Origin: a bacterium
Lineage (GTDB): Bacteria > Patescibacteriota > Patescibacteriia > Patescibacteriales > GWC2-42-12
Direction: 5' to 3'
Assembly: GCA_030649205.1 (NCBI GenBank)
Contig: JAUSGE010000042.1
Span: 1 to 33,349, forward strand
Length of the DNA stretch: 33,349 nucleotides
The notes beneath the pieces were generated by a model that saw only the letters and a list, made by a program, of their open reading frames with translations, was not told where the DNA came from and searched no databases. Below, in pieces: positions 1 through 33,349 of the stretch. How positions within the stretch are numbered: the stretch's first letter is position 1; every line of letters starts with the position of its first letter. The position numbers and the translations under genes were made by a program.

Positions 1-314
1 TGCGCCAAAGCGCCGCGCGCCGAAGTCAAACTGGCCAGCAGACTGTCTTGATCCAGGACGGCTAGCGTTTGGCCGGCCTTAACCTGATCGCCTTCTTTTA
101 CTTTAAGGTATTTTACTACCCCGCCGGCCTGGAAGCTCAAGCCCAAATCAGTACTGCTCACCACTTGTCCGGTTGCTAAAACAGTCTGCGCCAAATTCAG
201 CCTTTTAACCGTGTCGGTTTGAATGTTGGAAGTAGTGTTTTTTTTGCCATAAATAAAATAAGCGCCGCCGCCCAAAAGTGAAACAATTATTATAATCCAA
301 ACAATTCTTTTCAT
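1..314 (-). CDS. Efflux periplasmic adaptor (HlyD/RND membrane-fusion protein), N-terminal part
   Basis: Only the first 104 codons are in the window; the gene runs off the left edge. The reading starts MKRIVWIIIIVSLLGGG, a short basic stretch and one hydrophobic segment (about residues 4-18) that would anchor the protein in the membrane. It continues into a lipoyl-like hairpin typical of membrane-fusion proteins: a VLATGQV stretch, then GGVVKYLKVKEGDQVKAGQ and LAVLD. Family knowledge: such adaptors link an inner-membrane pump (MacB-type ABC or RND) to the outside. In a presumed monoderm-like organism it would more likely serve a MacAB-like ABC exporter. No SD site is seen before the ATG. The partner genes would lie beyond the edge, so the substrate is unknown. 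Family confident, subfamily not. Confidence 0.8.
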   Translation of the reverse strand, partial: MKRIVWIIIIVSLLGGGAYFIYGKKNTTSNIQTDTVKRLNLAQTVLATGQVVSSTDLGLSFQAGGVVKYLKVKEGDQVKAGQTLAVLDQDSLLASLTSARGALA

Positions 315-353
315 ATTAGGTTATTTTAGCATATTTACGCGATAAAACAAGCG

Positions 354-722
354 CTAGCGGCTAGCTCTGGCCGCGCCCGGCTCGTCTGATCCCAGATGAT
401 GGGCGATCTCATGCCTAACCGTGGAAATTATTTTTTGCTTGAGTTCAGCCGCGTTAGCGGATTGGCTGATGATCGCTTTTCTAAAAATCGTAATCCGATC
501 CGGCAAAACCGGCCCAAAGTTTAATTTTTTAGCCTGGGCATAGCCTTCAAACAAGCCGAACAGCAAATCGCCGCGCCTTAATTTTATTTTATTAAGCTGT
601 TCGCCGGTCGGCTCATCCTCCGCGAAAATTGCCACGTTATTCAGTTTGCTTTTAAATTTTTCCGGCAAGCCGGCTACGGCCTGCTCCACGATTTTTTCAA
701 ATTCTTGCTTGGTTATCAGCAT
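354..722 (-). CDS. Small zincin-like metallopeptidase domain protein
   Basis: 122 residues. Near the C-terminus (about residues 104-114) is HEIAHHLGSDE, matching the HExxHxxGxxD/E zinc signature of the small zincin-like metallopeptidase family (PF06262 type): two His and a downstream acidic residue bind zinc, and the Glu is catalytic. The length fits these single-domain proteins. No signal peptide is visible, so it should be cytoplasmic. The substrate of this family is not established. The start lies 2 bp after the stop of the upstream membrane-protein gene (725-2734), so the two are probably cotranscribed. The C-terminal tail after the motif is short (GAARASR). Confidence 0.78.
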   Translation of the reverse strand: MLITKQEFEKIVEQAVAGLPEKFKSKLNNVAIFAEDEPTGEQLNKIKLRRGDLLFGLFEGYAQAKKLNFGPVLPDRITIFRKAIISQSANAAELKQKIISTVRHEIAHHLGSDEPGAARASR

Positions 723-724
723 AT

Positions 725-2734
725 TTATTTAACTAGCGCGTTCGCCTGTTTTAAATAATATTTGGCATGTTCATTATTTTTATCAATTTTCAGGGCCTGG
801 CGCCACATCTTTTCAGCTTCAGCATAATCCGCCAAATTCCAATAATCAAGTCCCAGCTGATTATAAATTCCCGGCAGAGCATACCCTTGGCGCACGGCCT
901 TTTCTAAATACTCAATTGATTTCAGCGTGTTTTTGCTATCCGGCTGGCCGGCAGATAAATAGCCCAGCGCCGCTGAAATCCGGCCGTCAGCCGGCCGGCG
1001 CGCCAGCAGATCCAAATAAATATTTTCCGCCAAATCAGCTCGGCCATAGGCGGCGGCGAAATCCGCTAATTGCATTTTTTCATTATCGCGCGAGCTGGCC
1101 AGCAGATTATTCAGCCTTGACGAAAATATTCCATTATCAATTTTATATTTTTCCACCAACGCTTTATTATTCTCATCATCTTTTACCATAATCACCGTGT
1201 AATCGTCAAAATAAATTAACGGCCACTTTTCATCTTTCAGCCGATTCGCCAAAAACTGTCTGCCCCAAGGCGTGCCGTCGGTATGGGTAAAATAAATTAA
1301 ATTAATTTTATATTTTTCTCTGTATTCCTGCCATTTTGCCGGATCGCTTTGCATGGGAATATAAATTTCTTTAAAAAAATCGCGGCTGAAAGTGTCCGGC
1401 CGATTGTCAACAAAAACGCGTTCGCCCGGGTACAGCCAGAAGTCCAAGGCGCTGCCGATATCAAAGTTATTAAAAATCGGGCCTTTTAAATTATTATCTT
1501 TAAAAAATTTTATGGAAGCCAGCGAATTTTCGCTCACGCCCAAGCCCAAATTTTTATTTAAAAATTTTCCGGCGCTAAGGTTATCATATATCAGCCAGCT
1601 AAAAACCGCGGCAGACGTGAAAAAAACCGCGAACAGGGCAAGCGTGCCGTATTTTTTTGTTTTTTCTTTCAGCCAGCCGCCGGCGTAATAAAAATTACCG
1701 GCCATAATCGGCAGAGCAATCAGCGCGAAAATCGGTAAATTACGGATGTATTTTACGGCAAAAAATGAAAAAAACAAGGCTGAAAATATATAAAAATAAT
1801 CTAATTTGGCGAGCCGTTCGCCAAACGTCAGGCCGCGGTTATTTTTAAATTTCTTTATTGAATAAATAATTAAGCTGGCCGCCAGCAGTAGCAGTAAAAA
1901 TTTAAAAATTAATATATTGTAATCGATCATTAAATTTTGCAAATAAAACGGGGACTTATTTTCAACGATTTCGTAATTATCGGCGTATTTATTATACATG
2001 CCCATTACGGCAAACGGGAAGAGAAAGCCTTTGATAAACCGCGGATTAACCAGACAAACCGTGGCCGAGCCTAGGCCGTAATAAAAAAGTTTTTTGAGCG
2101 CTCCGACCGCTTCATTGCGTTCGGAACGCTTAGCGAAAAACAAAATCGCCTGTTCCAGCATAGCCAAACCGACCATGAATAACCCGATAAAAAAATAAAT
2201 ATGCAAATTCACCCAGAGAAAAAAAATCGGAATCAGCCAAACTAAATTTTTAGCCGATTTAGTGGAGCGGAAATCGTCTAGCAGATAAAAAACTAGAACT
2301 ATCAATAAATTACTATACATCTCCGGCCTGATATCTACGCGCTCGGAAAGAATTAAGATTACCGGCAGAGCCAACAGGCTGGCTAAAACAAAATTTGATT
2401 TTTTTACCGCCAGCTTAAAGGCTAAGAGCATAGCCGCAGCGCCCAGCAAGATGTTCAGTAGCGACAAAATTTTAAAGCCGCCGATCAAATATAAATACCA
2501 AAATACCACGCCTGACAGCCAATGATGATTAATGTTGGGAAAATCCGGTTCGGTAAAAGAAAAAACGTTTTTAGATAAAACCTCCGGCTGGCTAAAGGCC
2601 AGCTTGCCGTATTCCAGATGGCGGCCCAAATCAATAGAAGTAAAATCGCCTTGTTGGAAATAAACCAGCGCGGTTAAAGCAATGATGCTTAAAATTATTA
2701 AAATTTTCAGGCATAAAATTATTTTTTCTCTCAT
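725..2734 (-). CDS. Polytopic membrane protein, GT-C glycosyltransferase-like, with C-terminal TPR repeats
   Basis: 669 residues. About ten hydrophobic segments fill residues 8-390, then a soluble C-terminal part. The first external loop has an acidic-basic pattern (DLGRHLEYGK, then INHHWLS) resembling the catalytic loop of GT-C fold lipid-linked-sugar transferases, where an early Asp is catalytic; that assignment is inference. Residues about 540-669 look like tetratricopeptide repeats (ALGYLSAGQPD..., GIYNQLGLDYWNLADYAEAEKMWRQAL). Proteins with this layout are common in Parcubacteria and are presumed to act in cell-surface glycosylation. It is the first gene of a probable operon with the zincin-like gene. 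An alternative is an O-antigen-ligase-like or purely structural membrane protein. Confidence 0.6.
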   Translation of the reverse strand: MREKIILCLKILIILSIIALTALVYFQQGDFTSIDLGRHLEYGKLAFSQPEVLSKNVFSFTEPDFPNINHHWLSGVVFWYLYLIGGFKILSLLNILLGAAAMLLAFKLAVKKSNFVLASLLALPVILILSERVDIRPEMYSNLLIVLVFYLLDDFRSTKSAKNLVWLIPIFFLWVNLHIYFFIGLFMVGLAMLEQAILFFAKRSERNEAVGALKKLFYYGLGSATVCLVNPRFIKGFLFPFAVMGMYNKYADNYEIVENKSPFYLQNLMIDYNILIFKFLLLLLAASLIIYSIKKFKNNRGLTFGERLAKLDYFYIFSALFFSFFAVKYIRNLPIFALIALPIMAGNFYYAGGWLKEKTKKYGTLALFAVFFTSAAVFSWLIYDNLSAGKFLNKNLGLGVSENSLASIKFFKDNNLKGPIFNNFDIGSALDFWLYPGERVFVDNRPDTFSRDFFKEIYIPMQSDPAKWQEYREKYKINLIYFTHTDGTPWGRQFLANRLKDEKWPLIYFDDYTVIMVKDDENNKALVEKYKIDNGIFSSRLNNLLASSRDNEKMQLADFAAAYGRADLAENIYLDLLARRPADGRISAALGYLSAGQPDSKNTLKSIEYLEKAVRQGYALPGIYNQLGLDYWNLADYAEAEKMWRQALKIDKNNEHAKYYLKQANALVK

Positions 2735-2758
2735 ATACTTATTCTACCAAAATTTTAT

Positions 2759-2791
2759 AATAAAAACACGCCCGAAGGGCGCATTTTTATT
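2759..2791 (-). terminator. Bidirectional-looking terminator after lexA
   Basis: A GC stem (CGCCC, 3-nt loop, GGGCG; 2769-2781) is flanked by AATAAAAA on one side and TTTTTATT on the other, so either strand gives a hairpin followed by T residues. On the minus strand it lies downstream of lexA and just before the membrane-protein gene at 2734, separating the two transcripts. Confidence 0.65.
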
Positions 2792-2859
2792 ATTTGTAAT
2801 ATTGGCAGCTGATTTGTCCCGCTACGCGGGATCTGGCGTAGCCATGATGGATTTGTGGA

Positions 2860-3471
2860 TTAAGCGAATTTTCTAATCACTCCCCTAACCACGCCCTGAA
2901 TCAGCGGGTCGGCCGCGTAAATCGGCTTCATGGTTCGGTTAGCCGGCTGCAGGCGGATGCGCTTTGACTCGCGGTAGAATTTTTTAAGCGTGGCAAAGGC
3001 GTTATCTAATAAGGCCACGACCACATCCCCGTTCCGCGGCGACGGATTGCGCTCCACAATCACGTAATCGCCGTCCAAAATTCCCTCTTCAACCATTGAC
3101 TCGCCTTTAACTTTTAAAACATAGCTATTGGCGCTGTCGGTCACGAAATCAGCCGGCACGGCAATCGTCTCGTGTTCTTCCAGGGCTTCAATCGGCTCGC
3201 CGGCCGTAATTAAGCCGGACAGGGGCAAAATCAGACTGGCGGCCCAGTCCGCTTTAGCCGGCACAATTTCAATTGAGCGCGCCTCGTTGAATGAAGTTTT
3301 TAAAAGGCCTTTTTGCTTAAGCGCCTGCACATGCGCGTGAATTGTCGCCGGGCTGGATAAATGAAAATGCCCGCCGATTTCCCTTAAACTCGGCGCGTAG
3401 CCGTTATCGCCGGTAAAACCGATTATAAAATCCAAAATCTGCCGCTGCCTTTTAGTTAAATTTTTTGCCAT
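2860..3471 (-). CDS. lexA: LexA repressor (SOS regulator, self-cleaving serine peptidase)
   Basis: 203 residues from the ATG at 3471. A longer reading to 3570 would run through the promoter and adds an unrelated N-terminus, so MAKNLTKRQRQILDFI is chosen, the classical LexA beginning. Residues 1-65 form the winged helix (PSLREIGGHFHLSSPATIHAHV). The S24 peptidase part has the Ala90-Gly91 cleavage site (LITAGEP), catalytic Ser125 (KGESM) and Lys163 (FATLKKF). Function by family: represses DNA-damage genes until RecA filaments trigger self-cleavage. Its promoter (3512-3540) carries the same spacer sequence as the promoter of the dinB operon, which implies autoregulation and control of dinB. All key residues are present. 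Confidence 0.96.
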   Translation of the reverse strand: MAKNLTKRQRQILDFIIGFTGDNGYAPSLREIGGHFHLSSPATIHAHVQALKQKGLLKTSFNEARSIEIVPAKADWAASLILPLSGLITAGEPIEALEEHETIAVPADFVTDSANSYVLKVKGESMVEEGILDGDYVIVERNPSPRNGDVVVALLDNAFATLKKFYRESKRIRLQPANRTMKPIYAADPLIQGVVRGVIRKFA

Positions 3472-3511
3472 ATATTTTATTGTTAAAAAATAGTTATCCA
3501 CAGCTATAATT

Positions 3512-3540
3512 ATTATACACGAACAAAAAACGAAAGTCAA
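3512..3540 (-). promoter_or_regulatory. lexA promoter with direct-repeat LexA operator in the spacer
   Basis: Read on the minus strand: -35 TTGACT (3535-3540), 17-nt spacer, -10 TATAAT (3512-3517). The spacer contains TTTC-N7-GTTC (3521-3535), equally readable as TTCG-N7-TTCG: two half-sites 11 bp apart on one face of the helix. It resembles the GTTC-N7-GTTC LexA box known from alphaproteobacteria. The same 27 bp (3515-3541) recurs at 6546-6572 before the dinB operon. Transcription would start about 37 nt before the lexA ATG. Confidence 0.8.
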
Positions 3541-3589
3541 GCGGTATTTCCGCCTATGGCTAAATAGCAAAAAATGCTAAAATAAAACT

Positions 3590-4966
3590 ATGAAAATATT
3601 GCTGATAATTCCTCGTAACCGAAGCTATCAGATTATGCCCAGCCTGGGCCTAGGTTACATCGCGTCTGTTTTAAGAACCTCCGGGCATGAAGTTAAAATT
3701 CTTCATTGCCTAAAAGAAAAATTCAGTTTTACGGATTTTTCCGAATACATAAAAAATAATGATTTTAGCGTTATCGGCATCCAGATGTTTACTTTTGATA
3801 TTACTCCGGTAAAAAAATATCTGGCAATCATTAAACAGCTTAAGCCTGGCGCCATCGCCATACTGGGCGGCCCCCATCCCTCCGGCGACCCCGACGGCGT
3901 GCTTAAAACTTTTCCTGATGCGGATTTTGCTTTTCGCGGCGAAGTTGAAATCGGCTTGCCGGCATTTTTGCGAGAAATAATTAAAGCCCGGCCGAATTTC
4001 CCGTCAGTGCCGAATCTGATCTGGCGCAACCGCGATAAAATAGAAATTAACCCGATTGAAGTAGTTGATAATTTGGACGAAATTCCTTTTCCGGCCTGGG
4101 ACCTGATGGACCCGCGGACTTATCCTGAAGCGCCGCATGGCGGTTTTTTCAAAAGCTTCCCGACCGCCCCGATTATTATAACCAGGGGCTGCCCCATGCA
4201 GTGCACTTTTTGCTCCGGCAAGTCGGTCACGACTAAAAAAATTCGGGCCAGGTCGGCGGAAAATGTTATTGCTGAAATCAAACTGCTTAAAGAGGCTTAC
4301 GGCGCCAATGATTTTTTGATAGAAGATGAAAATTTCACTTTGCACCGCGGCCTGGTCTACGAATTTTGCCATAAATTGCTGGAAGAAAAATTAAATATAA
4401 CCTGGAGCTGCCCGTCGGGCGTCCGGCTGGATACCTTGGATTTGGACATGCTCCGCTTAATGGAAAAATCCGGCTGTTATTCACTGTCTGTCGGGATTGA
4501 ATTCGGTTCACAGCGAATCCATGATTTAACAAAAAAACATCTGACCATTGCCACTATCAAAGCTAAAATCGCCCTGCTGGCGCAGACCGGCATAAAAGTC
4601 ACGGGTTTTTTTATGTTCGGCATTCCGGGCGAAACCAAAGCCGAAATGTTAGAGACCATAAAATTGGCCAAAGAATTAAATATCCAGCGGGCGCAATTCA
4701 ATAATTTTATGCCCCTGCCCGGTTCGCAACTCTATGATCAGCTTAAGCAACAGGGTCTGGACGCCATAGATTATGATCATTTTTTCGTGCATGATGTCGG
4801 CTTCGTGCCTGAAGGCTTAACCAGAAGGGAAATTAAAAATCTACAGCGCCGGGCTTACCTGGAATTTTATTTAAGGCCGAAAATATTGATTGGCGCCTTA
4901 AATGAGATAACTTCCTTTAAGCAGTTTTATCGCCTTATGAAAAGATTTTTTGACGCGCTTAGATAG
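3590..4966 (+). CDS. Cobalamin-binding radical SAM protein
   Basis: 458 residues. The N-terminal part (1-150) is a B12-binding-like Rossmann domain opening MKILLIIPRNRSY, with MPSLGLGYIASVL and LGGPHPSGDP segments. The radical SAM core has the cluster motif C201-x3-C205-x2-C208 (TRGCPMQCTFC), then SVGIEFGSQ and FFMFGIPGET stretches typical of BchE/P-methylase-type enzymes. Family knowledge: these enzymes use SAM and often cobalamin for methylation or ring chemistry on lipids, pigments or antibiotics; the substrate cannot be told here. It is divergent from lexA with a 118-bp gap between start codons, and ends 3 bp from the convergent dinB stop, so the two transcripts meet. It may be influenced by the LexA operator, but no own SOS box is seen. 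Confidence 0.85.
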   Translation: MKILLIIPRNRSYQIMPSLGLGYIASVLRTSGHEVKILHCLKEKFSFTDFSEYIKNNDFSVIGIQMFTFDITPVKKYLAIIKQLKPGAIAILGGPHPSGDPDGVLKTFPDADFAFRGEVEIGLPAFLREIIKARPNFPSVPNLIWRNRDKIEINPIEVVDNLDEIPFPAWDLMDPRTYPEAPHGGFFKSFPTAPIIITRGCPMQCTFCSGKSVTTKKIRARSAENVIAEIKLLKEAYGANDFLIEDENFTLHRGLVYEFCHKLLEEKLNITWSCPSGVRLDTLDLDMLRLMEKSGCYSLSVGIEFGSQRIHDLTKKHLTIATIKAKIALLAQTGIKVTGFFMFGIPGETKAEMLETIKLAKELNIQRAQFNNFMPLPGSQLYDQLKQQGLDAIDYDHFFVHDVGFVPEGLTRREIKNLQRRAYLEFYLRPKILIGALNEITSFKQFYRLMKRFFDALR

Positions 4967-4969
4967 AAA

Positions 4970-6187
4970 TTATAACTGCGCTAGGCCCACGGTCTTTCTA
5001 AAGCCAATCCTATCTTTAGCTAAATCATTCAAACCGAACATGGCGCCGCTGATAACCGTGTACTCGCCGTATTTATTGTTTATCTTATCAATTGCCCGGC
5101 TTAAGCCTTTTTTGGCTGAATTATTTTCTAAAAGCGGCAGCTGGCCGGAAACCGGAACTAACCGGCTGACCGAAACCGCCAGCATGCTGATGGGCATGGC
5201 TAAATCGGCTTTGGCCAAAAACCCCAGGGCCTCGCGCGCGATTTCTCCGGTGGTGAACATTTTTTCCGCTGTCTTAAAACTTTTGCTGATGCCGCCATCA
5301 TGGATGTAAGAAGCGTAAATTCTAATCTGTTGAGCCTCTAAATTCAAATCGCGCAAGCGCCGGCCGGTTTTTTCGCACAGCTTATAAAGAAGAGAGCTTA
5401 AATATTTTTTGTCCGCGGTTTTTTTCGGCAGGCAATAAGAATGCCCGATTGATTTCGGCGGAGCCGAACCGCGGCTGACCGAACTGATTTCCAGGCCATT
5501 GACGTTGGCCCATAAGTAATAGCCCCAGCGGCCCAGAACCCGCTTAAGCTTATCGGCATTATAATTTTTCAGTTCCAGTAAATTATTTATGCCCAAAAAT
5601 TTTAAGCGCTCGGCCATGGCCCGGCCGATGCCCCAGGCGTCGGTCAGCGGACGAATGGCCAGCAGACTATCCAGATTGCGCGGCGTAATAACCAGCATAC
5701 CGCCCCTTGGCCCGATATCAGACGCAAATTTGGCCAAAAACTTTGTGTAAGACACGCCCACCGATGAACTTAGCCACTCGCCTACTTCATTTTTTATCCG
5801 CGCGGCCAGCTCGCGGCCGATTTTTTCCGCTTCCATAAAATTTTTCGCCCAGCCGCGCAAATCTAAAAACGCTTCGTCAATACTATACGGCTCCAGCGTA
5901 TCTGTGCATTCGGCCAGTATCTTGAAAATGCGCTCGGTAGTAGAACGATATTTGGCCGGCTCGTTTTCTAAGAGTACCACGGCCGGATCAAGCCGGCGCG
6001 CCTCGGCCACGGTACAGCCGGTCTTGATGCCGCGCGCTTTGGCTTCTTGGGATGAAGCGATAATACAGCCGCGCGGCGATAAATAAGCGCAGACGCCCAC
6101 CGGCTTGCCCCGTAAAAACGGATTGGCCTGCTGTTCCACGCTGGCGAAGTAGGAATTCATATCTATATGTAATATTATTTTTTGCAT
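4970..6187 (-). CDS. dinB: DNA polymerase IV (Y-family translesion polymerase)
   Basis: 405 residues from the ATG at 6187 (MQKIILHIDMNSYFASVEQ); a start seven codons upstream is possible but lies outside the family's usual N-terminus. Catalytic metal ligands are visible: Asp9 (HIDMNS) and Asp104-Glu105 (YSIDEAFLDL). The thumb helix-hairpin-helix region (PLTDAWGIGRAMAERLKFLGI) and little-finger domain follow. A QLPLL stretch at residues 349-353 looks like a sliding-clamp binding motif. Function by family: error-prone bypass of damaged template. It lies 100 bp after the DUF6504-like gene with no terminator between, so it should be expressed from the SOS promoter at 6543-6571. The 100-bp gap is AT-rich with self-complementary A/T runs. 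Confidence 0.95.
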   Translation of the reverse strand: MQKIILHIDMNSYFASVEQQANPFLRGKPVGVCAYLSPRGCIIASSQEAKARGIKTGCTVAEARRLDPAVVLLENEPAKYRSTTERIFKILAECTDTLEPYSIDEAFLDLRGWAKNFMEAEKIGRELAARIKNEVGEWLSSSVGVSYTKFLAKFASDIGPRGGMLVITPRNLDSLLAIRPLTDAWGIGRAMAERLKFLGINNLLELKNYNADKLKRVLGRWGYYLWANVNGLEISSVSRGSAPPKSIGHSYCLPKKTADKKYLSSLLYKLCEKTGRRLRDLNLEAQQIRIYASYIHDGGISKSFKTAEKMFTTGEIAREALGFLAKADLAMPISMLAVSVSRLVPVSGQLPLLENNSAKKGLSRAIDKINNKYGEYTVISGAMFGLNDLAKDRIGFRKTVGLAQL

Positions 6188-6287
6188 AAAATCCCATTTA
6201 TTACTCAATAATTTTTAATATTTTAATTTTTAAACATTAAAAATTTAAGCATTATTTAAAAATTACAAAATTAAAAATTTAAAAATT

Positions 6288-6536
6288 TTATCCTTCATAA
6301 TACAGCTCCTCCAATCTCCAGCTTAAATCCCTGGTGGAAAAAGCCAAGCGAAAAAAATTCACTTCATCCGAAACGCTGAAATAGTAAATCTTGTCATTGC
6401 CCAGCCGCTCTTTATGCACCAAATTTATTTTTTCCACGCGGTAAGTTTTCCCCCGCCATTTAAAAAAGGCGGGCTCCACTTTAGCCTGATTGAATTTTAC
6501 CAGAACCTCTACCGGTTCATTGATCTTTTCATGCAT
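6288..6536 (-). CDS. Small DUF6504-like protein preceding dinB
   Basis: 82 residues from ATG at 6536 (MHEKINEPVEVLV). A TTG start seven codons upstream would lie inside the promoter spacer and is rejected. The pattern PVEVLVKFNQ... PAFFKWRGKTYRVEKI ... YYFSVSDEVNFFRLAFSTRDLSWRLEELYYEG fits the small DUF6504-type fold that in actinobacteria sits beside translesion-polymerase genes; I recognise this by pattern only. The -10 box of the SOS promoter ends 6 nt before the ATG, so the transcript is predicted leaderless or nearly so. Its function is unknown; position suggests a damage-tolerance accessory factor made with DinB. Confidence 0.7.
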   Translation of the reverse strand: MHEKINEPVEVLVKFNQAKVEPAFFKWRGKTYRVEKINLVHKERLGNDKIYYFSVSDEVNFFRLAFSTRDLSWRLEELYYEG

Positions 6537-6542
6537 GTTTTT

Positions 6543-6571
6543 ATCATACACGAACAAAAAACGAAAGTCAA
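6543..6571 (-). promoter_or_regulatory. SOS promoter of the DUF6504-like/dinB operon
   Basis: Minus strand: -35 TTGACT (6566-6571), 17-nt spacer, -10 TATGAT (6543-6548), then AAAAAC and the ATG. The spacer carries the operator TTTC-N7-GTTC (6552-6566), identical to that of lexA. Identity between the two sites covers 27 bp including the -35 box and ends within the -10 box. Confidence 0.8.
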
Positions 6572-6575
6572 GGGT

Positions 6576-6601
6576 AAAAAAAGGCGGCTCGTGAACCGCC
6601 T
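6576..6601 (-). terminator. Rho-independent terminator of the second radical SAM gene
   Basis: Minus strand: AGGCGG, 8-nt loop, CCGCCT (stem 6582-6587 with 6596-6601), followed by seven T residues (6576-6582). It sits 15 bp past the stop at 6617 and four bases before the SOS -35 box, insulating the dinB operon. Confidence 0.85.
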
Positions 6602-6616
6602 CGGGATGCGCGAAAA

Positions 6617-8104
6617 TTATTGAATGTGCGAATCGGTTACCTTCCTAAAGTGATAACCGAAGATGGCTGACTCAACAGCCAGGTGAAATAAGCGCGGCCG
6701 CCGGACTGATGCCCAGGCCAGCAATGTCCAAAATTGCCAGCGTCCGCCCGGTCCGACCATTCCTAGATGCCAGCAGGCGCGGAAAAAAGCTAAAACATGC
6801 TGAATCTTAAGGCTTTGGCGAACCCTGGGCGCTTGGTATTGCCTTAAAAATATCCGTACTCGGCGGTAATAATTAGGCGGCGAATACAAATACTCCATAA
6901 CGCGGCGGTAACCGGCGCGCAGAACCTCTACACCCATCAGCGGCACGATATTAGTCGTGCCGTCCACGTTATCGCCTGACATCCGGCCGGTTATCCGTCC
7001 GGCCAGCTTAAGCCGTTCCCACAGCCTGGTGCCATTCGGAGCGCTAAGCATGCCTACCATGGCAGTTATGATTCCGCTTCTCATGATAAAATCAATCTGG
7101 CGCTGGAAAATAGTCGCCGGATCGTCAGAATCAAAGCCGACAATGAAACCGGCCTGCACCTGCAAGCCGGCGCGCTGCAAGGTTTCCACGTCAGCCGCCA
7201 AGTCGCGCCCAACATTCTGCGTCTTCTGGCACTCCAGCAAAGTGGCCTGGTCCGGCGTCTCAATGCCGACAAAGACTGAATCAAACCCGGCCGCGACCAT
7301 CAGGCTAACCAGTTCCGGAAATTGCGCCAAATCAATGGATGCCTCGGTAAAAAATGGCATCCGGTAGTTCATCCTTTTCTGAAAAGCAATCAGCGCCGGC
7401 AAAAGTTCGGCCATCAGGCGTTTTTTATTGCCGATAAAGTTGTCGTCAACAATAAAGACCTTGCCATGCCAGCCGGCCGAGCGCAAACTATCCAGCTCGG
7501 CAATCATCTGCGGCGCGGTTTTAACGCGCGGACGCCGGCCTAACAGCCTGGTTATGTCGCAAAATTCACACTGAAAAGGACAGCCGCGCGACCATTGAAC
7601 CGGCATGGAAACGTAAGACTTCATGTCCAATAAATCCCAGCGCGGAATCGGAGTTAGCTCCGTGTTCGCGAATTCGCCGGTAGCGTAGACGCGCTCGGGC
7701 CGGCCTTTTTCCAGGTCCCGCAGAAAAAGCGGCAAAGTTATTTCCGCCTCATTAAGCACAAAATAATCCGCTTCCGGGAAGTCTTCGTGCTCCGAAATAA
7801 ATAGCGGGCCGCCGGCCACAATTTTCTTTCCGGCCGAGCGGCAGCGCGCTATTGCCTGCCGCGCCGATAGCCGTTGAGCGGCCATGGCGCTAATAAACAC
7901 CATCTCCGCCCAATCTAAATCAGCGTCGGCCAGTTGTCCGATATTCAGGTCCGCCAGGCGGATTTCCCAATCCGGCGGCAGCATGGCCGCCACGGTTATC
8001 AGGCCCAGCGGCGGAAAAGCCGCTTTTTTCCTGATAAAAGGCAGAGCGTGCTTATAGCTCCAGAAAGTGTCCGTGAACTGGGGGTAGATCAATAATATTT
8101 TCAT
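6617..8104 (-). CDS. Cobalamin-binding radical SAM protein (DUF4070-like C-terminus)
   Basis: 495 residues. B12-binding-like domain at the N-terminus (MKILLIYPQFTDTFWSYKHA, FPPLGLITVAAML). Iron-sulfur motif C175-x3-C179-x2-C182 (SRGCPFQCEFCDI), followed by GRRPRVK, GWHGKVFIVDDNFIGN and FVGIETPDQ. The C-terminal part (MVGMLSAPNGTRLWERL... SGDNVDGTTNIVPLM) is like the DUF4070 region found in hopanoid-methylase-like and related enzymes. The substrate is unknown; no isoprenoid genes lie nearby. It differs from the protein at 3590-4966 in length and C-terminal part, so they are paralogues at family level only. SD-like GGAGGG lies before the ATG (complement of 8111-8115). It lies directly downstream of tRNA-Gln and ends at a good terminator. 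Confidence 0.85.
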   Translation of the reverse strand: MKILLIYPQFTDTFWSYKHALPFIRKKAAFPPLGLITVAAMLPPDWEIRLADLNIGQLADADLDWAEMVFISAMAAQRLSARQAIARCRSAGKKIVAGGPLFISEHEDFPEADYFVLNEAEITLPLFLRDLEKGRPERVYATGEFANTELTPIPRWDLLDMKSYVSMPVQWSRGCPFQCEFCDITRLLGRRPRVKTAPQMIAELDSLRSAGWHGKVFIVDDNFIGNKKRLMAELLPALIAFQKRMNYRMPFFTEASIDLAQFPELVSLMVAAGFDSVFVGIETPDQATLLECQKTQNVGRDLAADVETLQRAGLQVQAGFIVGFDSDDPATIFQRQIDFIMRSGIITAMVGMLSAPNGTRLWERLKLAGRITGRMSGDNVDGTTNIVPLMGVEVLRAGYRRVMEYLYSPPNYYRRVRIFLRQYQAPRVRQSLKIQHVLAFFRACWHLGMVGPGGRWQFWTLLAWASVRRPRLFHLAVESAIFGYHFRKVTDSHIQ

Positions 8105-8128
8105 GTATTCCCTCCTTTTAAATTCCGG

Positions 8129-8199
8129 CTGCGGGACCAGGATTCGAACCTAGATAACATCCTCCAGAGGGATGTGTCCTACCGTTAGACGATCCCGCA
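8129..8199 (-). tRNA. tRNA-Gln (anticodon CUG)
   Basis: 71-nt cloverleaf on the minus strand: acceptor TGCGGGA/TCCCGCA, D-arm with GG in the loop, anticodon stem CATCC/GGATG with loop CTCTGGA (anticodon CTG), T-arm with loop TTCGAAT. U1-A72 and discriminator G73 are the glutamine identity pattern. CCA is not encoded (CCG follows), so CCA must be added after transcription. Confidence 0.93.
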
Positions 8200-8210
8200 A
8201 AAAACATTAA

Positions 8211-8279
8211 TTCTGCCCGGCTATTTTTTCTGCCCGGCTATAGCCGGCGTTAAGTAACTCTGGCTAAAGCCAGGTAGAA
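8211..8279. repeat. Cluster of REP-like units, family B
   Basis: Two-and-a-half units between tRNA-Gln and dnaX: a truncated copy (8211-8224), a full unit beginning TTCTGCCCGGCT and ending GCCGGCGTTA (8228-8252), and an inverted diverged unit (8255-8279). Each full unit has its own internal hairpin (CCGGCT/AGCCGG type). Other members lie at 13871-13936, 26215-26239 and 28590-28614. Confidence 0.75.
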
Positions 8280-8288
8280 AATAAAAAA

Positions 8289-9872
8289 TTAACCCACCAC
8301 TTTCCCGCCGAATGTTTTTAGCAGATTATCAATCATATTCCCCTGCTCGCCCGGCGGCGGCTCCGGCGGCGCGGGTTTTTTTAAATCAACCGGCTCGTCT
8401 GACACCAGCTTATTGGGCGCCACGTCTAAATTTTCATCAACCACGGCTTCAATCGCAATCTGCGCGCCATAGACCTCGCGCAAAACTTTTTCTATGGCGT
8501 TTTTAATAGCCGCTTCGCTCACGCGGTCTTTATGGAATTTATATTTAAACGCCAAGCACAGCTGGTTGCCGGTTAAGTTCCGCGGCTGGCAAACGCGCAA
8601 GATAAAAGATAACGAATGGTTGTACTGCTTAACTTTGGCCAGGACCTCGTTCCATTTTTCCATAATTTGCTCATTGGTTATATTGATATTTTGGACGGCG
8701 CCCGGAGTCGCGGTCTGGGGCTTGGCCGCACTTAAGACACTCGGTGTCCTTGGGGACACCGAGTGTCCAAAAGCCGCGGGCGCGAGGCAAATTTCCACAA
8801 TCGCCATTTCCAATGATAACTGCGAAATAAAATCAGTTCTTAATTCGGCGCCGGCCTTAATAAATTTTTCCAAAAACTTAAGCGCCTGTTCCGCGGTCAA
8901 ATCGCCGGCCAGCTGGCTGATTTTCAGCTCCACGGCTTCGCCCATTTCCAGCGACAGCTTATCTAGCAGGCCGGAATTGATTTTTATCAGCAATAGCTTC
9001 CTTAAAATTTCAATCGTGTTTTTTATCAGCGTCTTAAGGTCAAGGCCGTTATCCATAGCCTGATTAAGAAGCCGGATAGCGCCGGCCGCGTCTTTCTTAA
9101 TCAATAAGCCTAGCAGATTGATAATTTCATTTAAATCCGAGCGCGGAATCACCAGCTCGGCTTCGGCTTGGGTTATCTCCGCGCCGCTAATGGCGATAAT
9201 CTGTCCCAGCAGGCTTTCCGCGTCGCGCATATGGCCGTCGGCATGGCGGGCGATGGTTTCTAAAATCCCGCGCTCCGCCTTAATGCCTTCGGCCTGGATG
9301 ATGTAGCTTAATTTTTTTACCGCGTCAGTCACGCTGATCCTTTTAAAATCAAAGCGCTGGCAGCGCGAAATAATCGTGGCCGGAACTTTATGGACTTCAG
9401 TCGTGCATAAAATAAAAATCACCGCGGCCGGCGGCTCTTCAATCAGCTTAAGCAAAGCGTTGAAAGCCGAGATTGACAGCATGTGCACCTCGTCAATGAT
9501 AAAAATTTTATATTTGGCTTTAGCCGGAGCGACGCGCGCGCTGGCGATCACATTATCGCGGACATTATCCACGCCCGTATTGCTGGCCGCGTCAATTTCC
9601 ATAATGTCCAAGGCCCGGCCTTCGGTTATTTCCTTACAGCTCGAGCAGGCGTTGCACGGATCGGCCGCGCCGCCCGCCCGCTGTTCGCAATTCACGGCCT
9701 TGGCTAAAACTCTGGCCAAGGTGGTTTTACCGACCGCGCGCGGCCCGCAAAATAGGTAAGCGTGCGCCAGCTGGCCGGTCTTAATTTCCTGCTCCAGAGT
9801 TATTTTTATGTGATTTTGGCCCACCACTTCGGTAAAGTTCTGCGGGCGGTATTTTCTGTATAATGTTGGCAT
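8289..9872 (-). CDS. dnaX: DNA polymerase III subunit gamma/tau (clamp loader ATPase)
   Basis: 527 residues. It begins MPTLYRKYRPQNFTEVVGQ, the standard DnaX start. Walker A GPRAVGKTT at about residues 43-51, zinc ligands C62, C73, C76 and C79, Walker B/DEVHML near 128, sensor ISRCQRFDFKRIS after. These make it the clamp-loader ATPase of the replication machinery. The C-terminal tail is proline-rich (KKPAPPEPPPGEQ) and ends LLKTFGGKVVG. Odd feature: about residues 368-379 (GHSVSPRTPSVLS) are encoded by a 32-bp palindromic element inserted in frame in the linker before the tau-like domain. Downstream of the conserved gene at 10018-10665 and upstream of tRNA-Gln. Confidence 0.96.
   Translation of the reverse strand: MPTLYRKYRPQNFTEVVGQNHIKITLEQEIKTGQLAHAYLFCGPRAVGKTTLARVLAKAVNCEQRAGGAADPCNACSSCKEITEGRALDIMEIDAASNTGVDNVRDNVIASARVAPAKAKYKIFIIDEVHMLSISAFNALLKLIEEPPAAVIFILCTTEVHKVPATIISRCQRFDFKRISVTDAVKKLSYIIQAEGIKAERGILETIARHADGHMRDAESLLGQIIAISGAEITQAEAELVIPRSDLNEIINLLGLLIKKDAAGAIRLLNQAMDNGLDLKTLIKNTIEILRKLLLIKINSGLLDKLSLEMGEAVELKISQLAGDLTAEQALKFLEKFIKAGAELRTDFISQLSLEMAIVEICLAPAAFGHSVSPRTPSVLSAAKPQTATPGAVQNINITNEQIMEKWNEVLAKVKQYNHSLSFILRVCQPRNLTGNQLCLAFKYKFHKDRVSEAAIKNAIEKVLREVYGAQIAIEAVVDENLDVAPNKLVSDEPVDLKKPAPPEPPPGEQGNMIDNLLKTFGGKVVG
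8736..8767. repeat. Palindromic element, family A, inside dnaX
   Basis: 14-bp arms GACACTCGGTGTCC and GGACACCGAGTGTC around a 4-nt centre. Each arm is itself an inverted repeat (GACAC-TCG-GTGTC). Read in frame by dnaX. Related copies: 15336-15365, 31675-31706 and, with different arm bases, 26672-26703. Confidence 0.85.
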
Positions 9873-9913
9873 GAATATATATTAACGCATTTAAATTAAA
9901 TGGCAAATAAAAA

Positions 9914-10005
9914 TGTCATTGCGAGGAGCGCCAGCGACGCGGCAATCTCTGGTTAGTCGGAATAAACCCGAGATTGCTTCGCTCCTTTCAGTCGCTCGCA
10001 ATGAC
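9914..10005. repeat. Inverted-repeat element, family D (TGTCATTGCGAGGAGCG type)
   Basis: Begins TGTCATTGCGAGGAGCG and ends with the approximate reverse complement (TCGCTCGCAATGACA); inner halves carry GCAATCTC/GAGATTGC. It fills most of the 145-bp gap between dnaX and the upstream gene. This repeat type is widespread in bacteria and MITE-like. Second copy at 13269-13377. Confidence 0.8.
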
Positions 10006-10017
10006 AATATAACTAAT

Positions 10018-10665
10018 TTACTCGCTTTTCCTCACAATATTCTCCACCGCCGCCCATTTGGACTCGCCGTTTTTCGGCACCAGAATTACTGCCTCGTCGC
10101 CGGATTCGCCTTTATAATAAGTTACGCTGGCGGTTAAGAGCCGCCATTTTTTGCCTTCAGCCAGCGCGAAATATTCGCCGCCGGCCGCGCGTTCCAGGGC
10201 GCCGACCACTCGGGCCCGCTCAATCGGCCCGATTTGCTTATAGACAAAAGTGCCGCTGGCGGTGATGGTAAGTTTTAAAATATCGCCTTCAACCAGCTTA
10301 GACTTGGACGCGTAGTTGGCCGGCACGCTATACTGCTTGCCGTCCGGCCCGATCATGCTCTCGCCGTCAAATACGCCCTCAATCACCCGCGCTTCGCCCA
10401 AGGCTTCTTCGCTTGGCGAAAAACCGGCTTCGTTCAGCTGGCCGATGCTGATAGCGGCTTCATCCTCGCCGGCTAAACTGCCGTCCAACAGCTTAAGCAG
10501 GCGCTCGCTGTTTTCTTTGATGTTGTTCAATAATTTTTTGGCTAAATCCATTTTTGATTTGGCCAGGCTGATGATTTCTCCACTGGCCGGCGGAGTGGCC
10601 GGAGGCTGATTTTTATCCGCATCCAGCGCCAGATCATCATCCGGATTTTTGTTTTGGTCAGTCAT
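10018..10665 (-). CDS. Conserved protein of unknown function, acidic N-terminus and beta-rich C-terminal domain
   Basis: 215 residues; I do not recognise a named family. Residues 1-30 are acidic and proline-rich (disordered), 35-65 a likely helix (LAKSKMDLAKKLLNNIKENSERLLKLLDG), and 90-215 alternates short hydrophobic strands (RVIEGVFDGESMIGPDGKQYSVP, EGDILKLTITASGTFVYKQI), suggestive of a small beta barrel. No signal peptide or membrane segment. It lies 50 bp downstream of the conjugation-type ATPase and upstream of dnaX, all in one direction, so it is probably in their transcript. The order ATPase-unknown-dnaX suggests a DNA-processing role, but nothing in the sequence proves it. Confidence 0.65.
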   Translation of the reverse strand: MTDQNKNPDDDLALDADKNQPPATPPASGEIISLAKSKMDLAKKLLNNIKENSERLLKLLDGSLAGEDEAAISIGQLNEAGFSPSEEALGEARVIEGVFDGESMIGPDGKQYSVPANYASKSKLVEGDILKLTITASGTFVYKQIGPIERARVVGALERAAGGEYFALAEGKKWRLLTASVTYYKGESGDEAVILVPKNGESKWAAVENIVRKSE

Positions 10666-10715
10666 AGGTTTTTGTTTAATTTATCTTAACTAAAACAACC
10701 ATTTTTGTAAAGGTT

Positions 10716-13259
10716 TCATATTCTCTTCGCCCTTCGCGTAATCTCCGCTTCCACCACATTCCTGTCTTGCCCGTATTTCAGGCGAGACAGAGATTTTATT
10801 TTTTCCGCCTGCTCGGGCCGATCGGTTCCGGGCAGCGGCCAGATGGTGGACAGGGAAAACGGCCGCGACGCAGTATTGTCTATGAGCAATTTCACGTAAG
10901 CCGTGTATTTTTCAATATTGATTAAATCATACTGGTTAAACACGGGCGCGAATTCTTTAGCCATAATCTCGGCGTCCTCGGAGCCGATTTTAAATAAAAT
11001 CCAGGTGCCCACATTGCCGAAGACCGCGTTTTTTATGGATGTATCCTGCCCTTTGACCAGCTGTCCCAGGTATTGATGCGCGATAATCAGGTTTAAATTA
11101 TATTTCCTGGCCTCGCTTAAAATGGAATTAACCGAGTCGGTGGTAAAATTCTGAAACTCGTCAATGTATAAATAAAAGTCAACGCGCTTGTCCGCCGCTA
11201 AATCCGTGCGCGACAAGGCCGACATTAAAATCTTGCCCACCAAAATCATGCCTAAAAGATGCGCGTTCATTTCGCCGATTAAGCCCTTGGATAAATCCAC
11301 CAGCAGAATTTTTTTACTGTCCATAACGTCCCGCAGGTTAAACGAGCTGGTTTGCTGGGCGATAATCGGCCGCATGGTATCGTTGGAAATAAAACTGGTC
11401 AGTTTTGAAGTAATGTACGGCACCACATTGGCCAAAGCCGCGTCGCCGCCGGCTTTTTCCGCTTCTTTGCGCCAGAAATCAACTACGGTCGGGTCGGCGC
11501 ACTTGGCCAGTTTCATCTTCCTGAATTCCGGGTCGGACAATACTTTGGGAATTTCCATTAAAGTTGACCCGCTGGCCGGATCGCTCATGACTAACAGCAT
11601 GGCGTTGCGCATGTATTGCTCAAAAATCGGCCCGCCGGTGGCTTTCAGATCGTATAGTTTATCAAAAATTTTAATCATTTCATTAATGACAAAAGTTTTT
11701 TGCTCCGGATAGCGCGCGTCAAATTCCAAAAGGTTCAAGGCCAGCGGCCGTTCTATGTCGGCCGGCGCGAACAGGATGACGTCTCCGGCGCGCTCCGGCG
11801 GGATGCGCGACAAAATGTCCCTGACCAGATCCCCGTGCGGATCTATGACGCAGACGCCTTCGCCGTTAGCAATATCCTGCAGGGCCATGCTTGCCAGGAG
11901 CACGGATTTACCCACGCCGGACTTGCCGATAATATAAGTATGGCGGCGGCGGTCGTCGCGTTTTATTTTAATTTCTTTGACCACCTCGCGATAAATATTT
12001 TTGCCTAAAATAATCCCCTCCTCCGGCGCGTTGGACGGCGCGGCCGCGTATTTAGCCATTAGCCACTGGATATTGGGCGTTTCGGTTTCGGCGAGCGGCG
12101 GATGAAACAGGCTGGCTAATTCTTCAGTATTAAGCAAAAAAGCCAGCCCCGGCTTAAAGCGGCGGAAAATAAAATCCCTAATCAAAAATTTTTGAATATA
12201 CTGATTGTAAAAAACCGTTTTGTTGGAAAAAACGTTGCCGTATTGGTAATAATTATATTGGCTGAAGGCGCTGATCATGTTGTTCAAGTACGCTGTAGCG
12301 CGCGCCCGATCGCCGGCGCTGGCCACGATTCTGATATTTACATCCAACCCGGCTTTGGAATTTTTTTCTTCTATCAGTTTAAGCGCTTCCTGCTCCATGG
12401 CGGTCAAGCGATTTTCTTTTTCCGGCAGTTTGCCGCCGGCCGCGGGCTTGGCCGCGTTAACCAAATCGCCGGCCGCGGACAAGGCTTTGGAAAAAAAATT
12501 ATGGCCCAGCGCGTCGGCTAATTTCTTGCCTTGGCTCACGGCCGAGACCACGCGGCCGGCTTTATAATGCCAGGCCGGCTTGGCGCTCCTGACAATATAT
12601 TGAATAGCCAAGCTTTCATCCGGCCCCAATTTGGACAAAATGTTAATCAAGGATTCCAGCGGATCGGTTTCCATCTTATTATAGGTCTTCAAGGGAAAAA
12701 TAAAACCGCGCTTGGTTTTTAAAAAACCGGCCATGGTGTGGCCGCGCGCGGAAAAAATATTATAATCCTCGGTTTCTTCCAGCTCGGCTTCCGGATAAAA
12801 CGCCTGAATCTGCTGTTCCAGATAGCGGCTCATTTCCGCCGGTGCCACCACGTAGAAGCTGATCAGCTTGTGATTGGCCACAATTTCAAAAGAAAAATGA
12901 TCATTCCGGCCCAAAAGCCAAGAAAAATTCTGGTGCCACCTTTGCGCGCGCAAGCCGCCGATGGCTTTAAAAATGGTTTCGCCGCGGGCGATCTGCTCGC
13001 GCAATTTTTGCACGTAATTCATGGCCGCGCCGGCCTGCTCTTTTTCCCCGGGTTTTTCCTTGGGCACGCGCAAAAGATAAATTTTGTGGCTGTGGAATTG
13101 GGAATTCAGCGACAAAAATAAAATGATTTTGCGGGCGAGCATTAGCAAAATCACCGCGATCGCGGCGGCCAATAAATACAAAAACCAGCCGTCAAGGCTG
13201 ACGGCCAGGTTCCAGCTGTGCAATATTTGAGTATTTTGTTGAGGCAAACCGTAGTCCAT
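10716..13259 (-). CDS. Membrane-anchored TraG/VirD4-type ATPase (type IV secretion/conjugation-like)
   Basis: About 847 residues. ATG at 13259 (MDYGLPQQ) is preferred: an ATG five codons upstream (13274) lies inside a family D repeat. Neither has an SD site. One hydrophobic anchor (about residues 24-45, LDGWFLYLLAAAIAVILLML). Walker A GKSGVGKS near 441-448 with a downstream CVIDPHGDLV; Walker B YLYIDEFQNF near 698, then the AHQYLGQL and NVGTWILFKIG stretches of the TraM-recognition/TraG-like domain. By family it is a DNA or protein translocation motor at the membrane. In Parcubacteria this gene occurs without a full conjugation set, so it may serve DNA uptake or export. No relaxase is seen here. 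Confidence 0.82.
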   Translation of the reverse strand: MDYGLPQQNTQILHSWNLAVSLDGWFLYLLAAAIAVILLMLARKIILFLSLNSQFHSHKIYLLRVPKEKPGEKEQAGAAMNYVQKLREQIARGETIFKAIGGLRAQRWHQNFSWLLGRNDHFSFEIVANHKLISFYVVAPAEMSRYLEQQIQAFYPEAELEETEDYNIFSARGHTMAGFLKTKRGFIFPLKTYNKMETDPLESLINILSKLGPDESLAIQYIVRSAKPAWHYKAGRVVSAVSQGKKLADALGHNFFSKALSAAGDLVNAAKPAAGGKLPEKENRLTAMEQEALKLIEEKNSKAGLDVNIRIVASAGDRARATAYLNNMISAFSQYNYYQYGNVFSNKTVFYNQYIQKFLIRDFIFRRFKPGLAFLLNTEELASLFHPPLAETETPNIQWLMAKYAAAPSNAPEEGIILGKNIYREVVKEIKIKRDDRRRHTYIIGKSGVGKSVLLASMALQDIANGEGVCVIDPHGDLVRDILSRIPPERAGDVILFAPADIERPLALNLLEFDARYPEQKTFVINEMIKIFDKLYDLKATGGPIFEQYMRNAMLLVMSDPASGSTLMEIPKVLSDPEFRKMKLAKCADPTVVDFWRKEAEKAGGDAALANVVPYITSKLTSFISNDTMRPIIAQQTSSFNLRDVMDSKKILLVDLSKGLIGEMNAHLLGMILVGKILMSALSRTDLAADKRVDFYLYIDEFQNFTTDSVNSILSEARKYNLNLIIAHQYLGQLVKGQDTSIKNAVFGNVGTWILFKIGSEDAEIMAKEFAPVFNQYDLINIEKYTAYVKLLIDNTASRPFSLSTIWPLPGTDRPEQAEKIKSLSRLKYGQDRNVVEAEITRRAKRI

Positions 13260-13268
13260 ACTGGCGAC

Positions 13269-13377
13269 TGTCATTGCGAGGAGCGTTAGCGACGAAGCAA
13301 TCTCACGAATATCAAACTTTAAGCTAAACCTGCCATATCTGAGATTGCTTCACTCCCTCCGGTCGTTCGCAATGACA
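13269..13377. repeat. Inverted-repeat element, family D
   Basis: Starts TGTCATTGCGAGGAGCG and ends GTTCGCAATGACA with an inner GCAATCTC/GAGATTGC pair around an AT-rich centre. It fills the gap between the stop at 13381 and the ATPase start, and one alternative ATPase start codon falls in it. Confidence 0.82.
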
Positions 13378-13380
13378 TTA

Positions 13381-13863
13381 TTATTTATTCATTTTAACTA
13401 TCTCATCCGCCTTAATCTTGGCTGATTGCTCCAAAAAATATTTATTTACGCCCGGAATAAGCGCCAGCCATTTGACAATCAGCTTGACAATCTCGCCGAT
13501 TTTTACTTTGGCGCGAGCCAATAACTGATTAATTTTGCCGGCGGTTTCCTCGCCCGCGCGCTTAAACTCCCGCTGTTTTTCCGGCGGCAAGCTTAGATAA
13601 ACCTCGGCTAGGTCTTTGGCTAAAACATTTTCAATTTGTTTTTGCCGCTTATTGAACGGCGCTGCCGCCGCGCCGATCGGCGCGGCGGCCGGCGCGGCCA
13701 GGTCCCGCGGCTGCTGGGCAATTTCGTCAATCACCATCTTCCTGGCTTGCTCCAAATTTTTCAGCTTTTCCCGATCCGGCGCGGCCGCCGGCTTTTCTTT
13801 AACCGCTTCTTTAATCCCGGCCACCGGCTTTTCAATTTTTATTTCATTTTTGATGTCAGGCAT
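13381..13863 (-). CDS. Small charged Ala/Pro-rich protein upstream of the ATPase
   Basis: 160 residues, unrecognised. Residues 1-80 are low complexity, rich in Lys, Ala and Pro (disordered, with LAAPAAAPIGAAAAP). The C-terminal half (85-160) looks folded and helical: LAKDLAEVYLSLPPEKQREFKRAGEETAGKINQLLA, then IGEIVKLIVKWLALIPGVNKYFLEQ, a short amphipathic or membrane-touching helix. Such a gene next to a TraG-like ATPase is a recurring layout in this bacterial group as far as I recall, so it may be an accessory of that motor; this is inference. Same strand, separated from it only by a repeat. Confidence 0.6.
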   Translation of the reverse strand: MPDIKNEIKIEKPVAGIKEAVKEKPAAAPDREKLKNLEQARKMVIDEIAQQPRDLAAPAAAPIGAAAAPFNKRQKQIENVLAKDLAEVYLSLPPEKQREFKRAGEETAGKINQLLARAKVKIGEIVKLIVKWLALIPGVNKYFLEQSAKIKADEIVKMNK

Positions 13864-13870
13864 AATATTA

Positions 13871-13936
13871 CTTATTCTTTCTGCCCGGCTTCAGCCGGAG
13901 TTACTTATTCTTTCTGCCCGGCTTCAGCCGGAGTTA
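13871..13936. repeat. Tandem duplicate of family B REP-like unit (2 x 33 bp)
   Basis: Two exact 33-bp copies (13871-13903 and 13904-13936), each containing the unit that starts TTCTGCCCGGCT and ends AGCCGGAGTTA. Located upstream of the gene at 13863. Confidence 0.85.
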
Positions 13937-13966
13937 TAACTATTATATTATAACATAAATTAATTG

Positions 13967-14044
13967 TTGGCTCCATAGTGGCGATAGCCCTGTGGAGCCG
14001 TAATGACACTCCGCCTCCACGGCCCTGTGAGACTATGGAGCCAA
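13967..14044. repeat. Inverted-repeat element, family F (TTGGCTCCATAGT)
   Basis: 13-bp perfect terminal inverted repeats (13967-13979 and 14032-14044) with an inner, slightly diverged copy of the arm (CTGTGGAGCC) and a trailing GTAATG. It lies between divergent genes. Related sites at 23702-23748 and 28329-28358. Confidence 0.8.
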
Positions 14045-14092
14045 ACCCAATTTTGATTTTTTAATTTTTTATTTTATGCTATAATACCCTAT

Positions 14093-15025
14093 ATGCCAAA
14101 AATCCAAAAAATTTCCATCGCTAACCCGCGGAGCGGCAATACGGTTGACTGGCTTAACATAAACAGTCCGGGCAAAGCGGAAATTGAATTTTTAAGAAAA
14201 AATTATAATTTCAAACTGCCGCAATTACACGCCTCCTCCGCCAAGGCTAACTCGCAGAGAACGATAATCGCGCGCGAAAATGATTATGTTTTCTTGATTT
14301 TGCACTTTCCGGCCGTCGGCGCGGACAGCGGCAAAATCACGGCCGCGGAAATTGAATTTTTTATCGGCCACGGCTTTTTAGTCACTCTGCCCAGCCAAGC
14401 CATTGAGCCGCTGAATGATCTTTTCAGACTGTGCAAAAAGGATAAAAGCTCCCTCTTGTCCGCCGAGCTTACTTCCTCGGCCGTTTTGCTTTATGAAATT
14501 TTAAATAAGCTGCTGGAATACAGCTACGTCCAGCTTGATCAAAACAGCCTGGCGATTTCCCAGGCGGAAAAAATTATTTTAAGCGAAGACCAGAAAAAAG
14601 CGGCCGGCCTGGTTTTAAATCTGCGCCACAATTTGATTAACATGAGAAAAATCGTGCAGAACCATAAAAATATCATTAAACAGCTGATGGCCATGCCGAG
14701 CAGTTTAATACCGGCTGATCAGCTGAAAAAATATTACGGCCGGCTGATTGAGCAGACAAAAAATATCTGGGAAACTTTGGAAAATCAAAGGGAGATGGTG
14801 GAAGTCCTGTATGACTCCCAGGAATCGCTGGCCAATTACAAATTGAGCTCAATCATGAAAACCCTGACGATTTTTTACGTGATTTTTTCTTCTTTATCCT
14901 TAATCGCGGCCATTTTCAGCATGAATCTAGCCGTGGGCACGGCTAATTTCTGGCTAACCATCGGCGCCATGGCCGCCGCCGGACTGATAATGTTTTTAGT
15001 TTTTAAAATTAAAAAGTGGCTGTAA
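14093..15025 (+). CDS. CorA-family divalent cation transporter-like protein with altered signature
   Basis: 310 residues with the CorA layout: soluble alpha/beta N-terminal domain (1-140), long helices (150-255: NLRHNLINMRKIVQNHKNII..., IWETLENQREMVEVLYDSQESLANYKLSSIMKTLTIF) and two C-terminal membrane segments (about 262-282 and 289-307). By family it is a pentameric Mg2+/Co2+ channel. The loop after the first membrane segment reads F-S-M-N (Ser276, Met277, Asn278), where CorA proteins normally have G-M-N; the Gly is important for ion selection. It may therefore be a divergent ZntB-like or otherwise altered member. No partner genes. It is divergent from the gene at 13863. Confidence 0.8.
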   Translation: MPKIQKISIANPRSGNTVDWLNINSPGKAEIEFLRKNYNFKLPQLHASSAKANSQRTIIARENDYVFLILHFPAVGADSGKITAAEIEFFIGHGFLVTLPSQAIEPLNDLFRLCKKDKSSLLSAELTSSAVLLYEILNKLLEYSYVQLDQNSLAISQAEKIILSEDQKKAAGLVLNLRHNLINMRKIVQNHKNIIKQLMAMPSSLIPADQLKKYYGRLIEQTKNIWETLENQREMVEVLYDSQESLANYKLSSIMKTLTIFYVIFSSLSLIAAIFSMNLAVGTANFWLTIGAMAAAGLIMFLVFKIKKWL

Positions 15026-15148
15026 CAAGTTAAAAATCAATATCCAATTCCTAATTCCTAATTTCCAATAAAATGTCTAATGCCTTAATGTTTAAATTAA
15101 ATAAACATATTTTTGTAGTTTGGATTTTTATTGGAAATTGGATATTGG

Positions 15149-16102
15149 TTATTGGAAATTAAAAATCTTTTTTATATCATCCAAATTCTCGGCTTTAACT
15201 AACTTCTTACGCAGTTCAGACGCGTTGTTTAGACCCGTAACATACCGGCACAACTGCTTTCGCATTTCTATAATCCCCTGCCTGCCTTTTAATTTTTCCG
15301 CCAGCTTGGCATGTTTTAACATAATTCCACGCCTAGACACCGAGTGTCCGCGGACACTCGGTGTCTTGCTTTTAACTTCTTCAAACACCCACGGCTTGCC
15401 CAGCGCGCCTTGCCCGATGCCAATTCCGTCCGCCCCGGTCTCAACCAACAGCTGATCAGCTGTTTTTTTGTCTTTAACTCCGCCATTAGCCAAAATCACG
15501 CCGGAAAAATATTTACGGGCTTGCTTGATTATTTTCGCGTCCACCTTGCCCGAATTACCCTGGGCCATACTGCGTCCATGAATCATAATCGCGGCCACGG
15601 GCAAATCTTTAATGGCTTTTAAAAAATCCACGGCTGTTGCCTCGCCGGCTCGCGAGCGGCATTTTAGGGAAACCGGCAAATCCGTACTAGCCAAGACCGC
15701 CTCCACGATCCGGCGCGCCAGTTTTAAATCATTCATCAGCGCCGCGCCCGCGCCCTGCTTAAGAACCTTTTTTACCGGACAGCCAAAATTAATGTCAATG
15801 CCTTGCGCCCTGATTTTCTTTTCCACAATTTTGGCCGCCGCGGCAAAATGTTCCGGCTTACTGCCGAATAATTGCACGACATAAGGCCGCTCTTTTTTAT
15901 CAAATCGCGCCAGCTCCAAAGTTTTTTTGGAATTATACGCTAAAGCCGCGGCGCTGATCATTTCGCTATAAACCACGTCCGCGCCAAAACTTTTGCAAAT
16001 TTGCCTAAACGCCGAATCAGCCACTCCAGCCATGGGCGCCAGGGCGTAAATTGGCTTTTTCAGCTTGAGCCAAAAATTTTTACTCGCTTGACAGCCATTC
16101 AT
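15149..16102 (-). CDS. dusB: tRNA-dihydrouridine synthase
   Basis: 317 residues, TIM-barrel FMN enzyme that reduces uridines in the tRNA D-loop. The start is followed by PIYALAPMAGVADSAFR, the family's N-terminal signature; SEMIS, YVVQLFGS and INFGCPVKKVLKQGAGAAL follow, with catalytic Cys108. Later motifs SLKCRSR, MIHGRS, ILANGGVKD and GADGIGIGQGALGKPW bind FMN and tRNA. DusB type is the best guess among subfamilies. Residues about 246-256 (TPSVRGHSVS) are encoded by a perfect 30-bp palindrome inserted in the variable linker before the C-terminal helical domain. Its 5' end contains the -35 box of the divergent diguanylate cyclase gene. Confidence 0.93.
   Translation of the reverse strand: MNGCQASKNFWLKLKKPIYALAPMAGVADSAFRQICKSFGADVVYSEMISAAALAYNSKKTLELARFDKKERPYVVQLFGSKPEHFAAAAKIVEKKIRAQGIDINFGCPVKKVLKQGAGAALMNDLKLARRIVEAVLASTDLPVSLKCRSRAGEATAVDFLKAIKDLPVAAIMIHGRSMAQGNSGKVDAKIIKQARKYFSGVILANGGVKDKKTADQLLVETGADGIGIGQGALGKPWVFEEVKSKTPSVRGHSVSRRGIMLKHAKLAEKLKGRQGIIEMRKQLCRYVTGLNNASELRKKLVKAENLDDIKKIFNFQ
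15336..15365. repeat. Palindromic element, family A, inside dusB
   Basis: Perfect 30-bp palindrome: GACACCGAGTGTCCG joined directly to its reverse complement. It matches the arms of the copies at 8736-8767 and 31675-31706 but has no unpaired centre. Read in frame. Confidence 0.88.
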
Positions 16103-16116
16103 AAATATGTTAGATT
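16088..16116 (+). promoter_or_regulatory. Promoter of the diguanylate cyclase gene
   Basis: -35 TTGACA (16088-16093), 17-nt spacer, -10 TAGATT (16111-16116). It starts inside the first codons of the divergent dusB and gives a leader of about 43 nt to the ATG at 16166. Confidence 0.55.
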
Positions 16117-16165
16117 ATATGATTGCTAATAAAAAAACCTAAATCAAAATAACTGGAGGGATGTA

Positions 16166-16798
16166 ATGCATCATGCTATCACCGTTCATTTAACAATTCA
16201 CGGAATTATAGTAATAATTTGCGCCCTAGCTTTAACCGCCTTGTTCACGGTCAAATATTACAAATTAAAAAGGCTATACTTGGCGGCAAAAACTTACGCG
16301 GTTACCGATCCCTTAACCGGACTCTTAAACCGCCGCCAGCTTTTTTTAACGCTGGAGGCGGAAATCCAGCGCGCCCGGCGCTATAAACATAACACCCAAA
16401 TTATGTTTATGGACGTTGATAATTTCAAAAAGTTTAACGACCGCTATGGCCATAGCGCCGGCGACAAGGTATTAACCATGGTCGCGGAAGTGTTGCGGTC
16501 ATGTGTCAGAAAATACGACACGGCGGCTCGTTTAGCCGGAGATGAATTCATGCTGATTTTGCCGGAAACATCTCTGGAATTCAGCCTAAAAATCGGCGAG
16601 AGAATTTTGGAAAAAATAAAAAAACTTGAAGTCGGCGGCGGCAGTTTGCAGATTTCCGCCAGTATCGGCATCTGCCAAGTTGACGTTTTCAACGATGTTG
16701 ATCCGATGGAGGCCGCTGATGCCGCCATGTACGCGACCAAAAGCAAAGGCAAGGGCCAAATCGCGGTTTCGCGGTCCGACGACCGCGTAATTCGTTAA
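16166..16798 (+). CDS. Membrane-anchored diguanylate cyclase (GGDEF domain)
   Basis: 210 residues. One membrane segment at about 10-29, a short linker, then a complete GGDEF domain from residue 46 (VTDPLTGLLNRR). Metal and nucleotide residues are present (MDVDNFKKFNDRYGHSAGD). The active-site loop is A-G-D-E-F at 124-128, a variant known in active cyclases, and an inhibitory-site motif RKYD (RxxD, 115-118) lies five residues upstream as in feedback-inhibited enzymes. Predicted reaction: two GTP to c-di-GMP. The start has a GGAGGG SD six bases ahead, and a terminator follows. No sensory domain beyond the membrane segment, and no EAL, HD-GYP or PilZ gene in the window. Confidence 0.92.
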   Translation: MHHAITVHLTIHGIIVIICALALTALFTVKYYKLKRLYLAAKTYAVTDPLTGLLNRRQLFLTLEAEIQRARRYKHNTQIMFMDVDNFKKFNDRYGHSAGDKVLTMVAEVLRSCVRKYDTAARLAGDEFMLILPETSLEFSLKIGERILEKIKKLEVGGGSLQISASIGICQVDVFNDVDPMEAADAAMYATKSKGKGQIAVSRSDDRVIR

Positions 16799-16814
16799 AA
16801 ATTGCAACCTACAC

Positions 16815-16849
16815 GCTCCGGACTGATTATTCAGGTCCGGAGCTTTTTT
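16815..16849 (+). terminator. Rho-independent terminator of the diguanylate cyclase gene
   Basis: GCTCCGGAC (16815-16823), 11-nt loop, GTCCGGAGC (16835-16843), then six T residues. It begins 17 bp past the stop codon. Confidence 0.92.
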
Positions 16850-16882
16850 ACCCCCTTTATCAAAGGGGGCTGGGGGGATTTT
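16850..16882. repeat. Family E element at the 3' end of cysS
   Basis: CCCCCTTTATCAAAGGGGG followed by CTGGGGGGATTTT. The hairpin arms CCCCCTTT/AAAGGGGG define the family. Its end overlaps the cysS stop codon. Other copies: 17763-17796, 18329-18361, 18423-18459. Confidence 0.8.
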
Positions 16883-18419
16883 ATTTCTTGACTATCCTCT
16901 GCCCGTCTTTCGCGTCTTCCACCGAGTAACCCAGACTCTCAATTTTTTTTCTTAATTCATCCGACAGCTTGAAATCTTTTTCTTCTCTGGCTTTCTGCCT
17001 GGCTTCAGCCAGCTTTTCAACTTCTTCCGGCAATTTCATTTTCTTAAGCGCACCCTTAAAATCCAGCCCCAGTACCTTATCAAAATCAAAAACCGCGGCC
17101 AGCTTTTCTTCGTCCGTCAGTTTGGATTTCAAAACCTCCTGAACTACGGCCAGCGCCCTGGGCGTATTTAAGTCGTCGTTAATCGCTGCCAAAAAAATTT
17201 CTTTAAAATCAATACTAAATTCGTCATCCCCGTGAAAACGGGGATCCAGAAATAATTTAACCTTAGCCATACGCTTTTCTGGATTCCTGCTTTCGCAGGA
17301 ATGACGGTGCTTTTCGGACAATCTGGCCGGGGTGAGGTCTCTAATCTGATTGCGCAAATGCTCCAATCCTCTCTCCGCCGACTTAATTCCAGCTTCACTA
17401 TATTCCATCGGCTTTCTATAATGAGTTTGCAAAAGCATGAACCGGTAAGCCAGCGGCTCTATCCCCTTTTTTATTAAAGCAGTTTCCAGCGCTAAAAAAT
17501 TTTCCGCCGACTTGGCCATTTTCTTGCCACCCGCGATATTTAAAAACGCGCCATGCAGCCAAAAATTAAAAAACTTTTTCCCTGTGGCCGCCTCGCTTTG
17601 CGCGATTTCGTTGGTATGATGTACATTGATATGATCAATACCGCCGCAATGGATATCCAGCTGGTTTTTCAGTAGCGCCAGGCTCATGGCCGAGCATTCA
17701 ATATGCCAGCCAGGAAAGCCGACGCCCCACGGACTGTCCCACTCCATCTGCCTGTTCTTTTTACCCCCTTTCTCAAAGGGGGTTAGGGGGATTTTAGGGG
17801 TTGAAAGCTTCCACAGCGCGAAATCGGTAGGATTTTTTTTCTCCTGATTTTTTTCCACGCGCGCGCCTTCTTTTAATTTTTCCAAAGGCAGATGGCTTAA
17901 CTTGTTATAGTTTCTGAATTTAGACGTGTCATAATAAATGCCGTCCGAAGTTTTATAGGTGTAGCCTTTTTTTTCCAGCTTTTTTATTAACTCAATCTGC
18001 TCTTTAATATAATCCGTAGCTTTGCACCAGATGTCTGGTTCCATAATATTCAGCCTCTTGATGTCGTAGCGAAAAGTCCGCGTATAAAATTCCGCGATTT
18101 GCCAGGCGGTTTTTTTCTCTTTTCTAGCTTCCATTTCCAGCTTGTCTTCGCCCATGTCCATGTCCCCGGTCAGGTGGCCGACATCAGTAATGTTCATAAC
18201 ATGCTTTACTTTATACCCATTATACAAAAGCGCGCGCTTTAAAATATCTTCAAACAAATAAGTTCGCAGATTGCCCAGATGCGCGTAATTATAAACCGTG
18301 GGTCCGCAGGTATATAGCCCGACTTTACCGCCCCCCTTCAAAAGGGGGGCAGGGGGGGGTATCGCCTTAAATTCTTCTTTTTTACGGGTTAAGGTGTTGT
18401 ATAGATATAATTTATTCAT
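16881..18419 (-). CDS. cysS: Cysteinyl-tRNA synthetase with three in-frame repeat insertions
   Basis: 512 residues. Class I synthetase charging tRNA-Cys. [18 protein letters not shown] holds the first zinc Cys38 and the HIGH-type motif HLGN (47-50); WHIECSAMS and [15 protein letters not shown] give the remaining zinc ligands and active site; KMSKS appears as KKMAKS near 299-303; the C-terminal helical region follows ([15 protein letters not shown]). Compared with the family's usual sequence, three loops are enlarged by palindromic repeats: [11 protein letters not shown] (21-31), [14 protein letters not shown] (about 208-220) and a 28-residue stretch around 371-399. All core motifs remain, so the enzyme should be active. 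Further family E copies flank both ends. Confidence 0.95.
17222..17306. repeat. Inverted pair of family C elements inside cysS
   Basis: One unit CGTCATCCCCGTG...GGGGATCCAGAA and an inverted partner TTCTGGATTCCTG...CAGGAATGACG about 20 bp apart, each with its own small hairpin. Translated in frame as part of the linker before the C-terminal domain. Same paired layout at 18902-18989. Confidence 0.82.
17763..17796. repeat. Family E element inside cysS (middle)
   Basis: CCCCCTTTCTCAAAGGGGG followed by TTAGGGGGATTTT. Encodes about [11 protein letters not shown] between the FALWK and WDSPWG motifs of the synthetase. Confidence 0.82.
18329..18361. repeat. Family E element inside cysS (N-terminal)
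   Basis: Variant CCCCCCTTCAAAAGGGGGG followed by CAGGGGGGGGT. Encodes [11 protein letters not shown] just before the first catalytic motif. Confidence 0.75.
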
Positions 18420-18422
18420 ATT

Positions 18423-18459
18423 TTTTCCCCCTTTATCAAAGGGGGTTAGGGGGATTTTA
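18423..18459. repeat. Family E element just upstream of cysS
   Basis: CCCCCTTTATCAAAGGGGG followed by TTAGGGGGATTTT, a few bases before the cysS start codon; it forms the untranslated leader. Confidence 0.8.
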
Positions 18460-18503
18460 TCTTTTCATTCTACCGCACCATCCCATTTTCAGCAAGATTA
18501 TAT

Positions 18504-18534
18504 AAAAAAACAGAGCGGCTTTTCAGGGCCGCTC
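18504..18534 (-). terminator. Rho-independent terminator of the small coiled-coil gene
   Basis: Minus strand: GAGCGGC, 8-nt loop, GCCGCTC (18513-18534), followed by a short spacer and seven T residues (18504-18510). It lies 21 bp past the stop at 18555. Confidence 0.85.
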
Positions 18535-18554
18535 CCGGGGATCTAGGTTAATAT

Positions 18555-18824
18555 TTACCTGCTAACGGCGCGCTCCAGTATTAGGCGCACACCGCGCAGA
18601 CTGCCGCCATTTTCTTCGCAGGCAGCATTTATAGCTTCCAAAATATAGTCATTAAGCTTTTTGCGCTCTTTGCACCCTTTCGCCATTTCAGCTTGCAGAC
18701 TCATAATTATTTCATCCCGCAACTTCAGTTGCTCGGCCTGTTTTTTGATCACTTCCGCCATCTCTACAACAGTTTTACGAGAGTTACAAACCACCTGACC
18801 TTCGCCTGCAGTTAATGTACACAT
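18555..18824 (-). CDS. Small coiled-coil protein of unknown function
   Basis: 89 residues from ATG at 18824, chosen because a strong SD (AAAGGAGAA) precedes it; the upstream in-frame ATG at 18887 has none. Sequence MCTLTAGEGQVVCNSRKTV is followed by a long helix (about 17-57: MAEVIKKQAEQLKLRDEIIMSLQAEMAKG) likely to form a coiled coil, then NDYILEAINAACEENGGS and a basic tail. I do not recognise a family. Its own SD and terminator indicate a single-gene transcript. Three Cys residues without a metal-binding pattern. No membrane segment. Confidence 0.65.
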   Translation of the reverse strand: MCTLTAGEGQVVCNSRKTVVEMAEVIKKQAEQLKLRDEIIMSLQAEMAKGCKERKKLNDYILEAINAACEENGGSLRGVRLILERAVSR

Positions 18825-18901
18825 TATTCTTCTCCTTTTTTTGGTTGTTGTTAAAAGCTCTGACCGCCGATTAAGCTTCCAAGACATTTCAGTTGCTTAT
18901 T

Positions 18902-18989
18902 CGTCATGCCTGCGCAGGCAGGCATCCAGAAATTCAACGAATGTTTTTTCTGGATTCCGGCTCTCCGCTCCGCTACGGCCGGAATGACG
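18902..18989. repeat. Inverted pair of family C elements
   Basis: CGTCATGCCTGCGCAGGCAG...CATCCAGAA followed by an inverted unit TTCTGGATTCCGG...CCGGAATGACG. Same layout as the pair inside cysS (17222-17306). Lies in the 422-bp non-coding region upstream of the 89-residue gene. Confidence 0.8.
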
Positions 18990-19042
18990 GAATGTTTGGC
19001 AACTTAACCAGCGGTTAGAAAATTTTAAAGAACGGCATCCTT

Positions 19043-19228
19043 AAGCCCGACTGAAAAGAATTGCTTTTATCGCGGCTCCTCGGTGCATGCCTCGGCGCCG
19101 AAACAACTGAACGGGGGTAAAATTGTAGCGGTTTTTTACAAAAAATTACTTTTTTTACCTTTTAATTTTTTGTAAAAAACGCACAAATTTTATTTAAGCA
19201 GGAAAAGCAATTCTTTTCAGTCGGGCTT
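19043..19228. other. Nested inverted-repeat element with conserved internal loop, copy 1
   Basis: Outer arms are a perfect 26-bp inverted repeat (19043-19068 and 19203-19228; arm starts AAGCCCGACTGAAAAG). Inside, a second long hairpin pairs 19119-19148 with 19163-19191. Its arms contain AAATTGTAGCGGTTTT on the left and AAAACGCACAAATTT on the right, so AGCG faces GC and one A is bulged. Exactly this asymmetric loop, including the bulged A, recurs in copy 2 (28376-28536), while all other arm bases differ. It lies 18 bp past the stop of the M23 gene. No ORF. Confidence 0.75.
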
Positions 19229-19246
19229 TTCTGCGCCACCACCACC

Positions 19247-22200
19247 TTACTTTAAAAATCCCATCGGGTCAACATCAATGCCGTTTTGATTGACTTCAAA
19301 ATGCAAATGCGCGCCGGTAGTGTTGGAGCCGGCGCCGATCGTGCCGGGTTTGCCGCCGGACAAAGCAATGACCTGGCCTGGCGTAACCGCGTCGCCCAAC
19401 TTCACTCGCAGAGCCGACAAATGTCCGTAAGTGGTCTTAATGCCCTGGCCATGATCAATCGTGATGTAATCATAGGCCGTAGTGTTATTATCAGCCAAAG
19501 CAACCACCACGCCGTCAGCCGCGGCTTTAACCGCCGTGCCTTGAGCAACGTCTATATCAATGGCATTATGCTCGCCAACTGAATCGCGGAACGGGTAAGC
19601 CGGATCATGAAAACCATAATTAACTTTACGCGAGCTAACCGGCCAACTTAAACTAACCTCGCCTGTACCGTTGCCATTATCTTCGCCTGTATCGGAATCA
19701 TCATCGCCGGCCGCGGCCGCGCTTACCGCGATGAAATCGCTGGGGTCGCCCTGAACTTTTACGTCCAACTTGGATTTTACGCCACGCGCCTTCAGCTCGC
19801 TTAAATAAATGTCAAAACTGTCTAAAGACACGCTGTCGCTGGCGCTTACTTTAATAATAAATTCCGCGGCCTGGCCGGTTTTTACCGTGAAGCCGCCCAG
19901 ACTGATCTTATTGGCGCCGGCCACGGGTTTGGAAATAGCGCCAACGCGGCTAGACTTGCCGGCTGCCGTTATTGACAAATTGCTAAAGCCCAAACTATTG
20001 GACAAGCCGTCGCTGGTAGTTACTATGTTCAAGTTATCCAGTCTAATGTCTTCGGCGCCGGTATTAGCCACGCTGAAACGGCCAATTTCATTATCTTTTT
20101 GTCCGGCCGCGAACGAACCGGCGCTAATGGCTTTAAGCTCGGCCGAGCTTTGGCCAAACGCGGCTGGCGCGCTGGCAGTGTTAACTCCGGCCACGGCGCT
20201 GGCCGCGCCCGAATTTCTGCTTTCGGCCAAAATGCTGGCCATGGCCAGCTGAACCTGGTCCGCTTTTAAATCAGCATCCGTGTCCGCCGCCAGGCTTAAT
20301 TCAGCCCGGGCGCCGGCCGTAAAATGATAAATAAAATTATCAAAAACATAATTAGCGCTGATTGGTTTTTCTATGACCGCGCCGACGCGGCCGCCATTAA
20401 TGGTCAGGCGCAAATTGCTAAAGCCGTTTTCATAAAGCGCGGCGCCTCCGGTTTCACCGCTTTTAGCCAAAATAATCTGGCTGATATCCACGTTATCGCC
20501 GGCCGCGGCCTCCAGAATCCAGCTGGCGATTTTAATATTTTTCTGGCCCTTGATTAAATTCTTATCCCAATCGCCATTGGCAAAAATAAACAGGCTGGAC
20601 TCGGTAGCGGTCAGGTGGTTTCCCTTAAGCCCGATGGCGTCTTCAACCGTAATGCCGCCATCATACTGATAGCTGATTTTATTTATCACCATCCGGTATT
20701 TGTCGCCGCTTAAAGTGCCGCCGGGCAGGCTGGAGACCAAGCTGAAATTTAAAATCTGCCTGGGGCCAAGGCCGAGGCCGTTAAATTTCAGCGCGCCGCC
20801 CGTCAGCTTATCGCCCGCGGCCGAAGAATAAATGTCTCCGGTATCATAGTTAACCAGATAAACCAAAGAGTTAAGCGCCGGCGCGTCCGCGGTTTTGTCC
20901 AGGCTGATATTTATATTCCGCAAATAAATTTTTTGATTGTTGTTTCTGATCTGAAAATTGCCGAAAATTTGGCCTCTTTGCCGGGACAGGGTGCGCTTGC
21001 CCGGCTTCAGTTCTTTATTAAAAATGCTTACCGGCTCGCGGCTAATGGTTAGGGTTTCATTGCTGTCGGTTTTGTTCAGCGCCAAGCCGTAGCCATAGCC
21101 ATCGCCCGAGGAATTAAAATCGCGGACATTCAGGTTCACGGTTTTGTTTTCTCCGCCCGCGATGTCGGCGAATAAAAGCAAAGTACCGCTTGAGCCATTA
21201 GCGATAATAAAAGCGTTATTCAAATTAAGCGTTACGGACTGATCGCCGGACAAGTCCGCGGTTTGCGCGATTAAATGATTATATTTGTCTTTAAGTTTAA
21301 AATTGGTAAGTTCGCCGGCTCCGGCGCTGCCTTGGTTAGTCAGAACAATATTGTCCAGCACCGCGTCTTCTTGGCCCGTGGTTTCGCTGATGATAAATTT
21401 TGCGATCAGCTTTTGGCTCTGGCCGATGGTTAAATTGCCGGCGTTCACGGCCTGCTCCGTTACTTTAACCTGCCCCAGCACCTCGCCGGTCAATAATTTG
21501 TACTGGCTGGCATTGACCGGAAAACTGCCGCCTATATCCGCGCTGGCTTTGATGTCGCCCGCGGCCGCCAGGCTAACCTGCAGCCAATGGTTTAAAAAAT
21601 CCGGATAGCTTTTTAAGTCCAGATAAACATAAATTTTTTCGGTTTCACCCGCCGGTATGATCAAGGGCGCGTCGCTAAAGTCAAACATAGCCCGCTTATT
21701 ATTCAATTCAGCCGGCTCGCCTAAATTTTTGCCGTCCGCGCCGGTCAAATAAACTTTATCCACGCCTTCAGATTTAAAAATGCCCTGGACTTTAAAAGTG
21801 ATTTTACTGACTTCCACGGTTTGGCCGCCAGCGATTAAATTAAACACGGCCGCCAGATTATGGCGCGAGTTAAGGGGGAAATAATCCTCGGTCACGCTGG
21901 CCTGATCAAATTCAACGGCCAGAGTGCCTGACGGCCCGCCGCCGGCCTTTACTACTGCTACAGTTTTTGGTTCAGCAATTTTAAAAGATAAAAAATCAGT
22001 TTGATTAACCGCGGCGATTTTACTTTTGCCCAAACCCAGCGCGGCCAGTTCAGCCGGATTTTTTACATAAGTCTTTTTATTGCCGCTCACATAATAAATT
22101 TTTTTGTCGCCGGCCAATTTTATTAATTTTACATCCGGCCATTTATTAAGTTGAGCCCGGCTGATAGTTTTTATGTCTGGCCATTTATTGCCATAAGACA

Positions 22201-22465
22201 AATAAGCGGCTGAAGAGATATAAGCCTTTTTGGCGCCCAGTTTATGGTCCAAATAATAGACCGTGGGACTGCCAGCAACTTTAACCTGCTTCACGTCAGG
22301 ACTAAGCCCATAAGCGGCCTGGGCTTCGGTAGCCTGCGACGCCCAAAAACCAATGGCCAAGAAGACTATGGCGGAAATCAATATTTTCGCCACTGTCGCG
22401 ATTATCAATAGCCTGAATTTTCGTGATTTACTGAATTTTTTCGCTAATTTTAAAATATTTTCCAT
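19247..22465 (-). CDS. Large exported protein with C-terminal M23 (LytM) peptidase domain
   Basis: 1072 residues. Basic N-terminus then a long hydrophobic segment (about 18-42) and ATEAQAAYG, a likely signal peptide cleavage region. Residues 45-165 contain short repeats of the YY-x-KK-Y type (KKAYISSAAYL, KKIYYVSGNKKTYVKNPAEL). The middle 180-930 is a series of beta-sandwich-like modules, threonine/alanine/glycine-rich, probably Ig-like. Residues 950-1072 are an M23 domain: EHNAIDID (His and Asp zinc ligands), YGHL and HLHFEVN (HxH); the metal ligands are intact. Predicted role: peptidoglycan endopeptidase or cross-bridge hydrolase carried on a long extracellular stalk. Same-strand neighbours are unrelated; the nested hairpin lies just after its stop. 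Confidence 0.88.
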   Translation of the reverse strand: MENILKLAKKFSKSRKFRLLIIATVAKILISAIVFLAIGFWASQATEAQAAYGLSPDVKQVKVAGSPTVYYLDHKLGAKKAYISSAAYLSYGNKWPDIKTISRAQLNKWPDVKLIKLAGDKKIYYVSGNKKTYVKNPAELAALGLGKSKIAAVNQTDFLSFKIAEPKTVAVVKAGGGPSGTLAVEFDQASVTEDYFPLNSRHNLAAVFNLIAGGQTVEVSKITFKVQGIFKSEGVDKVYLTGADGKNLGEPAELNNKRAMFDFSDAPLIIPAGETEKIYVYLDLKSYPDFLNHWLQVSLAAAGDIKASADIGGSFPVNASQYKLLTGEVLGQVKVTEQAVNAGNLTIGQSQKLIAKFIISETTGQEDAVLDNIVLTNQGSAGAGELTNFKLKDKYNHLIAQTADLSGDQSVTLNLNNAFIIANGSSGTLLLFADIAGGENKTVNLNVRDFNSSGDGYGYGLALNKTDSNETLTISREPVSIFNKELKPGKRTLSRQRGQIFGNFQIRNNNQKIYLRNINISLDKTADAPALNSLVYLVNYDTGDIYSSAAGDKLTGGALKFNGLGLGPRQILNFSLVSSLPGGTLSGDKYRMVINKISYQYDGGITVEDAIGLKGNHLTATESSLFIFANGDWDKNLIKGQKNIKIASWILEAAAGDNVDISQIILAKSGETGGAALYENGFSNLRLTINGGRVGAVIEKPISANYVFDNFIYHFTAGARAELSLAADTDADLKADQVQLAMASILAESRNSGAASAVAGVNTASAPAAFGQSSAELKAISAGSFAAGQKDNEIGRFSVANTGAEDIRLDNLNIVTTSDGLSNSLGFSNLSITAAGKSSRVGAISKPVAGANKISLGGFTVKTGQAAEFIIKVSASDSVSLDSFDIYLSELKARGVKSKLDVKVQGDPSDFIAVSAAAAGDDDSDTGEDNGNGTGEVSLSWPVSSRKVNYGFHDPAYPFRDSVGEHNAIDIDVAQGTAVKAAADGVVVALADNNTTAYDYITIDHGQGIKTTYGHLSALRVKLGDAVTPGQVIALSGGKPGTIGAGSNTTGAHLHFEVNQNGIDVDPMGFLK

Positions 22466-22570
22466 AACAAGCTAATAAGTAAATAAATAACATATTACTA
22501 TATCATATTTAGTTATTAATGTCAAGGAGCGTCAGCGTCAGCGTTCTGCCATTGCGAGCGACCGGCTTTT

Positions 22571-22600
22571 TGTCATTCCCGCGAAAGCGGGAATCCAGAG
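22571..22600. repeat. Family C element (single)
   Basis: TGTCATTCCCGCGAAAGCGG then GAATCCAGAG. A fragment of family D (CCATTGCGAGCGACCGGC) lies just upstream near 22550. Both sit in the 263-bp gap between divergent genes. Confidence 0.8.
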
Positions 22601-22728
22601 CTGGGCCGTAAATATGCTAAGGCAAAAAGCAACAATTAACAGTTAACGCAATGTATGTTATAGTTGTTTTAATTATTGCCGTTTAAGAAAATTGAACCTT
22701 TCAAAAACTTAAACTTGTGAGGTAAAAA

Positions 22729-23418
22729 ATGGAAAAGGAAGTTAAAGATAGAATTGCCAAAAATCCTTATCAGGAATTAATATCTCTTAGTGGAATTATG
22801 TTCACTTCTGACAGTAATATGCCGCCGCTTGAACAGTATCTTAAAAACATAAGCATAGACAACCTGGAGAAATTGACTTTCTTAGCCTATCAAATTATGG
22901 AATTTGACCGGCTGATTTTCCAGGGTGAACGCTCAAGGCCGGCCATCTATCTGCACCTTTCAAAAAAAGTGAACCGGCAGGAGTACATCTTTTTTTACGG
23001 TCCGACCAATGGCGGGCGGGGCAAGGAATTTTATCACGTAAAAATCCAAGAATTCATTGAATTATCCGCCCATGATGCGCCGTACGATTTGGCAGTCTAC
23101 GCCGCGCATCTGGTGCGGTTAAGAGTGCTGGCAAATTTCCCAACCACCAATTTGTTGTCGGTAAAAAAATTAGAGAAAATAAGAGCTGATAAAGGATGGA
23201 AAGGAAATAAGAATACCGAAAAACTTTTTAGACGCATAACGCCGGCCATCCGTAACGAGGCGGGAAATTGCGTTGATTTATCCGGTCAGGATTGCGTTCT
23301 GATTTCCCATTTGGCGGCTAGTTTTTGTACTAGCTCCACGCAAGACGCATTTAATAAAACGGACCGCGAACTATGGCTAAAACAAATTTTAACCTTAGAT
23401 GCGTCTAACTATTTATAG
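22729..23418 (+). CDS. Soluble protein of unknown function
   Basis: 229 residues, no recognised domain, no signal peptide or membrane segment. An SD-like GAGG lies eight bases before the ATG. It opens with charged helices (MEKEVKDRIAKNPYQELISLSG) and has a mixed middle (RSRPAIYLHLSKKVNRQEYIFFYGPTNGGRGKEFYHV) with basic and aromatic patches, and a C-terminal part containing GNCVDLSGQDCVLISHLAASFCTSS with three Cys. The pattern is not that of a known nuclease or methylase that I can name. A terminator follows and the next gene has its own promoter, so it is monocistronic. Confidence 0.65.
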   Translation: MEKEVKDRIAKNPYQELISLSGIMFTSDSNMPPLEQYLKNISIDNLEKLTFLAYQIMEFDRLIFQGERSRPAIYLHLSKKVNRQEYIFFYGPTNGGRGKEFYHVKIQEFIELSAHDAPYDLAVYAAHLVRLRVLANFPTTNLLSVKKLEKIRADKGWKGNKNTEKLFRRITPAIRNEAGNCVDLSGQDCVLISHLAASFCTSSTQDAFNKTDRELWLKQILTLDASNYL

Positions 23419-23441
23419 ATTTTAAATAGTTGGACATCATA

Positions 23442-23473
23442 TGACCCTTTGGCAACAGAGGGTCATTTTTTTT
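23442..23473 (+). terminator. Rho-independent terminator after the unknown gene
   Basis: TGACCCT, loop containing TTGGCAACAG, AGGGTCA (23442-23465), followed by eight or nine T residues. Begins 23 bp after the stop. Confidence 0.9.
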
Positions 23474-23535
23474 ATGAAAAAACCCTAAAACAATGCCTGT
23501 AAAATCGCGCTGTAAAATCGCTGTAAAAATCGCGC

Positions 23536-23564
23536 TTGACACGATTTTAGTAATATGCTAATAT
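23536..23564 (+). promoter_or_regulatory. Promoter upstream of the lipoprotein gene
   Basis: -35 TTGACA (23536-23541), 17-nt spacer, -10 TAATAT (23559-23564). It directs a long leader of about 208 nt holding the SD hairpin and two repeat elements before the ATG at 23779. Confidence 0.72.
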
Positions 23565-23610
23565 ACTCGGTTGAACTTTAAAAACCAAATATTATAAAAA
23601 ATTAGGCTTA

Positions 23611-23645
23611 TTGGGCTAAAAAGGAGGTGAATTTTCTTAGCCCAA
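23611..23645 (+). promoter_or_regulatory. Leader hairpin with a perfect SD sequence in its loop
   Basis: Stem TTGGGCTAA (23611-23619) with TTAGCCCAA (23637-23645), perfect 9 bp. The 17-nt loop contains AAGGAGGTGA (23621-23630), a ten-base complement of the usual 16S rRNA 3' end. No sizeable ORF starts after it: GTG gives nine codons, and an AUU six bases later could open 27 codons. The lipoprotein gene lies 130 bp further with its own SD. Confidence 0.6.
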
Positions 23646-23657
23646 GACAAATTTAAT

Positions 23658-23691
23658 CGTCATTCCGGCCGCCTGAGCCGGAATCCAGAAA
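23658..23691. repeat. Family C element
   Basis: CGTCATTCCGGCCGCCTGAG followed by CCGGAATCCAGAAA, with hairpin arms TTCCGGC/GCCGGAA. It sits in the leader of the lipoprotein gene. Confidence 0.8.
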
Positions 23692-23701
23692 GGCATCTAG
23701 C

Positions 23702-23748
23702 GTTGGCTCCATAGTGGTTCACCCTATGGAGCCGTAATGTTACCCAAC
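23702..23748. repeat. Family F element
   Basis: GGCTCCATAG (23705-23714) pairs with CTATGGAGCC (23724-23733); an outer GTTGG/CCAAC pair closes it. Same core and trailing GTAATG as at 13967-14044. It is immediately upstream of the SD of the lipoprotein gene. Confidence 0.78.
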
Positions 23749-23778
23749 AGTTTTTTTCTTTATAAAGGAGAAAAAAAA

Positions 23779-24579
23779 ATGAAAAATTTATTCAGATTTT
23801 TGGCGGTTGTAGTTTTTTTGGCAGTTTTTGCAGTTGGGTGCGGTTCCTCTGGTGAGACCGCAAAACTCCGTCGCCTTATCCAGCAGGACACCAAGGAGGC
23901 GATAAAACCGTGGGCGACCAGGGTCGCCACTCTGGAAGCCGCCCCCGCCCCCGCCACCCCCGACCTTCGGCCGCTGGAAAGTAGGTTGGCGGCCGTGGAA
24001 AATGGCCTGGCCAACCTAAATGAAGGCGTCACGGTCGCCGTACAAACGGCCGTAGGCGCCAAAGAGGTGGCGAATCAAGCCACCGACACGGCCAACGCCT
24101 CCAGGGAAACGGCAGCCGCGGGCTTGAAAAAAGCCACGGCCGCTGACAAAAAGGCGACCAAAGCCCTGGCCTTGATCACCCAAGGCGAGCTGACCCCCGC
24201 GGCCTCCACCCAGGCGAAACGGAAATATACAAAGGTAAGTGCCCGGGACCTCGCCGAAGGCAAAGGAGAGGCCGAGCTGAGCTTCAAGGCGGGGAGCTCG
24301 CTAATCGACGAGAGCCAAAAAAATGGCCTCATCGCCTTACTAAAGGCGAGAGGCCTAAAAATTATCTCTATAGTCGCCGTGGAGGACCGGCACCTTAAAG
24401 GGACCTCCACGGAAACCCAAGCGGCTGCCTTAAAAAGGCAGTTAGCAGAGGAAAGGGTCCAGTCCGTGAAAACTTCCTTCACTGACTGGTTGTCCGCATC
24501 GGCAACCGAGGAAGTAATCCCCCCGTACGGCGGGTACTCGGGGATTGTGACTCTTCTGCTGGGTAAGGATAAGCCTTAA
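23779..24579 (+). CDS. Lipoprotein with coiled-coil middle and OmpA-like C-terminal region
   Basis: 266 residues. ATG at 23779 is chosen for its SD (AAAGGAG) and because it opens a lipoprotein signal MKNLFRFLAVVVFLAVFAVG followed by Cys21, the lipidation site. The middle (30-150) is Ala-rich helical, with LESRLAAVENGLANLNEG and many Ala/Thr/Lys repeats, likely coiled coil. The C-terminal part (about 160-266: AELSFKAGSSLIDESQKNGLIALLKARGLKIISIVAVEDRH..., LKRQLAEERVQSVKTSF) resembles an OmpA peptidoglycan-binding fold, though the usual D and R positions are not clearly kept. Codons (GAG, CTC, ACC, AGG) differ visibly from the AAA/TTA-rich neighbours, hinting at recent transfer. Confidence 0.72.
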   Translation: MKNLFRFLAVVVFLAVFAVGCGSSGETAKLRRLIQQDTKEAIKPWATRVATLEAAPAPATPDLRPLESRLAAVENGLANLNEGVTVAVQTAVGAKEVANQATDTANASRETAAAGLKKATAADKKATKALALITQGELTPAASTQAKRKYTKVSARDLAEGKGEAELSFKAGSSLIDESQKNGLIALLKARGLKIISIVAVEDRHLKGTSTETQAAALKRQLAEERVQSVKTSFTDWLSASATEEVIPPYGGYSGIVTLLLGKDKP

Positions 24580-24590
24580 CCCAGCGCCCT

Positions 24591-24683
24591 GTGGCTTAGC
24601 CCCGAATAACGAGGCTAAGCCACGCCCCCACGTCAAATAGTTAGCAGGAAATAAAATCCTCTATTGACGTGGGGATTTTTTTT
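24591..24683 (+). terminator. Two-hairpin terminator after the lipoprotein gene
   Basis: First hairpin GTGGCTTAGCCCCG/CGAGGCTAAGCCAC (24591-24604, 24610-24623). Second, CCCCACGTCAA (24626-24636) with TTGACGTGGGG (24664-24674), extended by AATAG/CTATT with one bulged A, then ATTTTTTTT. The second is a canonical terminator; the role of the first is open. Confidence 0.85.
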
Positions 24684-24701
24684 ATGAAAAAATTTATTTA
24701 T

Positions 24702-25016
24702 TTATTTAATCCTGATCCTGCTCTTTTTAATTTCTAAAACCATGGGGTCGGCATCATCATTAAAATCTCGCGGCGTCAGGCCAATGGGCTCTATTCTCGG
24801 GTCAACGGCCACGCTCCATTTCCATAATAGCTCCTCATTTTTATTCCAATCTTTTTTTAATTTATCCGACAAAACCGCCACATCAATGTCGCTTTCTTCC
24901 TTAGGATTGCCTTTGACGTAAGAACCAAACAAATAAACAGCGAAAAATGGAAATTTTTCATCCCTTAATTTTTGCGCGTATTTGGCGACTATTTTTTGGG
25001 CTTCAACTCTTGACAT
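24702..25016 (-). CDS. Minimal nucleotidyltransferase (MNT-type) domain protein
   Basis: 104 residues. Motif GSYVKGNPKEESDIDVAVLS (31-50) is the GS-x-SDxD signature of pol-beta-superfamily nucleotidyltransferases; Gly31, Ser32, Asp43 and Asp45 are in place. An acidic position later (DPRIEPI) could be the third carboxylate. Family knowledge: small members often pair with HEPN toxins (MNT as antitoxin that adenylylates the toxin). No HEPN-like gene is next to it here, so it is either orphan or acts alone. The next gene upstream on the same strand ends 9.0 kb... away from nothing relevant; its own ATG follows the 969-residue gene by 57 bp. Confidence 0.78.
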   Translation of the reverse strand: MSRVEAQKIVAKYAQKLRDEKFPFFAVYLFGSYVKGNPKEESDIDVAVLSDKLKKDWNKNEELLWKWSVAVDPRIEPIGLTPRDFNDDADPMVLEIKKSRIRIK

Positions 25017-25073
25017 AAAATATGATAAAATTTTTTGATTTTATCCAACTTATCCTTCATTTTTAAGCTTCTA

Positions 25074-27983
25074 TCATTTTTTAAACCACCGAACACTCAC
25101 TCCCCCCGCACCTGTGTCATCTTCGCCTTCGATCGGTTCTTTATTATGATCTGTAAACCACCCAACACTCACCCCCCCCTCTCCCCTCATCATCTCCGCC
25201 GGCTTGGCCAGAACTTCTTTTAAGTCAGAAATGTCATCAAACTTCATGGGCGCGCCGTCCGGCCGCTCCAATAAAGCCTGGCCGTCAGCGGAAAATGTCA
25301 TCATATAATTTTTTTCATTAAAACCTTTGGTGATATAATTTATAACTAAGTCGCCATTAGTTCTTCGTCCGGCAATCAGTTTATCAAAATCAGTTAGCTG
25401 ATCTTTCAGATGAAGCCGATCAAGCAAATCGCCCAAATTACGATCATCATTAGGATTGTCCCAAACTTTAATCAGCCTGGCGCTTGCGCCCGGATCCTTA
25501 ATGCCCTTAACCGCGTTGTAATACTTGTCTATTTGCTGTAAATTAATGTCTTCAGGCGCACTGTCATAAATTTCAAACCGCGCCTTAATTTCCGAATATG
25601 AAATTCCGGTTTTAAAGCCCCGGTCTTTGATAAATTCCAGCTTGTTCGTGTCCGCTGGCAACAGACCGCCTGGCTTAAATATTTCTATGCCTAATTTTCT
25701 GGCCTGACTCAATTCTATTTTGCCTTCAGCGGTATTTTCAAACTCTTGCAATCGGCTAGCCATTAAACTTTGAGCCAGCTGCTCCATCTTCAAACTGGTT
25801 TTTTCCATCTTTTCCTTGCCAAACATCTCTTCTATTTGAATGCCGCTGTATTTTTCCACAACCGCGCCTTGATGCCATATCACAACTTCATCGGCCCGGT
25901 AATCATTATTTTTATCAAGAATCTCCAGCAATAATTTTTCATCGGAATATTTGTCCGCTAAACTATATGCTTTTGGACTCTCCGCTAAGTCAGCGGGGCC
26001 TTTCACGCTCCTGGAATCGGCAAGACCCACCGCTTTATGCCATAGTCTGTCGTTATTAGGCTCGCCTCCAATTTTTTTCTGTATCCAATCATCATTTACC
26101 ATTAAATTATATTCCGCCGATGGGTCCGTCTCCCTTGAGCCAAGCTGTTCAACTAATCCAGCCGTTTTATCTTCCACCTCAACGCCGGATTTATCGGCCA
26201 CAGGCAGTAATTCTTTCTGCCCGGCTTCAGCCGGAGTTATTTTTGATTCAATCTTTGGCTTAACGCTTTCAGCATCAGCAACTTTCTTGCCCGAATGAAC
26301 ATACTCGTATTTGTTTATACTTTCTCCTCTTTTAACTAATTCAAAATTTCCGCCAACGTTTTTGTAATATTCCTTAACCGCTAACTCGCCATTTTCATCT
26401 CTTTCCAAAATATAAGCGACCTGGTCCGCCGGTCTAACCCTGATTTCTTTTCCTCCTGCCGAATCCACATAGCCCATTTTTTCTGCCAGCAAATGAGCCT
26501 GCCGCTGGGCGAATTTATTTATCTCGCGATGGTTATTCGCGTCGCCTTTAAATTTCAGCTCATCTTTATATTCGTTAAAATGAGCCTTGATTTGCTGATA
26601 CAGCGACTGCTCAATCCCCTTGCCTTTTTTTACCAGGCCGATTTCAATATCCTTTCGCTCAAGTTCCGCTGGACGTCCGACGTCCACTTGGACGTCGGAC
26701 GTCTTTTCAACATGCTGACCATTGGCGGGCTGTGCCACGGTCGTAGCGCCTACTGGTTTCACAACATTCGCGTCAGCTTTGATTACCGATCCGGGCGCTG
26801 GTTCCGCCGCATAATTCGTTTCACCGACATTTTCGTTTAAATTGTCTGCCCAGGCATTGCCAGCGCTAAAAAAATTTCCCACCGCGCCCATGCCTTTAAC
26901 CGCCGCTCCGCCGCCGGCTTTGGCCAGATGGCCGACTCGTCCGGGCAAAGCTTTGTATGATTCATAAGTTTTTTCAAGATTACCCGCGAAATTTTTTCCC
27001 ATGTCGGACAATGAAACTTTGCCTTCCAGCGTGTTTAATAAATTTTCCATGGCCTGGGCATTAAGACCCGGGTTATCTAATCCGGAATAGCCCAGGCCCA
27101 GATATCTCATAACTTTGCCGCCGGCCTTGATAAAATCCAGCCCTTTTTGCAAACCGGTTTTTTTGCCGCTCATGTCCTTAAATCTTAACTCGTCCCAGGT
27201 CTCGGTAAAACTGCCAGCCACCACATCTTTTAAAAAATTAACCTTTTCCTCTTGGCCTGACTTTTTTGACTTAACCCTGGCATCTTTGCTCAATCTGGAA
27301 TATCGCTCCACTCCATCCATAATGCCATAACTTACCCCCCTTAAGGCCATAGCGCCGCTAGCAAATAAAAAAGTATTCAAAGACTCGCGCGCCGCCTGAA
27401 TACCGGTTATTTTTGTCGTGGTATAGTCGTCCAAAATTTCAGTAATTTTTTCTTTTCTGGCCTGTTGGTCATTTTTTTCATTCACGCGGTTTTCCTTAAG
27501 CAATTTAGCCAGCATGTTTCTCTGCTCCGAGCCTTTTTGTCCGCCTTCTTTAGTGAGCTTAAGCCGGCCATTTAAATCGGCAATGGCCTGCCTAACGTCA
27601 GTATCTTGTTCAATATCAGATTCCGGCTCCGCGCCCAGCTGCCGCTCCTCTCGCATCTGCCAATTTTTGGCCAGTAGATCTTCCACCGAGCCTTCCAGGC
27701 CTTTGCCCTTGCCCATAATGCCGCGCACCACGAATCTTTCCCTGAAATATTCCGGCACATCATAAAAACTTTTAACGCCGGCAATTGACGCCGCGGTGCC
27801 GATAATGGTTTTGCCTGCCTGCTTTTGCAATTCCGGACTATCCTTAAATATAATGCCGGCTTGTTTAGCCGCCACGCCCCACTCTTTAATCTTGCCGTAA
27901 ATTCTGCCGGCGAATCCGGGCTCATCCGGTTGGCGCTCATCCGGCCAGCTTATGGCTTCATTTTTTAATTCAGCCTTATTCAT
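25074..27983 (-). CDS. Very large conserved protein of unknown function
   Basis: 969 residues, unrecognised as a family. No signal peptide. Long charged helical stretches at the N-terminus (1-330), a Gly/Ala-rich hydrophobic part near 350-380 (AGGGAAVKGMGAVGNFFSAG) that could touch a membrane, and a C-terminal region with Asp-rich, Asn-rich folded domains. The end carries two near copies of GGVSV-x-WF (GWF, then RWF), a small tandem duplication. Two palindromic elements are read in frame (26215-26239 and 26672-26703). It overlaps its 109-residue partner gene by 8 bp, so translation is coupled. Such giant unnamed proteins are frequent in this bacterial group; a cell-surface or secretion link is only a guess. 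Confidence 0.7.
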   Translation of the reverse strand: MNKAELKNEAISWPDERQPDEPGFAGRIYGKIKEWGVAAKQAGIIFKDSPELQKQAGKTIIGTAASIAGVKSFYDVPEYFRERFVVRGIMGKGKGLEGSVEDLLAKNWQMREERQLGAEPESDIEQDTDVRQAIADLNGRLKLTKEGGQKGSEQRNMLAKLLKENRVNEKNDQQARKEKITEILDDYTTTKITGIQAARESLNTFLFASGAMALRGVSYGIMDGVERYSRLSKDARVKSKKSGQEEKVNFLKDVVAGSFTETWDELRFKDMSGKKTGLQKGLDFIKAGGKVMRYLGLGYSGLDNPGLNAQAMENLLNTLEGKVSLSDMGKNFAGNLEKTYESYKALPGRVGHLAKAGGGAAVKGMGAVGNFFSAGNAWADNLNENVGETNYAAEPAPGSVIKADANVVKPVGATTVAQPANGQHVEKTSDVQVDVGRPAELERKDIEIGLVKKGKGIEQSLYQQIKAHFNEYKDELKFKGDANNHREINKFAQRQAHLLAEKMGYVDSAGGKEIRVRPADQVAYILERDENGELAVKEYYKNVGGNFELVKRGESINKYEYVHSGKKVADAESVKPKIESKITPAEAGQKELLPVADKSGVEVEDKTAGLVEQLGSRETDPSAEYNLMVNDDWIQKKIGGEPNNDRLWHKAVGLADSRSVKGPADLAESPKAYSLADKYSDEKLLLEILDKNNDYRADEVVIWHQGAVVEKYSGIQIEEMFGKEKMEKTSLKMEQLAQSLMASRLQEFENTAEGKIELSQARKLGIEIFKPGGLLPADTNKLEFIKDRGFKTGISYSEIKARFEIYDSAPEDINLQQIDKYYNAVKGIKDPGASARLIKVWDNPNDDRNLGDLLDRLHLKDQLTDFDKLIAGRRTNGDLVINYITKGFNEKNYMMTFSADGQALLERPDGAPMKFDDISDLKEVLAKPAEMMRGEGGVSVGWFTDHNKEPIEGEDDTGAGGVSVRWFKK
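26215..26239. repeat. Family B element inside the 969-residue gene
   Basis: Begins TTCTGCCCGGCT and ends AGCCGGAGTTA, identical to the units at 13871-13936. It is translated on the minus strand as about ITPAEAGQK. Confidence 0.85.
26672..26703. repeat. Palindromic element, family A variant, inside the 969-residue gene
   Basis: Arms GACGTCCGACGTCC (26672-26685) and GGACGTCGGACGTC (26690-26703), 4-nt centre. Same 14-4-14 layout and same inner symmetry (GACGT-CCG-ACGTC) as family A, with different paired bases. Encodes about TSDVQVDVGRP in frame. Confidence 0.8.
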
Positions 27984-28305
27984 ATATTTGCGCTAACTGC
28001 TTAAGCTGATCCAATAATTTATTTTTTTCGCTCTGGCGTTTTTTTTCTAAATTTTTTACAGCCTCGGCCAGCTCGCGCGTATATTTTTCATCAATCCCCT
28101 TTGTCTGCTCGTCCAAGTACATGGCTTCTAAAATATTTAACAGCTTAGCGATTTGCTCCAGCGTCATCTCGGGAATTAAAACCGCCCAGGCCTCTTTAAT
28201 GTCTTCGGGCATGGTAGAATTAGCCAAAAGCAGAGCCAATTTTTTGGCTTGAATTTTTAAATTTTCCAATAACATTTGTGCTTGGTCGCTTTGATTGTCG
28301 GGCAT
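27976..28305 (-). CDS. Small helical coiled-coil protein coupled to the 969-residue gene
   Basis: 109 residues, unrecognised. All-helical: MPDNQSDQAQMLLENLKIQ, a middle part with MTLEQIAKLLNILEAMYLDEQ, and a C-terminal coiled coil (YTRELAEAVKNLEKKRQSEKNKLLDQLKQLAQ). No membrane segment. Its 3' end overlaps the start of the 969-residue gene by 8 bp, so the two are translationally coupled and likely act together. Upstream is a 425-bp region of repeats. Confidence 0.7.
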   Translation of the reverse strand: MPDNQSDQAQMLLENLKIQAKKLALLLANSTMPEDIKEAWAVLIPEMTLEQIAKLLNILEAMYLDEQTKGIDEKYTRELAEAVKNLEKKRQSEKNKLLDQLKQLAQIYE

Positions 28306-28328
28306 ATGTCAACAAGTTTAGCATTCCC

Positions 28329-28358
28329 AGCTCCATACCCCTGCGGGACTATGGAGCC
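28329..28358. repeat. Family F element (diverged)
   Basis: AGCTCCATA and TATGGAGCC arms around CCCCTGCGGGAC, followed by AAGCGGCATTA. It is the reverse-orientation counterpart of the sites at 13967-14044 and 23702-23748. Confidence 0.7.
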
Positions 28359-28375
28359 AAGCGGCATTACAAGGT

Positions 28376-28536
28376 TTGGACTTGGGAAAATTATTTTCAG
28401 AGCGCATACGAAATTGTAGCAGTTTTCCGAAAACTGTCATTCCGTGCGAGCGACAGCGAGTTAGGAATCGCATTTCAGTTTTCGGAAAACGCACAAATTT
28501 CGTCTTAAGCGATGGAAATAATTTTCCCAAGTCCAA
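28376..28536. other. Nested inverted-repeat element with conserved internal loop, copy 2
   Basis: Outer arms are a perfect 21-bp inverted repeat (28376-28396 and 28516-28536; arm starts TTGGACTTGGGAAAA), 23 with G-U pairs. The inner hairpin carries AAATTGTAGCAGTTTT (28411-28426) and AAAACGCACAAATTT (28486-28500): the same asymmetric AGC(N)G/GC loop and bulged A as copy 1 (19043-19228), with unrelated outer arms. A family C/D-like sequence starting GTCATTCC occupies the apex (about 28436-28470). Conserved TTAAGC precedes the right outer arm in both copies. Confidence 0.75.
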
Positions 28537-28589
28537 GCATGCAAGAAAAATCATCCGGAGGCAAGTAAGTCAGGGAATTATTCCTTAAA

Positions 28590-28614
28590 TAACACCGGCA
28601 GAAGCCGGGTAGAA
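28590..28614. repeat. Family B element, reversed orientation
   Basis: Reverse complement begins TTCTACCCGGCT and ends GCCGGTGTTA; a diverged member of the REP-like family. Confidence 0.72.
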
Positions 28615-28625
28615 TAATTATTTGA

Positions 28626-28716
28626 AGTGATTTTAAATGTATTTATATTTGTTGGAAATTTTATGTCAAATCCCTAAATTTTTCTCTAGCGAGCGTTAAA
28701 TACATTTAAAATCACT
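28626..28716. repeat. 20-bp inverted repeat around an AT-rich centre
   Basis: Arms 28626-28645 (starts AGTGATTTTAAATG) and 28697-28716 are perfect reverse complements, 51 nt apart. The middle has no long pairing. It lies just after the stop at 28731 on the minus strand and is not a copy of the nested hairpins. Confidence 0.7.
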
Positions 28717-28730
28717 CCTCATTACAAAAA

Positions 28731-29336
28731 TCAGCTCAACCCCACCTCGTCAATCACCACCAGTTTCCGGCCGTCCAGGATGCCGTAGAGAAAAATGTCC
28801 GTGATGTCGCGGCGGTATTTGAATTCATGCGGCTCAAAGACCGTAAAATTAATTTCTTTGCCCAATTCGGCCTCCAGCTCTTTAATTAATTTCAGCAGTT
28901 TAACTTTATTGATTTTACCAACCAAGAGGATGTCAATCAGAGTATTCGGGTTATTGACGAAAATGCCGGTTAAAACCAGCAGTTTGATATTACCGATTGA
29001 CCGCAGTTTGCTGACAAAATCTTTTTCATATAAAATCTGCGCTTTGATAATCAGCGCCTTAATCTCGTCAAACAAAATAAAATTCTGATTGGCGCGAAAA
29101 TATTTTTTTTCCTGACCGGCCGCCGGCTCTTTCTTTTCAGCTTGAGCCTCTTCGCTTTTAAAATCCGACGTCAAAATGCCGAAGCTTTCCAAATTTTCCA
29201 GCTCCCGCCGGACCGAATTCAATTGCAGCTTCAGCTCGCGCGCTAATTGCCGGATATAGAACTTGTCGGCCGGATGAATTAAAAATAATTTCAAAATTTT
29301 AACCCGAGCTTTTGAGCCGAATAGCTTTTCTAGCAT
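28731..29336 (-). CDS. Winged-helix transcriptional regulator with C-terminal nucleotidyltransferase-like domain
   Basis: 201 residues from ATG at 29336 (MLEKLFGSKARVKILKLFL), the usual start of this group. Residues 1-70 form a winged helix: FYIRQLARELKLQLNSVRRELENLESFGIL. Residues 110-200 (KLLVLTGIFVNNPNTLIDILLVGKINKVKL..., LGKEINFTVFEPHEFKYRR) resemble a degenerate nucleotidyltransferase domain. The usual GS motif and catalytic Asp pair are reduced (T-G-I-F and L-I-D-I-L), so enzymatic activity is unlikely. The gene ends with TGA. It is divergent from the 753-residue gene with overlapping promoters, so it may regulate that gene or itself. Confidence 0.78.
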   Translation of the reverse strand: MLEKLFGSKARVKILKLFLIHPADKFYIRQLARELKLQLNSVRRELENLESFGILTSDFKSEEAQAEKKEPAAGQEKKYFRANQNFILFDEIKALIIKAQILYEKDFVSKLRSIGNIKLLVLTGIFVNNPNTLIDILLVGKINKVKLLKLIKELEAELGKEINFTVFEPHEFKYRRDITDIFLYGILDGRKLVVIDEVGLS

Positions 29337-29353
29337 GCGATTTATAATTAGGC

Positions 29354-29382
29354 TTAACTTATTTATGATTTTATTGTATAAT
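29354..29382 (+). promoter_or_regulatory. Promoter of the 753-residue membrane protein gene
   Basis: -35 TTAACT (29354-29359), 17-nt spacer, -10 TATAAT (29377-29382). A direct repeat ACATCATT (29387-29394 and 29403-29410) lies between the -10 box and the start codon and could be an operator. Confidence 0.68.
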
Positions 29383-29401
29383 AAACACATCATTAAGTCA
29401 A
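29373..29401 (-). promoter_or_regulatory. Promoter of the winged-helix regulator
   Basis: Minus strand: -35 TTGACT (29396-29401), 17-nt spacer, -10 TACAAT (29373-29378). Its -10 box shares two bases with the -10 box of the divergent promoter, so both cannot be occupied by RNA polymerase at once. Confidence 0.62.
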
Positions 29402-29410
29402 AACATCATT

Positions 29411-31672
29411 ATGAACTACAAAATCGCCCAATTTGTCTTAACGCCGGGCAAAAATATTCAAGCAACATTGGAAGTTTATCTGGCCCAGCCGGACGCGGAC
29501 AAAGAAGCTCTGGCTGGAAAGCTATTTGCTTTAATAGAAATTGAATCAATAAAAGCGGAAAATCTAAAGATCATCAATTTTTTAGTCAACACGCTGAACC
29601 ACAATTACTACCAAAACGAAAAGATGATTTTACGGGAGCGCTTAAGCTCCATAAAGATAGAGCATATCTTTGAATCCGCCTTGGCTAAAACCAATAAAAA
29701 ATTGGCGGAATTTTCGCAAAGCGAAAAAATCAAGCTTAGCCCCAATGCCTTGAATATCACCATTGGCGTAATCTATAATGATAGCCTGCATTTCGCTAAT
29801 TTGGGAAAAAATAAAGCCCTGCTGGTTTATAAAAGCAAGAATGATGACAGCGCTAAATATAAGCTGGCCGACATTACGGAGCAGACCGGATCCGGCGAAG
29901 CGAAAAAACCGTCCGGCCTGGCAAAATTATTTTCCAATGTCGTCAGCGGTTCATTGCCCCGCGGCGGTTATTTCGTTTTCGCCAACGAAACTTTCTCCGA
30001 ATATCTCTCCAGCCGGCAAATTATTGAAATTATCACCGCCTTGCCGCCAGCCGGCGCGGCCGAGCAAATTAAAAATACTCTCAGTAAAATCAACGCCTAC
30101 GTTCCTTTCCTGGGCATCATTATAAAAAACACGTCCGGCCTGGAAATGCAGGAAATAAAGGCCAAACAGCCGCCGGCTTCAACTTCAGCCTCAATCAGCA
30201 ATTTAATCAGCACTGAAGAAAAGACAGAAAAACTGCTAGCGCCCTCCGGCCTGATAAATCTTGAAAAATGGGCCTCAATTTTCAGCAAACCCGCGAAATC
30301 ATCGTCCCCGGTGTTCTCCTTAAAAGATAAAATTTTTACCAAGAGAAAAACCGGCTGGCTGGCGTTAAAAAAAATATTCAGTCCGTTAAAAAAATCTGCT
30401 TGGTTATTAATCAGCTTGCTGGTAATAATCTTTAAAACCATAACCGACAGGAAAGCGCTGGCTGATTTTTTCAGCGGCGCCGGACAGAAAATAAAAAATT
30501 CATTTACGGCCGCCGGAACAGCCGGCCTGAATTTATTTCTCTGGTATAAAAGGCTGGGTAAAATCAATAAAATTTTATTTTCCTGCCTCTGCCTAAGCTT
30601 AATATTTTTTTCCGGCAGTTTGGCTTGGCAAAGCCTGAAAAATAAAACTTTGGAAAAACAGACTGCTGTCAGCAATCTTACGTCAACGATTGAGCAAAAA
30701 CAAAACCAGATTGACGCGAGCTTGCTTTATAGCAACGAGCCGGGGGCCGGGAAGCTGCTAGACGAAGTCAAAGGCCTTTTGGATCAGCTGCCGCAAAAAA
30801 ATCAGGCCCAAAAAGACCTGTTTCAGGCTTTAGCCGCGAAACATCAGGCGCAAGTAGAAAAAATAAGCCATGTTATACGCGCTAACCCGGTTGAATTATC
30901 CAATTTTATCAACCTTAATCCTCAAGCCAATCCGGTTAACTTGATTTTAGCCAAGGGAAAAATTTATGCCGCCGACACCGCGCAAAAAACAATTTACATC
31001 ATTGATCCGGCAAGCAAGTCGGTTACCTCAATGAGCTTAAGCGGGCAAAGCATCAGCCGGCTGGATTTCCCCAGCCTGGATAAAAATAATAACATATATT
31101 ATTTTAACGCCAATAATTTGATCGTTCTGGATATCGCGGCTGAAAAATTGTCTAATTTGGAAATACGCTATAATGGCGATCCGCGGAAAACGATTGGTTT
31201 AAAACAATATAATAACCGTTTTTACCTGGCTGACGCCGCGTCCGGACAAATTTATCGCTTTACCAAAAACGCCGGCCAGCTGGCCAATCCCGTTGCCTGG
31301 CTGAACGCCAAAGAAGATCTGGCCGGCGGCGCCAGCCTGGATATAGACGGCAATATTTATCTTTTGAAAAATAATGGCCAGCTCTCGCAATACGCCAAGG
31401 GCAAAAAGCTGGATTTTGCTTTGGCCGCCGTTGAGCCGGCCCTAAGCCGGCCGAACAAAATCATGGTTTCCGCCGAGCAAAATTATATTTATATTATGGA
31501 GCCGGCCGAAAATAGGCTGATCGTTTTTGACAAGGGCGGAAAATTTATCAGCCAGTATAAATGCGGCGGCTTAAATAATTTGCTGGATTTCCAAATTGAT
31601 GAAAAAAATAAAAAAATATATTTCTTAAATAATACTTCGGTCTACGCGATTGATCTGGCTGACGCAAAATAA
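29411..31672 (+). CDS. Membrane protein with degenerate PP2C-like domain and C-terminal beta-propeller
   Basis: 753 residues. The N-terminal 1-240 follow the PP2C phosphatase pattern (ITIGVIYNDSLHFANLGKNKALLVY; GGYFVFANETFSEYLSSRQIIEII), but the metal-binding Asp of the usual NxGDSR and SDG motifs is replaced (LGKNK, ANETF), so it is probably a pseudophosphatase or sensor. Two membrane segments follow (about 329-343 and 386-406), then a coiled coil (410-500) and a C-terminal domain (505-753) with repeated short blades (KIYAADTAQKTIYIIDP, NRFYLADAASGQIYRF, NYIYIMEPAENRLIVFDKGGK), likely an extracytoplasmic propeller. This suggests transfer of a signal across the membrane. A divergent regulator gene lies next to it. 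Confidence 0.75.
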   Translation: MNYKIAQFVLTPGKNIQATLEVYLAQPDADKEALAGKLFALIEIESIKAENLKIINFLVNTLNHNYYQNEKMILRERLSSIKIEHIFESALAKTNKKLAEFSQSEKIKLSPNALNITIGVIYNDSLHFANLGKNKALLVYKSKNDDSAKYKLADITEQTGSGEAKKPSGLAKLFSNVVSGSLPRGGYFVFANETFSEYLSSRQIIEIITALPPAGAAEQIKNTLSKINAYVPFLGIIIKNTSGLEMQEIKAKQPPASTSASISNLISTEEKTEKLLAPSGLINLEKWASIFSKPAKSSSPVFSLKDKIFTKRKTGWLALKKIFSPLKKSAWLLISLLVIIFKTITDRKALADFFSGAGQKIKNSFTAAGTAGLNLFLWYKRLGKINKILFSCLCLSLIFFSGSLAWQSLKNKTLEKQTAVSNLTSTIEQKQNQIDASLLYSNEPGAGKLLDEVKGLLDQLPQKNQAQKDLFQALAAKHQAQVEKISHVIRANPVELSNFINLNPQANPVNLILAKGKIYAADTAQKTIYIIDPASKSVTSMSLSGQSISRLDFPSLDKNNNIYYFNANNLIVLDIAAEKLSNLEIRYNGDPRKTIGLKQYNNRFYLADAASGQIYRFTKNAGQLANPVAWLNAKEDLAGGASLDIDGNIYLLKNNGQLSQYAKGKKLDFALAAVEPALSRPNKIMVSAEQNYIYIMEPAENRLIVFDKGGKFISQYKCGGLNNLLDFQIDEKNKKIYFLNNTSVYAIDLADAK

Positions 31673-31674
31673 AA

Positions 31675-31706
31675 GACACTCGGTGTCCGCGGGGACACCG
31701 AGTGTC
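31675..31706 (-). terminator. Family A palindrome acting as terminator for rplJ-rplL
   Basis: Arms GACACTCGGTGTCC and GGACACCGAGTGTC around GCGG. On the minus strand the hairpin is followed by TTTTATTTT, as in a terminator, 18 bp past the rplL stop. On the plus strand no T-run follows. Also the third full copy of family A (8736-8767, 15336-15365). Confidence 0.78.
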
Positions 31707-31723
31707 TTCAGATCAGCTGATGT

Positions 31724-32137
31724 TTACTTCAGCGTTACTTTGGCGCCGGCTTCTTCCAATTTTTTCTTCATAGCTTCGGCGTCTTCTTTTTTAACTCCCT
31801 CTTTGAGCATTTTCGGCGCCGCGTCAACCAAGTCTTTGGCGTCTTTTAATCCCATTTCAGTCAGCTCGCGGACCGCCTTAATTACCGCGATCTTGTTAGA
31901 ACCGGCTTCGGTAATTTCCACGTTAAAGCTGGTCTTTTCCTCAACCTCGGCCGCCGGACCCGCCGCCGGATCCGCCATCATCATGGCCGGAGCGGCCGCG
32001 GAAACGCCGAATTTCTTTTCCAAAATTTTAACCAATTCGGCTAAATCCAGGACCGACATTTTTTCAATAGACTCAACCAGTGATTTGAACTTTTCCGGAA
32101 CCATTATCGGCTCCTCATTTTTAATTTCTTCTGGCAT
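31724..32137 (-). CDS. rplL: 50S ribosomal protein bL12 (L7/L12)
   Basis: 137 residues, slightly longer than usual because of an N-terminal extension ([18 protein letters not shown]). The N-terminal dimer domain ([27 protein letters not shown]) is followed by an Ala/Pro/Met hinge ([17 protein letters not shown]) and the C-terminal factor-binding domain ([48 protein letters not shown]). It forms the stalk that recruits translation GTPases. It lies 22 bp after rplJ in the same operon. Confidence 0.96.
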
Positions 32138-32159
32138 AATTTTATTTATAAATTATTTA

Positions 32160-32684
32160 TTATTTTTTCTCCTCAATCGCTTTTAATACCTGAACCAAGT
32201 TCCTGATATTGCCCGCCAGCGCGTTAACCAAGCCCGATACGGGCGCGTTGATTGAACCCACGATTTTGGCGTATAGCTCCTGCTTGGAAGGCAGTTTAGC
32301 CAGGCTGGCGACTTCAGCCGCGCTAAGGTATTTATTTTCCAAAATTCCGCCGACAAATTCAATTTTACCTTCCTTGTTTTTTTTAAATTGATCAACGATT
32401 TTAGCCGGCGATACTTCATCGCCGTAGCCGAAAACCGCCGCGATCTGGCCGACAAATTCTTTAACTTCCAGCCCGGCAATCGCCTTGTCCTTAAGCGCCA
32501 GGCTGAACAAGGTTTTTTTGGCCGCGAAATACTCATTATCTTCCTGCCGCAATTTTATCCTTAAATCTTCATTATCTTTTACGGTCAAGCCGCTGTAGCT
32601 GGTGAAGATAATTGATTTGGCCTTGCCGATTTTATCGGATAATTGCTTTAAAATTGTTCTTTTTTGTTCTTTGCTTTTTGGCAT
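32160..32684 (-). CDS. rplJ: 50S ribosomal protein uL10
   Basis: 174 residues, normal for the family. Opens MPKSKEQKRTILKQLSDKI with the rRNA-binding domain (SIIFTSYSGLTVKDNEDLRIKLR, EYFAAKKTLFSLALKD), then the C-terminal helix that binds bL12 dimers. It anchors the L12 stalk and is the usual repressor of its own operon. An L10 leader RNA structure precedes it, and rplL follows. Confidence 0.95.
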   Translation of the reverse strand: MPKSKEQKRTILKQLSDKIGKAKSIIFTSYSGLTVKDNEDLRIKLRQEDNEYFAAKKTLFSLALKDKAIAGLEVKEFVGQIAAVFGYGDEVSPAKIVDQFKKNKEGKIEFVGGILENKYLSAAEVASLAKLPSKQELYAKIVGSINAPVSGLVNALAGNIRNLVQVLKAIEEKK

Positions 32685-32702
32685 AAATTAAAAATTTAAT
32701 AT

Positions 32703-32728
32703 AAAAAAACCTGCATTAAATCGCAGAC
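32703..32728 (-). terminator. Attenuator-like hairpin overlapping the L10 leader
   Basis: Minus strand: CTGC (32723-32726) can pair with GCAG (32711-32714), then G and seven T residues (32703-32709). The upstream half is also the 3' strand of the closing stem of the L10 leader, so only one of the two structures can form. The four-base stem is weak; GCAGG may instead pair with CCTGC of the leader (32760-32764). Confidence 0.5.
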
Positions 32729-32799
32729 TTTAAAAATAGCTAATGTTAGCTTTGTCTCGGCAGGATTTGCTGGATTTTAGTCCAACCTGCTGTCTGCGA
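32721..32799 (-). promoter_or_regulatory. L10 ribosomal protein leader (Rfam L10_leader type)
   Basis: Minus strand, 36 bp before rplJ. The closing stem GTCTGCGA (32792-32799) pairs with TCGCAGAC (32721-32728). Inside are GCAGG/CCTGC (32786-32790, 32760-32764), a TGGA/TCCA hairpin and AGCTAA/TTAGCT (32738-32751). This arrangement and position match the L10-binding leader that lets excess L10 repress rplJ-rplL. Confidence 0.78.
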
Positions 32800-32815
32800 C
32801 TATTTAATTAATGTC

Positions 32816-32843
32816 ATTATACCACACTCTGGCCGGATTGCAA
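32816..32843 (-). promoter_or_regulatory. Promoter of the rplJ-rplL operon
   Basis: -35 TTGCAA (32838-32843), 16-nt spacer, -10 TATAAT (32816-32821) on the minus strand. The start near 32809 precedes the L10 leader directly. It overlaps the stop of the frameshifted upstream gene. Confidence 0.72.
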
Positions 32844-33160
32844 GGCCTTAACCTGATTTTCCAATTGCAACACTCTTTGTTTAAGTTTTTCCACATCAGT
32901 ATTGATCGCTAAAACATCTTCATTGGCGGCTTTGGCTATTCGGTCAACTTTCTCCTCTAATCTCTTTAATCTTGTCTGATTGAACTTATTTCCACCCTGA
33001 TTGAGCTAAGTTCTGCCCTGATCGGGCTTAATTTTTCTTCAAACTTTTCTTCCAGCTTCTGATCAATCATATTCCCGATTGCCGGCAATAAAACATCTTC
33101 AGTGAATTTACCCAAGTCTTCCAAGGTCAAAGGTTTTTGCAGATTATTTTCTTGCGCCAT
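32817..33160 (-). pseudogene. Coiled-coil protein gene split by a frameshift
   Basis: Frame 1 from ATG at 33160 reads MAQENNLQKPLTLEDLGKF... SSIRVEISSIRQD and stops at 32966. A second frame reads on as RLKRLEEKVDRIAKAANEDV... QLENQVKALQSGQSVV to the stop at 32817-32819. The heptad pattern continues across the switch, so one coiled-coil protein of about 114 residues was disrupted; total length 344 nt is not a multiple of three. The change lies within about 32966-33008, at a small direct repeat (CAATCAG twice). A sequencing or assembly error or true decay are both possible. Function unknown; likely small helical protein common in this group. Confidence 0.65.
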
Positions 33161-33166
33161 AATGTA

Positions 33167-33194
33167 ATTTTAACACGCCAAATCTGCTTGTCAA
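33167..33194 (-). promoter_or_regulatory. Promoter of the coiled-coil gene, predicted leaderless
   Basis: Minus strand: -35 TTGACA (33189-33194), 16-nt spacer, -10 TAAAAT (33167-33172), then six bases before the ATG at 33160. As with the dinB operon promoter, transcription would begin at or next to the start codon. Confidence 0.6.
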
Positions 33195-33254
33195 GGCTGA
33201 GTCTTCTCCTGTCATTTAAAAGATAAAAGTGAACAGTTTTGGCGATTTTAAAAG

Positions 33255-33349
33255 TTAAAACTGAACAATCGGCAGATCGGTAATTTTGACTTTCTGAAAC
33301 CCGACAAAGCGTCCATTATGCCAAAACCTGATTTCAACCAAGCCTGTTT
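33255..33349 (-). CDS. C-terminal fragment of a gene cut by the window edge, possibly a transposase
   Basis: 31 codons, open to the edge, ending with TAA at 33255-33257. The translation is beta-strand rich (LVEIRFWHNGRFVGFQKVKI, then TDLPIVQF). This resembles the C-terminal tail of DDE integrase-type transposases of the IS3/IS481 kind, but the fragment is too short to be sure. Confidence 0.4.
   Translation of the reverse strand, partial: TGLVEIRFWHNGRFVGFQKVKITDLPIVQF

Follow-up and report, generated by a model that had tools for sequence, protein, structure and literature searches.

The window, that is, the whole stretch of 33,349 nucleotides that was analysed, is contig 37 of the host genome, that of a very small uncultivated bacterium (1.22 Mb, 50 contigs, 97.7% complete), and carries on its minus strand, at 16881-18419, the gene for cysteinyl-tRNA synthetase (cysS), an uninterrupted open reading frame of 512 amino acids. 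With the TIGR00435 model the product scores 416 bits against a cut-off of 340, which identifies it as a CysRS. A protein search of the genome with this enzyme gave 11 matches, and only cysS itself was matched over its full length; nine of the ten partial matches are confined to residues 334-413, where the S3 insert described below lies, and the remaining one is weak (E 3.6e-4). No second intact cysS was seen by this search in the 97.7%-complete assembly, in agreement with the first-pass annotation of this DNA, against which a second copy would have spoken. An Rfam scan of the window found one tRNA and nothing else.

Short palindromic repeats lie within cysS and at both of its borders. Three copies of a repeat that we call family E match CCCCCTTTNNCAAAGGGGGNNNGGGGGATTTTA exactly (16851-16883, 17764-17796 and 18427-18459, with none expected from 100 shuffles), all listed on the plus strand. 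The middle one, at about 17763-17796, forms insert S2 of the protein (11 residues, amino acids about 209-219). A diverged E copy at 18329-18361 (plus strand) forms insert S1, again of 11 residues (amino acids about 21-31); it has a longer G/C stem and matches the variant pattern with two mismatches, for which no match is expected by chance. The copy at 16851-16883 marks the 3' border of cysS, and its TTTTA end supplies, on the gene strand, the TAA stop codon of cysS (16881-16883). The copy at 18427-18459 marks the 5' border, just upstream of the start codon, and on the gene strand places GGGGG 7 nt before the ATG, possibly as the Shine-Dalgarno sequence of cysS. The duplex of this region with a typed 16S tail has an energy of -10.8 kcal/mol, the second strongest among 20 gene starts compared in the window, the other 19 ranging from -12.3 to +2.9 kcal/mol. 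In the nearest relative, L120, cysS is likewise preceded by an E-like copy, with a duplex energy of -10.3. The border copies may take part in both termination and ribosome binding.

The third insert, S3, is of composite origin. Its main part is a MITE-like element at 17216-17324, not assigned to either strand, that supplies 36 residues (amino acids about 366-402) and retains its right terminal repeat, CTTTTCGGACAATCT, the left one having been lost. Inside it are two copies of family C, a CGTC-type REP with the pattern CGTCATTCCTGCGAAAGCAGGAATCCAG, arranged as an inverted head-to-head pair 56 bp apart, one on the plus strand (17222-17252) and one in the opposite orientation (17276-17306); no match to either is expected by chance. 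Family C has 84 matches in the genome (control 0) and shows the CGTC end, a stem of 8-9 bp, a loop of 4-5 nt (stem and loop judged by eye) and the CCA-like tail of CGTC-tagged REPs. A sister family was matched in seven copies by a pattern one base longer. The C pair together with its middle was found again at C1:26485, C8:7041, C40:153, C40:39052, C43:4203 and C47:3287, with less complete occurrences at C17:3313 and C40:446, giving about eight further copies of the unit, several of which are bounded by AGACTGTCCGAAAA-like inverted repeats. The MITE ends AGGCTGTCTAAAAA stand 128 bp apart at C8:7016-7143, and a single end is present at C1, C40, C43 and C47. The element behind S3 has attributes of a MITE, namely terminal inverted repeats, several copies and no transposase gene. 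No full insertion sequence with these ends was identified in the genome, the ends being found only at the MITE copies and at single sites on C9 and C23. Adjoining the MITE is a 15-bp remnant of a further family, F, GACCTCACCCCGGCC (17325-17339, minus strand); nowhere else in the window does the start of F match with at most one mismatch. Since L120 carries a complete F hairpin at this very position, F would have arrived first and the MITE second, the reverse order being conceivable as well.

All five repeats that the first-pass annotation had placed in and around cysS are thus present, with pattern matches for the E copies and the C pair that are not expected by chance, and three of the five places are in frame within the open reading frame, as had been claimed. 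The two C copies are parts of one MITE-like unit, and the two unrelated families of that account give way to E, the MITE with its head-to-head pair of CGTC-type REPs, and the F remnant.

The inserts have left the hallmarks of the enzyme in place. Residues C38, C242, H267, E271, H47, G49, K303 and S304 are unchanged across 58 CysRS sequences, so that the catalytic motifs are retained as had been stated; the HIGH-like and KMSKS-like motifs of a functional CysRS are present together with the presumed zinc ligands, assigned as in the E. coli enzyme. With the inserts left out, cysS compared with that of L120 gives a dN of 0.129 and a dS of 1.536. Purifying selection acts on the gene, and this low ratio argues for a working enzyme. 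In an AlphaFold model (mean pLDDT 84.1), the core of which agrees with the structures 3sp1, 8qhp and 1u0b, all three inserts are in coil, in keeping with their proposed position in loops. The confidence falls below 50 within the inserts at residues 209-212, 217-219 and 366-402, and also outside them at 83-90 and 184-188.

The same loops were compared in 109 further CysRS from two collections, which gave 93 distinct sequences including the query. Where the query has 19 residues in the S1 region, most of the 93 have four; its S2 region has 23 residues against LWKFSPKGEKRQ or similar in most; and at S3 it has some 38-40 extra residues ahead of FSIDFKE. The loops are thus short, or 'empty', in most relatives, as the first-pass annotation had supposed. 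At least five extra residues are found at S1 in 3, at S2 in 16 and around S3 in 29 of the 93, many of the S3 ones not being palindromic. A fourth length-variable place is core column 408 (16/93), and the termini and single places account for the rest. L083 has a 53-residue insert elsewhere, after core column 88.

What fills these loops differs from one relative to the next. In L120, S1 is empty, S2 holds E and S3 holds F; F fills both S1 and S2 in L121, whereas in L119 it is present at S1 and, inverted, at S3; and E-like inserts occupy S2 in L122, L125 and L129. The S2 insert of L097 is a GTCATCCTGAGC..GAAGGATCT repeat with four matches in its genome, those of L134, L089 and L113 are of a TTCGAC..GCTCAGGG type, that of L134 occurring at three places, and other relatives carry further palindromes at the same loops. 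The pattern of the S2 insert of L126 occurs once in its genome and by that pattern is no repeat. The refuting outcome named by the first-pass annotation, distant CysRS having these residues unrelated to any repeat, was encountered in a different form only: the relatives hold palindromes of other kinds at these loops, some of which are proven repeats of their genomes and most of which are not so proven. What S3 contains in L122, L121, L132, L136, L134 and L123 is not palindromes but near-tandem repeats of AT-rich sequence (GGAATTAGGAATTATGAATTAGG; AAAACTCAAAACTC). With labels assigned by eye, S2 is filled in 21 of the 93 rows, 13 of which (L137, L070, L126, L133, L064, L089, L113, L094, L099, L062, L123, L135 and L071) carry inserts not proven as genome repeats. 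With the loops excluded from the tree, and with the same labelling by eye, the filled or empty state of S2 changed at least 17 times, that of S1 three times and that of the S3 palindromes six times.

F and E extend well beyond cysS. F is found in the cysS of genomes G004, G017 and G035, which have 21, 25 and 18 copies in all; any F is present in 24 of 61 genomes and none in 37, and G051 has 20 copies with none in cysS. Exact E occurs in 20 of the 61 genomes, at 33 places in the host, 28 in G004, 30 in G012, 40 in G044 and just 2 in G009, from which L122 comes. The S2 elements of the query and L120 are 97% identical, against 77% for the aligned gene and 86% for the local surroundings, and only 1 of 437 12-codon windows is as similar, which hints that the two elements may have arrived separately or undergone conversion.

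In the host genome E matched 42 times on the forward and 44 times on the reverse strand, most places being hit on both, and a reversed-pattern control gave 0. When open reading frames were called simply (at least 150 amino acids, copies at least 60 nt from the ends), E copies lay inside them in 15 of 28 cases in the host, 8 of 22 in G012 and 7 of 22 in G004, and family C in 2 of 30; random positions fall inside in 68-74% of draws, so that E in genes is rarer than chance. The host frames include those of LeuRS, UvrB (two copies), MurD, a glycosyltransferase, a methyltransferase and a DUF4012 protein, and cysS is accordingly one case of many in this genome; three of the ten scanned frames matched no family, or one under the cut-off only. 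In G012 the list comprises RsmA/KsgA, UvrD/PDDEXK (two copies), UvrC, UvrA and a glycosyltransferase, and in G004 PorB, SecA, a UvrD-like protein, DusB, CysRS and one frame without a match. As a raw count, 7 of the 30 copies inside reading frames in the three genomes are in UvrA, UvrB, UvrC or UvrD-like proteins. At L025 (1460-1560) E occurs twice, 41 nt apart, in a UvrB frame just past the match to the UvrB interaction domain. By eye, the spacer that follows the hairpin is mostly TTA or CTA outside reading frames and often TAA, GTA or CTG inside them; TTA would create a stop codon in one frame that is in use.

DusB is a second gene with the CysRS pattern of different families in one loop, since the loop after FEEVKS holds family D in the window and family E in G004. 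The D palindrome, GACACCGAGTGTCC / GGACACTCGGTGTC, lies at 15336-15365 on the minus strand and is read in frame in the dusB frame (15149-16102). Another GACACCGAGTGTCC palindrome is at 8731-8768, in frame near residue 369 of the reading frame 8289-9872, which we take to be dnaX, the gene for the gamma/tau subunit of DNA polymerase III.

We propose, with a probability of roughly 0.85, that these are mobile short palindromic repeats whose in-frame copies have been kept in tolerant loops and translated. The identity of the repeats, their copy numbers, their open in-frame reading and the short loops of relatives are observed directly. E, F, D, the CGTC-type C and the C-bearing MITE would be non-autonomous elements, mobile now or formerly in the host and its relatives, presumably by means of a transposase, and would insert within genes and between genes alike. 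In-frame, stop-free copies in tolerant loops would survive and become protein, probably without effect on fitness, and the remaining intragenic insertions would be purged. The tolerant loops of CysRS would be two turns, one preceding the CGPTVYN region and one following LWKFS, and the linker that leads into the helical domain; being tolerant, they would be refilled repeatedly by the family active in the lineage concerned, and inserts may come to adjoin one another, as F and the MITE do in S3. A more far-reaching version, which we offer tentatively and consider doubtful, is that the mobile element E has adapted to existence within genes, with in-gene copies free of stops in the frame used, a spacer that often has TAA in place of TTA, and border copies giving a stop and a ribosome-binding motif, and that a few loops of housekeeping proteins act as permanent docks at which selfish repeats succeed or invade each other and so keep supplying new protein segments.

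That the hairpins go untranslated, through ribosome bypass or removal from mRNA or protein in the manner of mobile bypass elements and introns, is hardly credible here. The repeats are indeed short hairpins, and the genes that contain them are essential; some mitochondria, moreover, have hairpins that the ribosome bypasses. But a removed element need neither hold the frame nor avoid stops, and where open runs of at least 60 codons in the same frame flank E on each side, it is read through stop-free in 30 of 30 pairs from three genomes. The strongest frame-shift pair, at L253 (495 + 294 codons), proved to be two separate genes, and in the other such pairs at least one of the two runs is only 60-86 codons long. 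Bypass or excision of E was not supported by these pairs.

The loops could also be filled through a preference of the elements for a DNA target rather than through selection on the protein, and unrelated S2 inserts do replace the same 3-5 codons after LWKFS. We regard this as unlikely, since, by eye, the sites are common to unrelated families with different ends and the flanks of E in the host genome show no clear consensus. It would be less likely still that the inserts are adaptive and confer a new regulatory or binding property on CysRS, as their repeated retention and the Shine-Dalgarno-like motif that E gives upstream of cysS in the host and L120 might suggest, because the insert sequences vary among relatives, most of which have none, and S3 and part of S2 are modelled with the very low confidence of disordered loops.

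In kind, the repeats here match Rickettsia palindromic elements (RPEs) and intragenic REPs; palindromic repeats read in frame are already known from Rickettsia and some other bacteria. As the passages cited describe them, RPEs and their Wolbachia counterparts are palindromic repeats that conserved genes carry in frame, with lengths of 105-146 bp or about 150 bp, and include one repeat-bearing product, guanylate kinase, for which translation and activity were demonstrated (PMC2229807, PMC10969869). The likeness drawn by the first-pass annotation is sound, the repeats here also being palindromic, in frame and in conserved genes. However, E is about 33-38 bp against the 105-150 bp given there, several unrelated families share one loop, and the host belongs to another phylum, its nearest named relatives being Parcubacteria/Falkowbacteria records. 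Family E is therefore RPE-like and no RPE, set apart by host and length.

Intragenic GTAG- or CGTC-tagged REPs favour DNA repair genes (uvrA, uvrB, UvrD/REP), and those in recB occupy nearly matching positions in two species of Xanthomonas, according to the part of a 2013 study cited here (PMC3733652). Family C resembles these REPs in its CGTC tag and head-to-head pairing, and the raw counts of E in uvrA, uvrB, uvrC and UvrD-like frames recall the lean towards repair genes. Unlike the REPs described there, E and F lack a GTAG or CGTC tag (neither tetranucleotide ends E in 28 copies aligned in register), the hosts are Patescibacteria, and among the 93 sequences compared a single loop is occupied by several families. 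The cited part of a review (PMC2229807) covers MITEs that contain open reading frames, such as ERIC/RU and NEMIS. S3 likewise stems from a non-autonomous element with terminal repeats that is read in frame, but differs from these in having a REP pair as its core and in adjoining the remnant of another element.

Among titles and the starts of abstracts, with subscription journals thinly represented, we found no report of in-frame palindromic repeats in Patescibacteria. What is new is the clade, family E and the fact that several families have repeatedly used a single loop. The setting is one of small, reduced genomes and of essential enzymes encoded by single-copy genes, in which one loop has been filled many times over by independent events. 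It offers a natural experiment in the insertion tolerance of protein loops and in the passage from selfish DNA to protein sequence, since such DNA appears to end up as a part of enzymes that the cell cannot do without. For annotation and structural work on Patescibacteria genomes it also calls for caution, as repeat-encoded peptides recur in unrelated proteins.

No transposase could be tied to E, the two RAYT-like (PF01797) genes each adjoining other palindromes. In one of them, at L038 (G000, C33), a GGACACTCGGTGTCC..GGACACCGAGTGTCC palindrome lies at the start of the matched domain, at about 1460-1500 and apparently in frame, and a second copy lies just past the end of the gene. The other, at L037 (G000, C41; 1-840), is located between CTCCGGCTAAAGCCGGGTAGAA repeats with a GTAG tag, and gene and repeats are likely to be a REP/RAYT pair. 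A CCCGGCTTCAGCCGGAG repeat of the kind found beside this C41 gene is present in the window at 26194-26240, where it is read in frame as ITPAEAGQKE in the reading frame 25074-27983.

Follow-up and report, generated by a model that had tools for sequence, protein, structure and literature searches.

Nested Hairpins of a Previously Unnamed Mobile Repeat Family with Shared Insides and Locus-Specific, Self-Matching Outer Arms

Introduction

In a typical repeat family the copies have common ends, and it is the inside that varies. The stretch of DNA considered here, 33,349 nucleotides of a patescibacterial contig (JAUSGE010000042.1, hereafter the window), contains two long nested hairpins of a family that reverses this usual pattern: its copies have a common inside, and each locus has ends of its own that match each other. 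This raises the question of what kind of element these hairpins are, and of how arms that differ from locus to locus remain complementary.

The Two Nested Hairpins of the Window

Both copies are described on the forward (+) strand and consist of the following parts.

19043..19068, +, copy 1 (L001) left outer arm, 26 bp, 100% complementary to 19203-19228
about 19072..19117, +, copy 1 insert in the first internal loop, 46 nt, also in L004 (C20:6330)
19119..19135, +, copy 1 left core AAAATTGTAGCGGTTTT, from sequence reading and core search
19131..19148, +, copy 1 inner hairpin left arm, 18 bp, perfect with 19163-19180
19163..19180, +, copy 1 inner hairpin right arm, 18 bp, perfect with 19131-19148
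19176..19199, +, copy 1 right core AAAACGCACAAATTTTATTTAAGC, from the family copy search
19203..19228, +, copy 1 right outer arm, perfect with 19043-19068
28376..28399, +, copy 2 left outer arm, 24 nt with one mismatch (96% paired), 21 bp perfect
28377..28535, +, copy 2 as delimited by covariance model R1 (81 bits, E = 2e-17)
28400..28426, +, copy 2 left core GAGCGCATACGAAATTGTAGCAGTTTT, from the family copy search
28422..28436, +, copy 2 inner hairpin left arm, 15 bp, perfect with 28476-28490
28437..28475, +, copy 2 apex insert TCATTCCGTGCGAGCGACAGCGAGTTAGGAATCGCATTT, also in L037 (C13:9138)
28476..28490, +, copy 2 inner hairpin right arm, 15 bp, perfect with 28422-28436
28486..28510, +, copy 2 right core AAAACGCACAAATTTCGTCTTAAGC, from sequence reading and core search
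28513..28536, +, copy 2 right outer arm, 24 nt, partner of 28376-28399

The earlier note on this DNA had described two nested hairpins with perfect outer repeats of 26 and 21 bp, and the pairing of the arms bears this out. Both copies fold far better than their dinucleotide shuffles (z = -9.7 and -11.1 for copies 1 and 2, respectively), and in a search within the window the shared core, TTGTAGCNGTTTT ... AAAACGCACAAA, was free of mismatches only at these two places. The 46-nt insert of copy 1 replaces most of a conserved GCGCATAC stretch, and a minus-strand gene (19247-22465) has its stop codon 18 nt past the right outer arm of this copy. The repeat noticed at the apex of copy 2 is a real insert and recurs in L037, another copy of the same genome. 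The arms had also been called unrelated, which holds for their copy-specific outer ~12-14 bp but not for their inner ~10 nt (AATTRTTTTT), which are conserved. Likewise, the AGC loop and the extra A are present, but as ordinary features of the family core that are not special to these two copies.

A Dispersed Family with an Asymmetric Core

The search for further copies that had been proposed for these hairpins yielded 14 in the home genome and matches in 17 of the 111 genomes of the same order, with up to 29 covariance-model matches per genome; the family is absent from most relatives. The element is 100-190 bp in length, non-coding, dispersed and multi-copy, as MITEs are in general. No literature on such repeats in this group was found, and viral contigs searched with the family core gave no match. 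As far as searched, the repeat family is undescribed, in line with the earlier note, whose author knew of no named element of this type. Both nested hairpins thus belong to a family of small mobile DNA repeats that had no name and is spread through related bacteria.

The family core is asymmetric, reading GCGCATAYRAAATTGTAGC on the left and GCNCAAATTTYRTCTAAGC on the right, and is identical to what had been singled out as the conserved loop. Many copies, in many genomes, keep this asymmetric loop, and over this wide sample the arms indeed vary in sequence yet stay self-complementary, as had been suspected from two copies. The conserved internal loops are mostly not homogenised; in L114, the right loop has been converted to the left form, and in L148, which has 38-nt arms without mismatch, one internal loop is now symmetric. 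A tag at the foot of the inner hairpin reads GTAG in most copies, and GTAA, GTCG or GTTG in others.

Mobility and the Search for a Mobiliser

The family is mobile, and in the lineage of genome G015 it moves as an IS66-type MITE with 8-bp duplications. Exact 8-bp target duplications accompany 11 of the 27 G015 copies, as compared with 0.44 expected from shuffles. The G015 core sits within common IS66-type ends, GTAACTGCTCAC, which match an element of genome G045 with an IS66 transposase (PF03050/NF033517), and 128 end matches imply about 64 element copies. These G015 arms are typical IS66-type ends, and the earlier contention that the hairpins are not ordinary transposon ends is not supported. 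Terminal inverted repeats take several forms, namely common ends in G015, a conserved base in genome G056, and copy-specific arms with a weak consensus in f1, the family of the window's genome. Among the 92 copies of f1, one exact 8-mer duplication was found, where 0.4 were expected, which is not above chance. The genomes of the window's own family yielded no autonomous partner, and a search among 12 loci with unmatched or distant ends gave no full-length autonomous copy, all of these loci being short or decayed or holding small inserts. In the empty-site comparison, species of one genus had flanks that were only ~77-80% identical, and intergenic DNA without alignment.

The earlier note had proposed to look across genomes for a linked protein gene. 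None was found: Y1, IS66 and IS256-type transposases and reverse transcriptase do not track copy number. A Y1/RAYT transposase was rejected as mobiliser on this lack of correlation, Y1 being absent in genomes G002 and G005 despite 29 and 28 model matches, and no confident hairpin copy was seen in the stretches around the Y1 genes listed. Reverse transcriptase is absent in the copy-rich genomes G003, G005 and G017, and retron-like mobility was likewise rejected. The window's genome has no IS66 transposase and no GTAACTGCTCAC-type ends, and in its relatives no such transposase scored above the cut-off.

The only transposase gene inside any home-genome copy is of the IS256 type (Zn variant; NF048019, E = 1e-74), located between the two halves of the copy at C1:35515, which could make the hairpin a MITE of that insertion sequence. 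This insertion sequence, however, has ends of its own, GAGTTAAGAGAAAATTAGGGTGCTTA / GGTTTAAGGGAAAATTAGGGTGCTTA, similar to those of its relatives in Flavobacteriales (GGGTTAATGGACAAA), and is flanked within the hairpin apex by a separate 8-bp duplication, ATTTTTTT; its transposase is missing from the other hairpin-carrying genomes of the family. Because the gene is inserted in the apex with separate ends and a separate duplication, we regard it as a hitch-hiker, and the reading as refuted, with virtually no chance of being correct.

Outer Arms that Differ between Loci and Pair within Them

The outer arms are 20-27 bp long, of near-constant length, locus-specific, and share only a weak consensus. 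Across the 92 copies, 2085 of 2166 arm pairs (96%) are Watson-Crick pairs, and pairing amounts to 0.85-1.00 at positions 1-21 from the inner edge, reaching background by positions 26-28. The covariation test that the earlier note had called for gave changes on both sides in 23 of 42 pairs (16 copies), and 124 double-change cells were observed, versus 34 in shuffles and 13-21 in slid controls. The same is seen at orthologous loci, since the five arm positions that differ between L045 and L054 and the six that differ between L067 and L091 are all compensated, and the two comparisons together hold 11 two-arm changes versus one one-arm change. Mismatches are more often of the G-T than of the A-C type (38 versus 20, p = 0.025). 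The G015 arms are less homogenised than others, with 18 shared versus 51 unshared variants.

Copies of the same genome with 97% identical insides may have very different outer arms, which, together with the position of the G015 core inside IS66-type ends, might suggest that the core inserts into the loops of pre-existing perfect hairpins, the outer arms being target sequence. In G056, however, the outermost 7 nt of the arms are 82% identical between copies and the next 13 nt only 40%, both stretches being paired; because this variable paired stretch sits between conserved element sequences, the arms are not captured target. Moreover, no empty CCGGACAA...TTGTCCGG hairpin occurs in 13 genomes, ordinary hairpins there carry A/T on their outer and G/C on their inner side, opposite to the family arms, and captured hairpins would hardly share a weak consensus and a nearly constant length. 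This origin of the arms is therefore rejected on missing empty sites, reversed polarity and G056 anatomy, and we consider it very unlikely.

In several comparisons, the inside and the flanks stand in either of two relative orientations. The inside of L149 matches those of L163, L178 and L179 directly (0.87-0.92), and the flanks match only when reversed. Flipped orientations were also seen in L046/L082 and L051/L068, same-site pairs whose insides differ in type and which may therefore have arisen by independent insertion.

RNA Element or Folded Single-Strand DNA?

Strong covariation of the arms, together with the strong predicted folding of both window copies, is what would be expected of a structured RNA or 3'-end regulatory element, such as a terminator or stabiliser, in which selection on transcript pairing keeps the arms complementary. 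The element, moreover, lies just downstream of genes; of 96 cases in which the neighbour is known, 74 have a right-hand gene that points at the element, its stop codon often lying within ~20 nt. Nevertheless, no T-run follows the stem, and an Rfam 15 scan of the window returned only a tRNA, both hairpin loci giving chance matches below the gathering threshold. When the strand read from the upstream gene is considered, A-C mismatches are more frequent than G-U ones (26 to 13 in -|- contexts), the reverse of the prediction, and the inside occurs in either orientation. An RNA under selection would not usually have stems of 22-25 bp that are hypervariable yet perfect, and the family is absent from most relatives. 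The evidence speaks weakly against an RNA role on transcripts of the upstream gene, the mismatch bias and the two orientations telling against the earlier suggestion of such a role, and an RNA explanation as a whole appears improbable. Covariation usually serves as proof of a functional RNA, yet it can evidently be strong without a sign of RNA selection on the transcribed strand.

The attC sites and the ends of IS200/IS605 and REP elements are recognised as folded shapes, and the hairpins could similarly be single-strand DNA transposon ends or recombination sites recognised by shape and loops, the stem sequence being free and its pairing needed for mobility. Conserved asymmetric loops and bulges with free stems, the absence of target duplications in f1, the marked preference for one orientation with respect to genes (74 to 22), and GTAG at the inner-hairpin foot, as in GTAG-tagged REPs (PMC3733652), are consistent with this possibility. 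In contrast, G002 and G005 carry many copies without Y1 and no copy lies near the listed Y1 genes, old and apparently immobile copies (L045/L054) remain paired, mobility in G015 accompanies DDE-type 8-bp duplications, and a partner recombinase was not found, all of which leaves it rather doubtful. Equally tentative is a class of mobile DNA in which an enzyme reads the single-strand shape and the element's own hypervariable arms are renewed or diversified during mobilisation. If an enzyme does read the conserved loops, a group with few cultured members would have a new kind of mobile element, recognised by shape.

Probable Arm-to-Arm Copying in a Hairpin Transposon

We favour, as the probable though far from certain explanation, a MITE-like non-autonomous hairpin element whose arms are kept matched by template switching between them. 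The whole element would fold into one long hairpin, in which the outer arms and the apex vary and the conserved core is asymmetric and has two internal loops. During replication a single strand may fold, and DNA polymerase may switch template between the arms, copying each new arm mutation to its partner and sometimes flipping the spacer; the arm sequence would drift with complementarity kept, because mutations are copied to the partner arm. Thus, the private arms stay near-perfectly complementary probably because they keep copying one another. The asymmetry of the core may be kept because mobility, through a putative enzyme in this family of genomes, needs it, or because short mismatched loops are corrected more rarely. 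Template switching yields both arm homogenisation and spacer inversion (PMC8604942). As it also gives a conserved loop with free arms, the earlier deduction of protein recognition or RNA does not follow from that pattern by itself. Read in this manner, the family naturally records how arms of bacterial hairpins copy each other, at many loci and over evolutionary time.

Several points count against template switching. A further assumption is required to account for the conserved internal loops, most of which are not homogenised, and the excess of G-T over A-C mismatches (38 to 20) is not predicted by its pure form. Homogenisation is weaker in G015, the 74 to 22 bias in gene orientation lies outside the account, and neither an autonomous partner nor target duplications were found in the window's family.

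Comparison with Known Systems

Like bacterial MITEs, the family is short, non-coding, dispersed and intergenic, with inverted-repeat ends, and in G015 its GTAACTGCTCAC ends and 8-bp duplications are those of IS66-type MITEs, common to the IS66 transposase element. Unlike MITEs, it has arms that differ from copy to copy yet pair near-perfectly in most genomes and a conserved asymmetric core inside them, and the window's family showed neither target duplication nor autonomous partner. Integron attC sites lie after stop codons and act as a folded single strand, in which some bases are extrahelical and the stem sequence is free. The family would resemble them in these respects; it differs in its internal conserved elements and variable stem base, and no cassette arrays were seen.

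REP and GTAG repeats with RAYT are also extragenic, mostly 3' of genes, with GTAG beside a hairpin and complementary stem residues that alternate between copies (PMC3733652, PMC2817692), whereas the present family is much longer (100-190 bp) and nested, with variable outer arms of 20-27 bp and no Y1 gene association. Arm homogenisation and spacer inversion are shared with template-switch quasipalindromes, but there the process has been described for single chance inverted repeats (PMC8604942, PMC7202029), whereas in this dispersed repeat family almost all loci show the signature, and do so over long divergence.

The same architecture is shown by at least one other core of these genomes, which is unrelated to the first.

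Copies and Distribution

Two nested hairpins had been claimed in the window; both are present as described, and the mismatch-free core motif (the conserved asymmetric middle between the outer arms), taken on both sides, occurs within the window only at these two sites:

19043-19228, copy 1
28376-28536, copy 2

Further copies, which the earlier note had proposed to seek with a covariance model, exist in this genome and in others. Pattern searches and the covariance model gave 14 copies in the window's own genome (1.2 Mb, 50 contigs).

Hairpin copies per contig of the window's own genome
C1: 2
C5, C13, C17, C20, C35: 1 each
C32: 3
C37 (window): 2
C38: 2

The family is patchy, being found in 9 of the 13 genomes of the home family and in 17 of the 111 of the order. 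Most copies were retrieved by the left-core sequence motif alone, without use of pairing, and the outer-arm pairing of these motif-found copies is therefore no selection effect; the covariance model contributed a further 20 copies, which are biased towards paired arms, and its score on its own member copies is high by construction.

Anatomy of a Copy

Outer arms measure 20-27 bp: each copy has its own sequence in the outer 12-14 bp, and the inner ten approach AATTRTTTTT. These arms fall into two classes, A (...GGCTTGGGGAAATTATTTTTatc) and B (...GCCGGACAAAGATATTGGTTTTga). The first internal loop follows, with GAGCGCATA or ATCGCGCATA on the left and TCTAAGC plus GA or AGG on the right, and inward of it lies the helix RYGAAATT/AATTTCRY, whose two variable positions co-vary (the left reads CG, TG, CA or TA, and the right carries the corresponding letters). 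In the second loop GTAGC lies opposite GCNC with an unpaired A, and the innermost part is an inner hairpin whose length is highly variable between copies. The "extra A" and the "AGC loop" singled out earlier are standard parts of the family core.

Other repeats insert preferentially in the first internal loop, which holds differing small palindromic inserts (GCCTGCCTGCCGGCAGGCAGG, CCACCCGCTTTCGCGAGTGCTAAAGG and a 46-nt insert) at a nearly constant position.

Copies with first-loop inserts
Left loop: L048, L060, L090, L110
Right loop: L088, L093, L108, L111
Also: copy 1, L004

Arm Pairing and Its Maintenance

Counted outwards from the inner edge, arm positions 1-21 are paired at 0.85-1.00 in 98 copies of the home family, and pairing is down to background by position 26-28. 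The 92 well-placed copies contain 2166 arm pairs, 2085 of them Watson-Crick. Covariation of the arms, also proposed for checking, was borne out in 16 distinct aligned copies, where both sides changed in 23 of 42 pairs and double-change cells numbered 124 (shuffled controls gave 34, slid ones 13-21). Two clear orthologous pairs of loci, L045/L054 and L067/L091, have unusual insides (everything between the outer arms) and flanks in common; comparing the partners shows arm changes at 5 positions in the first pair and 6 in the second, every one of them two-sided, plus one one-sided change. Only these pairs are taken as firm orthologues, since many inter-genus same-site pairs may be independent insertions, small intergenic gaps being the targets.

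Such changes could come from a structured RNA read with the adjacent gene, its pairing kept by compensatory selection. Copies sit in small intergenic gaps, and the right-hand gene points at the copy in 74 of 96 cases, with neighbours assigned by a simple open-reading-frame rule. This orientation bias is genuine; insertion may favour one strand, or the opposite orientation may carry a cost. A-C mismatches are commoner than G-U on the strand read from the right-hand gene, a modest excess (38 to 20 overall, p = 0.025) in the wrong direction for selection on that RNA, a reading that we consider rather unlikely. A folded single strand may be recognised by an enzyme.

L148 has mismatch-free 38-nt arms that include a first loop turned symmetric, the right second loop of L114 is converted to the left form, and the inside of L149 is inverted relative to flanks homologous with those of L163, L178 and L179. 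L046/L082 and L051/L068 each show the inside flipped at one shared intergenic site, but the type of inside differs within these pairs, and the two members may have inserted independently. Polymerase template switching between inverted-repeat arms, in which one hairpin arm is copied from the other, yields both arm homogenisation and spacer inversion (PMC8604942). As these documented products co-occur here, we infer that template switching, rather than compensatory selection, would keep the arms matched.

Origin of the Outer Arms

That the outer arms are captured target sequence was suggested by near-identical insides carrying dissimilar outer arms within one genome: in same-genome copies with insides at least 92% identical, the outer arms are only 60% identical on average (48% in other same-genome pairs), and in the closest pairs (insides 96-97%) they are 36-45% identical without shift. 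However, copies in genome G056 are 82% identical at the outermost seven nucleotides and 40% over the next thirteen, after which the conserved core follows; conserved ends, variable stretch and core are all paired. Because these copies conserve sequence outside it, the hypervariable paired stretch belongs inside the element. Ordinary hairpins of these genomes show the opposite base order, which also speaks against capture. Empty class-B-type hairpins were absent from 13 genomes.

Mobility

Genome G015 holds a young burst with 128 end matches and common ends (GTAACTGCTCACTATATCTGCA...), and exact 8-bp direct duplications lie outside the ends in 11 of its 27 copies, versus 0.44 in shuffled pairs. 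An IS66-family transposase of 484 aa in genome G045 (L222, G045:C13) is flanked by GTAACTGCTCAC ends. Therefore, the hairpin family moves as an IS66-type MITE, at least in G015. A core-less, internally deleted 437-bp relative (L200, G015:C7:5352-5788) has the ends of the G015 copies and the duplication AGTTAGAG.

In the home family, target duplications are not above chance, no IS66 transposase was found above the cut-off, and presence of neither Y1 transposase nor reverse transcriptase tracks copy number. Only one home copy encloses a transposase gene (C1:35869-36567, NF048019, E = 1e-74), and this was rejected as mobiliser, being a hitch-hiker. It belongs to an IS256-type (Zn variant) insertion sequence (L070, G000:C1:35541-36595) that sits in the hairpin apex together with ends and a duplication, ATTTTTTT, of its own; the ends are homologous to those of Flavobacteriales relatives. 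An A7 run at the beginning of its reading frame shifts the likely start, and the frame is therefore broken or slippage-dependent.

Other Hairpins

A second, unrelated hairpin family with core GAAGCGAGGACTGTTTGAG...GCGAGTTCCGCAGCGA has the same design, with copy-private arms of 26-30 bp and an AT-rich inner arm.

Copies of the second family
L053:2805
L055, about 2369
L089, about 2774, minus strand
L097, about 1640, minus strand
L115:937

Further hairpins
28626-28716, perfect inverted repeat of 20 bp around a 51-nt loop, lying between copy 2 and the gene at 28731 (minus strand)
L190:331-515 (genome G003), 56-bp perfect arms with a 73-nt spacer, close to another copy of the family
31673-31708, 15335-15366 and L038:274, recurring perfect hairpin AGACACTCGGTGTCC / GGACACCGAGTGTCT

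The first of these matches the covariance model weakly (17.5 bits, E = 0.04) and may be a decayed relative of the hairpin family or belong to another. The recurring hairpin, one copy of which directly follows a stop codon, resembles a repeated palindrome of the terminator type.
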